NCBI GenBank assembly: GCA_021324185.1 | Contig: JAJPJN010000027.1 | Location: forward strand, 1 to 43,688 | Source of the DNA: Terriglobia bacterium | GTDB lineage: Bacteria > Acidobacteriota > Terriglobia > Bryobacterales > Bryobacteraceae | Direction of reading: 5' to 3' | Length of the DNA: 43,688 nt | In this document: positions 1-43,688 of the stretch, piece by piece | Position numbering within the stretch: position 1 is the stretch's first letter | How the letters are laid out: each line of letters begins with the position of its first letter | Made by a program: the position numbers and the translations under genes | Notes under the pieces: generated by a model | Told to the model about the DNA's origin: nothing | Databases searched by the model: none | What the model saw: only the letters and a program-made list of their open reading frames with translations

Positions 1-1
1 C

Positions 2-94
2 CAGTATCGGGCGGGGGTGTGCGGGGTTCGGGGCAACGGAGGAGTTAAGTTGCTGGGGCGGAAGGAAATATATTCCTGGGAACTTTTGAACTAA
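2..94 (+). CDS. Possible 3' end of a gene cut by the window edge
   Basis: An open frame runs in from the left edge and stops at a TAA at 92-94, giving about 30 residues ending in SWELLN. Codon use is compatible with coding DNA, but nothing in the peptide is recognisable. The hairpin at 104-130 lies just downstream and could close this gene too, although its T-tract faces the other strand. This could equally be non-coding. Confidence 0.2.
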   Translation, partial: QYRAGVCGVRGNGGVKLLGRKEIYSWELLN

Positions 95-130
95 AAAGGA
101 AAAGCCCCTGAGCAACATCTGCTCAGGGGC
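93..130 (-). terminator. Rho-independent terminator of the PEP-CTERM gene
   Basis: A perfect 11-bp stem (104-114 pairs with 120-130) encloses a 5-base loop. On the minus strand the stem is followed by a T-rich tract (complement of 93-103). It sits 30 bases past the stop codon of the minus-strand PEP-CTERM gene, the classic position for an intrinsic terminator. Confidence 0.85.
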
Positions 131-159
131 GTTGAAGCAAACTTCTTAGAGGAAGAGAC

Positions 160-834
160 TCAGGCAGTCTTGCGTTTTCGCAGGCGGGCGATTCCGAGAA
201 GCGCTAATCCGCCTCCGAGAAAGCCGAGTGTTGCCGGCTCAGGAACCGCTGTCGGGGCCGGGGCGAGCATGGCTGCATTACCGCCATCCTGCACAGAAAG
301 CGAGCCACACGTGTTGCAGAACGTCGTTGCATTGGTATCGACTTCCAACCAGTAGCTGGTGGAACCGAGGCCGCTCGGCGGCTTGGTACCTAGCGTATTC
401 TGGCCGCTCGCATTCAGAAAATCGAAATTGATGGCAGCGCCCGAAAGGGTACGATTCGAATCCGACGGAGCTACGCTGCCGCTGGACGTAACATACCCCA
501 CAGCCGTGGTGAAACCCGTGAAGTTTACCGCGGTCACGAGTCGAAGGTTATCTGTAGTGCTGTTGCCCGTGTTGTTATTGGTGATCTGGTAGAAGAAGTC
601 CAGCGTGCCGGACGTGGTTCGATAGACCATCGCTTCACCTTGCACTCCATTTACCAGGCTGCCGACCCCGGGCGTCAGTGTGGTGCTTCCGGTGTCGAAT
701 ACTTGCGTTGCCCCAGTGGGGAAACTCGCTGCTGCCGGTACTGGTGCCACTGTTTGTCCTGGCACCACCATTGTTGTCGCGAAGGTACTACTGGCGAACA
801 GTATGCCGATCGCGAATGCTCTTATTTTTCCCAT
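160..834 (-). CDS. PEP-CTERM sorting domain protein, secreted
   Basis: This 224-residue exported protein of unknown biochemical role has an N-terminal signal peptide (about residues 1-19, ending in an AT-rich small-residue stretch). A Thr/Ser/Gly-rich, predicted beta body follows. The canonical C-terminal tripartite sorting signal is present: VPEP at about residue 197, a hydrophobic helix (FLGGGLALLG) and a basic tail (RLRKRK). In the PEP-CTERM/exosortase system such tails are cleaved by a membrane exosortase and the protein is delivered to the envelope or exopolysaccharide. No exosortase gene is in this window. A strong GGAGG ribosome site lies 9 bases before the ATG at 834, and an intrinsic terminator follows the stop, so the gene is probably monocistronic. 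The body contains one CNTC pair that may form a disulfide. Confidence 0.85.
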   Translation of the reverse strand: MGKIRAFAIGILFASSTFATTMVVPGQTVAPVPAAASFPTGATQVFDTGSTTLTPGVGSLVNGVQGEAMVYRTTSGTLDFFYQITNNNTGNSTTDNLRLVTAVNFTGFTTAVGYVTSSGSVAPSDSNRTLSGAAINFDFLNASGQNTLGTKPPSGLGSTSYWLEVDTNATTFCNTCGSLSVQDGGNAAMLAPAPTAVPEPATLGFLGGGLALLGIARLRKRKTA

Positions 835-1067
835 GTTTCTTAGCCTCCGATGCTAAAGTTGGGGACTTAATCCCATTACATTCAACCTGATTCTAAGGGT
901 TTTCTGGAGGGGGAATCAAGGCTTTAAAGATGTTGGAAGTACTAGTTGATCCAAGGTACCCGTAATTTTGCGATCAAATCACGGTTTTTTTCGAGCGGCT
1001 GGCGGCGGGGCTGGGTGGTTACGTTAATTCCGGTAGAGATTCTATAGAACGGGAGAACCTTCCGAAA

Positions 1068-1571
1068 ATGAAGCCTATTTTGATTGCAGTAGCTGCATCT
1101 GCTTTATGTGCGTGGCCGGCGTTCAGCCAGGCCAAGACGGGCGCTGACCAGAAGTTCGTGGATTTTGCGGCCCAGACGGACATGATGGAGGCCAATCTGG
1201 CGCAATATGCGCAAGACCATGCGGAGGCGCAAGGTGTGAAAGATTACGCCCAGATGTTGAACTCCGATCATACGAAGGATTACAGCCAGCTCACCGATGC
1301 CGCCACCAAAGCCGGACTGACGGTGCCGAAGGGACTGGATGCGGTACATGACCGGAAACTGGCTCCGCTCGAGAAAATGAAGGGCACGGCTTTCGACCAT
1401 CGCTACATCTCAGAAATGATCACCGGGCATGAGCAGGCGATCACCGAATATAAGAGGGAAGCTGACAAGGGCGAAAGTCCCGACATTAAGGCTTATGCGA
1501 ACGCGGCGCTGCCGGTTCTGCAGAAGCATCTGGACCGGGCCAAGGAGCTGGCCAAAGAGAAGACCAAGTAG
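1068..1571 (+). CDS. DUF4142 family secreted helical protein
   Basis: This 167-residue protein has a signal peptide ending near FSQA (about residue 22). The mature part is helical and matches DUF4142, a ferritin-like four-helix bundle family often labelled putative outer membrane protein. Typical marks are the KFVDFAAQTDMMEA start of helix 1, the repeated spacing of Asp/His residues (HTKDYSQL) and the RYISEMITGHEQAITEY segment. Its molecular function is unknown; members are predicted periplasmic and often stress-linked. The start is ATG at 1068, with a weak GGGAG sequence 11-12 bases upstream. mqnC begins 18 bases after the stop, so the two may be co-transcribed even though the functions look unrelated. 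Confidence 0.8.
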   Translation: MKPILIAVAASALCAWPAFSQAKTGADQKFVDFAAQTDMMEANLAQYAQDHAEAQGVKDYAQMLNSDHTKDYSQLTDAATKAGLTVPKGLDAVHDRKLAPLEKMKGTAFDHRYISEMITGHEQAITEYKREADKGESPDIKAYANAALPVLQKHLDRAKELAKEKTK

Positions 1572-1589
1572 CACCCATAAAATGGTCAT

Positions 1590-2687
1590 GTGACTTCGGC
1601 CGCGCCGGGCATCGCTGAGATTCGATCGAAGATCGCCGCAGGCGAGCGCATCGGCGTTGAGGAAGCGCGGCGGCTGTGGTTTGAGGCAGGCGACGCAGAG
1701 ATGCGGGCGCTTGCCTCCCAGGTACGAGCGCGTTTTCACCCGCAGGATCGCTGCACGTACCTGATCATGCGGATTATCAATTACACGAATGTCTGTGTCG
1801 CGCAGTGCGATTATTGCGCTTTCTACCGCCTGCCGGGCCATGCGGGCGGGTATGTGCTCAGCCGGGAGACGGTTTTCGAGAAGCTGGACGAACTGCTTGC
1901 GCTGGGCGGCGATCTGGCGGCATTTAACGGCGGGTTCAACCCGCATCTGCCTCTGAGCTATTACTGCGATTTGTTTGCCGCTATACGGGAACGCTATGGC
2001 GACCGGCTGGAGTTTTACGCGCTGACGATCGCCGAGTTTCTGTACCTGGCCGACCACGCCAAGCTGGATTATGGGGAGGCCGCAGAGCGGTTCAAGAAGG
2101 CGGGCGTTCGTTGGATTACCGGGGGAGGCTCGGAAATTCTGACTGAAGATTTTCGGGCGCGGCATAGCAAGTTCAAGTATTCGGTGGCCGAATATTTTGA
2201 AGCGCAGCGGGCGCTCATTGAAGCCGGGGTAAATACAACCGCCACGATGGTGATCGGCTTTGACGAGACGATTGACGAACGGCTGGAACACCTGGAACGA
2301 ACGCGCCGGTTTCAAGACGAAACCGGAGGACTGAAAAGCTTTCTTTGCTGGACGTATAAGCCGTACTTTACGCAGCTAGGCGGGATCGAGATCGGCACGG
2401 CTGAATATCTGCGGCATCTGGCGCTAGCGCGCATTTATCTCGATAACATTCCGCGGATTCGCACTTCCGTTTTGACGCAGAATGAGCGGGCGCTCGAAGG
2501 GCTGCTGTATGGGGCAGACGATTTTGACCTGCCGATTGAGGATGAAGTGACGCAGAAGGCGGGGGCGACGATCAGTTTGGATTTTGAAAAGATTCTGGCT
2601 TATGCGCGGCAGCTTGGATTTGTGCCGGAATACCGGCATGTGCAGGGGGCGGAGAAGGCGCCGGCTGGAAAGCCGGCGGCGGGCTAG
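1590..2687 (+). CDS. mqnC: Cyclic dehypoxanthinyl futalosine synthase (MqnC)
   Basis: This is a radical SAM enzyme of the futalosine route to menaquinone. It cyclises dehypoxanthine futalosine to the spiro cyclic product. The iron-sulfur motif CX3CX2C is visible as CVAQCDYC (about residues 70-77), followed by AFYR as in MqnC/MqnE proteins, with the long TIM-barrel body and GGGSEIL, GFDET and SFLCWTYKPY motifs of the family. At 365 residues the length is normal. The start is GTG at 1590; the ATG that overlaps it (1588) is followed at once by a stop. No other menaquinone gene is nearby. The last dozen codons (EKAPAGKPAAG) and the stop lie inside REP-like hairpins, so the C-terminal tail is probably a repeat-derived extension. 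Confidence 0.9.
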   Translation: MTSAAPGIAEIRSKIAAGERIGVEEARRLWFEAGDAEMRALASQVRARFHPQDRCTYLIMRIINYTNVCVAQCDYCAFYRLPGHAGGYVLSRETVFEKLDELLALGGDLAAFNGGFNPHLPLSYYCDLFAAIRERYGDRLEFYALTIAEFLYLADHAKLDYGEAAERFKKAGVRWITGGGSEILTEDFRARHSKFKYSVAEYFEAQRALIEAGVNTTATMVIGFDETIDERLEHLERTRRFQDETGGLKSFLCWTYKPYFTQLGGIEIGTAEYLRHLALARIYLDNIPRIRTSVLTQNERALEGLLYGADDFDLPIEDEVTQKAGATISLDFEKILAYARQLGFVPEYRHVQGAEKAPAGKPAAG

Positions 2688-2695
2688 AAAGCCCG
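2659..2695. repeat. Pair of REP-like hairpins at the 3' end of mqnC
   Basis: Two hairpins stand side by side: a perfect 8-bp stem (2659-2666 with 2671-2678) closed by a GGAA tetraloop, and a 6-bp stem (2680-2685 with 2690-2695) with a 4-base loop. The mqnC stop codon lies in the second hairpin. No T-tract follows, so this is not an ordinary terminator. The paired similar hairpins resemble dispersed REP/BIME-type elements. Confidence 0.55.
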
Positions 2696-2706
2696 GCCCC
2701 ACGAAG

Positions 2707-2740
2707 GCCAAGAAGCCAAGGAAGCCAAGAAGCCAAGGGA
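2707..2740 (+). repeat. 17-bp tandem duplication
   Basis: Two copies of a 17-base unit (2707-2723 and 2724-2740) differ at one base. Each is itself made of two GCCAAGRA-like halves. They fill the gap between the mqnC hairpins and the next gene and look like a small slipped-strand expansion. Confidence 0.7.
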
Positions 2741-2776
2741 GCGGGAAGAGCTGCGGTTCCGATAACATCGAAGTGC

Positions 2777-4018
2777 ATGCGCATTTTTGCACTGCTGGTA
2801 TTGGCGTGGATCGGCTGGGCAGCACAGGCTGCTGAAAAACAACATTGGGCTGAGCTTCGCAACCAGATTGAGCGGACGCTGCATGTTCCCGAACCATTGC
2901 CGAATCCGCAGCCAAAGGGGTACGGGCAGTTTTCACCTGCTCCCGGGGTAACGGCGGATCGGGTTGCGTATTCGACCGCATACAGCCTGCGTGTTCCGGC
3001 GATTGTGTATCATCCCGAGGGAGCCACCATCATGCAGCATCCGGCGATTGTGGTGGTGAATGGCCACGCCGGAGACAAATCTTCGTGGTATGCCTATTGG
3101 GCCGGCATTCTGTATGCGCGCGCCGGGGCGGTGGTGCTGACCTACGATCCGATTGGTGAATACGAGCGCAATGCAGAGCGGCGGTCCGGGACCAACCAGC
3201 ACGATGAATATATTGCTCCGGACGATATGGCGCGGCGGATGGGCGGGCTGATGGTGACCGATGCCATGCAAGCGGTTAGCTATCTGCTGACACGAAAAGA
3301 TGTGGACCGGAAGCACATTGCGGTGATGGGTTATTCGATGGGCTCGTTTATCAGCTCACTGGTTTGCGCGGTCGATACGCGCATACACGCTTGCGTTCTT
3401 GTGGGCGGCGGCGACCTGGACGCGCCGGGCGGGTACTGGGATAGCAGTTACAAAAAGATGTGCCAGTCGATTCCGTACCAATCGCTCCGTTTTCTAGGCG
3501 ACCGCGGGGCGGTATTGTACGCGCTGATGGCGAAGCGCGGGCCCACGCTGGTGTGGAATGGGACCGCCGATAAGACGGTCGACATTCCGCATCACGATGA
3601 AGCCTGGTTTGAAGACTTGCGCAAGCGCACGATTGCGGAACTTGGGAACTCAAAAGATGTATTTGAATTCGGCTTCACGCCCGGCGGCGGGCACCGGCCA
3701 TATTTCGTGACGAAGCCTGTGGCGCTGTGGCTGGAGCAGCAGTTGCATTTTCCGAATTGGACCAAGAAGCAGATTGAGGAGATGCCCGAAACGCAGATTT
3801 CGGATTGGGCGGCAAAGAACGGCCTGACCACTCCAAGCAGCCTGAAAAATGAAACAGGCGAAGGCGGCACGATGGCTTTAGGCAACGACATTCCGGCCGT
3901 TCCGCGCGCCGAGCTGCATGCGATTCCCGAAGCAGTGTGGGATGCAGAGCGCGACAACTTCGTATACGAGACCTGGGTAGATCGCGCCAAAACCGCAGTG
4001 GGTTCGGGGGCGCCTTAA
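2777..4018 (+). CDS. Secreted alpha/beta hydrolase (acetyl xylan esterase-like)
   Basis: This 413-residue protein carries a cleavable signal peptide (WIGWAAQAA, about residues 1-19). The alpha/beta-hydrolase fold is shown by a nucleophile elbow GYSMGS (Ser at about residue 186), an acid-bearing loop NGTADKTVD (about 260) and a late His in GGGHRPY (about 308). The fold resembles the acetyl xylan esterase/dienelactone hydrolase group common in Acidobacteria, so an extracytoplasmic esterase acting on a sugar or aryl ester is likely; the substrate is unknown. About 70 residues follow the catalytic His. RNase J starts 10 bases after the stop, suggesting co-transcription. The start is ATG at 2777; no strong ribosome site precedes it. 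Confidence 0.7.
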   Translation: MRIFALLVLAWIGWAAQAAEKQHWAELRNQIERTLHVPEPLPNPQPKGYGQFSPAPGVTADRVAYSTAYSLRVPAIVYHPEGATIMQHPAIVVVNGHAGDKSSWYAYWAGILYARAGAVVLTYDPIGEYERNAERRSGTNQHDEYIAPDDMARRMGGLMVTDAMQAVSYLLTRKDVDRKHIAVMGYSMGSFISSLVCAVDTRIHACVLVGGGDLDAPGGYWDSSYKKMCQSIPYQSLRFLGDRGAVLYALMAKRGPTLVWNGTADKTVDIPHHDEAWFEDLRKRTIAELGNSKDVFEFGFTPGGGHRPYFVTKPVALWLEQQLHFPNWTKKQIEEMPETQISDWAAKNGLTTPSSLKNETGEGGTMALGNDIPAVPRAELHAIPEAVWDAERDNFVYETWVDRAKTAVGSGAP

Positions 4019-4028
4019 CAGTCACTCC

Positions 4029-5696
4029 ATGCCCGATTCCAAACTGCAAATAGTGCCGCTCGGTGGCCTGGGCGAGTTCGGCATGAACTCGATGGCGCTG
4101 CGGTATGGCGACGACATCATCGTGGTGGATGCGGGCATCATGTTTCCCGAATCCGAGCTGCTGGGCGTGGACGTAGTGATGCCCGATTTCACCTATCTCG
4201 AGCAGCACGCCGAAATGGTGCGCGGGCTGATCCTGACGCATGGGCATGAAGACCACATTGGCGCGGTTCCATTTCTGCTTTCTACATTGAACATTCCGGT
4301 CTATGGAACCGAATTCACGCTCGCTCTGGTCGAGCGCCGGCTGGAAGAACATGGCGTGCTGGATCAGGCGAAGCTCAATGCGGTGCGGCCGGGCGATCGC
4401 ATCAAGCTGGGTCCATTTTCGGTGGAGTTTATTCACGTTACGCATTCGATTGTGGCGTCGGTTGCGCTGGCGATTACAACACCGCTGGGGGTGGTTATTC
4501 ATACGGGCGATTTCAAAGTCGACCCTACTCCCACCGACAATGTGCTCTTTGATCTGCACACGCTGGCCGATTACGGCAAGCGCGGAGTCCTGCTGCTGCT
4601 TTCGGATTCGACAAACGTGGACCGGCCGGGGTACACCGAAAGCGAACGCGCGGTGCGGCCGCGTTTCGAAGAGCTGTTTTCGCGGGCGGAACGGCGGCTG
4701 GTGATTTCCTGCTTCAGCAGCTCGATTCACCGGCTGCAACAGATTCTGGATCTGGCGCACGAATATGGGCGCAAGGTGGCATTTTTAGGGCGCAGCATGC
4801 TGAACGTGACAGAAATTGCGCACAGCCTTGGGCTGCTGTCTATTCCGGATTCGACCTTGCTGCGGCCGCAAGACATCATGCAGATGAGCCCGGAGAAGGT
4901 GGCGGTGGTGGTATCGGGCACGCAAGGCGAGCCGATGTCGGCGCTGTCGCGGGTAGCGGTGGATAATCACAAGCATTTGTATCTACAGCCGGGCGACACG
5001 GTTGTGTTGAGCTCGCGCATTATTCCGGGAAACGAGAAGGCGATTTACCGGATGATGAATCATATTGCGCGGCGCGGCGCGGATCTGGTGTATGGAACGA
5101 TGAAGCCGCCGGTGCATGTTTCCGGGCATGCGAGCGAAGAAGAGCTGAAGCTGATTCTGAATCTGGTACGGCCGCGCTACTTCGTGCCGATTCATGGCGA
5201 ATACCGGCAGCTTTCGAAGCACGTGTCGCTGGCGCAACACCTGCGCTTTGCGGGCCTGGAAGATACGTTCATTCTGGAAGCGGGGGAAACGCTCGAGATT
5301 GATCATCTGGGAGCCCGGCGCGGCGAGAAGGTGACGGTGGGGCGGGTGTGCATCGATTCCGGATCGCTCGATGAAGTGGTGGAAGACATCATCATTCGCG
5401 ACCGGCGCCATCTTTCTGAAGATGGGTTTGTGCTTCCGATCATAGCCATCAACAAAAACAGCGGCAGGAGCGAAGGTCTTCCGGAAATTGTCAGCCGCGG
5501 CTTTGTCGCCGGCGACAACACGGCGATTCTGCAGGAAGCGCGCAGCGTGGTGGCGCGGACGCTGGAAACGTCGACACCGGAAGAGCGCGGCGACTGGGGC
5601 GTTATGCAGGAGAAGATCCGAACGGACCTCAAACGCTTCCTGAGCAAAGAGACCCAGCGCCGCCCGCTGATTATGCCGGTGATTCTGGAAGTGTGA
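4029..5696 (+). CDS. rnj: Ribonuclease J
   Basis: RNase J is a metallo-beta-lactamase/beta-CASP nuclease with 5'-3' exonuclease and endonuclease activity in RNA processing and decay. The 555-residue length fits. The N-terminal PLGGLGEFGMN motif, the zinc motif HGHEDH (about residues 71-76), HTGDFK, the STNV/SE beta-CASP region, SGTQGEP, the RIIPGNE motif, and HVSGHA followed by PIHGE near residue 395 are all present. The C-terminal domain shared by the family follows (about 450-555). The preceding esterase gene ends 10 bases upstream. The gene converges with the carboxymuconolactone decarboxylase gene, with only 9 bases between the stop codons. Absence of RNase E in the whole genome cannot be judged here. 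Confidence 0.93.
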   Translation: MPDSKLQIVPLGGLGEFGMNSMALRYGDDIIVVDAGIMFPESELLGVDVVMPDFTYLEQHAEMVRGLILTHGHEDHIGAVPFLLSTLNIPVYGTEFTLALVERRLEEHGVLDQAKLNAVRPGDRIKLGPFSVEFIHVTHSIVASVALAITTPLGVVIHTGDFKVDPTPTDNVLFDLHTLADYGKRGVLLLLSDSTNVDRPGYTESERAVRPRFEELFSRAERRLVISCFSSSIHRLQQILDLAHEYGRKVAFLGRSMLNVTEIAHSLGLLSIPDSTLLRPQDIMQMSPEKVAVVVSGTQGEPMSALSRVAVDNHKHLYLQPGDTVVLSSRIIPGNEKAIYRMMNHIARRGADLVYGTMKPPVHVSGHASEEELKLILNLVRPRYFVPIHGEYRQLSKHVSLAQHLRFAGLEDTFILEAGETLEIDHLGARRGEKVTVGRVCIDSGSLDEVVEDIIIRDRRHLSEDGFVLPIIAINKNSGRSEGLPEIVSRGFVAGDNTAILQEARSVVARTLETSTPEERGDWGVMQEKIRTDLKRFLSKETQRRPLIMPVILEV

Positions 5697-5705
5697 GCGT
5701 TTAGG

Positions 5706-6185
5706 CTATGCGGAGGCCTGTTCCCATTTCGGCCAGTGGCCGGCCGGCTGCCTGGTTGTCACGTTGACCCGGTTAAACACATTGGTGGTCGCAATGGCGA
5801 GGATCAATGCGGCCAGCGCTCGTTCGTCATAGTGCTTCGCGGCCTCGTTCCAAATCTCATCGGGGACGGGATCGGGGCGGTCAGCAAGACGCGTGACCGC
5901 TTCGGCGAGAGCGAGCGCGGCGCGCTCGGCATCGGTAAAGAACGGAGCATCTCTCCAGGCCGAGACGGCAAACAGGCGCTCGTCCGTTTCACCGGCTTTC
6001 CTGGCGCTAATTGCTCCTCCGTGGACGCAGAAGCTGCATCCATTGATCTGGCTGACGCGCAGATGAACCAGTTCGAGTGTTGGTTTGGGGACGCCTGCCT
6101 GTTGGGTGGCCGCATAGAGAGCTTGCAGCGGCTTTACCGCCTCGGGCAGGACCATGGCTGGATTTTTCATTCGTGGCTGTATCAT
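5706..6185 (-). CDS. Carboxymuconolactone decarboxylase family (AhpD-like) protein
   Basis: This 159-residue all-helical protein has the AhpD-type redox motif: QINGCSFCVHGG supplies CXXC and a nearby His, and the family Glu and His occur in ELVHLRV. Such proteins act as alkylhydroperoxidase-like reductases or as true decarboxylases; which applies here is unknown. The start is taken as the ATG at 6185 because AAGGAG lies 5-7 bases before it; a longer frame up to 6203 would bury that site. It is divergent from an ECF sigma gene of the group typically paired with carboxymuconolactone decarboxylases, oxidoreductases or epimerases. A matching ECF-type promoter (6231-6257) points at it, so it is the likely target of that sigma factor. 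Confidence 0.88.
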   Translation of the reverse strand: MIQPRMKNPAMVLPEAVKPLQALYAATQQAGVPKPTLELVHLRVSQINGCSFCVHGGAISARKAGETDERLFAVSAWRDAPFFTDAERAALALAEAVTRLADRPDPVPDEIWNEAAKHYDERALAALILAIATTNVFNRVNVTTRQPAGHWPKWEQASA

Positions 6186-6195
6186 TTCTTCTCCT

Positions 6196-6222
6196 TGGCA
6201 CATCGACTACATTTCGTTCGTC
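6196..6222 (+). promoter_or_regulatory. ECF41-like promoter for the sigma gene
   Basis: TGGCACA (6196-6202), exactly 16 bases, then CGTC (6219-6222). This differs by one base from the ECF41 consensus as I recall it (TGTCACA, N16, CGTC). The predicted transcript would start near 6230, about 29 bases before the sigma ATG, which fits autoregulation. Confidence 0.6.
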
Positions 6223-6238
6223 ACTACGGTGACGAACG
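6215..6238. promoter_or_regulatory. Perfect 10-bp inverted repeat between the divergent genes
   Basis: Arms 6215-6224 and 6229-6238 are exact reverse complements around TACG. Each arm contains the CGTC core of one of the two facing ECF promoters, so the dyad joins the two -10 elements. It could also act as an operator. Confidence 0.75.
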
Positions 6239-6257
6239 GCATTGAGGATTTGTGACC
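6231..6257 (-). promoter_or_regulatory. ECF41-like promoter for the carboxymuconolactone decarboxylase gene
   Basis: On the minus strand, GGTCACA (complement of 6251-6257), exactly 16 bases, then CGTC (complement of 6231-6234). This is again one mismatch from the recalled TGTCACA-N16-CGTC pattern. The -35 box ends one base before the sigma start codon. The predicted start would lie near 6223, giving a leader of about 40 bases that holds the ribosome site of the target gene. Confidence 0.6.
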
Positions 6258-6258
6258 G

Positions 6259-7167
6259 ATGAGGGAAAGCGAATGGCTGGCGGGCGAGTTTGAAAAAAAT
6301 CGAAGTCATCTGCGGGCAGTTGCGTACCGCATGCTGGGCTCGGCGTATGAAGCGGATGACGCAGTTCAGGAGACGTGGCTGCGGCTGAGCCGTTCGGATG
6401 CGGGGAAGGTGGAGAATCTCAAAGCGTGGCTCACGACGGTGGTGGCGCGCATTTGCCTGGACATGCTGCGCTCGCGCAACCTGAAAAGAGAAGAGCCGCT
6501 CGAATTACCGGATGATCCGCTGCCGGCAGCGCCGGAGGAAGAAGAGGCGAGCCCGGAGCACGAGACGCTTATGGCTGATTCGGTCGGGCTTGCAATGCTG
6601 GCGGTGCTGGATACTTTGCCTCCGGCCGAGCGCGTGGCGTTTGTGCTGCATGATGTCTTCGATATGGCATTTGAAGAGATTGCGGCGGTGGTGGGGCGTT
6701 CTCCTGCGGCCGCGAGACAGCTCGCCAGCCGCGCTCGCCGGCGGGTTCGGGGCGCGGCTCCGGCTGCGATGGCTGATTCGGATCGAAGACGGCAGCGGAG
6801 AATCGTAGACGCGTTTCTGGCGGCTTCGCGCGATGGAGATTTCGAGGCTTTGCTGGCATTGCTGGATCCGGCTGTTGTGCTGCGAGCAGATGAGGTAGCG
6901 GTGCGCTTAAGTGCGGCTCGGGCGGCTCAGGGTGCGTTTAAACTCGCGCCCGAGATTCGCGGCGCGGCGGCGGTAGCCGAAACTTTCAAAGGAAAAGCCC
7001 GCGCGGCTCAACCTGCGTTGATCAACGGCGCTTTGGGATTCGTGTGGGCTCCCGGCGGGCAACCTCGGGCGGTGTTTCTGCTGGCCATTTCGGGCGAAAG
7101 AATTACCGGCATCGATTTGATCGCAGATCCGGAGCGAATTCGCGAGCTAGAAATAGAGCTGCACTAA
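6259..7167 (+). CDS. ECF RNA polymerase sigma factor, SigJ/ECF41-like with SnoaL-type C-terminal domain
   Basis: At 302 residues this is much longer than a minimal ECF sigma factor. Region 2 is at about residues 12-78 (RMLGSAYEADDAVQETWLRL is diagnostic) and region 4 at about 108-165 (LPPAERVAFVLHDVF, then the helix-turn-helix VVGRSPAAARQLASRARR). A SnoaL/NTF2-like domain follows (about 175-300). In ECF41 factors this C-terminal domain replaces an anti-sigma factor and tunes activity. The DGGGK and WLPEP motifs I associate with classical ECF41 are not seen (the segment reads VVLRADEVAV), so it is a divergent subgroup. It is divergent from its probable target and ends in a 4-base overlap with the convergent TPR gene at 7164-7167. 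Confidence 0.87.
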   Translation: MRESEWLAGEFEKNRSHLRAVAYRMLGSAYEADDAVQETWLRLSRSDAGKVENLKAWLTTVVARICLDMLRSRNLKREEPLELPDDPLPAAPEEEEASPEHETLMADSVGLAMLAVLDTLPPAERVAFVLHDVFDMAFEEIAAVVGRSPAAARQLASRARRRVRGAAPAAMADSDRRRQRRIVDAFLAASRDGDFEALLALLDPAVVLRADEVAVRLSAARAAQGAFKLAPEIRGAAAVAETFKGKARAAQPALINGALGFVWAPGGQPRAVFLLAISGERITGIDLIADPERIRELEIELH

Positions 7168-8345
7168 TTTCCCGAATGGACAAGAACAGCACGGAGCTGG
7201 CGGAAGGCAGTCTCGTTGAAACTTTCTTTGAGGCGCTCCTGGGGCGGCACTTTTCCGGTCGACGTGGTTTCTTTGGCGTTGGCGCGATCGAGAAGAGCCT
7301 GGGCGCCGGCGTCGTCGGGATTCTGGGCGAGCAGCAGCTTCAACTGCCTGGCTGCTTCGTCAAAGCGATTGTTCTTTAGCAGCGCAAGACTCAAGTTGAA
7401 CAGGTAAGTGGGATCGCTTTGATCGCCTTCGAGAGCGCGCCGGAAGTCATCGATAGCGGCGGCCTGATTCAGTTCGTTTTCGGCGGCGCCGATGTTGTTG
7501 TAGACCTCGCTGAGCGGGAACTGCTTCGCTACCTCATGGAAGTAACCGTTGGCGGCGCTGTAATCGCCGGCGCGGAAGGCCGCCAATCCCATATGAAAGC
7601 GCGCTTCGCCGTAACGCGGATCATTGGCCGGAATACGATCGAGCCAAACCACGGCCTGGCGATAATTTTTTTGCTTCAGCTCGAGTTTTCCGAGCTCGAA
7701 TGCAGGACTGGGAAATTTAGGATCCAGCTTGGCGGCTTGTAAGAGCCATTTTTCCTGCTGCTCCGGGTTAGAGGACATCAGGCCGCGCACATAGCTTTCT
7801 TCCGCATCGAGCCGGATGAGCTTAGCAGAAGACAAGAACTGCTCGACCGGGATGTTTGCGGAGGGCTCAACGTATTTCAGCGTCTGCCAGGCGAGATGTT
7901 CCTCGAGGCGCGTCAGATCGGAAAGTCCACCGGCTTCGGAGATCTCCGGGCCATCGTGCAGTTTACGTAAATCGAGAAAGCGGGCAGTAATACGAATGGA
8001 GCTATCTTTTAACTCGGCGGTAGGGGAAGGTAAGTTGATCTCGTAACTGCCGTAACATACAAGATCGACATCGAGACTCTGGCCCAGACGGATGATAGTG
8101 GCTTTTGTGTAGCCTGCATCCGGGCGGAGCGAAAGCCGGCGCAATCCATCGGCGCGGGCCTCGCGATCCAACACGATCTGGTTTGCTCCGGTTAATTCAG
8201 TCATCAAGGTATCGGCAATACTTTCGCCGACCCAATTGAGATCTGAATACTGCGAATTGTTGTGAAACTGAAGTATCAGCAGAGTAGAAGCTTGCGCACC
8301 GGTTGCAAAGAGGACGCTAGAGACAAAAAAAAGGAGACGGCACAA
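7164..8345 (-). CDS. Secreted TPR protein with FlgO/CsgG-like N-terminal domain
   Basis: The protein starts with a signal peptide (LLFFVSSVLFATGAQAS). An alpha/beta domain follows at about residues 20-150 (LQFHNNS, WVGESIADTLMTEL), of the type seen in FlgO/CsgG-like or TolB-N-like lipoprotein domains that precede TPRs. From about 185 to 360 it is made of TPR units (SPAFELGKLELKQKNYRQAV and similar). It probably acts as a periplasmic scaffold; partners are unknown. The start is uncertain: a GTG at 8351 lies only 2 bases after GGAG, whereas the TTG at 8345 has the same GGAG at an 8-base spacing and is preferred. The start region overlaps a terminator hairpin for the gene upstream. Confidence 0.7.
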   Translation of the reverse strand: MCRLLFFVSSVLFATGAQASTLLILQFHNNSQYSDLNWVGESIADTLMTELTGANQIVLDREARADGLRRLSLRPDAGYTKATIIRLGQSLDVDLVCYGSYEINLPSPTAELKDSSIRITARFLDLRKLHDGPEISEAGGLSDLTRLEEHLAWQTLKYVEPSANIPVEQFLSSAKLIRLDAEESYVRGLMSSNPEQQEKWLLQAAKLDPKFPSPAFELGKLELKQKNYRQAVVWLDRIPANDPRYGEARFHMGLAAFRAGDYSAANGYFHEVAKQFPLSEVYNNIGAAENELNQAAAIDDFRRALEGDQSDPTYLFNLSLALLKNNRFDEAARQLKLLLAQNPDDAGAQALLDRANAKETTSTGKVPPQERLKESFNETAFRQLRAVLVHSGN

Positions 8346-8357
8346 AGGCACGTCTCC
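8323..8357 (-). terminator. Intrinsic terminator overlapping the next gene's start
   Basis: On the minus strand GGAGACG (8357-8351) pairs perfectly with CGTCTCC (8339-8333) around an 11-base loop, and eight T residues follow (complement of 8325-8332). It lies 27 bases past the stop of the 8384-8728 gene. The 5' arm contains the GGAG ribosome site of the downstream TPR gene and the T-tract encodes its signal-peptide Phe codons. Confidence 0.8.
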
Positions 8358-8383
8358 AGATTATCAACGTTGCTGATTTTTGG

Positions 8384-8728
8384 CTATTCCATGCCGTTCG
8401 CGTTGGCGCCGGACGCACCGAAAACGATCTTGGTGTTTGTACCGCCGATGCGGACTTCCTGCAGATCGTTGTTGTTGTCATACTGCAGTTCCGTGGTTGC
8501 GTATTTGGTCGGGTTGGTTTCCGCCTTGGCAGGCACTTCAATCTGCTGTTTACCGTGTACTAAAACGGCCGTGTTGTTGTCCTTCAACTCGACTTTGTAG
8601 TCGCCGGCCTTGACCTGCTTGCCCGCGATGACGGAATTGTCGAGTAATGAAATCTTGTAAGTAACCCCGGCTGCGCTAAGCGTCATGAGTCCGACGGTGG
8701 TAAGTGTGAGTAGAACGTTCTTAAACAT
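8384..8728 (-). CDS. Small secreted protein of unknown function
   Basis: This is a 114-residue exported protein with a clear signal peptide (MFKNVLLTLTTVGLMTLSAAG). A short, probably all-beta mature domain follows (SLLDNSVIAGKQVKAGDYKVEL), resembling the small secreted beta proteins frequent in Acidobacteria genomes. No catalytic residues stand out and there are no cysteines. A strong AAAGGAG ribosome site stands 5 bases before the ATG at 8728, and a near-perfect intrinsic terminator follows the stop. This suggests a well-expressed, mostly monocistronic gene with attenuated read-through into the TPR gene behind it. A small dyad (CTAAAG-CGG-CTTTAG at 8753-8767) lies about 25 bases upstream of the start. 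Confidence 0.6.
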   Translation of the reverse strand: MFKNVLLTLTTVGLMTLSAAGVTYKISLLDNSVIAGKQVKAGDYKVELKDNNTAVLVHGKQQIEVPAKAETNPTKYATTELQYDNNNDLQEVRIGGTNTKIVFGASGANANGME

Positions 8729-8841
8729 AAAATCTCCTTTAGATTAGACGCGCTAAAGCGGCTTTAGATGCGCTTTGCACTTGCGGCGGCCGTTTTGCCC
8801 GCCGCCTTCGCATATAGATACGCTGGCGGTGGTGGTGAATG

Positions 8842-9804
8842 TTACGCGCCGAAAGTAAAGGAATGTAAGCGTGATAAGAAGCTGCGGCTCTCACGGATAG
8901 CGGCCTGTTGTACATCAGTATTAGAACCGAATCCCTTCAACCAGCGAAGATCGCGCTCGGCTCGAAACCAGGTGATCTGCCGTTTGGCATAGTGCCTTGT
9001 CCTGATCTGACACTCGGCGACTGCTTTTTTAAGAGGCAGCTCGCCGCGAATGAATTGCACGGCCTGTTTGTAGCCGAGCGACTGCATCGGTTTTGAGTCG
9101 TGTGGATAGCCGAGAGCGAGCAGCCGCTCGGTTTCTGCAATCAAACCGTTTTGAAAAAACCACTCGCTGCGTTCATTCAAGCGCGCATACAGCAAGTGCC
9201 GTTCGGGCGCGAGTCCTAACTTCAGCGCTGCGATTCCGGAGAATGCCTGGCGGGGAGCCGCTTGCGCCCGGGTAGCTGGCTCTCCGGTTCGCAGCATGAT
9301 TTCGATGGCGCGAATGAGTTTCGGCGTGTCATTGGCGTGAATGCGTGCTGCTGCGGGCGGGTCGTAACGGCGCAGCACACGATGCAGAAAACCGGGGCGG
9401 CGCTCTTCGGCTGTTTGCAATCGCTTGCGCAATTGCACATCGCGCCCCGGAGCCGGAGAGAGGCCGTCGAGCAAGGCTCGCAGATAGAAACCAGTGCCGC
9501 CGACCACGATGGGAATGCGGCGGCGCTGGTGTATTTGGGTGATGATTTGCCGCGCGAGACGCGCATAGCTGCCGGCGGAAAGTTCTTCACCCGGGCCGAT
9601 CACGTCAAGCAGATGATGCGCGATATTGCCCCGGTTTTGAACCGGAGTCTTGGCCGAGCCAATGTCGAAACCGCGATAGACCTGGATGGAATCGCAATTC
9701 ACGATCTCGCCGTTGAAATGGCGGGCGAGAGCGAGAGCGAGTTCGCTCTTGCCTGAGCCGGTTGGGCCGAGCACAACAAGGACCGGTGCGGCGAAAGTAC
9801 TCAT
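8842..9804 (-). CDS. miaA: tRNA dimethylallyltransferase (MiaA)
   Basis: MiaA transfers a dimethylallyl group to N6 of A37 in tRNAs reading UNN codons, the first step of ms2i6A synthesis. The P-loop GPTGSGKS is at about residues 13-20, the DSIQVYRGFDIGSAK tRNA/substrate motif at about 38-52, and HHLLDVIGP, VVGGTGFYLRALL and the late motif RTRHYAKRQITWFR are all family hallmarks. At 320 residues the length is normal. The start is ATG at 9804. The gene is divergent from the large TPR gene at 9925. The 113 bases after its stop contain a GC-rich hairpin (8783-8789 with 8799-8805) without a T-tract, which may weakly end the transcript. Confidence 0.93.
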   Translation of the reverse strand: MSTFAAPVLVVLGPTGSGKSELALALARHFNGEIVNCDSIQVYRGFDIGSAKTPVQNRGNIAHHLLDVIGPGEELSAGSYARLARQIITQIHQRRRIPIVVGGTGFYLRALLDGLSPAPGRDVQLRKRLQTAEERRPGFLHRVLRRYDPPAAARIHANDTPKLIRAIEIMLRTGEPATRAQAAPRQAFSGIAALKLGLAPERHLLYARLNERSEWFFQNGLIAETERLLALGYPHDSKPMQSLGYKQAVQFIRGELPLKKAVAECQIRTRHYAKRQITWFRAERDLRWLKGFGSNTDVQQAAIRESRSFLSRLHSFTFGA

Positions 9805-9862
9805 TCATTTATGGAACGAAGGCGGAGCGCTTTGCATCCTCCGTTTAAAGCGTATTTAGGGC

Positions 9863-9900
9863 TATACTAAAGGCGATAACTCTGTCAAGAGTTAAACGCC
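9863..9900 (+). promoter_or_regulatory. -10-like box followed by an operator-like dyad upstream of the TPR gene
   Basis: TATACT (9863-9868) resembles a sigma-70 -10 box, though no good -35 is visible. Directly downstream, TAACTCT (9877-9883) and AGAGTTA (9888-9894) form a perfect inverted repeat around GTCA, with GGCG/CGCC outer arms at 9872-9875 and 9897-9900. It spans the expected transcription start and could be an operator or a 5' mRNA hairpin. Confidence 0.45.
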
Positions 9901-9924
9901 ACTTGCTCCATCCGAAGCGTTCGA

Positions 9925-12033
9925 ATGCCTAAATCCCTATTCAAATTGTTACGCACTCCTGGTGCACTTATCCTGCTGCCGGCCGGGTTTTTGTGTTTCG
10001 GGCAGACTCCGGCGCAGAGTCCCGATTACAAACCCACGCTGCCGCCGGCAATTAAGCAGGCGCCGTCGTTAAAGGGCCAAGCGTACTACCATTTTTCGCT
10101 GGGCCACTTGTATGAGGAACTGGCGGCATCCAACGGGAATCGTGGCGATTACCTGAATAAAGCGATTGAAAACTTCCGGCTGGCGATGAAAGAAGACCCG
10201 CAAGGCGCTTCCTTCCTGGTGGAAGATATTGCGGAACTCTACCGCGCGGCGGGACGCACCCGCGAGGCGGTGGAAGAAGCGGAAAATGCTCTCAAAGCGA
10301 ACCCGGACGACCTGAACGCGCGCCGCGTGCTGGCACATATCTACACGCAGGAGATTGGCGACCCCAATACGAATCGCATCGATGAGAGCATGGTGCGCCG
10401 CGCCATTGAGCAGTACAAGATCGTCACGGACAAAGATCCGAAAGACGTGGACAGCCTGATCATGTTGGGCCGGCTGGATCGCGTTCTGAGCAATTCAGTG
10501 GATGCGGAAGCGGCGTTCAAGAAAGCGATTACGGTTGATCCGGATAACGAAGATGCGGTTACGGGGCTTGCGAGCGTCTATTCGGATCGCGGCGATGCGC
10601 GTTCGGCTTCGGATCTGCTCGAGAAGTTGACGAAGAAAAATCCGTCGGCTCGGGCGTATCTGAGCCTGGCGAGCAATTACGAGCAGATGAAGGAGTGGGC
10701 GCTGGCGGCTGACGCGCTCAAGAAAGCCATTAGTCTGGACCCGACGCATGTGGAGTGGAATGTTCAGCTCGCCGAATTTCAGGCGCGCGCCGGGCATTAC
10801 GATGAAGCGCTCGAAACGTATCAGGAGCTGGCCAAACTATCGCAGCAGGATGCAACTCCCTATCTGGGCATGGCGCAGATCTACATCGAGCAACAGAAGT
10901 ATTCGCAAGCTCATCAGATGCTCGATAAAGCCAAGCAGATTGAGCCTGACAACCTGGAAGTGAAGGACACCGAAGTTCAGCTTTACGACAAAGAAGGGAA
11001 AACGGGGGATGCGATTGCAGTGCTCAACGACATGATCGACTCCACCGCCCGGCGGACTTACGATCCGGCGCAGCGTGATGTGCGCGCGCGCATGCTGGAG
11101 CAGCTTGGGATGCTCTATGAAAAGGACAAGCAGTACGACAAAGCGGTGGACACGTTCCGGCAGATGAGCACGGTAGATCCGGATAAGGGCGCGCGGTCCG
11201 AGGCGCTCATTGTGGATACGTACCGCAACGCGAAGCAGTACGCGAAAGGCGAGCAGGAGAGCGACGCCGCTCAAAAGAAATATCCCAACGACAGGACATT
11301 GCGCGAAGTTCGCGCGCAATTATTGACGGACGAAGGGAAGACAGACCAGGCGGTTGCGGAGTTGAAAAAGCTGCTCGACGGCAAGAACGATCGCGAGACG
11401 TACCTGGCCATTGAAGATGTCTATCAGAAAGCCAAGAATTACGGCGAAGCGGCCAAGGCTCTGGATGAAGCCGAAAAGCTTTCGACCACGAAGGACGATA
11501 AGGCGGCCGTCTATTTCCAGCGCGGCGCACTTTACGAACGGCAGAAGAAGTACGATCAAGCGGAAAAGGCTTTTCGCCAGGTATTGGATAACGTGAATCC
11601 GAAAGATCCGATTTACGCCTCCACTTTGAATTACCTGGGCTATATGTTCGCGGATCAGAATATGCGCTTGCAGGAAGCTCAGGAGCTGATTAAGAAAGCG
11701 CTCGATATTGAGCCGAACAATTACGCATTTCTCGACAGCATGGGTTGGGTTTACTACCGGCTGAACCGGCTCGATGACGCCGAGCGGGAGCTGACGCGCT
11801 CCATCCAGATCGAATCCAAGGACCCGACAATCCATGACCATCTGGGAGATGTGTACTTCAAAGAGGGCAAGCTGAAGGAGGCCATCGCGCAGTGGCAATC
11901 CTCCTTGCAGGAAGTGAACGCGGGCAACCCCACCGAGATGGAGCCGGAGGAGATCGCGAAAGTTCAGAAAAAGCTGGATAACGCGCGCGTCAAGCTGGCC
12001 AAAGAAGAAGGGCCGAAGCAGAACAATCAGTAA
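9925..12033 (+). CDS. Large secreted TPR-repeat protein
   Basis: This 702-residue protein has a signal peptide (about residues 1-30, ending near FGQTPAQS). Consecutive tetratricopeptide repeats cover nearly all of residues 60-690, for example DSLIMLGRLDRVLSNSVDAE, AYLSLASNYEQMKEWALAAD and AFLDSMGWVYYRLNRLDDAE. The repeat units keep the usual small residues at positions 8 and 20 and a Pro near the end. It has no catalytic domain. Periplasmic TPR solenoids of this size usually scaffold envelope assembly or polysaccharide export, but no partner genes adjoin it. The start is ATG at 9925. The stop codon abuts, with no intervening base, the stop of the convergent LytTR gene. Confidence 0.8.
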   Translation: MPKSLFKLLRTPGALILLPAGFLCFGQTPAQSPDYKPTLPPAIKQAPSLKGQAYYHFSLGHLYEELAASNGNRGDYLNKAIENFRLAMKEDPQGASFLVEDIAELYRAAGRTREAVEEAENALKANPDDLNARRVLAHIYTQEIGDPNTNRIDESMVRRAIEQYKIVTDKDPKDVDSLIMLGRLDRVLSNSVDAEAAFKKAITVDPDNEDAVTGLASVYSDRGDARSASDLLEKLTKKNPSARAYLSLASNYEQMKEWALAADALKKAISLDPTHVEWNVQLAEFQARAGHYDEALETYQELAKLSQQDATPYLGMAQIYIEQQKYSQAHQMLDKAKQIEPDNLEVKDTEVQLYDKEGKTGDAIAVLNDMIDSTARRTYDPAQRDVRARMLEQLGMLYEKDKQYDKAVDTFRQMSTVDPDKGARSEALIVDTYRNAKQYAKGEQESDAAQKKYPNDRTLREVRAQLLTDEGKTDQAVAELKKLLDGKNDRETYLAIEDVYQKAKNYGEAAKALDEAEKLSTTKDDKAAVYFQRGALYERQKKYDQAEKAFRQVLDNVNPKDPIYASTLNYLGYMFADQNMRLQEAQELIKKALDIEPNNYAFLDSMGWVYYRLNRLDDAERELTRSIQIESKDPTIHDHLGDVYFKEGKLKEAIAQWQSSLQEVNAGNPTEMEPEEIAKVQKKLDNARVKLAKEEGPKQNNQ

Positions 12034-12843
12034 TCAGATCTTCAGCAGCTCGCGCAATCGTTTGGTCTGAATGCGGCTGACCGGGATTTCGGTCTGCTTT
12101 TTATCGTCCATCTTCAATTGGAAGCTGGATTTGAACCAGGGCACCACTTCTTTGATGCGGTTGATGTTCACCAGAAAAGAGCGGTGAACGCGCCAGAACA
12201 GGTTCGGATCGAGATTCGATTGCAACTCTTCGATGGTCCGGTAATTCGATTGGCCTTCAAACTGCGTCGTCACGACGGTGATCAAGCCATCATCGATGGT
12301 GGCGTAGATCATATCCTGCGCATCGACGATCAGATTGCGGTTATTGTTTTTGACTAGCAGTTTGGTGCGCTGGATGGGCGGAGGCGGCGGGGCGGCGCGT
12401 TTAGCCGGCTCGCTCGCGGAGCGATCTTCCAAGGCCCGGCGCGCCCGGGCGACGGTTTCGGCGAGCCGTTCTTTTTCGACCGGCTTGAGCAGGTAGTCCA
12501 GAGCCTCGAGGCGGAAGGCCTCGATGGCGTAGTGCTCGTAAGCGGTGGTCAGGACGAAATGCGGCAACGGGCCACCGCGCTCGCGAAGCCGCCGGATGAC
12601 GCCCATTCCGTCCAAGCCGGGCATCTGGACGTCGAGGAAGACCAGATCGGGTTCAAGCTGCTGGACCAGATCCAGGGCTTCGAGGCCGTTGGCGGCCGTT
12701 TCGAGGATCTCGATTCCCGGTAAGTCTTTAAGTAAGTAGGACAATTCGTCGCGCGCCAGTTGTTCGTCGTCAGCAATGAGAGCGGTGACGGTCCCGAGAG
12801 ACGGGCCCAAGGGAACCGTCGCTGAGGAGAGGCCGTGCGACAT
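12034..12843 (-). CDS. LytTR-family response regulator
   Basis: A two-domain transcription regulator. The receiver domain covers about residues 18-132, with the acidic pocket DDE (25-27), phospho-acceptor Asp71 in FLDVQMPG and Lys120 in LLKPV. A Pro-rich linker follows (about 150), then a LytTR DNA-binding domain (about 160-265) with IYATIDDGLITVVT, RTIEELQSNLDPNLFWRVHRSFLVN and PVSR motifs. This is the LytR/AlgR type that controls envelope, polysaccharide or virulence genes elsewhere. No histidine kinase lies next to it, so it is an orphan here and its signal is unknown. The start is ATG at 12843; a TTG further in is possible. Confidence 0.88.
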   Translation of the reverse strand: MSHGLSSATVPLGPSLGTVTALIADDEQLARDELSYLLKDLPGIEILETAANGLEALDLVQQLEPDLVFLDVQMPGLDGMGVIRRLRERGGPLPHFVLTTAYEHYAIEAFRLEALDYLLKPVEKERLAETVARARRALEDRSASEPAKRAAPPPPPIQRTKLLVKNNNRNLIVDAQDMIYATIDDGLITVVTTQFEGQSNYRTIEELQSNLDPNLFWRVHRSFLVNINRIKEVVPWFKSSFQLKMDDKKQTEIPVSRIQTKRLRELLKI

Positions 12844-12943
12844 CGACTGCTAGTATAGCGCCTGGGAGGCCTATACCGGCCTTCCGCCCGCGGGTAACCA
12901 GCACACCTTGCCCGCCGGCAGTCCAATGCTCGGAGTGTTTCGA

Positions 12944-14263
12944 TTGTCAAAACAGCCCAATGTCACGATCGCGCCTGCGACGGGCCGGCTCGGAGTCCTG
13001 ATTCCGGGAATGGGAGCGGTCAGTTCTACCTTTATCGCCGGGGTGGAAGCGGTGAAGAAGGGCTTAGGGGAGCCTATCGGCTCGCTGACGCAGCTTGGGA
13101 CGATCCGGCTTGGGAAGCGGACGGAGGGGCGGACACCGCGGATCAAGGATTTTGTCCCGCTGGCGCCGCTGGAATGCCTGTCATTCGGCGCCTGGGACAT
13201 ATTCGAAGACGATGCCTATGAGGCGGCGAGCCGTGCAAAAGTACTAGAGCCGGCGCTGCTGGAGCAGTTGAAAGAGCCGCTTTCGGCGATCCAGCCTATG
13301 CGGGCGGTATTCGATTCGGATTACGTGCGCAGAATCGACGGGCCGAACCGGAAGAAAGCCGCGAGCAAGATGGAGCTGGCGGAGGCGCTGATGGATGACA
13401 TCCGCGAGTTCAAGGCGCGGAACGGCTGCACGCGCCTGGTGATGATCTGGTGCGGATCTACGGAGGTTTTTCATAAGCCGGCCGCCGTGCACCAATCCTT
13501 AGCGGCCTTCGAAGAAGGGCTGCGAAAGAGCGACCCCGAGATTGCCCCCAGCCAGATATACGCCTATGCCGCGCTCAAGCTGAGGGTGCCCTTTGCGAAC
13601 GGGGCGCCTAATTTGACCACGGATGTACCGGCGTTGCTGGATCTGGCCCGCGAGAATGAAGTGCCTATTTGCGGAAAAGACTTCAAAACCGGCCAGACCT
13701 ACATGAAGACACTACTGGCGCCGGGGTTCAAGGCCCGAATGCTGGGCGTGCGCGGGTGGTTTTCGACAAACATTTTGGGGAATCGCGACGGCGAGGTACT
13801 GGAAGACCCGGGGTCTTTCAAAAGCAAAGAAGAGACAAAGCTCTCGGTGCTGGAACAGATTCTTCAGCCGGATCTTTACCCGCAGCTTTACAAAGATCTG
13901 TATCACGCGGTGCGCATTAATTACTACCCGCCTCGCGGGGATGCCAAGGAGGGCTGGGACAACATCGACATTTTCGGATGGCTGGGCTATCCGATGCAGA
14001 TCAAAATCGATTTCCTTTGCCGGGACTCGATACTTGCGGCACCCTTGGTACTAGACCTGGTCCTCTTTCTTGATCTGGCGCAACGCGCCAAAATGAAGGG
14101 CATCCAGGAGTGGTTGTCCTTTTACTTCAAGGCACCGATGACCGCTCCGGGGTTGTATCCGGAGCATGATATTTTCATCCAGTTGATGAAATTGAAGAAC
14201 ACACTACGCTGGATGCAGGGCGAAGACTTGATTACCCACCTCGGACTCGAGTATTACGACTAA
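12944..14263 (+). CDS. ino1: myo-Inositol-1-phosphate synthase
   Basis: The enzyme converts glucose 6-phosphate to inositol 3-phosphate using enzyme-bound NAD, feeding phosphatidylinositol or other inositol compounds. The Rossmann glycine motif is GVLIPGMGAVSST. Further family marks are MIWCGSTEV, GKDFKTGQT, LGNRDGEVL with FKSKEETK close behind, and IDFLCRDSILAAPLVLDLV. Length (about 440 residues) fits bacterial Ino1. The start is ambiguous: TTG at 12944 is chosen because GGAG sits 8 bases before it, while in-frame ATG (12926) and TTG (12908) lack ribosome sites. An epimerase gene follows after 51 bases, suggesting a shared sugar or inositol role. Confidence 0.9.
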   Translation: MSKQPNVTIAPATGRLGVLIPGMGAVSSTFIAGVEAVKKGLGEPIGSLTQLGTIRLGKRTEGRTPRIKDFVPLAPLECLSFGAWDIFEDDAYEAASRAKVLEPALLEQLKEPLSAIQPMRAVFDSDYVRRIDGPNRKKAASKMELAEALMDDIREFKARNGCTRLVMIWCGSTEVFHKPAAVHQSLAAFEEGLRKSDPEIAPSQIYAYAALKLRVPFANGAPNLTTDVPALLDLARENEVPICGKDFKTGQTYMKTLLAPGFKARMLGVRGWFSTNILGNRDGEVLEDPGSFKSKEETKLSVLEQILQPDLYPQLYKDLYHAVRINYYPPRGDAKEGWDNIDIFGWLGYPMQIKIDFLCRDSILAAPLVLDLVLFLDLAQRAKMKGIQEWLSFYFKAPMTAPGLYPEHDIFIQLMKLKNTLRWMQGEDLITHLGLEYYD

Positions 14264-14271
14264 TATGCTAA

Positions 14272-14294
14272 GACGGCGCGGGGGTGGCGCCGTC
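14272..14294 (+). other. Intergenic hairpin between ino1 and the epimerase gene
   Basis: A perfect 8-bp GC-rich stem (14272-14279 with 14287-14294) encloses a 7-base loop. No T-tract follows, so it is more likely an mRNA stability or processing element, or a weak attenuator, than a true terminator. Confidence 0.5.
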
Positions 14295-14314
14295 AAACAT
14301 ATAAGGTGTGATGA

Positions 14315-15400
14315 ATGCCCCAGGAAGGCTCTGGCGGATCTCGCAGCGCCAGAAGAAAGAACAGGAACACAGGCGAGGATAGCACTCCGAAGCGCATCCT
14401 TGTGATTGGCGGCACCAATTTCATTGGCCGCCTGCTGGTTCCGGAGTTGCTGCATCGCGGGCATGAGGTTCACATACTCCATCGGAAATCCCGGCATCCT
14501 TTCAGCAAGCGCGTTCATAACCTGGCGGCGGACCGGAATGATGCTGCGGCGGTGCGCAAAGCCGTTGGGTCCGTGCGCTTTGATGCGGTCTATGACAATG
14601 TCTACGACTGGGAGCACGGCACTACCGCTGCCCAGGTAGAAGCGACCGCCCAGATCTTCGACGGCAAGGTGGGGCGGTACGTGTTCATGTCGAGCGTGGC
14701 GGCTTATGGCGACGGGCTGAACCATCACGAAGGCGACGCGCTGGCGCCGGACGATCATCCGAATCCCTACGCGCGTAACAAGGCGATGAGCGAGCGGGCG
14801 CTGTTTCGCATGCATCAGCGCACCGGGTTTCCCGTGGTGACGTTGCGGCCGCCCTTTATCTATGGGCCGGATAATCCGTATTACCGGGAGGCCTTTTTCT
14901 GGGACCGGTTTCGCGCCGGGCGTCCGGTCATTCTGCCCAGCGAAGGGCACCGGCTCATGCAGTTTGTCTATGTCAAGGATCTGGTGGAATTGGCCGTGAA
15001 GGCGTTGGAATTGCGCAATGCGGCCGGGCATGCATTCAATACCGCGAATCCAAGGGCAATTACACAGCATGAACTGCTGCTGGATCTGGCACGAGTTGCC
15101 GGTGTGAAGGAACCGCACCTGGTTTCCATTCCGCGCGATCTGATTCAGCGGGCGGGCGGGCAGGCTTTCGGCAGCCACAAACTGTATTTCGGAGATTACT
15201 TTGACGTGCCGGCGATCACGCAGATTGTCACTAAGGCGCAGCGGATGCTCGCCTTCAAACCGACAGACTTTGAGACGGGATTAAAAGCTACTTATCGCTG
15301 GTATCTGAAACACCGGGCTTTTCCCAAGCCTGATTTCAGTTTCGAGGACGAGTTGCTGGCGCGTTTTTCGACGCTGATTCCGGCGCCGCGATCGGCGTGA
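14315..15400 (+). CDS. NAD-dependent epimerase/dehydratase (extended SDR)
   Basis: A 361-residue extended short-chain dehydrogenase. The NAD site is RILVIGGTNFIGR (about residues 28-40), the catalytic Ser lies in MSSVAAYGDG (about 127) and Tyr/Lys in YARNK (about 150). RPPFIYGP and the later VYVKDLVELAVKAL segment are typical of the NDP-sugar epimerase family, especially the branch with the GTNFIGRLLV start. The sugar substrate cannot be told from sequence. A basic N-terminal extension of about 25 residues precedes the fold, and a later start is possible. It follows ino1, so a link to inositol or lipid-headgroup metabolism is a reasonable guess. Its stop directly abuts the stop of the convergent amidohydrolase gene. 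Confidence 0.8.
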   Translation: MPQEGSGGSRSARRKNRNTGEDSTPKRILVIGGTNFIGRLLVPELLHRGHEVHILHRKSRHPFSKRVHNLAADRNDAAAVRKAVGSVRFDAVYDNVYDWEHGTTAAQVEATAQIFDGKVGRYVFMSSVAAYGDGLNHHEGDALAPDDHPNPYARNKAMSERALFRMHQRTGFPVVTLRPPFIYGPDNPYYREAFFWDRFRAGRPVILPSEGHRLMQFVYVKDLVELAVKALELRNAAGHAFNTANPRAITQHELLLDLARVAGVKEPHLVSIPRDLIQRAGGQAFGSHKLYFGDYFDVPAITQIVTKAQRMLAFKPTDFETGLKATYRWYLKHRAFPKPDFSFEDELLARFSTLIPAPRSA

Positions 15401-17077
15401 TTATTGCGTGGCGCGGAATCCCTGCCCGCGCAGAACCTTACCGGGCAGCGCGTTGGTCATTTTGCCTTCGCTGATTACGGGAACGCCGTTCACGAGCACG
15501 TACTCCATCCCGACAGAAAGTTGATTCGGATTCTCAAACGTGGCGAGGTCGCGAATGGTGGCGGGATTGAACACGACGATATCGGCCCACATGCCGCGTT
15601 TGAGCACGCCGCGATCGGTCAGGCGCATTCGTTGCGCCGGCAGGGCGCTGAATTTGCGAATGGCGTCCGGTAGCGACAGCAGCTTTTCTTCCTGTACGTA
15701 CTTGCGGAGAATGCGCGGGAAAGTTCCGTAGGCGCGCGGGTGCGGATGCTCCTGGCCCAACAATCCGTCGGGGGCGGCGCCTTGCGAATCGTTGCAGATG
15801 GAGACCCACGGCTGCTTGAGCGCGTAGGAAATGTCATCCTCGGACATTGCAAATACGGCGACTGACATCCCGGGATCCTGAATCAGCAGATCGAAGATGG
15901 TATCGATCGGGTCTTTGTTTTCAGAGCGCGCGATCTCGGCAATGGTCTTCCCTTGCAGCGGGAGCAGAGCGCGATTTTGTACCACGCTGACGAGAATGGC
16001 TTGCGGGCCGGGCACCTCGAGCCATTCGTTATCCCAGCCGGAAGTCTGGGTCTCCATCTCTTTACGAATGCGCCCGCGGGTGGCTGGATCTTTCAGCCGT
16101 TGCACCATCCTGGCGTCGCCGCCTTCGTGGGCCCAGGGCGGAATGAATGCGGAGAAGGTGTTGAACCAGGCTGGATAGGCGTAGGTGTCTGCCGAAACGT
16201 CGATTCCTTGCGCGCGGGCGTGATCGATGCGCGCAACGATTTCCGGCATGCGTCCCCAGTTGCGTTTTCCCGCTGCCTTCAGATGCCAGATTTCGACGGG
16301 AATGTGCGCTTCGCGCCCGATGCGAAACGCCTCATCCAGAGCTTGATCGATATCGTCACCCTCGCTGCGCATATGCGTGGCATAGATGCCACCGTATTTT
16401 GCCGCTTCGGAGGCAAGCGCAATCAACTCCTCCGTTTTGGCGTATGGCGCCGGCGCATATTGAAGCGAAGTCGAAACGCCGGCGGCGCCCTGCTCCATGG
16501 CCGCGCGAACCAAGGCCTTCATTTGTTGCAACTCATCCGGAGTGGGGGCGCGATTGGCTTCCTGCAACACCATGCGGCGCACCTGCGTGGCGCCCACGTA
16601 GCTGGCCAGATTGATCCCCATGCCTTGCTTTTCCAGGCGGGCAAAGTACTGGGTGAAGGTGCGCCAATCCGGATGGATGCCGTAGTGCAGGAAGCCGGGC
16701 CGGTCCGCCGCGAGGATCTGCTCGTTCAAGGGCGCGATGCTGCTTCCTTCGCCAGTGATTTCCGTCGTTATGCCTTGGAAGATCTTCGATGGCAGATGGG
16801 GATTGACGAGCATGGATAATTCGGATTGTCCGAGCATGTCGATGAATCCGGGCGCGACAATCAGCCCTTGCGCATCGATGGTTTGGCGGGCGTTGGCGCC
16901 CTGCAGCACGCCAATCTGCGCGATGCGGCCATTTACGATGCCGATATCGCCCGAATACCAGGGAGAGCCGGCGCCGTCGATAATATGGCCGTTGCGGATG
17001 ATGAGGTCAAAGGTTTGGCAGGTGATTGGCATGCAAAGCCCCAAGGCGGCGGCAATTGCGAAGAAAGCTCTGAGCAT
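15401..17077 (-). CDS. Secreted N-acyl-D-amino-acid deacylase-like amidohydrolase with altered metal site
   Basis: This 558-residue protein has a signal peptide (about 1-20) and the full two-part amidohydrolase layout: an N-terminal beta segment (FDLIIRNGHIIDGAG), a TIM barrel and a C-terminal ADIVVFNPATIRD strand. The nearest family is N-acyl-D-amino-acid deacylase, which frees D-amino acids from N-acyl forms. The usual HXH after GFID is missing (GFIDMLGQSE), and the bridging Cys of the QGVTT...GNCG segment is replaced (TGEGSS). The later barrel ligands look kept: ATHMRSE, IWHLKAAG and CNDSQG. It either binds one metal through different ligands or has changed activity. No ribosome site precedes the ATG at 17077. 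Confidence 0.75.
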   Translation of the reverse strand: MLRAFFAIAAALGLCMPITCQTFDLIIRNGHIIDGAGSPWYSGDIGIVNGRIAQIGVLQGANARQTIDAQGLIVAPGFIDMLGQSELSMLVNPHLPSKIFQGITTEITGEGSSIAPLNEQILAADRPGFLHYGIHPDWRTFTQYFARLEKQGMGINLASYVGATQVRRMVLQEANRAPTPDELQQMKALVRAAMEQGAAGVSTSLQYAPAPYAKTEELIALASEAAKYGGIYATHMRSEGDDIDQALDEAFRIGREAHIPVEIWHLKAAGKRNWGRMPEIVARIDHARAQGIDVSADTYAYPAWFNTFSAFIPPWAHEGGDARMVQRLKDPATRGRIRKEMETQTSGWDNEWLEVPGPQAILVSVVQNRALLPLQGKTIAEIARSENKDPIDTIFDLLIQDPGMSVAVFAMSEDDISYALKQPWVSICNDSQGAAPDGLLGQEHPHPRAYGTFPRILRKYVQEEKLLSLPDAIRKFSALPAQRMRLTDRGVLKRGMWADIVVFNPATIRDLATFENPNQLSVGMEYVLVNGVPVISEGKMTNALPGKVLRGQGFRATQ

Positions 17078-17142
17078 GGAGGGGAAACGATTAAAGTTAC
17101 AACATCTGTGTTAACCAACGCACCATAAAACGTCCAACCAGT

Positions 17143-17379
17143 ATGAAAACTGTACTTTTTTCTTTAGCGCTGTTTGCCAGCACGGTTGCACTGCCAGCCT
17201 ATAGCTATCAAGTCAAGCAGGACGTGAAGGATGTGGGCCACGACTCGAAAGAAGCTGCCAAGGATGGAGCTCATGATGTCAAGAAAGGCGCGACGAAGTC
17301 GACACACGCGGTAAAGAAAGGCGTGCATAAGACCGCGACGAAGGTTTCCGAGAAGACGCGGGATACGAGCACGCATTAG
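17143..17379 (+). CDS. Small secreted lysine-rich helical protein, LEA-like
   Basis: This 78-residue protein has a signal peptide (MKTVLFSLALFASTVALPAYS). The mature part of about 57 residues is very polar and built from short Lys/Asp/Ala/His repeats (KDVGHDSKEAAKDGAHDVKK, then HAVKKGVHKTATKVSEKT). The roughly 11-residue amphipathic periodicity resembles late-embryogenesis-abundant or apolipoprotein-like helices. A periplasmic stress or desiccation protectant is conceivable, but nothing proves it. No clear ribosome site is visible. The gene is divergent from the amidohydrolase gene. Confidence 0.55.
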   Translation: MKTVLFSLALFASTVALPAYSYQVKQDVKDVGHDSKEAAKDGAHDVKKGATKSTHAVKKGVHKTATKVSEKTRDTSTH

Positions 17380-17401
17380 AGCGGCGTCTTACAGCGATCG
17401 T

Positions 17402-17536
17402 GGCGGAAGTGGCGGCGTGAGGAGAAAACCCACGCCCGTCCGGTCCGCCTTCACCCGTTTCTCTTGGGTGCGCCGTAAAGGTTCGGTCGTGCTCGTTTGC
17501 CGCCTTTGGGCCCGCGTTCAGGCCAATCGGCCCAAA
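17402..17536. other. Structured intergenic region, possible RNA
   Basis: This 160-base gap holds no convincing gene but several exact inverted repeats: 17402-17407 with 17444-17449 enclosing 17414-17419 with 17431-17436; then 17452-17456 with 17466-17470; then an 8-bp arm pair 17505-17512 with 17529-17536. The last stem could terminate either flanking gene, though no T-tract is present. The nested layout would suit a small structured RNA; I do not recognise a known family. Confidence 0.3.
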
Positions 17537-17540
17537 TTCC

Positions 17541-17783
17541 CTAAACGCTTGTTTCCTGGAGGGCCTCTTCCGCTACTACGGGCTCCTCGACCGGCTCTGG
17601 TTCGGCGGGAATATCTTCGGCTTCTTTATCCACAATCAGCGGCGATTCGCAGACGCAGCAATCGCTACAGCGGTGGCAGCGCTGGCAGAGGTGGTTTTCG
17701 CATGTGTCCTTGGTGCAGTACACACAAATTTCTTGTGAGCTCTCACCGCAAATCGAACAGGTAAAGGTCATAACGGCCGTCAT
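17541..17783 (-). CDS. Cysteine-rich zinc-binding small protein with acidic tail
   Basis: An 80-residue protein with 11 cysteines and two His in residues 9-45: CSIC, CVYC, C, H, CQRC, CSDCCVC. This spacing suggests a double zinc cluster similar in layout to B-box, LIM or RING-like treble clefs. From about residue 50 it turns into an acidic Pro/Glu tail (EPEPVEEPVVAEEAL). No family is recognised. It is cytoplasmic, with no signal peptide. The ATG at 17783 overlaps the stop of the preceding gene (17780-18358) in an ATGA arrangement, so translation is probably coupled. This is odd because the upstream product is exported. Confidence 0.6.
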   Translation of the reverse strand: MTAVMTFTCSICGESSQEICVYCTKDTCENHLCQRCHRCSDCCVCESPLIVDKEAEDIPAEPEPVEEPVVAEEALQETSV

Positions 17784-18358
17784 TTCTTTCTCGCCTGCCT
17801 GGGCGGGGGCTGGCTCAGGAGCGCGCGGCAGCGCTGCGCCTCTTCATCGGCCACCTTAAAATTCTGTTCGGTGCTGGCAGCCAGATCCCGAATGTAATCG
17901 CGAAAGCGCTCACGGCTGGTGAAATTTTGCGCCAGCAAAGCGCTGAACTGCTCGGCGGTGGCGCGATCCGCATAATGCTGCGCTCCTTCACTCAGGCTGC
18001 GCGCCGTCACGTCTAACGCTTCCAGACGGAAGTAGAGGTCCAGCGCCAGAGGGAGGCTCTCGATTTTCTGCTCGAGCAGTTGAGTTGTAGCCGCTACATC
18101 GCGTAATTGCTGCTGGGCAGTCTGCCACTGGAGGATGTATGTGGACGGCGCTCCCTTTTCGTCATACCAGCGCTGGGGATTCAAATTCGCAAGCACCGGG
18201 CGAAGCTTTTCATCGTTCTTCTCTACCTGCGCGACAATCTGGCGGGCATCCCAGGGCGTCTCTAAGCCGGCGATCGGGGGCGCACTCTGTTTGGGAGGAG
18301 AAGCTGTTTGTGCGCCCAAGCTCAACACGGAGAGGGCGAACGTAAAAACCGCGCGCAT
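17780..18358 (-). CDS. Secreted helical protein of unknown function
   Basis: A 192-residue protein with a short signal peptide (MRAVFTFALSVLSLGAQ). The mature part is helical, with a WQTAQQQLRDVAATTQLLEQ stretch and a later LAASTEQNFKVADEEAQRCR segment that look coiled-coil prone. One late Cys is present. I do not recognise the family; similar periplasmic proteins occur in Solibacter-type genomes. It lies 46 bases after the PAP2 gene and overlaps the cysteine-rich gene by 4 bases, so all three probably share transcripts. Its start region belongs to a 28-base repeat also found at the start of the PAP2 gene. Confidence 0.55.
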   Translation of the reverse strand: MRAVFTFALSVLSLGAQTASPPKQSAPPIAGLETPWDARQIVAQVEKNDEKLRPVLANLNPQRWYDEKGAPSTYILQWQTAQQQLRDVAATTQLLEQKIESLPLALDLYFRLEALDVTARSLSEGAQHYADRATAEQFSALLAQNFTSRERFRDYIRDLAASTEQNFKVADEEAQRCRALLSQPPPRQARKK

Positions 18359-18380
18359 AACTCATATTATCGGCGCGAAG
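18353..18380 (-). repeat. 28-bp start-site repeat, copy A
   Basis: 26 of 28 bases match 19191-19218. On the minus strand it reads GATAAT, 7 bases, then the ATG-CGC start of the 17780-18358 gene. The spacing would suit a -10 box driving a leaderless transcript. No ribosome site is present. Confidence 0.65.
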
Positions 18381-18404
18381 CAGCAGAAGCGGCGCGGGAT
18401 GGGC

Positions 18405-19196
18405 TCATTGCCGCAGGACAGCGAAGCGGGCGATGGAATAGCCGACGGCGCCCCCAAAGAAGACGTCGGACGGAAAATGGGCAGACCCGGTAATTCGTGA
18501 AAACCCCACCGCGGCCGCGAGGCCATACGCCAGCGGGGGCACCCATCGGTGCGAGTGCCCGTAGCGCCGCGCTACTACAGTTGCTACCGCAAAGGCGGCA
18601 ACGGTATGGCCGGAAGGAAAGCTGCCGCTGACGTGATTTGCGCCCTCGAAGAACGAGTCGGAGTAGTTATCGGAGGTACGAATGGTAACCGGCCGCCGGC
18701 GGTCGGAGATCAGCTTCAGCGCGAAGTCGACAATTTCGCCATCTATGGCAGCTTCCGCCGTTAACAGCCCGGTATGTTTGGCATAGTCATCTCCCGACAA
18801 AAGTCCGGCAGAATAAAACACGGCGGGCGTCAGAACAATGCCAGTGGCGGTGCCGGCTGAGGAAAACACCGAGTTGAACGTTCCGTTGTATGTGTTCTGA
18901 CGGAACCAGCGTGCATCGTACTGGTCCGCTGCTACCAGACCAGCGGTCGCTCCCAAAACGGCTAAGACAGGAACCAGGTGCTTGCCATGCACGACCTCAG
19001 AGGGGAACTTAATGAAGGCCTGCTTCTGATCTTCGAGAGTGTGGGGGACAAATGTGCTGAGATCGGTGGTGCGGCCCGCGCCGGAATCCGAGATTCCGCC
19101 GGCCGGTGGAGTATCCTGCGTTTGGGCGCGCACGCAAAGGCTGCACAAGGTGAATTGCAGCGCCGTAGCCAGGGCGAGCGAAGCAAAGCCGCGCAT
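18405..19196 (-). CDS. PAP2-family membrane-associated phosphatase
   Basis: This 263-residue protein has a signal peptide (ending near LCVRAQT). The complete PAP2/acid phosphatase signature is present: KX6RP (KLISDRRRP, about residue 164), PSGH (about 195) and SRX5HX3D (SRITGSAHFPSD, about 234-245). Such enzymes dephosphorylate lipid phosphates such as undecaprenyl pyrophosphate or phosphatidic acid on the outer face. This version appears to have an exported catalytic domain with few hydrophobic helices, so it may be periplasmic. It shares its start region with the divergent flavin oxidoreductase gene (24 bases apart). Confidence 0.85.
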   Translation of the reverse strand: MRGFASLALATALQFTLCSLCVRAQTQDTPPAGGISDSGAGRTTDLSTFVPHTLEDQKQAFIKFPSEVVHGKHLVPVLAVLGATAGLVAADQYDARWFRQNTYNGTFNSVFSSAGTATGIVLTPAVFYSAGLLSGDDYAKHTGLLTAEAAIDGEIVDFALKLISDRRRPVTIRTSDNYSDSFFEGANHVSGSFPSGHTVAAFAVATVVARRYGHSHRWVPPLAYGLAAAVGFSRITGSAHFPSDVFFGGAVGYSIARFAVLRQ

Positions 19197-19218
19197 AACT
19201 CATTTTATCGGCGAGAAG
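19191..19218 (-). repeat. 28-bp start-site repeat, copy B
   Basis: The second copy covers the start codon of the PAP2 gene. On the minus strand GATAAA stands 7 bases before ATG-CGC. The same block precedes the unrelated downstream gene (18353-18380), so it is a shared promoter/start module rather than part of a duplicated gene. Confidence 0.65.
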
Positions 19219-19220
19219 AA

Positions 19221-20333
19221 ATGTCGGGCTGTTTTCGTAATATTTGCGTGATCGGGGGCGGGCCGGCCGGCCTGGCGGCCGCGATTGCGCTGAAGAAGAC
19301 GGGCCGTAAAGTAACGGTGTTCGATTGCGCAGCGCCGCCGATTGATAAAGCGTGCGGCGAAGGGCTTCTGCCGGGCAGCCTGGAATCGCTGCGGCAACTC
19401 GGAATTGAGATACCGGCGGATGCCGGCTTCCCGTTTGGCGGCATCCGGTTGACAGACGGCTGCTCTTCAGTGGCCTCTCATTTCCCGGGTGCGACAGGAA
19501 TGGGCGTGCGGCGCACGAAGTTACACGGGCTGATGGTTGAGCAGGCCACGCGGGCTGGCGTATCGTTTGCCTGGAATTCGAAACACATCGAAGTTGCGCC
19601 GGGTGGTGTGCGGGTGGAAGGGCGACTCATCGAAGCCGATCTTGTGATTGGCGCCGATGGGCAGAATTCCGCAATACGGCGGCGATCGGGATTGGGTGCA
19701 GTGACGCGGGAAATCAGACGCTACGGTTTCCGGCGCCATTACCGCATCGCGCCGTGGTCGCCCTATGTCGAGATCTACTGGGGGCGGCGTGCGCAGGCCT
19801 ATGTTACGCCCGTGGCGAAAGATGAGGTTGGCGTGGCGGTGATTTCGGGGCGTTCCAAGCGGCGGGTTCAGGAAACGCTGGCTGATTTCCCGGAGTTAGA
19901 CCGGCGGTTACGTGACGCCGAGCCTGCTTCGGCCCAAATGGGAGCGCTCTCGGTTTCGCGAAGGCTGCGCTCCGTTTATCGAGAGAACATCGTTTTGATC
20001 GGTGATGCCTCGGGTTCGGTGGATGCGATCACAGGCGAAGGGATCGGCGTAAGCATCAGGCAGGCGCATGCGCTGGCCTCAGCAGTGGAGCGTGGCGACT
20101 TGCTGCAATATCAGCGGGAGCATCGCAAAATCATGCGCCGCCCGCAGGCGATGGCGCTGTTGCTGGTTGCGATGCAGCGCAGCACGCACTTACAGCGCCG
20201 CGCGCTGGCGGCTCTGGCGGCGAATCCTGCGATATTCCGGTCACTGCTCGAAGTGCATGTTGGGGCAACTGGTTTTGACAGCCTTTGCTCCTGGCGCTTG
20301 CTCGATTTCGGTTGGGCGTGCCTGTCGGCGTAA
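19221..20333 (+). CDS. FAD-dependent oxidoreductase, geranylgeranyl reductase/UbiH-like
   Basis: A 370-residue flavoprotein. The dinucleotide motif VIGGGPAGLAAA is at about residues 10-21. KACGEGLLPGSL resembles the geranylgeranyl-reductase signature, DLVIGADGQNSAIRR is the middle DG motif and NIVLIGDASGSVDAITGEGI the second FAD motif. The family hydroxylates or reduces isoprenoid and aromatic lipids; the substrate is unknown. The start is ATG at 19221, where the fold begins; the frame is open further upstream (to 18978) but that stretch lies antisense to the PAP2 gene. A PAP2 phosphatase next door would suit an isoprenoid-lipid role, which is inference. Confidence 0.82.
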   Translation: MSGCFRNICVIGGGPAGLAAAIALKKTGRKVTVFDCAAPPIDKACGEGLLPGSLESLRQLGIEIPADAGFPFGGIRLTDGCSSVASHFPGATGMGVRRTKLHGLMVEQATRAGVSFAWNSKHIEVAPGGVRVEGRLIEADLVIGADGQNSAIRRRSGLGAVTREIRRYGFRRHYRIAPWSPYVEIYWGRRAQAYVTPVAKDEVGVAVISGRSKRRVQETLADFPELDRRLRDAEPASAQMGALSVSRRLRSVYRENIVLIGDASGSVDAITGEGIGVSIRQAHALASAVERGDLLQYQREHRKIMRRPQAMALLLVAMQRSTHLQRRALAALAANPAIFRSLLEVHVGATGFDSLCSWRLLDFGWACLSA

Positions 20334-20339
20334 CCGCTC

Positions 20340-21155
20340 TCATCCCAATTTCGCGAGTTCAGCGCGGTAAAGGCTGTTTTGCGGATAGTGGCCCGCAAGC
20401 CAGATGAGCAACTGACGCGCGGTTTGGCGATCTCCGTCGCGCAGTGCGGCGATGGCCAGCAGAAGACGTGCGTAGGGCAGGAGAAAATGGCCGTGAGCTG
20501 CAGTCATGCGCAGCTTTCTGAGCCCGTCCTCTTTGTCGGTTTTCGATCCGGTCGCGCGCAACGCCCAGCGCAGCGGAGCCGGCTTCTGGCTCAGTACGTA
20601 ATTTTCAACCCCTATTGCGATGTAGGCGTCGTAATAAGTGGGATACTGCGCGATCAACTGCTCGGCCAGGGCGCGGCCTTTCTTCAACTCCCGCAGTGCT
20701 GCCAGATCGCGATTTTCTATCAACGCCGAATAGTCACCGCTGAGGCCGTATCTGAGAATCTCCGCAAGCATCGCATTAGCTCGCAATTTCGGATCAGATA
20801 GTTGCGCTGCTGCGAGCCGCTGCGCTTTGGCGAGATCCGAATCAAAACGAAGCTTGACGGCCGGATCGGGTTTCGCCTTCGAATTGGAAAGTTTCTTGTC
20901 GTCGGTGAGAAATTCCGACTGCAAAATGTGCAGCCGGTCGAATTCCGAAAACAGACAGGCCGCAGCATCGGAGACCGGACCTAAGGGATCCTCCGGCCGT
21001 TGTGCCTGATATTGCTCCAGAACACTGTGAGCCTGCTCGAACTGCAGGTTGTACATGTCATCGTAGGCGCGATCCAGCAGCGTATCTCCCGCTGCGCAGA
21101 ATCCTGTGAGGCACAGCAAAACGCTCAAAATCTCAATCGCGCGCAGTCTCTGCAT
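20340..21155 (-). CDS. Secreted TPR-like protein of unknown function
   Basis: A 271-residue protein with a signal peptide (ILSVLLCLTGFCAAG). The helical body begins with a TPR-like DRAYDDMYNLQFEQAHSVLEQYQAQRPEDP unit and ends with another near ARLLLAIAALRDGDRQTARQLL. The middle (about residues 70-200) is helical but not obviously repeated, with a conserved-looking YPTYYDAYIAIGVENY motif. The role is unknown; possibly a periplasmic assembly factor. Its stop is 6 bases from the stop of the convergent flavin oxidoreductase gene, and it is divergent from mazG. Confidence 0.6.
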   Translation of the reverse strand: MQRLRAIEILSVLLCLTGFCAAGDTLLDRAYDDMYNLQFEQAHSVLEQYQAQRPEDPLGPVSDAAACLFSEFDRLHILQSEFLTDDKKLSNSKAKPDPAVKLRFDSDLAKAQRLAAAQLSDPKLRANAMLAEILRYGLSGDYSALIENRDLAALRELKKGRALAEQLIAQYPTYYDAYIAIGVENYVLSQKPAPLRWALRATGSKTDKEDGLRKLRMTAAHGHFLLPYARLLLAIAALRDGDRQTARQLLIWLAGHYPQNSLYRAELAKLG

Positions 21156-21235
21156 ATTGTTCCGTCATAAGTTGGACGGCGCATGGACGGCTCCCGGTAC
21201 GAACTACTCGCTATATTCGGACCGAGGACTTGCAT

Positions 21236-22069
21236 TTGGAAGATCGAACGAAAGCAGCGGGCGAGCAATTTGCGGAACTTGTGAAAATTATGCAAAAATT
21301 GCGCGCACCAGGCGGGTGTCCATGGGATCGCAAGCAAACGTTCGACACGATCAAGTCCTATGTGCTCGAAGAAACGTATGAGGTGATGGACGCAATCGAC
21401 CGGCGCGATTGGGAGGGGCTGAAAGAGGAACTTGGAGATTTGATGCTGCAGCCGGTCTTTTTTGCGCAGATGGCAACGGACGAGGGCCGCTTCGACATTG
21501 TCGATTCGCTTGAAGCGATCAACAACAAACTAGTTCGCCGGCATCCGCATGTGTTCGGCGAGGCAGTGGCTCACACGGCAGATGACGTGAAGCGCCGCTG
21601 GGATGAGATCAAGAAGGAGGAAAAAGCGCGGCAGGGAATTGCGCCGGGCGATTCGATTTTGGATGGCGTGCTGCGCAGCACTCCGGCACTTGTTGAAGCC
21701 TGCGAGATCAGCAAGAAGGCGGCGAGCGCGGGCTTCGAATGGCCTGACATCACAGGCGTTATCGAGAAGCTGCAGGAAGAAGCGGCCGAACTGGCGCATG
21801 CGCAGGCAGGGGCGGATCAGGAACACGTGGAAGCAGAGATTGGAGATCTTCTGTTCACGCTGGTGAATCTGGCACGGTTTTTGAAGGTGGATCCGGAGCA
21901 GGCGCTGCGCAAAACGAATGCGCGCTTCCGGCGCCGCTTCCGTTACGTCGAGGAGCAATTGAATGCGGAAGGCGCCACATTGCAGGAAACATCGGTGGAA
22001 CGCATGGAAGAGCTGTGGCAGGCGGCGAAAAAGCAGGAAGCAGGAAGTAAAGAAGCAGAAAAGGATTAA
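21236..22069 (+). CDS. mazG: Nucleoside triphosphate pyrophosphohydrolase (MazG)
   Basis: MazG hydrolyses (d)NTPs to NMP and pyrophosphate, cleaning the nucleotide pool and modulating the stringent response. Two MazG repeats are present. The first has APGGCPWDRKQTFDTIKSYV and EETYEVMDAI with the EEXXE-type metal motif and GDLMLQPVFFAQMA. The second has EEAAELAHA and EIGDLLFTLVNLAR. Length (about 277 residues) is normal. The start is taken as TTG at 21236 because GAGG lies 8 bases before it; another TTG at 21230 is too close to that site. It converges with the M19 peptidase gene, 4 bases between stops. Confidence 0.92.
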   Translation: MEDRTKAAGEQFAELVKIMQKLRAPGGCPWDRKQTFDTIKSYVLEETYEVMDAIDRRDWEGLKEELGDLMLQPVFFAQMATDEGRFDIVDSLEAINNKLVRRHPHVFGEAVAHTADDVKRRWDEIKKEEKARQGIAPGDSILDGVLRSTPALVEACEISKKAASAGFEWPDITGVIEKLQEEAAELAHAQAGADQEHVEAEIGDLLFTLVNLARFLKVDPEQALRKTNARFRRRFRYVEEQLNAEGATLQETSVERMEELWQAAKKQEAGSKEAEKD

Positions 22070-22073
22070 GGGA

Positions 22074-23207
22074 TTAACGGTTGGATTGCTGGAGGTCGTG
22101 GGCCACTTTCTCGACCTGGCGCATAACGCGCAGCGTGTTTTCGCCGTAGATTTTTTTGATATCCGCGGTCGAATAACCTTTTTCGAGCAGCGCGCGCGTG
22201 AGGTTCGGGAACTTCGAGACATCGTCCAGACCTTCCGGCGTGCAGGTGATGCCGTCAAAATCTGTGCCGATTCCGACGGCATCGATACCGCCGACCTGCC
22301 GCGCGTGGTCGATATGCGCCACCACATCGGCGAGGGTTGCACGCACGGGCGCATCTTTCGGAGCGTCGGCTGACTTCTGCGAAATAAACCCGCAGTTGAT
22401 ATTTATCTGAATGACGCCGCCTTTGGCTGCGAGCTTGCGGATCATGTCATCGGTCATGTTGCGTGGAACATCGGTGACGGCGCGGCAGGAGGAGTGAGAT
22501 GCAATGATGGGCGCGGCGCTGGTCTCGACGGCATCGTAAAAAGTCTTGTCGGCAACGTGGCTGATATCAACCATCATGCCGAGCCGGTTCATCTCATGAA
22601 CGATGTCTTTGCCCTGCTGGGTGAGGCCGTTGTGATGCGTGACGTTTGGATTGTTGATGTCGCCCGATGAATCCGCCCAGTTGTTGGTGTTCCAATGCGT
22701 GAGGGTCATGTAGCGGACGCCGAGCCGGTAATAATCGCGCAGCAAACGCGGGCTGTCTTCGATGGCGTGGCCGCCTTCGATGCCCATCAGGGCGGCAATT
22801 TTGTGCTCGCGATGCGCTTCTTCGATGTCGTGCGCGGTTAAGGCGAGCTTGAATGTATCGGGATAGCGGTCGATGATGTCGTGGTACACGGTATCGATCA
22901 TCTGCAGCGCGCGATTGGCGGAATGATTACCGTTCACAAAAGTTGCTGCGACGTAGACGGAAAAGAAAACCGCGCCTACGCCACCTTGACGGAGACGCGG
23001 GATATCGGTGTGATTTTTTGGCGAATTGCCGATATCGGCGCCATCGATGGTGAAGCTGGGGATGTCGTTGTGCGTGTCGATCAGAATGGCGGATTTCGTG
23101 ATGTTCTCGACTTCGGCGTCCAGATTCCTGGGACCCTTTGCGCCCGTCGCGAAAGCCATACCAAAGAGAAGAATAGCTGCACTCGAAACTGCTTTCGCCT
23201 TCGTCAT
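22074..23207 (-). CDS. Membrane dipeptidase, peptidase family M19, secreted
   Basis: A zinc dipeptidase related to renal dipeptidase, hydrolysing dipeptides including those with a C-terminal D-residue. The 377-residue protein has a signal peptide (ending near GMAFATGA). The metal ligands are visible in order: HND in DTHNDIPSF, Glu in GIEGGHAIE, His in DISHVAD, and His in SHSSCRAV, followed by GIGTDFDGI. It probably acts on peptidoglycan-derived or external dipeptides in the periplasm. The DUF389 gene ends 5 bases upstream, so both may be transcribed together. Confidence 0.9.
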   Translation of the reverse strand: MTKAKAVSSAAILLFGMAFATGAKGPRNLDAEVENITKSAILIDTHNDIPSFTIDGADIGNSPKNHTDIPRLRQGGVGAVFFSVYVAATFVNGNHSANRALQMIDTVYHDIIDRYPDTFKLALTAHDIEEAHREHKIAALMGIEGGHAIEDSPRLLRDYYRLGVRYMTLTHWNTNNWADSSGDINNPNVTHHNGLTQQGKDIVHEMNRLGMMVDISHVADKTFYDAVETSAAPIIASHSSCRAVTDVPRNMTDDMIRKLAAKGGVIQININCGFISQKSADAPKDAPVRATLADVVAHIDHARQVGGIDAVGIGTDFDGITCTPEGLDDVSKFPNLTRALLEKGYSTADIKKIYGENTLRVMRQVEKVAHDLQQSNR

Positions 23208-23212
23208 CGATC

Positions 23213-24136
23213 CTAAACGTTACCTTCCTTGTCTGCGCGCTGTCGTATGAATCCTCTCACGTCTTTTCGTTTGATGTCCAGCAGGAGATAGCCGATGAGA
23301 GCGAAAACGGTGATGGTACCAACGTTGATGCCGAACGTGCCGATGCGAGAGAGCGTGAGAGATGCGCCGGGAAATCCGGCTACGAGGCAGTAGCCGATCC
23401 AAACCGGATACACGCCATACTGAACGGCCGCCGCGACTCCGATGAGATAGCGTCTGCCGGCATCGTCTTCGGTAATCACGCCAGCCGTCAAGCCGATGAC
23501 AGCAGAGATGGCGAAGCTGGGAAGAGGCTCGAGGAAACCGTGATAGCCCATCGGCTGGCCGTGTGCGAGCGCAACGAGGGCACCGCTGAGGACGGAGACG
23601 CTACAGCTTGCGAGCAGCGCTTTCAGGCTTTGCCGTGCAAGCTGCAGATCGCCGGACCAGGCGCCGAAGCTCAAGCCAACGACTTGCGACATGAACGGCA
23701 GAAACAGGGCTGCGACAACGATCATCACAGGATCGTTTCTGAGCATTCCATAGGCAAGCAGAGTAGCGCCGCCGGCCGCGCGCGCCCAATAACTGATGGT
23801 GATGTGATTGAGCTGCCAGAGATCTTCAAAGACGTTGATGGGCGGCTCCAGCATCGGCTTGGTGACGTCGCGCGGGTGAGTATCGTTGACGACGGCACGC
23901 AGCTCGCGCGAGGTCAGTGTAGATTCGGACGAATCAAACCAGTCGGATGTCAGGACGGCATCGGCAAACTTTTTTGCCAGCGGTGTTGAGGTCTCGGCGC
24001 TGACCACTTCTTTGGTGCAATTGGGCCCGTACGCATACACCGGGTAGACGCTCACCTGAGGAATTCCAGCGCGTTTGGCTAGTTCAGCCACATCCTTCGA
24101 GCGCCCTTCGGGAACAGTAACCCTGATCTCATGCAT
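23213..24136 (-). CDS. DUF389-like membrane protein
   Basis: A 307-residue protein. The N-terminal 95 residues are soluble with a ferredoxin-like pattern (MHEIRVTVPEGRSKDVAELA). From about residue 115 there are roughly five or six membrane helices, with NDPVMIVVAALFLPFMSQVV followed by GLSFGAW, close to the signature of the DUF389/TIGR00341 family, whose function is unsettled. It is transcribed towards the M19 dipeptidase gene. It is divergent from the MauE-thioredoxin gene, with 88 bases between starts; no convincing promoter or ribosome site is visible for it. Assignment rests on this one membrane motif. Confidence 0.55.
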   Translation of the reverse strand: MHEIRVTVPEGRSKDVAELAKRAGIPQVSVYPVYAYGPNCTKEVVSAETSTPLAKKFADAVLTSDWFDSSESTLTSRELRAVVNDTHPRDVTKPMLEPPINVFEDLWQLNHITISYWARAAGGATLLAYGMLRNDPVMIVVAALFLPFMSQVVGLSFGAWSGDLQLARQSLKALLASCSVSVLSGALVALAHGQPMGYHGFLEPLPSFAISAVIGLTAGVITEDDAGRRYLIGVAAAVQYGVYPVWIGYCLVAGFPGASLTLSRIGTFGINVGTITVFALIGYLLLDIKRKDVRGFIRQRADKEGNV

Positions 24137-24224
24137 AGTTGCGCGAACCGCTCTCTGGCGGCCGCGGAGGAGGAAACCGCTACAATGACTTCAACAGCTT
24201 ACCAACTGAATCGAGGAGTTTTTC

Positions 24225-25160
24225 TTGCCGGCCATGTCCGACGCTTCATCACTTCCGCGCGAATACGCGCGCGGCGGATCGTCCGCCTGGAAAGCGCATG
24301 CCGCCGCCATTTCGGCTATTCTGCTCGGAATTATTTTTTTAGTTTCGGGTGGGTGGAAAGTTATCGAGCCCTACCGGTCCGGCGAACTGCTGGAACAGGC
24401 GCAGGTGCCCGCCGGGCTGGGCGTTTTGGGCGCGCTGGTGCTGGGCACGCTCGAACTGCTGGCAGCTTTCCTGCTGTTTACGCCGAAGCTGCGACGCTGG
24501 GGCGGATTGCTTGGTTCGCTGTTGATGCTGTTCTTTATTGGCTGGATCGGGTACTACTATCACGTGCTGGTGGGCCATGAATGCAGTTGTTTTCCGATCA
24601 TCAAGCGAACCGTAGGTCCGGGATTCTTTGTTGGCGATGCAATTTTTCTGCTGTTGGGCGTGATGGCGTTCCTATGGTCACGCCCGGTGGCCAGCCTGAA
24701 AGTGCCGGCGGTTGCCTTATTGGCGTTGGTGGTTCTTGCGGGCGCGAGTTTCGGAGTCAATACGTTCCGGCGGCAGAACGTGCAAGTACCGAATCCGGTG
24801 ATTGTGAATGGCAAGCCTGCCGACCTGACGCATGGGAAAGTTTTTCTGTTCTTCTACGACCCGGAGTGCTCGCACTGCCTGGCGGCTGCCAAATTTATGT
24901 CGACACTGAATTGGGGCAACACAGAAGTTGTGGGCATTCCGACACACGACCCCCAGTTTGCAAAAGACTTTCTTGGGGATACCCATCTAAAAGCCGATAC
25001 CAGCCTGGAGACTCAGAAGCTCAGGAAGGCATTCCCGTTTGTCGATCCGCCCTACGGCGTGGCGCTGGACGATGGACAAGTGAAAGCGACGTTTGAGCAG
25101 ACGCAGTTCAATGAGCCGCTTCCCGCGCCGCAGTTGAAGAAACTCGGATTCGTGAAATAG
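24225..25160 (+). CDS. MauE-type membrane protein fused to a thioredoxin-like domain
   Basis: A 311-residue protein. The first part (about residues 28-165) has four membrane helices of the MauE/DoxX type (GIIFLVSGGWKVIEPYRSGE). The second part (about 185-311) is a thioredoxin fold with an active-site-like CSHC in FFYDPECSHCLAAAKF. A further Cys pair (HECSCFP, about residue 120) lies in the loop between helices 3 and 4. MauE proteins are thought to pass electrons or disulfides to periplasmic partners, so this fusion may be a self-contained thiol-disulfide relay; that is inference. The start is TTG at 24225, 6 bases after GAGGAG; an ATG at 24234 is the alternative. Confidence 0.7.
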   Translation: MPAMSDASSLPREYARGGSSAWKAHAAAISAILLGIIFLVSGGWKVIEPYRSGELLEQAQVPAGLGVLGALVLGTLELLAAFLLFTPKLRRWGGLLGSLLMLFFIGWIGYYYHVLVGHECSCFPIIKRTVGPGFFVGDAIFLLLGVMAFLWSRPVASLKVPAVALLALVVLAGASFGVNTFRRQNVQVPNPVIVNGKPADLTHGKVFLFFYDPECSHCLAAAKFMSTLNWGNTEVVGIPTHDPQFAKDFLGDTHLKADTSLETQKLRKAFPFVDPPYGVALDDGQVKATFEQTQFNEPLPAPQLKKLGFVK

Positions 25161-25170
25161 CGGGCGCGCG

Positions 25171-26808
25171 TTGCCTGCCCTTTTGATTCCGCTGCTCTGC
25201 GCTGCGGAGCTCGTTTTGTTTTTATTGCCCGGCGCGGCAATCGTAACAGCTATTTTGCGCAAACGCGAGATGCCGGCAGGTCTTTCGCTGATTGCGGCCA
25301 TTGTGGCGAGCGCAGCCTGCGGGTATGTTGCGTTCTGGATCTATTTTGCGAGCAAGCTAGCGGGGCAGATTTTTTCGTATGGCGTTGTAGTGGCGGCGCT
25401 GGTTGCGCTAGCGCGAAGACGGAAGCAGGAAGACGCAAGCCGGAAGCAGGAATTAAGAGAGGCCGTTGTTCCGCTTCTATATGCGTTCTGTTTGGGCGTT
25501 TTTTATTTGAGCCTCTTGTACCTTTTTGTAAATCCGATGCAGGCGGGAGTCGATGTCGCCAACGTGCGTTTTTTCCCCGAGACGCGGCCGGGCGATAACA
25601 TTATCCCGTTTATATTTGCGGAACGAATTTACGATCGTGCGCCGATCCGGCCGTTTTGCTGCGGCGACTGGCTGAGCAGCGATCGGCCTCCTCTGCAGGC
25701 AGGAATTTTTCTGTTGCAACGGCCGCTGCGAGTGGCGGGTAACACGGGATTGCAGTACCAGGTGCTGGGCACGATGCTGCAATGTCTTTGGGTGTGCGGC
25801 GTGTGGAGTGTGTTGCGAGCGCTGGGAGCTGGGATGCGGCGGTGTACGCAGGTATTGTGCTTGCTCGGCTTTTCGGGATTTCTCTTTTACAACAGCGTGT
25901 ACGTGTGGCCGAAGCTTTTAGCGGCAGCATTTATTCTGTTTGTGTTTGCGATACTTGCACGCGCGATTTTAGAGCCTAGAGCGTTGAGGCGATTTGAAAT
26001 AGCTCTCGCCGCATCGAGTTTCGTCCTGGCTTTGCTGGCGCATCCAGGCAGCGTGTTCAGCACGCCGGCGATTGTGGTTGCGTTGCTTTGGAAGCGGGAT
26101 TTGCTGCGTTGGAAGCAAGCCGCTCTCGCCCTGCCGATTTTTGTTGCCGCGATTGTGCCATGGATGCTCTATCAAAAGTTCTATGACCCGCCGGGCAACC
26201 GGCTGTTGAAGATGCATCTGGCAGGCGTTATGGAGCCGGACCCGCGCAGCACGTTCCAGGCACTTCAAGATGCTTACGGTGGCCTGAGTGTTGGGAAGAT
26301 TTTCAGAAACAAGGCAGCCAATCTGGAAAGCGCAGTGGGAATCGCTACTTGGAAAGACTTGCGAATTGCGGAACGCGAGTACATACCCTGGGCGATTGGG
26401 GTGCTGAATCTGGGCTGGGTGCTACTGCTGAGGAGACGGCTCTCTGTGTTTGCGGCTCAGTTGGGCTGGATCATAGGAGCAGCGGCCCTGAATCTGCTGG
26501 TTTGGTGCATCGTGTTGTTTGGGCCGGGGTACGCCGTTACCGAGGACGGCTCCTATGCCGATATTCTGCTGCTCTCGATTGCGCTCGCTGGATTTGTTTT
26601 GGCGGCGCGCCGATTCTGGCCGTTGATTCTTGTGGCGCAAGCAATCAATCTGATTTTTGTTTGGGTGCTGTTCCGGCCGGAATCGTTCACGCTGCCATCA
26701 CGCGTTGTAGCCGCGCCCTCACTACAGTGGCCGATGCTGGTGCTGGCGGTGCTGTTCGGCTTAGCCGCGGCCGTGGCCTACGCGTTCGTCCAGCAAGAGC
26801 CGGAGTAA
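25171..26808 (+). CDS. Polytopic membrane protein, possible GT-C type glycosyltransferase
   Basis: A 545-residue protein with about 11-12 hydrophobic helices. A large loop at about residues 125-190 carries [20 protein letters not shown] and [10 protein letters not shown]; the Pro-rich motif resembles those in the first periplasmic loops of GT-C lipid-linked sugar transferases. No family can be named with confidence. The start is TTG at 25171, 10 bases after the stop of the MauE-thioredoxin gene, so an operon is likely. The 3' end overlaps the convergent cysE gene by 48 bases. Confidence 0.5.
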
Positions 26809-27420
26809 CGCTTCGAGCTCGCGGATACGGTCGTTCATCTGCTCCAGGTCTGCCATTTCGGCTTCGGCGCATTCGGCGACTCGCCCGTGCTCCAGCGTGC
26901 CGAGCGCTTCGGCGCGCGCGCGCACGACTTTGCCTGGAATGCCTACTACTGTGGAACCGGCAGGAACGGAGTGCACGACTACCGATCCAGCGCCGACTTT
27001 TACGTCGTCACCCAGCGTGATATTTCCGAGCACGGCCGCCCCCGTGCCCACTACAACGCGATTGCCGAGCGTAGGATGCCGCTTGCCTCGCTGGCTGCCG
27101 GTACCGCCGATGGTGACTCCCTGGTACAGCAGCACGTCGTCGCCGATCTCAGCGGTTTCGCCGATGACGACGCCCAGGCCGTGATCGATGAACAAGCGCT
27201 TGCCGAGTTTGGCGCCGGGATGTATTTCGATGCCGGTCAGAAAACGCGAAAAGTGGGAGACCAGCCGCGCCAGCACGTAGCGCTTGCGCCGGTACAGCCA
27301 ATGCGCGATCTGGTGAAATGCCACCGCATGCAGGCCCGGATAACAGAGCAGAATTTCGAGACTGCTCTTGGCGGCGGGATCTTCCCGCTGGATGGCACGT
27401 ATCTGCTCCCGAAGTGACAC
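26761..27420 (-). CDS. cysE: Serine O-acetyltransferase (CysE)
   Basis: CysE acetylates L-serine from acetyl-CoA, the entry step to cysteine. The N-terminal helical part has [21 protein letters not shown] left-handed beta-helix of hexapeptide repeats follows (about residues 68-165), with [31 protein letters not shown] and [15 protein letters not shown]. The C-terminus is a short coiled-coil-like helix ([20 protein letters not shown]). The 219-residue length matches the short bacterial class. The start is GTG at 27420, with AAGGG a few bases upstream. Its last 16 codons lie antisense to the end of the preceding membrane protein gene. No O-acetylserine lyase gene is adjacent. Confidence 0.9.
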
Positions 27421-27483
27421 TCAGCCCTTATTTTCTCCTATGCGGGCAACCCGCCGCTGATGCGCGGTGCTACATCTTAGTTC

Positions 27484-28698
27484 GTGAGCACCAACCGGCT
27501 CTACTATCAGGATTGTTATCTGACGACTTTCCCGGCGCGCGTTGTTGATTTAGCCGAGGACGGCCGGCGAGTCTACCTGGAATCGACGGCCTTTTATCCC
27601 ACGTCGGGAGGACAGCCACACGACACGGGCGTTCTGGACGGCCAAAGGGTCATCGACGTGATCGATGAAGGCGAGCGCATCGCGCATGTGCTGGCAGGCC
27701 CGTTGCGCGAGCGCCATTCGGAAGGCCGGATCGATTGGGCGCGCCGTTACGATCACATGCAGCAGCATACCGGCCAGCATCTGCTATCGGCTGTGTTCGT
27801 TGAACTGTTCGACGCGCAGACGCTCATCGTCCATATGGGGCCGGAGGTTTCGAGCATCGAGTTATCTCTCAAGGAACTCAAGGACGCGCAGATTGAAGCT
27901 GTAGAGAATCGGGCGAACGCGCTGGTTTGGGAGGCGCGGCCTGTGCGGATTCTGTTTGAAGAGGCGGAGTCGGTGGAGGGATTGCGCAAAGCCAGCGGCC
28001 GCAGCGGAATGTTGCGGGTGATAGAAATCAGGGGGATGGATCGAAGCGCGTGCGGCGGGACGCACGTGAGGTCCACTGCCGAGCTGGGGCCGATTCAAAT
28101 TGTGCGCTGGGAGCGGGTGCGCGGCAACGTGCGGGCGGAGTTTGTCTGCGGGGGACGGGCGCTGCAGCGAGGCAGGCAGGAGCGCCGCACGCTGATGGAA
28201 GTGTCGCGAATTGCTTCGACCGCGGGCGATAAACTCCCCGAATATGTCGCCGGGCTGAGGAACCGGCTGGCAGAGGTGGAGAAAACGGAGCAGCGGCTGA
28301 AAGGCGAACTGGCGCGGCGCGAGGGCGAACAGAAGTACCGCGAGACTCGGCCGGGGAAAGATGGCATTCGCCGCTGGTTGATCGAGGCTGCGGCAATCGA
28401 CGACTCGGTACGGGCGCGGGCCCAGACCTTCGCGAAATCAGGCCGCGCCATCGTGCTGGCGGCAGGCGTGCAGCCCGCTGGAGTTCTGGTGGCATGCTCG
28501 CCCGATTCAGGCGTCCACGCGGGGACTGTGCTGAAAGAAGTGCTGTCCCGGGCGGGCGGCCGTGGAGGTGGCTCTGCCATTCTGGCCCAGGGAGAGCTTC
28601 CCGATGCTTCCATTCTGGAAGCGCTGAAGACAGAACTGAAATTTGAGCCGCTAACGGGTGAACCCGACCGCGAACAGGCCCAGGCCGCAGAGAAATAG
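27484..28698 (+). CDS. Alanyl-tRNA editing protein with DHHA1 domain (AlaX-L-like)
   Basis: A free-standing trans-editing factor that removes Ser or Gly from mischarged tRNA-Ala. It lacks the class II synthetase core. The N-terminal beta domain has FYPTSGGQPHDTG (about residues 38-50). The zinc ligands are HXXXH in MQQHTGQHLLSA (about 97) and CXXXH in SACGGTHV (about 190). A coiled-coil (about 240-285) and a C-terminal DHHA1 domain with RAGGRGGGS (about 360) follow. Length 404 fits the long AlaX class. The start is GTG at 27484. The 3' end overlaps the convergent transporter gene by 48 bases. Confidence 0.87.
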   Translation: MSTNRLYYQDCYLTTFPARVVDLAEDGRRVYLESTAFYPTSGGQPHDTGVLDGQRVIDVIDEGERIAHVLAGPLRERHSEGRIDWARRYDHMQQHTGQHLLSAVFVELFDAQTLIVHMGPEVSSIELSLKELKDAQIEAVENRANALVWEARPVRILFEEAESVEGLRKASGRSGMLRVIEIRGMDRSACGGTHVRSTAELGPIQIVRWERVRGNVRAEFVCGGRALQRGRQERRTLMEVSRIASTAGDKLPEYVAGLRNRLAEVEKTEQRLKGELARREGEQKYRETRPGKDGIRRWLIEAAAIDDSVRARAQTFAKSGRAIVLAAGVQPAGVLVACSPDSGVHAGTVLKEVLSRAGGRGGGSAILAQGELPDASILEALKTELKFEPLTGEPDREQAQAAEK

Positions 28699-29772
28699 GC
28701 AGAGGCCCGCGACGAGCGATATCTTCACGCGCGACGGAGCTGCAAATTCTTTCCATACCGTCGCGCCGAAGAGAAATGCTAAGGGTACCGAGAGCAACGG
28801 GAGAAGAATATCGAGGATCCTGGGGACATCGACGCTGGGCGGGGCATCGCTACCGAGGGCCGCAGCTAGAAGGCCGCCGAGACATACCGCGCCGCCACCG
28901 AAGCCCAGTAAGTGCTGGCGCAGATTGCCGCGAAAATAGGCGCCGAATTTCAACGGGCCGCCTTCGATGGTGATGTTCAGGAAATAGAAGTTATAGATGA
29001 TCGTCGAGACCAGGACGCCGATGCCGAACAACAGCATGCCCGCGTAGGCGCCGAGACCCAGGTCGCCGGGAACGCAGTTTTGGAGCGCCGGCACAAAGAA
29101 CCCCATCGCCAGCCCGCCGATAAGTGCCACCACAACGCCACGCACCGATCTTTGTGGTGCTTTGCGCTTGGGCGACAGAAGCGTTTTCGCCTTGCGTAGA
29201 GGCGCTGTTTTCGCCTGCCCGGCCGCAGGCGCACTGGCTGCGGACCCTCCCGCCTGGCCTGCGGTGACCGGCTGTGTATCTTTTTTCGACGCCAGAACGG
29301 CGGCTTCACGGAGACGGGCTGAGCGGATTTCGAAGACTAAGCACGCGAGCATCACGACAACGCCGGGAATCAGGAAAGCCAGATTCGCCGGATTGAAGTG
29401 GAAGAAACTGCTGATTACCAGTGCAAACCCGATGGTTAGAGGAAAGGCGGTTGAAATGCCGATCAGCCCGACGGCAGCGAGCAACAGCATGTTGCCGAGA
29501 TTAAATACCGCGCCCGCGATGATCGCCAATGCTTGCGCGGTGCGGCCCGCAACCAGCATGCGGTCGCTGAATGCCAGATCGGAACCAAGCGTTCCCAGAG
29601 TGAAAGCCGCGATCAAAACCACCAGAAGCCCGCCTATCGAGAAATCAATCGCGAACAGCTCAAAGCGCCACTTCGCACCGGCGGCCTTAAAGGTATTGAT
29701 CCAAGCGCCCAAACAGAATAAGGAGGCAATCAGCAGAATTAAGACGGGAACGTAGGTGACCGGTAGTATCAT
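28651..29772 (-). CDS. DMT-superfamily transporter, GRP sugar/ureide permease-like
   Basis: A 373-residue membrane protein with ten predicted helices in two five-helix halves, split by a hydrophilic loop (about residues 165-215) rich in Ala, Lys and Gln. AGAVFNLGNMLLLAAVGLIGIST is close to the ureide permease/GRP motif for helix 4. GGLAMGFFVPAL begins the second half, as in glucose/ribose porter proteins. The substrate is unknown (sugar or nucleobase derivative). It lies 34 bases after the penicillin-binding protein gene on the same strand and may be co-transcribed. Its last 16 codons overlap the end of the editing-protein gene. Confidence 0.65.
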   Translation of the reverse strand: MILPVTYVPVLILLIASLFCLGAWINTFKAAGAKWRFELFAIDFSIGGLLVVLIAAFTLGTLGSDLAFSDRMLVAGRTAQALAIIAGAVFNLGNMLLLAAVGLIGISTAFPLTIGFALVISSFFHFNPANLAFLIPGVVVMLACLVFEIRSARLREAAVLASKKDTQPVTAGQAGGSAASAPAAGQAKTAPLRKAKTLLSPKRKAPQRSVRGVVVALIGGLAMGFFVPALQNCVPGDLGLGAYAGMLLFGIGVLVSTIIYNFYFLNITIEGGPLKFGAYFRGNLRQHLLGFGGGAVCLGGLLAAALGSDAPPSVDVPRILDILLPLLSVPLAFLFGATVWKEFAAPSRVKISLVAGLCLFLCGLGLFAVGFTR

Positions 29773-29806
29773 GCCAGCCCTATACTCTACCAGTTACGCG
29801 AATTTG

Positions 29807-31081
29807 TCAGTGGCTATTGGGCTGGGTGAGTAATGTTGCAGGTACGGTGGGTACCGATGCCGATTCGGTACCAAAGTAATGCGCGAGAGAAAGGTTGCGA
29901 TAGACATTCCCCGCGATGCTGGAAGCGATGGGCCCGCTGATGCCGCGGCCACCGGTGAGGAGAACCACGACTACGACTTTGTTCTTGGCGAACTCGTTGA
30001 ACGAGCCGAACCAACCCAAGTGCACGCCGGGTTGGGCGGTGTCGGTGCATGTGCCGGTTTTTCCAAAGATCAGTTCGTTGGGATCGTAAAGGGCGCGTTT
30101 GGCGGTTCCAAACTCGACTGCGCCTAACATCCCGGCTTTCACCTGGGGCAGGAAGCTGGCTATATCGAGTTCGCGCTTAATGCGGGGAACGAATTTTTCA
30201 ATCTCTTCCTGCGTACGCGGATACTGCAGGTAGTACATCGTACCGCCGTTGGCGATGGTGCTGACGATGCTGGTGAGTTCCAGAGGCGTCAACCGGATGC
30301 CATCGCCAAAACTGGTCATCATGCCGACACCGGTGCTCGGAACTTCGGAAGCCAGATAGCCCGGCTCTTCACCCGGAATGTCGAGGCCCGCTTTTTCACC
30401 CAACCCGAATAACTTTCCGTACTTCACTACCCGGTCGAAGCCCAACTGCTGTCCGAGTTTGGCGAAATAGAGGTTGTTTGAGTGCGCGAGCGCCTGCGTC
30501 ATATCCATGCTGTAGCGGCGCGTCAGATGGACATTCGTGGTGGAGCCCAGAATGCCTTCACTGAGCGATGCAAGGGAGACGACCATCTTGACCGTCGAAC
30601 AAGGCTGAAAGGCTCCTTTGAGAGCTACTTTCTGGTTGACGATGCTGAGGATGCGCCCGTTCTGCGGGTCGGCTACAACGACTGAGCCGTTGTAAGGACC
30701 CAGAGCATCGACAGCCGCCTTCCGGACAATCGGATCTTCCCCTTCCACCGAATCGCCGACCGTGGAATCAGCATAGGTCGGCTCAGTCCATGGATTGAAG
30801 AAAACTCTGCCCCTCGTGCGCCGCCGCGCAGTGGCCACTTTGCGGGTTGTTGCGACGTCGGTGTGCAGCAAAGCTGCCTGCGTCGTCGTTCGCGGGGCCA
30901 CTCTGTTTGTGTTGGCCGCAACCACTACTTCGGAGGAAGCAACTAACTTCTTCTTGCGATGCTTTTTATGATGGACGGACGCAGCGGTCGTGGTGGGCTC
31001 GGCTGCCTGCGCCAGCAGGCCACCGAGGGCGATCGTGCCAACGGCACAGAAAATAATACGGCGAATGAGGCAGAGGTTCAT
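29807..31081 (-). CDS. Penicillin-binding transpeptidase domain protein, secreted
   Basis: A 424-residue protein with a signal peptide (ending near LLAQAAE). A very basic, Thr/Ala-rich linker covers about residues 30-90 (HHKKHRKKKL, ATARRRTRGR). The transpeptidase domain carries all three serine-penicillin-recognising motifs: STVK (about residue 168), SNN (about 208) and KTGT (about 345). The dimerisation domain of normal class B proteins is absent, so this is a compact D,D-transpeptidase or carboxypeptidase, or a beta-lactam-sensing relative. ATG at 31081 is chosen over two GTG codons upstream because AAGGGG lies 5 bases before it. A sigma-70-like promoter is visible at 31164-31192. Confidence 0.83.
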   Translation of the reverse strand: MNLCLIRRIIFCAVGTIALGGLLAQAAEPTTTAASVHHKKHRKKKLVASSEVVVAANTNRVAPRTTTQAALLHTDVATTRKVATARRRTRGRVFFNPWTEPTYADSTVGDSVEGEDPIVRKAAVDALGPYNGSVVVADPQNGRILSIVNQKVALKGAFQPCSTVKMVVSLASLSEGILGSTTNVHLTRRYSMDMTQALAHSNNLYFAKLGQQLGFDRVVKYGKLFGLGEKAGLDIPGEEPGYLASEVPSTGVGMMTSFGDGIRLTPLELTSIVSTIANGGTMYYLQYPRTQEEIEKFVPRIKRELDIASFLPQVKAGMLGAVEFGTAKRALYDPNELIFGKTGTCTDTAQPGVHLGWFGSFNEFAKNKVVVVVLLTGGRGISGPIASSIAGNVYRNLSLAHYFGTESASVPTVPATLLTQPNSH

Positions 31082-31163
31082 CACCACCCCTTAAAAATTT
31101 AAACCAACTCTCCACACCGGCCAGACACACGGTTTTCCGGCTAGCGCAATGCAGATTACTTAT

Positions 31164-31192
31164 ATGCTAAATAGTTCGATTAATCCCGTCAA
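31164..31192 (-). promoter_or_regulatory. Sigma-70-like promoter for the transpeptidase gene
   Basis: On the minus strand TTGACG (complement of 31187-31192), 17 bases, TAGCAT (complement of 31164-31169). The region is unusually AT-rich for this window. The predicted transcript would have a leader of about 75 bases ending in a strong AAGGGG ribosome site. Confidence 0.5.
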
Positions 31193-31243
31193 CTAAAAGA
31201 TTCTCCACAACTTAAAGAAACCTTCATACTTCCAAGCCGGATC

Positions 31244-32029
31244 CTAGCCGGCGGTCCAGCCACCATCAATCGTGATAATTGATCCATTCATGAAATCGGC
31301 TGCCGGCGAGCAAACATATAGGGCCAAGGCGGCAATTTCTTCCGGACGGCCCATGCGGCCTAGCGGCTGCCGCTCACTTAGTTGGACTCGAATCTTATCC
31401 TTCTCGTGTCTGTGGTACCGTTCCAGGTAACCTTCCACAAAAGGCGAGTCTACGGTACCCGGAGCGATGCAGTTAACCCTGATTTGGGTGGGATAATCGA
31501 CGGCCAGTTGCCGTGTCATCGCGATCACCGCTCCTTTCGTTGCACAATAGGCAAATCTTCTTTCGACGCCCACGAGCCCGGCGACCGAGCCAAGGTTCAC
31601 AATTGAACCGCGAGCGCGAATGAGCAGATCCAGGGCGGCGCGAATAGTGAGAAATGTCCCATCCACGTTCACTCGAAATAGCCGCCTGAAGTCAGCCAGC
31701 TCTGTTTCCTGCACGTTCCCCACCAGTCCGATTCCGGCTGAGTTGACCAGTATGTCCAGGCTGGTTAGCCCTTCAAAAGCGCGCGCCAGGCTGGCCTCGT
31801 CGGTTACATCGCAAGGCCGGAACTCTGCGCCTGCGAGGCTGGCCGCCACATCGCGGCCGCGCCGCTCGTCCAGGTCGGCAACAATGACGCGCGCGCCCAC
31901 GCTGGTGAAGAGCCGGGCCGTCGCTTCCCCGATTCCACTCGCGCCCCCGGTGATGAGGGCGAGTTTGCCGTCTAAACGAAAAAGATCTGACATTTGGGAG
32001 CGATTGTAATATTCACAGGCCGAAGTCAC
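31244..32029 (-). CDS. Short-chain dehydrogenase/reductase
   Basis: A classical SDR of 261 residues (or 249 from the later ATG). The cofactor motif TGGASGIGEA, NSAG, catalytic Ser in LGSVAG and YCATK (Tyr/Lys) are all present, with a C-terminal GGW that is typical of sugar-acid dehydrogenases such as 2-keto-3-deoxy-fuconate dehydrogenase. GRMGRPEEIAALALYVCS supports the classical SDR C-terminal region. The ATG at 32029 overlaps the stop of the MFS gene (ATGA), which favours coupled initiation. The family start would fit an ATG at 31993 (MSDLFRLDGK), but no ribosome site precedes it. Confidence 0.85.
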   Translation of the reverse strand: MTSACEYYNRSQMSDLFRLDGKLALITGGASGIGEATARLFTSVGARVIVADLDERRGRDVAASLAGAEFRPCDVTDEASLARAFEGLTSLDILVNSAGIGLVGNVQETELADFRRLFRVNVDGTFLTIRAALDLLIRARGSIVNLGSVAGLVGVERRFAYCATKGAVIAMTRQLAVDYPTQIRVNCIAPGTVDSPFVEGYLERYHRHEKDKIRVQLSERQPLGRMGRPEEIAALALYVCSPAADFMNGSIITIDGGWTAG

Positions 32030-33207
32030 GCAACGCGCAGGGATTCATTCTGCGGCTCTGCGCTCATGCCGGCCATAAACCGCGACAGGTACGCGGCGGT
32101 GGCACAGCAGGCGACCACAATGCCCAGGGCGTAACGAAGCGTCACAATTTGCGAAACAAACCCAATTGCGGGCGGCCCGGCGATAAATCCGATGTAGCCG
32201 ATGCCGGTGACGGTTGCGATGCCCGGTCCCGGATGGATGCCGCGCACGCGCCCGCCTCCGCCGAACACAAGGGGGATGATGACCGAAAGACCGGCGCCGG
32301 TTATGGCAAAGCCGGGCAGACCCCAGACGGGAGTGTGAACGCTAAGCGCCCAGAATAGCCCGATCGCGGCCACAATGCACCCGGAGCGTACGGTACGAAA
32401 CGGGCCGAGCCGCGCAGTAATGAAATCGCCGCACAGCCGGAACATGGCCATCGCGGCTGAGAACGCCGCATAGCCTTCGGCTGCGATTCCGGGGCCGCTA
32501 TGCAGCACTTGGCGGTAATAAACAGCCGTCCAGTCCGCCATGGCTCCTTCCGACAGCAGAATGCAAAAGCCAATGGCGCTCAAGGCCACCAGCACCGGCG
32601 GGATCTTCCGAAGGCGCGGGCCATGGCCGGCGGGCGCGGGCGAATCGTGAGCGTCGAGCAGCCACGGAATGGCCACCAGGATTGCAACCAGATTCACCAG
32701 TCCGGAACCCAGGAAATGCAACCACGGAGCGACATTTGCAGCAGCAATCCATCCGCCGATGCCGGCGCCGCCCATTGCGCCCAGACTGAACATCGCGTGA
32801 AAGCGCGACATGGTCGGCCTGCCGAGGGCTTTTTCGACCTCAACGCCTTGTGCATTCATGGAGACGTCCATGGCAGCGGCAAATGCGCCGAAGACGAACA
32901 GCGCTGCTGCAAGAGCCGGGGCATCCCGTGCCATACCGGGGAGCACGATGAGGAGGCAAAACACGATGGAACTGATGGAGGTTACGCGTTTGCTGCCGAA
33001 ACGGCCGATCAGCAAGCCGGTGAACGGAATGGTGCAGATTGCGCCGGCAGCCGAACTGAGCAGCGTTAATCCGAGCACTCCGTTGTTCAGATGAAGCTCG
33101 CTTTGCACAGCCGGAATCCGCGATACCCAGGCGCCGACTATGAGGCCATGCACCAGAAAGAGAATGACCGTGCCCCACCAGGCGGGGCGGATGCTGGTGC
33201 TTGTCAC
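32026..33207 (-). CDS. MFS transporter, YbjJ-like
   Basis: A 393-residue major facilitator with 12 predicted helices. The first helix segment (FLVHGLIVGAWVSRIPAVQ) and the LHLNNGVLGLTLLSSAAGA region resemble the YbjJ group of uncharacterised transporters. The helix 2-3 loop GRFGSKRV is the MFS motif A region. The substrate is unknown. The start is GTG at 33207, overlapping the stop of the glycosyltransferase gene as GTGA; the frame stays open to 33366, but the extra 53 residues are antisense-like and lack membrane character. It also overlaps the SDR gene by 4 bases, so three genes are translationally linked. Confidence 0.82.
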   Translation of the reverse strand: MTSTSIRPAWWGTVILFLVHGLIVGAWVSRIPAVQSELHLNNGVLGLTLLSSAAGAICTIPFTGLLIGRFGSKRVTSISSIVFCLLIVLPGMARDAPALAAALFVFGAFAAAMDVSMNAQGVEVEKALGRPTMSRFHAMFSLGAMGGAGIGGWIAAANVAPWLHFLGSGLVNLVAILVAIPWLLDAHDSPAPAGHGPRLRKIPPVLVALSAIGFCILLSEGAMADWTAVYYRQVLHSGPGIAAEGYAAFSAAMAMFRLCGDFITARLGPFRTVRSGCIVAAIGLFWALSVHTPVWGLPGFAITGAGLSVIIPLVFGGGGRVRGIHPGPGIATVTGIGYIGFIAGPPAIGFVSQIVTLRYALGIVVACCATAAYLSRFMAGMSAEPQNESLRVA

Positions 33208-34793
33208 TTCCTGTTTTGAGCCGGCGCGGCGAGTGAGGCGAGCGAAGTGGCCGCGCGTGTGCGCTTGCGCGTGTAGATGGTGATCTGCTGGCCGCGCGAT
33301 TTCCAGGAGATGAGTTCGTTCAGACCCAGGGACGCGCATTGCTCGCTGGTAATATCCGGCTGCCAATCGTAAAAGCGAGTAAGAAGTTTGCGAATTACGG
33401 GATAATGAATGACTCCGCTGTTCGGCGCCCAGGTTCGCGTGTATGTGATCAGCGCGTCGAAGCTGCCGGGTGGCAGCTTCTGTATGGAATCGAAATGGAA
33501 ATCGGTGGTTTCTATGGTGTGCAAACCGGTTTTGACGAAGCCATAATCGGGTTCGCGTAAACCAGCCGTGTAGGGCCAGGCGGTAGCGATGGTGCGCTGC
33601 GGGAAATTCTGCTCGGCGAGATTGGCTGCGATCTGTTGGAGGTGAACGAAATCGACCATGGCCAAGTTGTTTTCATACGGAAACGGATAGGGCGGATTCC
33701 ACCAGAGATTCGCCACCAGACCGCCAACCAGCGCGCCCGTTGCGGCAATCGATACTTTTTTCGGTACGCAGGTCAGCGCGGCCGCTACCGCAATATAAAA
33801 GATCGGCAGCGTGGGCAGCAGATAGCGCTCGAGCTCGGCACCGCCGAAAACCGAAACCAGCACAAGATTGCCGAATCCTACCGCCATCGCAACTTTCCAT
33901 CTGCGGCGCCGGAAGGGCGCGCACAGAAACAAAGTGAAAAAGATAATGAGCGTGCCGATCCAGCGGAACTCGGCGATGAACAGGTAATACAAACGGCGCG
34001 CAAACGAGAGCGCCATGCGCACCGGGTGCAACGCGTAACTCACGTTGTAGTGCGCAAAACCGGGATTCCCGAGCCAGTAGCCGGTGCTCCGATGCAGCAC
34101 CACCAGCCAGCCCGCGAGCGCCAGGGCCGGCGCTACGAAATAGGCGGCCTGTCTCCACTCTCTCCTCAACAGCAGTGCAATGAAAAAGACGAAGGGAACC
34201 ACGATCCCTGTCTCTTTCACCAGCACCAGTGCGACGCATGCCGCTGCCGTCCATCCATGGCGCCGTTTTATGAACAGCAGCAGAGCGAGAACGGTGAGGA
34301 CCATAGCAGGCATGTCCAGTTGGGCCATCATGCTCTGGGTGAAGAACAGCGGCGAAACCAGCAGTAAGAAGGGCGGCAGGAACGCGGGCGCGCCTTTGGT
34401 TCCCTGAGTCAATTCGATTGCCAGAAGAAATGTGGCGAGGAGGCCGGCGCTGGCCACCACCAGCATCGCTAGGCGCGTTAGCGGAATGCTGTAGCCGAAC
34501 AGCTTATAGAGGAGCGCGAGATATGCCTCGACGCCCGGCGGATGCACGTTCGGGATAGTCGAGTGCGGGATCCACCAGCCGTGGCGCACAATATCGAGTG
34601 CGGTGGGGACGAACTGGCCAAGTTCATCCCAGAAGTAAGGTAACTTCAGCAGCGCAATGTGAATTGCAAAGAGCGGAATAGCAAAGAGCAGCCAAAAAAT
34701 AACGAGGTAGTGAGGGCGTTTGAGTTTCGGCTTTGCGTCTGCCAATGCAAACGGAGGCAATTTCGGCATCGGCGGCCGCGGTTGCGCCGGCAT
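33204..34793 (-). CDS. GT-C membrane glycosyltransferase, GT39/ArnT-like
   Basis: A 529-residue integral membrane protein with about 11 helices. The first periplasmic loop has YFWDELGQF (about residue 55) with the acidic residues that act in GT-C enzymes, and NVHPPGVEAYLALLYKLFG, a PMT_2/ArnT-type motif. The C-terminal 130 residues are soluble and periplasmic. Such enzymes transfer sugar from a polyprenyl phosphate carrier to lipid, protein or glycan acceptors. It lies 3 bases after the DUF3467 gene and overlaps the MFS gene by 4 bases. The ribosome site is weak, supporting translational coupling. Confidence 0.8.
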   Translation of the reverse strand: MPAQPRPPMPKLPPFALADAKPKLKRPHYLVIFWLLFAIPLFAIHIALLKLPYFWDELGQFVPTALDIVRHGWWIPHSTIPNVHPPGVEAYLALLYKLFGYSIPLTRLAMLVVASAGLLATFLLAIELTQGTKGAPAFLPPFLLLVSPLFFTQSMMAQLDMPAMVLTVLALLLFIKRRHGWTAAACVALVLVKETGIVVPFVFFIALLLRREWRQAAYFVAPALALAGWLVVLHRSTGYWLGNPGFAHYNVSYALHPVRMALSFARRLYYLFIAEFRWIGTLIIFFTLFLCAPFRRRRWKVAMAVGFGNLVLVSVFGGAELERYLLPTLPIFYIAVAAALTCVPKKVSIAATGALVGGLVANLWWNPPYPFPYENNLAMVDFVHLQQIAANLAEQNFPQRTIATAWPYTAGLREPDYGFVKTGLHTIETTDFHFDSIQKLPPGSFDALITYTRTWAPNSGVIHYPVIRKLLTRFYDWQPDITSEQCASLGLNELISWKSRGQQITIYTRKRTRAATSLASLAAPAQNRK

Positions 34794-34796
34794 TCG

Positions 34797-35093
34797 CTAT
34801 TGAATCAGCTCGCCCGGCGCTTGCGCTTCGAGACGAATCTCGCCGAATGCCGCTTCGTACTGTTTGAGGTTCTGTGACAGCAGATTCGCCAGCGCTTTGG
34901 CTTGGGGAGGGCTCAGGTAGATGCCCTGAAAATTTTGAATCGTGACCGCATCAGGCGCCGTTTGATTGATGGTGCCGAACATCAAAAAGAAATCCCATAG
35001 GCTCACGCGCATCTGCACGCTATTGGCATAGTGCTCGCGATAATCCGCCGTGTTGGTAAGTACAAATTTCGGCTGCGGCTGTCCTGGAGTCAT
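34797..35093 (-). CDS. DUF3467 family protein
   Basis: A 98-residue cytoplasmic protein matching DUF3467. Visible marks are HYANSVQMRVSLWDFFLMFG near the N-terminus and IYLSPPQAKALANLL then KQYEAAFGEI near the C-terminus. The function of the family is unknown; it is widespread in Acidobacteria and other bacteria as a short beta-alpha protein. It is the first gene of the minus-strand cluster 34797-31244. The start is ATG at 35093 with AAAGG just before it. It is divergent from the GH79-like gene with 66 bases between starts. Confidence 0.8.
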   Translation of the reverse strand: MTPGQPQPKFVLTNTADYREHYANSVQMRVSLWDFFLMFGTINQTAPDAVTIQNFQGIYLSPPQAKALANLLSQNLKQYEAAFGEIRLEAQAPGELIQ

Positions 35094-35159
35094 GCCTTTA
35101 GTATCACTGACACGCGCATGTCCTTCTCATGAAATAATGATGCGCAACAGGAGCGGCTG

Positions 35160-36551
35160 ATGAGCTATCGCATGGCGTCATGGATCGGCGGTCCTGAATT
35201 GATCCGCTCTATATTCCTCCGCTCTGCATGCCTCACGCTCTTAGCCGGCTGCATTTACTCCGGCGCTGCACAAACCGCTGTTGCGCCGGGGAGCATGAAG
35301 GTTCTGGCCGATGTCGATCCACGATACGTCTCCTATAACGTTGAAGCTGTCGAAGTGACAGGAGGCCGCTTCTGGGCGCCGTACAAATCTTTCGCGCGCA
35401 ATACGGCTGCCGCTCCGTCGAGCGGCAGTACCGGGAACCCGATCCCGGTCATCGACTCCAGCCGTTTCCAGTACCGCCCGCCTATCGATCTCGCCAACAC
35501 CAAGCTGCGCAACCTGGCCGCCGCGCTTGGCCCGGCGTACCTGCGCGTTAGCGGCACCTGGCGGAATAGTACGTATTTTCAGGACAATGACGAACCGCCT
35601 CTTAAGACTGCGCCCGCAGGTTTTGACGGCGTCCTCACCCGGGCGGAGTGGAAGGGGGTCGTGGATTTCGCGCGCGCCGTCGACGCAGCGATTGTCACGT
35701 CGGTGGCCACGAGCGTTGGAACCCGCGACGCCAAGGGCGTGTGGACTCCTGTTCACGCGAAGGCCTGGTTCGACTACACCAAACGGGCCGGCGGCCGGAT
35801 TGTCGCGGCAGAGTTCATGAATGAGCCCACGCTGCTCAATCTCGGCAGCGGTGCGCCGAAGGGACATGATGCAGCCGCTTTTGGTAGAGACGCTAAGATC
35901 TTCGGCGATTTTCTGCGGCGTGAATCACCTGGAACCATCTATCTTGGCCCGGGCAGCGCCGCGGAAGATCTTCCGCGCCCGCCAGCGAGTGGCGGCTTCC
36001 ATCTTCAGATCGTCCCGACCGACGATCTTATGAAGGCCACGGGCCCCATTTTCGATGCATTTTCGTATCACTTCTACTCGATGCCTTCGCACCGATGCCT
36101 GGGAGAGAACGGCGCGAAGAAAGACGAAATTCTCTCGGCCGAATGGTTCGACCGCAACCTGACCGTCGAGTCGTTTTACGCAGGGAAACGCGACAAGTAT
36201 CTGCCCGGCAAACCGCTGTGGCTGACCGAAACCGGCGAAGCCTCCTGCGGCGGTGACACTTGGGCGGCGGAGTTTGCCGACAGCTTCCGTTTGCTGGATC
36301 AGTTCGGCAGCCTTGCTCAGAGAGGCGTCCGCACAATCATGTACAACACGCTGGCAAGCAGCGATTATGGCCTGCTCGATGAGGAGACTTTCGATCCTCG
36401 CCCGAACTACTGGGCGGCCCTGTTGTGGAAACGCCTCATGGGAACCCGCTCGCTAGAGCCCGGCATCGGGCCGGCAAAAAATCTTCGCGTTTATGCGCAA
36501 TGCATGAGGAATGAACGGAGGAGTCGCCCTGCTGGTCCTCAATGCCGATAA
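35160..36551 (+). CDS. GH79-like glycoside hydrolase, secreted, frame lost at 3' end
   Basis: The N-terminus has a signal sequence (LLAGCIYSGAAQ, possibly a lipoprotein at the Cys). The catalytic TIM barrel carries the acid/base pair in EFMNEP (Glu at about residue 222) and the nucleophile in LTETGE (Glu at about 357), as in GH79 beta-glucuronidases/heparanase relatives. AGGAG stands 6 bases before the ATG at 35160. After about residue 450 the frame becomes nonsense (NERRSRPAGPQCR) and stops. The missing C-terminal beta-sandwich is found intact in the +1 frame from 36511. The shift lies at about 36501-36520, where four extra bases (ATGA, a local repeat) would explain it. Confidence 0.72.
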   Translation: MSYRMASWIGGPELIRSIFLRSACLTLLAGCIYSGAAQTAVAPGSMKVLADVDPRYVSYNVEAVEVTGGRFWAPYKSFARNTAAAPSSGSTGNPIPVIDSSRFQYRPPIDLANTKLRNLAAALGPAYLRVSGTWRNSTYFQDNDEPPLKTAPAGFDGVLTRAEWKGVVDFARAVDAAIVTSVATSVGTRDAKGVWTPVHAKAWFDYTKRAGGRIVAAEFMNEPTLLNLGSGAPKGHDAAAFGRDAKIFGDFLRRESPGTIYLGPGSAAEDLPRPPASGGFHLQIVPTDDLMKATGPIFDAFSYHFYSMPSHRCLGENGAKKDEILSAEWFDRNLTVESFYAGKRDKYLPGKPLWLTETGEASCGGDTWAAEFADSFRLLDQFGSLAQRGVRTIMYNTLASSDYGLLDEETFDPRPNYWAALLWKRLMGTRSLEPGIGPAKNLRVYAQCMRNERRSRPAGPQCR

Positions 36552-36786
36552 AACCTCCAAAGCATCGCTGAAATTGCCGGTTTCCGGAGAACGCTATACG
36601 CTTTCCTCGCCGGATCTCTTTAGTACGACCGTGTTGTTGAACGGCAAAGAGCTGAAGGCAGGAGCTGAGGGCGCTGTTCCTTCCATCGAAGGACGACCCA
36701 CGAATGCAGGAGTGATTCCCTTCGCCCCGCTGACGATTACATTTCTCGCGTTTCCTTCGGCGGGCAATTCCAGTTGCGGACGCTGA
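36511..36786 (+). pseudogene. Out-of-frame C-terminal domain of the GH79-like enzyme
   Basis: This 91-codon frame overlaps the end of the catalytic part by 41 bases. It encodes GGVALLVLNADKTSKASLKL and a run of beta strands ending in APLTITFLAFP. This is exactly the beta-sandwich that normally follows the GH79 barrel (GGVALLVLN is the usual first strand). It has its own ATG but no properly spaced ribosome site. It is most likely the continuation of the same gene after a 4-base insertion, or a sequencing error. Confidence 0.65.
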
Positions 36787-36800
36787 TTGAGCGGAAGCGT

Positions 36801-37514
36801 CTAGCGATTCGCCCACGCCACCACGGCCATGGCTGCTAATGTCCCCGCGAACAGCGGCACGACGCCGCGCTTCTTGCGTTCGGGCACAACCACGTGAAAA
36901 CCAAGATATAGGAAACTGCCCGAGATCACGGCCAGCACGCCCGCCGTCCACCATGCGCCGAGCGCTGCCGCACCGGAGTGGTTCGCTGCCGGCTCGATGA
37001 ATGCCGCAAGTGCCGTAAGTGCTTCTATGGCGCTCCCGGCGGCGATGGTTTTGCCCGACGCGCGCAGCGTCCTGCGGATCACCCATCCGAGCGCAAATCC
37101 TTCCGGGATCTTGTGGAGCGCCAGTCCAGCGGCAACAGCCACGTTCGTCACCGGCTGTGAACCGAGCGCGCGCATGCTCCAGCCGTCGAGAAAGCAATGA
37201 AGCGACGTCGCAATGAGCAGCGGAGCAATGGCTCCGGAACGCGGGGAGTGGCCGGTATGCATAAGCAACATATCGAGTGCAGCAATCAGCGCGAAAGCTG
37301 CGCATACCAGCGCCACCGCACCGGCCCAGCCGGAGGTTTCGGCCACTTCAGGGATGACCCAAAACAGCGCAATGCCGAATAGCAAACCGCCTCCGGCCGC
37401 ACCCAGACTGAAGGTCCAGAAGCGCGCCTGGCCGGCGAATGCGCCGGCAATGACGCCACCGATCGCGAGGAGCGTCAGCAGAACCGGCATTTCGAGCGGG
37501 AATGTTTCCGGCAC
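36801..37514 (-). CDS. ZIP-family metal transporter
   Basis: A 237-residue membrane protein with about eight helices. The binuclear metal site of ZIP proteins is visible: HCFLDGWSM in helix 4 (His and Asp) and LALHKIPEGFALG in helix 5 (HKXPEG). It probably imports divalent metals such as Zn2+ or Mn2+ into the cytoplasm. The His-rich loop found in many eukaryotic members is absent. It follows glcD on the same strand after 21 bases and may be the last gene of that transcript. It converges with the GH79-like gene. Confidence 0.85.
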   Translation of the reverse strand: MPETFPLEMPVLLTLLAIGGVIAGAFAGQARFWTFSLGAAGGGLLFGIALFWVIPEVAETSGWAGAVALVCAAFALIAALDMLLMHTGHSPRSGAIAPLLIATSLHCFLDGWSMRALGSQPVTNVAVAAGLALHKIPEGFALGWVIRRTLRASGKTIAAGSAIEALTALAAFIEPAANHSGAAALGAWWTAGVLAVISGSFLYLGFHVVVPERKKRGVVPLFAGTLAAMAVVAWANR

Positions 37515-37535
37515 GGGATGGTGGCTTCTAAGCTG

Positions 37536-38960
37536 CTATAGAACCAGCTCGGGGCGCTGGCGTATCTCCAGGCATCCTTTCCCCGTCGGCAGCACTTTCC
37601 CTGGATTCAATGCGCAGCTTGGATCAAACAGAGCTTTGAATTTTTTGATAAGGTCGAGAGTCGCTTCGGGGAAGAGGTGGGACATCAACTCCATCTTTTC
37701 CATTCCGACGCCATGCTCGCCGGTAATGGAGCCGCCCACCGAGACGCAATATTCGAGAATCTCATCGCCGGCTTTTCGGGCGTTCTCCAGGCCATCGGGA
37801 CTGCGCGGGTCAAACGGAAGAATGGGGTGCATGTTGCCGTCGCCCGCGTGGAAAACATTGCTGATTGCGATGCCATATTTTTTCGCGATCCGGTCAATGG
37901 CGGCGAGTGTGGCAGCGATTTGCGTGCGCGGAACAACTCCGTCCTGAACGTAATAGGTGGGGCTGACGCGACCGATGGCGCCGAAGGCATTTTTTCTGCC
38001 CTTCCAAAGCAGCTCGCGCTCGGCGGCGCTTTTGGCGACGCGAACTTCGCGCGCGCCGCATTCTTTGCAGACTTCCGCGATGGCCTCCGCCTGTTCCTCG
38101 ACGGCCTCAATCAGGCCTTCCACTTCGATCAGCAGAACCGCCGCGGCATCCAGCGGATATCCCGCGTGCGTTGCGGCTTCCACCATGCGCAGCATGGGTC
38201 CATCGAGCATTTCGAGCGCTACCGGCGTAATACCGCGCGCTGTCAGGGCTCGAACCGAATCGCCCGCCATAGCGACCGAGTTATAGATCGCCAGCATGGT
38301 CTTAACAGCTTCCGGCTGGCGCATCAGCCGCACCCAAATTTTGGTCACCAGCGCCATGGTTCCCTCAGAGCCGGTCAAGAGGCCCACCAGGTCATAGCCG
38401 GGCGCATCGAGCTCTTTTCCGCCACATTGAATCACGGTGCCGTCTGGAAGAACTGCTTCGAGCCCCAATACGTGATTAGTCGTGACGCCATACGCGAGCG
38501 TGTGCGGGCCACCGGCGTTCTCGGCGACATTGCCGCCAATGGTGCAGGCGCGCTGGCTGGATGGATCGGGCGCATAGAAATAGCCGAATGGCTGAACCGC
38601 AAGCGTGATATCGAGGTTCACGACGCCGGGCTGGACGATCGCACGCTCGTTTTCGATATCGATCTCCAGAATGCGGTTCATGCGCGCGAAGGAGATGATC
38701 ATTCCCCCGGCGCGCGCGATGGCTCCGCCGCTCAGCCCGGTACCAGCGCCGCGCCCGACAATCGCGAGATTATGCCGTTGCGCCAGCCTCACCAACGCCA
38801 CGACGTCCTCGGTCGTGCGCGGAAATACAACTACATCCGGAATCGATTTATCGACGCCGCCGTCGTACTCATAAAGTTTCAGATCGAGCGGATCGGAAAG
38901 CACGGCATCCGGAGAAAGCTGCGACTCGATAGCGGCGAGTATGTGCGAATCGAGCGGCAT
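37536..38960 (-). CDS. glcD: FAD-linked oxidase, glycolate oxidase subunit GlcD-like
   Basis: A 474-residue flavoprotein of the VAO/GlcD family oxidising 2-hydroxy acids such as glycolate or D-lactate. The FAD-binding type 4 domain (about residues 38-215) has VGRGAGTGLSGGAI and DPSSQRACTIGGNVAENAGG. The C-terminal oxidase domain has VFHAGDGNMHP and SITGEHGVGMEK. Length is normal. GlcE and GlcF partners are not adjacent, so either they lie elsewhere or the protein works alone as a D-2-hydroxyacid dehydrogenase. The TlpA-like gene ends 13 bases upstream and the ZIP gene follows. Confidence 0.88.
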   Translation of the reverse strand: MPLDSHILAAIESQLSPDAVLSDPLDLKLYEYDGGVDKSIPDVVVFPRTTEDVVALVRLAQRHNLAIVGRGAGTGLSGGAIARAGGMIISFARMNRILEIDIENERAIVQPGVVNLDITLAVQPFGYFYAPDPSSQRACTIGGNVAENAGGPHTLAYGVTTNHVLGLEAVLPDGTVIQCGGKELDAPGYDLVGLLTGSEGTMALVTKIWVRLMRQPEAVKTMLAIYNSVAMAGDSVRALTARGITPVALEMLDGPMLRMVEAATHAGYPLDAAAVLLIEVEGLIEAVEEQAEAIAEVCKECGAREVRVAKSAAERELLWKGRKNAFGAIGRVSPTYYVQDGVVPRTQIAATLAAIDRIAKKYGIAISNVFHAGDGNMHPILPFDPRSPDGLENARKAGDEILEYCVSVGGSITGEHGVGMEKMELMSHLFPEATLDLIKKFKALFDPSCALNPGKVLPTGKGCLEIRQRPELVL

Positions 38961-38973
38961 CTGAGTTTGAGAG

Positions 38974-39483
38974 CTAGAGCAGGCTCTCGACGTACTGCTT
39001 CATGTCGTCGCTGAGCCAATTTTCCGCGTTGGCAAGTTTGCGCACGACACGGCCGTCTTTGATGATGTAGGTTTCCGGGTACTGGAACGTCCCGTACTCG
39101 GCGCTCAAATTGGCGTCCGGGTCGCGGGCCGTATCGAATGATACATGTACGTGCTGCAGGAAACTGCGATATCGCTGCGGATTCTTATCCACGCTCACCG
39201 CAACCACCACGACGCCATCTTTGGCGAACTCCTTCTGAAACTGATCGAGTGACGGTATCTCCTGAATGCACGGAGCGCACCAGGTCGCCCAAAAATTGAG
39301 CACCAGCACTTTGCCGCCGAAAGAGTTGGGCGTGATGTGATGGCCCTCGTCCGTAGTCAGATTGAATTGCGGCGCGTTGCCGCCCTCTTTGGCAGAGGTA
39401 TCCCTCATACTGTAGGCGATTACGCCAATGAAGGCCAGCGTCAAACCGAAGATCAGCGCCCGGAGCGCGTTGTTTATGTTCAC
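38974..39483 (-). CDS. TlpA/ResA-like membrane-anchored thioredoxin
   Basis: A 169-residue periplasmic thiol reductase. An N-terminal anchor (ALIFGLTLAFIGVIAYSM) is followed by a TlpA-type thioredoxin domain with the active site FWATWCAPCIQEIPSL (CXXC) and the cis-Pro region FQYPETYIIKDGRV. It probably reduces disulfides in cytochrome c apoproteins or other exported proteins. The start is GTG at 39483, because the anchor follows at once. The frame is open to 39708, but that part has no signal character and overlaps the divergent PTPS gene. No ribosome site is obvious. Confidence 0.85.
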   Translation of the reverse strand: MNINNALRALIFGLTLAFIGVIAYSMRDTSAKEGGNAPQFNLTTDEGHHITPNSFGGKVLVLNFWATWCAPCIQEIPSLDQFQKEFAKDGVVVVAVSVDKNPQRYRSFLQHVHVSFDTARDPDANLSAEYGTFQYPETYIIKDGRVVRKLANAENWLSDDMKQYVESLL

Positions 39484-39497
39484 AGTAGGAGCAGCGA

Positions 39498-39520
39498 AAC
39501 CCGTCCTGGCAGAACGGGTT
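39498..39520. promoter_or_regulatory. Inverted repeat between tlpA-like and pterin operon starts
   Basis: AACCCGT (39498-39504) and ACGGGTT (39514-39520) are exact reverse complements around 9 bases. They lie in the 105-base divergent region that must contain both promoters, so this may be an operator. No sigma-70 boxes are convincing nearby. Confidence 0.4.
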
Positions 39521-39588
39521 CCAGGGACACAGACATAGCCGGTAATTCCAGTATCCAATGCCTGCTCACCGGCATCCAATCTCTGTCG

Positions 39589-40005
39589 ATGTTTGTGACG
39601 CGCAAAGTGGAGTTTTCCGCATCCCATATCTGCCGCTTGCCGGACCTTAGCGACGCCGAGAACGCTACTCTTTTCGGTCCTGAATCCAGTCCTCACGGGC
39701 ATGGACATAATTACGTGCTGGAAGTCACGTTAGAAGGCGAACCCGATCCGGTCACGGGAATGGTGATGGACCTGAAAAAGCTGAAAGACGTTCTGGAAGA
39801 GCAGGTCGTGGGCCCCATGGATCATCGATTTCTAAATTTGGAAGTAAAACCCTTTGACCGAATTGTGCCGACTACGGAAAATATCGCGCGAAATATATGG
39901 GACCGGCTGGCGCCTTTGCTGAACACACCGGCCACATCGCTGGCCCGTGTCCGGCTGTTTGAAACGCCCGATCTGTACGTCGACGTCACGCGGGAGGCGC
40001 TTTAA
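39589..40005 (+). CDS. PTPS-III-like 6-pyruvoyltetrahydropterin synthase paralogue (Cys to Glu)
   Basis: A 138-residue T-fold protein. Zinc ligands are His13, His38 and His40 (SASHIC, HGHGHNY), and the catalytic pair Asp78-His79 is intact (MDHRFLN). Spacing matches rat PTPS exactly (His23, His48, His50, Asp88, His89). At the position of the catalytic Cys42 there is Glu32 (FGPESSPHGHG). This Cys-to-Glu exchange marks PTPS-III, which in Plasmodium and various bacteria converts dihydroneopterin triphosphate to 6-hydroxymethyl-dihydropterin, replacing the folate enzyme FolB. The start is ATG at 39589, where the fold begins. The stop overlaps the next ATG (TAATG). Confidence 0.85.
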   Translation: MFVTRKVEFSASHICRLPDLSDAENATLFGPESSPHGHGHNYVLEVTLEGEPDPVTGMVMDLKKLKDVLEEQVVGPMDHRFLNLEVKPFDRIVPTTENIARNIWDRLAPLLNTPATSLARVRLFETPDLYVDVTREAL

Positions 40006-40481
40006 TGCTAAGCCTCACCCGCCGCTATCATTTCAGCGCTTCGCACCGGCTGCACTCGCCTTTGTTGAGCGCGAGCGAGAATGCGGCAGTGTTTGGTAAG
40101 TGCAACAACCCGCACGGCCACGGGCATAATTACGTGTTGTCGGTCACAGCGGCAGGCGAAGTCGATGAGCGAACGGGGCTTCTGGTCCGGATAAAAGATC
40201 TTGACCGGCTGGTCGATGAAAAAGTTTTACATTTGTTCGCACATCACGACATCAATAGGGATGTTCCTGAGTTTTCCGGCCTGATTCCGACTACCGAAAA
40301 CATCGCACTGATCATTGCCGGGTTGCTGCAGCAGTCCTGGGGCGGGTATCTGGACGGCGCGAAAGTGCATCTAGAGCGGGTGCATGTGCAGGAAACGGAG
40401 CGGAACGGATTCGAAGTGGTGATCTCAGCCGCGCCGGTCATAAACGAATTTCGAAGAGAAGGTGTACTGGTCCATGCGTAA
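40005..40481 (+). CDS. PTPS/QueD family protein with Cys but without the catalytic Asp
   Basis: A 158-residue paralogue of the preceding protein. Zinc ligands His14, His39 and His41 are kept, as is Cys33 at the catalytic Cys position ([14 protein letters not shown]). The position of the catalytic Asp is Ala79 (LFAHHDIN), while the neighbouring His80 remains. The GMVMDL-type stretch of the first copy is changed to GLLVRI. The family includes 6-pyruvoyltetrahydropterin synthase and the queuosine enzyme QueD. Loss of the Asp suggests altered chemistry or dependence on a partner subunit. It starts one base inside the stop of the first copy and overlaps folE by 8 bases. Confidence 0.82.
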
Positions 40482-41124
40482 GACGAACACTCGAATGCGT
40501 GAAAAAGAGCGAGCCGGCGAAAAAGGCTCAGTTATTGAATTTCAGTCGAAGTTGCCTCAAACGCCGGTTGCAGACCACGTGCGCGAAATACTCCGCCTGT
40601 TGGGCGAAGATACCGGCCGCGAGGGGTTGGTCCGCACGCCAGAGCGTATGGAGAAGGCGCTGCGTTATTTGACCAGCGGCTACTCGGCAGATGTGCAAAA
40701 AATTGTTAACGGCGCGCTCTTCGACGTCGAATATGACGAGGTTGTCATCGTTCGCGATATCGAGTTCTTCAGCATGTGCGAACACCATATGCTCCCCTTC
40801 TTCGGCAAGATGCACGTCGCCTATTTACCCGGCAAGAAAGTGATCGGGCTCAGCAAGATTCCTCGCATTGTGGACGTTTTTGCACGACGCCTGCAGATTC
40901 AGGAGCGGCTCACGACGCAAGTTGCCGAGACTCTTCAGGATCTCCTTTCGCCGCGCGGGGTTGCCGTCGTCTGCGAGGCGCGTCACTTTTGCATGATGAT
41001 GCGTGGTGTCGAAAAACAGCATTCGGGCGCTATCACCAGCGCCATGCTGGGCGCGTTTCGAAACAACAAAGAGACCCGCAACGAGCTGCTTTCGCTGATT
41101 GGCCCGCGATCGCAGACCATCTGA
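40474..41124 (+). CDS. folE: GTP cyclohydrolase I (FolE)
   Basis: FolE converts GTP to 7,8-dihydroneopterin triphosphate, the substrate of the PTPS enzymes encoded just upstream. Family marks are [16 protein letters not shown], the zinc/active-site motif [31 protein letters not shown] with QERLT directly behind, and [13 protein letters not shown]. The enzyme is about 216 residues from the ATG at 40474; the basic N-terminal 20 residues are poorly conserved, and starts at GTG 40462 or ATG 40495 are also possible. The overlap with the second PTPS gene implies translational coupling of all three genes. Confidence 0.92.
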
Positions 41125-41156
41125 CCGCCGGAGTGGAGAACCCATCAGTCCGGCGG
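41125..41156 (+). terminator. Hairpin directly after folE
   Basis: A perfect 8-bp GC-rich stem (41125-41132 with 41149-41156) encloses a 16-base loop and begins with the base after the folE stop codon. There is no T-tract, so termination by this element alone is uncertain; it may stabilise the mRNA end. Confidence 0.4.
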
Positions 41157-41216
41157 GCGCTTTCCATCGTCCGGCTCACGTTTCTGCTGTTCCCGGTTGC
41201 ATGCTAGCATCGGGTC

Positions 41217-41594
41217 ATGAATGACCAGAGCCGCCTGTTTGAGGCGGGTCCGGATCCTTTCGGGCGGATGTGGAAGGTGCAGTTTCGCTGGCTCCAGACA
41301 GGCATAAGCATCCGGCACGCGAACACGGTGGATGTGAAGTTTTTTGTTACGCCGGACGGTGGCGAGACAGAAGAAAAAGTGGTCTCTTTGCCCCACGAGG
41401 AGCTTCTGCGGATCGCACGTGAGAGGCAGCGGAAATTATCCGATGCCTATTGCATGCGGATCGCGGCGGCCCACCTCCGGCATATGATCGAAACTTCGGA
41501 GGACATGGAAAAGACGCTGGTTACCGTAACCCCGGAAGAATTGGCCCGGTACGACCAGCAATTGAACGGTGTAACGGTTCCACAACATCGCTAA
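41217..41594 (+). CDS. Conserved-looking hypothetical protein
   Basis: A 125-residue cytoplasmic protein with no signal peptide. The N-terminal half is predicted beta (WKVQFRWLQTGISIRHANTV, VDVKFFVTPDGG). The C-terminal half is helical, with EELLRIARERQRKLSDAYCM and AHLRHMIETSEDMEKTLVTV. I do not recognise the family. Base composition and codon use match neighbouring genes, so it is probably real. It starts 92 bases after folE. An ATG at 41217 and the following frame fit, but the ribosome site is unclear. Confidence 0.6.
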   Translation: MNDQSRLFEAGPDPFGRMWKVQFRWLQTGISIRHANTVDVKFFVTPDGGETEEKVVSLPHEELLRIARERQRKLSDAYCMRIAAAHLRHMIETSEDMEKTLVTVTPEELARYDQQLNGVTVPQHR

Positions 41595-41685
41595 TCCATT
41601 CGGGCGAGTGGAAGGCGCTCTGCCCATGCTAAGTGTATTTTGTACGCTAACAACCAACCCCGGTTCATAGTCAAACGAGGAAATT

Positions 41686-41934
41686 ATGGTCAGTTGTCCT
41701 AAGTGTGACGCTCCTATCGACGTGGAAGAAGAAGAACTCGACGAAGGCGATGTGCTCTCGTGCGATGAGTGCGGCGCCTCGTTAACGGTCGCCAGCGTAA
41801 ATCCTGTCGAACTCGAAACAGAGGACGAAGAAGACGAAGATGACGAAGATTTCGATTTCGACGAGGATGAGGACGAAGGTGAGGAAGATGAGGAGGACGA
41901 GGACGAAGAGGAAGGGGAAGAAGATTGGCGTTAA
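41686..41934 (+). CDS. LysW-like zinc-ribbon protein with long acidic tail
   Basis: An 82-residue protein. The N-terminus is a zinc ribbon with Cys4/Cys7 (CPKC) and Cys26/Cys29 (CDEC), followed by VASVNPVELE. This matches the layout of LysW, the amino-group carrier protein of bacterial lysine/arginine synthesis (CPXC, CXXC, then a D/N-P-L segment). LysW then ends in EDWGE with an essential terminal Glu. Here about 35 Asp/Glu residues are inserted and the end is EEDWR, so the Glu that would carry the substrate is absent. GAGG stands 5 bases before the ATG. No lysX/lysZ genes are nearby, so a separate role is likely. Confidence 0.7.
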   Translation: MVSCPKCDAPIDVEEEELDEGDVLSCDECGASLTVASVNPVELETEDEEDEDDEDFDFDEDEDEGEEDEEDEDEEEGEEDWR

Positions 41935-42307
41935 ATTCCTCCCGGCCGCTCTTTTAGTGTTGGCTTCGGGCGCCCCGATTTGTTTCGCCCAGGCCCAGGC
42001 TCCCGTTATTGGCGAGCCGGGTACGCAAAAGGTCCGGTCTATTGTGGGCACCGTTCTCGATGGGCATGGCGCGCCTGTACCGCACGCTATCGTTCTGCTC
42101 AAGGATATGAAGACGCTGCAGGTTCGCTCCTATATCGCGCAGGACGATGGTTCTTATCATTTCTACAATCTGAGCACTGATATCAACTGGCAGCTCCGGG
42201 CCGAAAGCGGCGGGCTCACTAGCCCCGAAAAAACCGTGGACGTCTTCAACAGCCACAAAATCGTCAAGCTCAACCTGAAGCTCAAGAAGAAGCTGAAGAC
42301 CAGTTAG
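41888..42307 (+). CDS. Secreted carboxypeptidase-regulatory-like domain protein
   Basis: The mature part (from about residue 35) is a single CarboxypepD_reg beta-sandwich: VRSIVGTVLDGHGAPVPHAI, VLLKDMKTLQVRSYIAQDDG and SYHFYNLSTDINWQLRAESGG. A signal peptide (VKFLPAALLVLASGAPICFA) precedes it. The most likely start is the ATG at 41888, with AAGG 8 bases upstream; it gives a very basic n-region (MRRTRTKRKGKK). This start lies inside the acidic tail of the LysW-like gene, in the +1 frame, giving a 47-base overlap. ATT near the acidic gene's stop is a less likely alternative. The gene may tune envelope or TonB-type proteins; the function is unknown. Confidence 0.65.
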   Translation: MRRTRTKRKGKKIGVKFLPAALLVLASGAPICFAQAQAPVIGEPGTQKVRSIVGTVLDGHGAPVPHAIVLLKDMKTLQVRSYIAQDDGSYHFYNLSTDINWQLRAESGGLTSPEKTVDVFNSHKIVKLNLKLKKKLKTS

Positions 42308-42310
42308 GCC

Positions 42311-43435
42311 TCACCGCTCGGCTGCATTTGCATCCACATCAAAGAGAAAGTACGCGCCTTGCGCGGCCAGCAGCTTGAGATGGGCTCCATCGTCCAGCAG
42401 CTTCTGCGTAGCCCAAGTGAAGTTTGTTGTATCCGCGCACAGCAGGAAATGCGGATGCTGTGAAATGAATTCGCGATAGGGCGGCACTTGAAGCGGGATG
42501 ACGCGGCTTAAAAACTGCAAATTCAGTTCGTCGCTGTTGGCGCCCGTGTAACGGATGGCATCTTCACTGCTGGTCAGATAAAACAGCCGGGACTTAACCA
42601 GCGGCAGCGCGTAGTGCTGGAACTGAAGATAAAAAACAGCGGGCGTGACGGCTACCGGCAACTCGCTGCGTTCGATCAACGGCATCCAGGCCGTATCTTC
42701 GAACGGGTGAGGAGGACCGGATAGAGATACGTTGTTGCGTGCTTCGTTCGCAAGGATCTGGGGCGGCGATTTGAACAGATACCAGGCGAAAAACACAACG
42801 ACGAATGAGGCGGCCAATACACAATCTGCGCGGCTGCTGCGATAAGCCAGCAGAACCAGTGAGAGATGGTGATACCCACCGCAATGTAGAGGATGTAGCG
42901 CGGAACAAAAGAGCCGATGAAATAGGAGAGCGGAAATATACAAAACGGAAGCAGCGCAAGCGCGATAACCGCAACTGCCTCATGCATCCTTTCCGGCGCG
43001 GGCGACGGCCGAACGCGTGAGCGGCGGAACAGGTTGGCGATGCCCCACAGGATGATACCGCTGAGGATGGGGAACAGGGCCATATCGAGGAGGATGCGAT
43101 ACGTGTTCTGAAAAATCCCGAAGTTGGGGCGGTTCCAGTAATGGCCCAGGTAATTTGCTCGCGCGGCCAGGAGTGTGAGGGTCATATCCATCGGCAAAAA
43201 AGCGCCAGGTATCGCTCGTGGTGGGAAGAGTTGCCGGGTAGTAACACCAAAGCTCGTCGTACCACAGCAGCTTCGTCTGCGCGATGGCACAGGATATCGC
43301 CCAGTAAACGATGGAAAATCCCACGATGATGAGCACGCTTCGCCGCTCAAAGAAATTGGCCACGCATTCAGCGCCAGCGCCTAATTTCCCGATGGGGGCT
43401 GAGGGGGGTAACGTTTCCTGGTCAGAAGCTAACAT
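42311..43435 (-). pseudogene. GT39-like membrane glycosyltransferase, broken by frameshifts and probable deletion
   Basis: Three overlapping minus-strand frames together look like one gene. The first begins MLASDQETL (ATG at 43435) and reaches KLLWYDELWCYYPATL, the GT-C acidic loop, then loses sense after FADGYDPHT (about 43170-43210). A second frame carries ARANYLGHYWNRPNFGIFQN and several membrane helices to about 42820. A third carries VLAASFVVVFFAWYLF and the soluble C-terminal domain to the stop at 42311. The first joint skips the helices that normally separate these parts, suggesting a deletion of perhaps 200 residues. Sequencing error could explain the second shift. Confidence 0.65.
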
Positions 43436-43560
43436 TTGGATCGAGAACCGGCGGAGGCAGAACACGAAAGTTTGAGCATAGCCCGCAAGCCGCGTGCAAA
43501 GCGATTGCTGCATGCCGGTGAACAAGGGCGGCAATCGCGCGCTTGCGAGAAAATGCCTAC

Positions 43561-43688
43561 ATGCAGCCGGACCACGCAATCCGTTCGATTCGAGAAATTG
43601 CTCTCGTGCCGATCATCCGCGCGCCCAACGCAGAAACTGCCATACAGGCTGTAGACGCGCTGCGCGAAGGCGGCATCCAGTGCGTGGA
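43561..43688 (+). CDS. 2-keto-3-deoxy-6-phosphogluconate aldolase family, 5' part only
   Basis: From the ATG at 43561 the frame stays open to the window edge, giving 42 codons. IREIALVPIIRAPNAETAIQ followed by AVDALREGGIQCV is the typical N-terminus of the KDPG/KHG aldolase family (Eda), whose members cleave 2-keto-3-deoxy-6-phosphogluconate or 4-hydroxy-2-oxoglutarate to pyruvate. The catalytic Lys lies beyond the edge. It is divergent from the broken GT39-like gene, with about 125 bases between starts; no clear promoter is seen there. Confidence 0.75.
   Translation, partial: MQPDHAIRSIREIALVPIIRAPNAETAIQAVDALREGGIQCV

Follow-up and report, generated by a model that had tools for sequence, protein, structure and literature searches.

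Tandem PTPS paralogues of Acidobacteriota with complementary losses of catalytic residues: a predicted hetero-oligomeric enzyme with mixed active sites

Described PTPS enzymes and comparable systems

FolE makes dihydroneopterin triphosphate, the substrate of 6-pyruvoyltetrahydropterin synthase (PTPS). A 1995 paper by Burgisser speaks in its title of an 'intersubunit catalytic triad' of PTPS; it reportedly assigns Cys42 and the pterin-holding Glu107 to one subunit and Asp88/His89 to the neighbouring one. A bimodular PTPS-II of cyanobacteria was reportedly described by Kong in 2006. The PTPS-II enzymes of rat and human (PF01242; PDB 1b66, 3i2b) belong to the same sequence family as the two genes studied here, and PTPS is presented as a hexamer of two trimers, made of identical chains and with its sites between three monomers (PMC7546909), whereas no single chain is complete in the window, the stretch of 43,688 nucleotides of Terriglobia DNA that we analysed. 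There, the zinc/Cys/Glu half of the PTPS site is found in copy 2 and the Asp/His half in copy 1.

Activity of the Synechococcus PTPS-II enzyme is stated in PMC5041015. Among 25 cyanobacterial genomes reached via named records (e.g. Synechococcus WH7803, Nostoc and Prochlorococcus), 21 showed the same kind of architecture, with two PTPS modules of which one is degenerate. The C-module was complete in 21/21 (loci L297-L311, L313-L317 and L320); in the N-module the dyad His was gone in 21/21 (DF in 15, NF in 3, DY in 2, NY in 1) and the zinc ligands were kept in 21/21, with the Cys kept in 17/21 and lost in 4/21. Loss is one-sided in these proteins but complementary in the Acidobacteriota pairs, so that the closest architectural counterpart is unlike them on the point that matters most.

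The metformin hydrolase MetCaCb, a heterohexamer, is also formed by two paralogues, each reported to be inactive alone (PMC11271267). It belongs to another superfamily, and one of its subunits carries the whole metal cluster, whereas in the PTPS pair the catalytic residues themselves would be divided. No published heteromeric or split-triad PTPS was found in our literature searches, as judged by their listings.

The paralogue pair and folE in the window

Copy 1 (39589..40005, forward strand, ATG at 39589) codes for a PTPS-family protein of 138 aa, and copy 2 (40005..40481, forward strand, ATG at 40005) for one of 158 aa. Both are members of PF01242 (118.2 and 93.5 bits, respectively, for a cut-off of 22.4) and they share 42% identity. 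Residues were mapped by aligning both proteins with phmmer to chain 1b66 of rat PTPS, whose listed numbering is offset by four. The zinc histidines (His13/38/40 in copy 1, His14/39/41 in copy 2) and Glu107 (in TTEN; Glu98 in copy 2) are present in both proteins. In copy 1, Glu32 (codon 39682..39684) replaces the catalytic residue at the Cys42 position, and Asp78-His79 (39820..39825) correspond to Asp88-His89. Copy 2 exhibits Cys33 (40101..40103) at the Cys42 position and Ala79-His80 (40239..40244) at that of Asp88-His89, the Asp only being lost and the His kept. The Cys, Asp, His triad is thus found within one chain in neither protein, copy 1 being without the Cys and copy 2 without the Asp. 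We will refer to copy 1 as the 'dyad donor' type and to copy 2 as the 'zinc/Cys donor' type.

The PTPS-II motif CxxxxxHGH is found in copy 2 (CNNPHGHGH) and not in copy 1, which has E at the Cys position. The PTPS-I/QueD motif CxxxHGH was found in neither window copy, and the PTPS-III motif ExxHGH is not present in copy 1, whose spacing is ExxxxxHGH. An AlphaFold model of copy 2 (alignment of 2 rows, pLDDT 70.4), which confirms the fold only, gave human and rat PTPS as its best Foldseek matches.

The copy 1 stop and the copy 2 start share a TAATG junction. The end of copy 2 is itself overlapped by folE, coding for GTP cyclohydrolase I (40474..41124, forward strand, ATG at 40474 in a frame open from 40462), which matched NF006825 with 266.6 bits (cut-off 174) and TIGR00063 with 253 bits (cut-off 181.6). 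Because of this overlap, copy 1, copy 2 and folE constitute a three-gene coupled operon. The original prediction, which had placed Glu32 and Asp78-His79 in copy 1, Cys33 and Ala79-His80 in copy 2, and a translational coupling by TAATG between them, is confirmed in coordinates, frames and residues, and folE is now added to the coupled operon.

The surroundings of the operon were also inspected. At 41686-41934 (forward strand), the window contains a gene for a small, very acidic zinc-ribbon protein, LysW-like below the cut-off (33.3 of 53.2 bits). Genes for a GlcD-like FAD oxidase and a ResA/TlpA-like thioredoxin, both below the NCBIfam cut-offs, lie at 37536-39708 on the reverse strand, divergent from the pair, and genes of these two types adjoin the pair again in some of the relatives whose neighbourhoods were compared. 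An Rfam search of the window gave no match at gathering scores, and copy 2 had no match in the plasmid collection.

Retention and loss of catalytic residues among relatives

An adjacent pair was found in 50 of 60 genomes (the window's own and 59 relatives), and one copy without the other was seen in none of the 60. The remaining ten had no comparable match: some showed weaker ones, G034 a fragment at the edge of its contig, and others none at all; the weaker matches were taken as other paralogues, upon checking for G025 and G034 and unread for G001, G002 and G007. Copy 2 was matched at E <= 1e-12 in 88 of 396 sampled genomes of the phylum. Beyond the 50 pairs, loci were drawn from 39 of the 43 matching family-f8 genomes, two more f1 genomes and all 42 matching phylum-level genomes, and a profile derived from the fetched loci served to align the PTPS domains. 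In all, 109 pairs were obtained within the phylum; the genes are adjacent in 96, fused in 6, trimodular in 2 and unlinked in 5. We defined half 1 as the three zinc His, Cys42 and Glu107, and half 2 as Asp88 and His89; in adjacent pairs the roles were assigned by gene position, independently of the residues. Since simple gene calling performed poorly here and missed several PTPS genes, statements on neighbours are limited to folE and to three SDR-type genes.

In all 109 pairs the copy-1 type has the Asp-His dyad and the copy-2 type has the zinc ligands, Cys42 and Glu107. The Cys/zinc half of copy 1 was lost in 64/109, the dyad of copy 2 in 48/109, and both in 36/109. Among the 96 adjacent pairs, the upstream copy kept half 2 in 96 and half 1 in 45, and the downstream copy kept half 1 in 96 and half 2 in 61. 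The column entropy follows the same division: at Cys42 it amounts to 2.08 bits for copy 1 against 0 for copy 2, and at Asp88/His89 to 0/0 for copy 1 against 1.37/1.52 for copy 2, a contrast which indicates that the pattern is more than chance. The zinc ligands of copy 1 were kept in 94/96. Its Glu107 was kept in 88/96, all eight losses falling in the window's own genus, so that the decay does not demonstrate the assignment of Glu107 to the copy 2 side.

The FolE match starts at most 262 bases downstream of the pair in 90/96 adjacent pairs, and one of the six pairs without such a match, L048, ends at the contig end. The two copies might be considered as decaying duplicates under relaxed selection, near to pseudogenes, as several catalytic positions are variable. 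This reading is extremely remote: in the window the frames are open and coupled in translation, folE adjoins most of the adjacent pairs, and the invariant halves already contradict it, the retained half being lost in 0/109 pairs.

We then considered how the two losses combine. The original prediction had proposed, as a check, to see whether the two substitutions co-occur in tandem pairs, and a tight coupling between them was not supported: both halves were broken in 23 of the 96 adjacent pairs, half 1 of copy 1 only in 28, the dyad of copy 2 only in 12 and neither in 33 (Fisher p 0.089, uncorrected for relatedness). Over all 109 pairs, both copies are complete in 33, only copy 2 in 28, only copy 1 in 12 and neither in 36. 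A homomer could therefore serve in the 33 pairs and in the 28 + 12, and only 36/109 need a composite site.

Where the catalytic Cys would stand, copy 1 of the adjacent pairs has Cys in 45, E in 24, A in 14, G in 5, S in 4, N in 2, D in 1 and L in 1, and the 35 broken dyads of copy 2 were of 20 different kinds. These distributions bear on the possibility that the two proteins are separate homo-oligomers, copy 1 being a Glu-type, PTPS-III-like enzyme for folate and copy 2 a dyad-independent enzyme. PTPS-III (Plasmodium PTPS and the bacterial FolB replacements) resembles copy 1 by an acidic residue near the Cys position, and Dittrich and colleagues attribute the formation of 6-hydroxymethyl-dihydropterin by Plasmodium PTPS to a Glu in place of Cys (PMC2229834). 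FolB, moreover, was not found in the window's own genome, and within family f1 no more than 3 of 36 genomes have it above the cut-off. However, since the Cys position of copy 1 is so varied, with Cys more frequent than E, the Glu is no maintained nucleophile; neither its conservation nor the motif spacing, which differs from the PTPS-III signature given in PMC5041015, fits PTPS-III, and the many replacements of the copy 2 dyad look like relaxed constraint. FolB was also above the cut-off in 18/18 genomes of family f3, 17 of them with the pair, which is therefore present in both families. Acidobacteria are named among the phyla without folB in PMC4674097.

A further PTPS-family gene argues in the same direction. 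The third such gene of the window's own genome (G000:C94:9658-10005, L001) has CENVHGH, which fits both the PTPS-I motif CxxxHGH and CExxHGH, and CExxHGH, described as the signature of the dual folate/queuosine (PTPS-I/III) enzyme (PMC5041015), was found at 17 of 21 paralogue loci checked, this one included. This separate CExxHGH paralogue probably covers folate and plausibly queuosine as well. Altogether we consider two separate homo-oligomers very unlikely, and the lack of conservation of both Glu32 and Ala79 speaks against the separate single-residue-dependent reactions that the original prediction had offered as its second option.

The same split recurs in other gene arrangements. Six single genes (in five f20 genomes and in G064) contain two modules in the same order as the pair, with an N-module that lacks the Cys and keeps the dyad (6/6) and a C-module with half 1 intact and the dyad broken (6/6; QG 3, SG 2, DC 1); the FolE match lies at most 55 bases downstream in five of them and upstream in the sixth. 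Two genes are trimodular (L143 in G415 and L065 in G433): modules 1 and 2 lack the Cys and one to three zinc ligands and keep Asp-His, and module 3 keeps zinc/Cys with a broken dyad (QM and DG). Five genomes have the two genes unlinked, on separate contigs. The dyad of the half-1 copy is broken in 5/5 (DR 3, DC 1, ER 1), and its donor keeps Asp-His and is without the Cys and one or two of the zinc ligands (the second His is replaced by Tyr in 5, and the first by Arg in 2). The zinc site can thus be broken in a donor; as roles were assigned here by residues and not by gene order, these five pairs give no independent support for the retention rule.

Trees were built without the trait columns; they have few columns and modest support. 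They place at least 20 changes of dyad state on the copy-2 side (133 rows, of which 24 are singles) but none on the copy-1 side (111 rows). For the Cys state they give at least 4 changes on the copy-1 side and none for copy 2. Adjacent pairs alone gave 16 dyad changes, on the copy-2 side, and 3 Cys changes, on the copy-1 side. In the trees the half-1 copies of the unlinked pairs are nested within complete single copies, so the complementary loss probably arose more than once.

Twenty-four domains were single in the fetched stretch, with half 1 intact in 24/24 and the dyad in 22/24. Of the two exceptions, one (L067, G425) is a C-module of the fused type cut by the contig end, and the other (L142, G408) is a zinc/Cys copy with Asp-Cys whose match lies 283 bases from the contig end; a whole-genome PF01242 search found no donor in G408 and only one other, differently built paralogue. 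The other PF01242 matches in single-copy genomes are other paralogue types, and none of those inspected was an Asp-His donor of the unlinked type with a broken zinc site. G123, counted as single, is off the pattern, as a second copy without Cys and without dyad (L340) follows about 1.2 kb after the complete one. The counter-case named by the original prediction, a lone copy 2 with the same Ala, was accordingly not seen among the 24 singles, but the G408 copy stands alone with a broken dyad and no donor seen.

The singles also bear on whether copy 2 could be the enzyme by itself, as a homomer without a full dyad, with copy 1 as an assembly or regulatory subunit. The complete retention of zinc ligands, Cys and Glu by the copy-2 type would agree with this, and in metformin hydrolase one paralogous subunit is said to bind the active one (PMC11271267). 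Such an arrangement is nevertheless highly unlikely: the dyad is kept by nearly all single copies, and the copy-1 type keeps exactly Asp-His throughout, even when its own zinc site is broken, which would be needless for a mere scaffold.

A predicted divided active site and its pathway

Copy 1 and copy 2 are likely to form a hetero-oligomeric PTPS-type enzyme with mixed sites, fed by FolE, most likely a 6-pyruvoyltetrahydropterin synthase of PTPS-II type. As the PTPS triad is intersubunit, a hetero-oligomer is the best reading of the pair. The two proteins would be two subunits of one enzyme with the triad divided over neighbouring subunits: from copy 2 would come the zinc site with the catalytic Cys, and probably also the Glu that holds the pterin, while copy 1 would reach across the interface between subunits with its Asp-His relay. 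The converse site, formed by the Cys position of copy 1 with the Asp-His position of copy 2, would have decayed, leaving neither window chain alone with a full triad. The residues fall into two sets that decay separately and correspond to the two sides of the interface, and the zinc-Cys centre of copy 2 would be idle without a dyad, as would the dyad of copy 1 without zinc-Cys, which makes the mixed oligomer the simplest account. The possibility of mixed active sites, raised by the original prediction, thus gains support from the sequence comparison, through the role-specific, one-directional losses over 109 pairs, the fusions with the same split and the unlinked donors without zinc ligands.

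A more far-reaching reading is somewhat favoured. PTPS would have become an obligate heteromer, with its triad split over two paralogues, more than once within one phylum and by complementary decay, in adjacent genes, in two- and three-domain fusions and in unlinked genes, ending in donors without Cys and zinc ligands that lend only Asp-His. The trimodular genes possibly code for a trimer ring in one chain; their composition suggests two donors and one acceptor per ring, with perhaps one working site per ring in the three-domain proteins.

The adjacency of folE indicates that the substrate of the pair, which would be made by FolE of the same operon, is probably dihydroneopterin triphosphate. 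A product of the PTPS-II type is our best guess, which we hold tentatively. In a biopterin pathway, a sepiapterin reductase would sit like the SDR-type gene found directly after the fused or trimodular gene, or after its folE, in G183, G415 and G433, the three of the eight fused or trimodular cases that this statement covers. None of these three genes is above the TIGR01500 cut-off for sepiapterin reductase, no protein exceeded it in any of the 16 genomes searched, and no sepiapterin reductase gene lies next to the pair within the window. Two roles were considered and discarded: phenylalanine hydroxylation as a general explanation, as PF00351 was found in 14/60 genomes and is absent from the window's own, and a folate role driven by the loss of FolB, in view of the f3 genomes that have FolB together with the pair.

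For annotation, both genes would receive the names of PTPS or of a FolB substitute, though neither should work alone if the enzyme is a heteromer. If the hetero-oligomer is real, the road from a self-assembling to an obligate two-part enzyme would be visible stepwise in these bacteria, with both copies complete in 33 pairs, one side lost in 40 and complementary loss in 36, and the locked partnership of duplicated enzymes, by complementary degeneration or neutral ratchets, would become directly testable in PTPS pairs.
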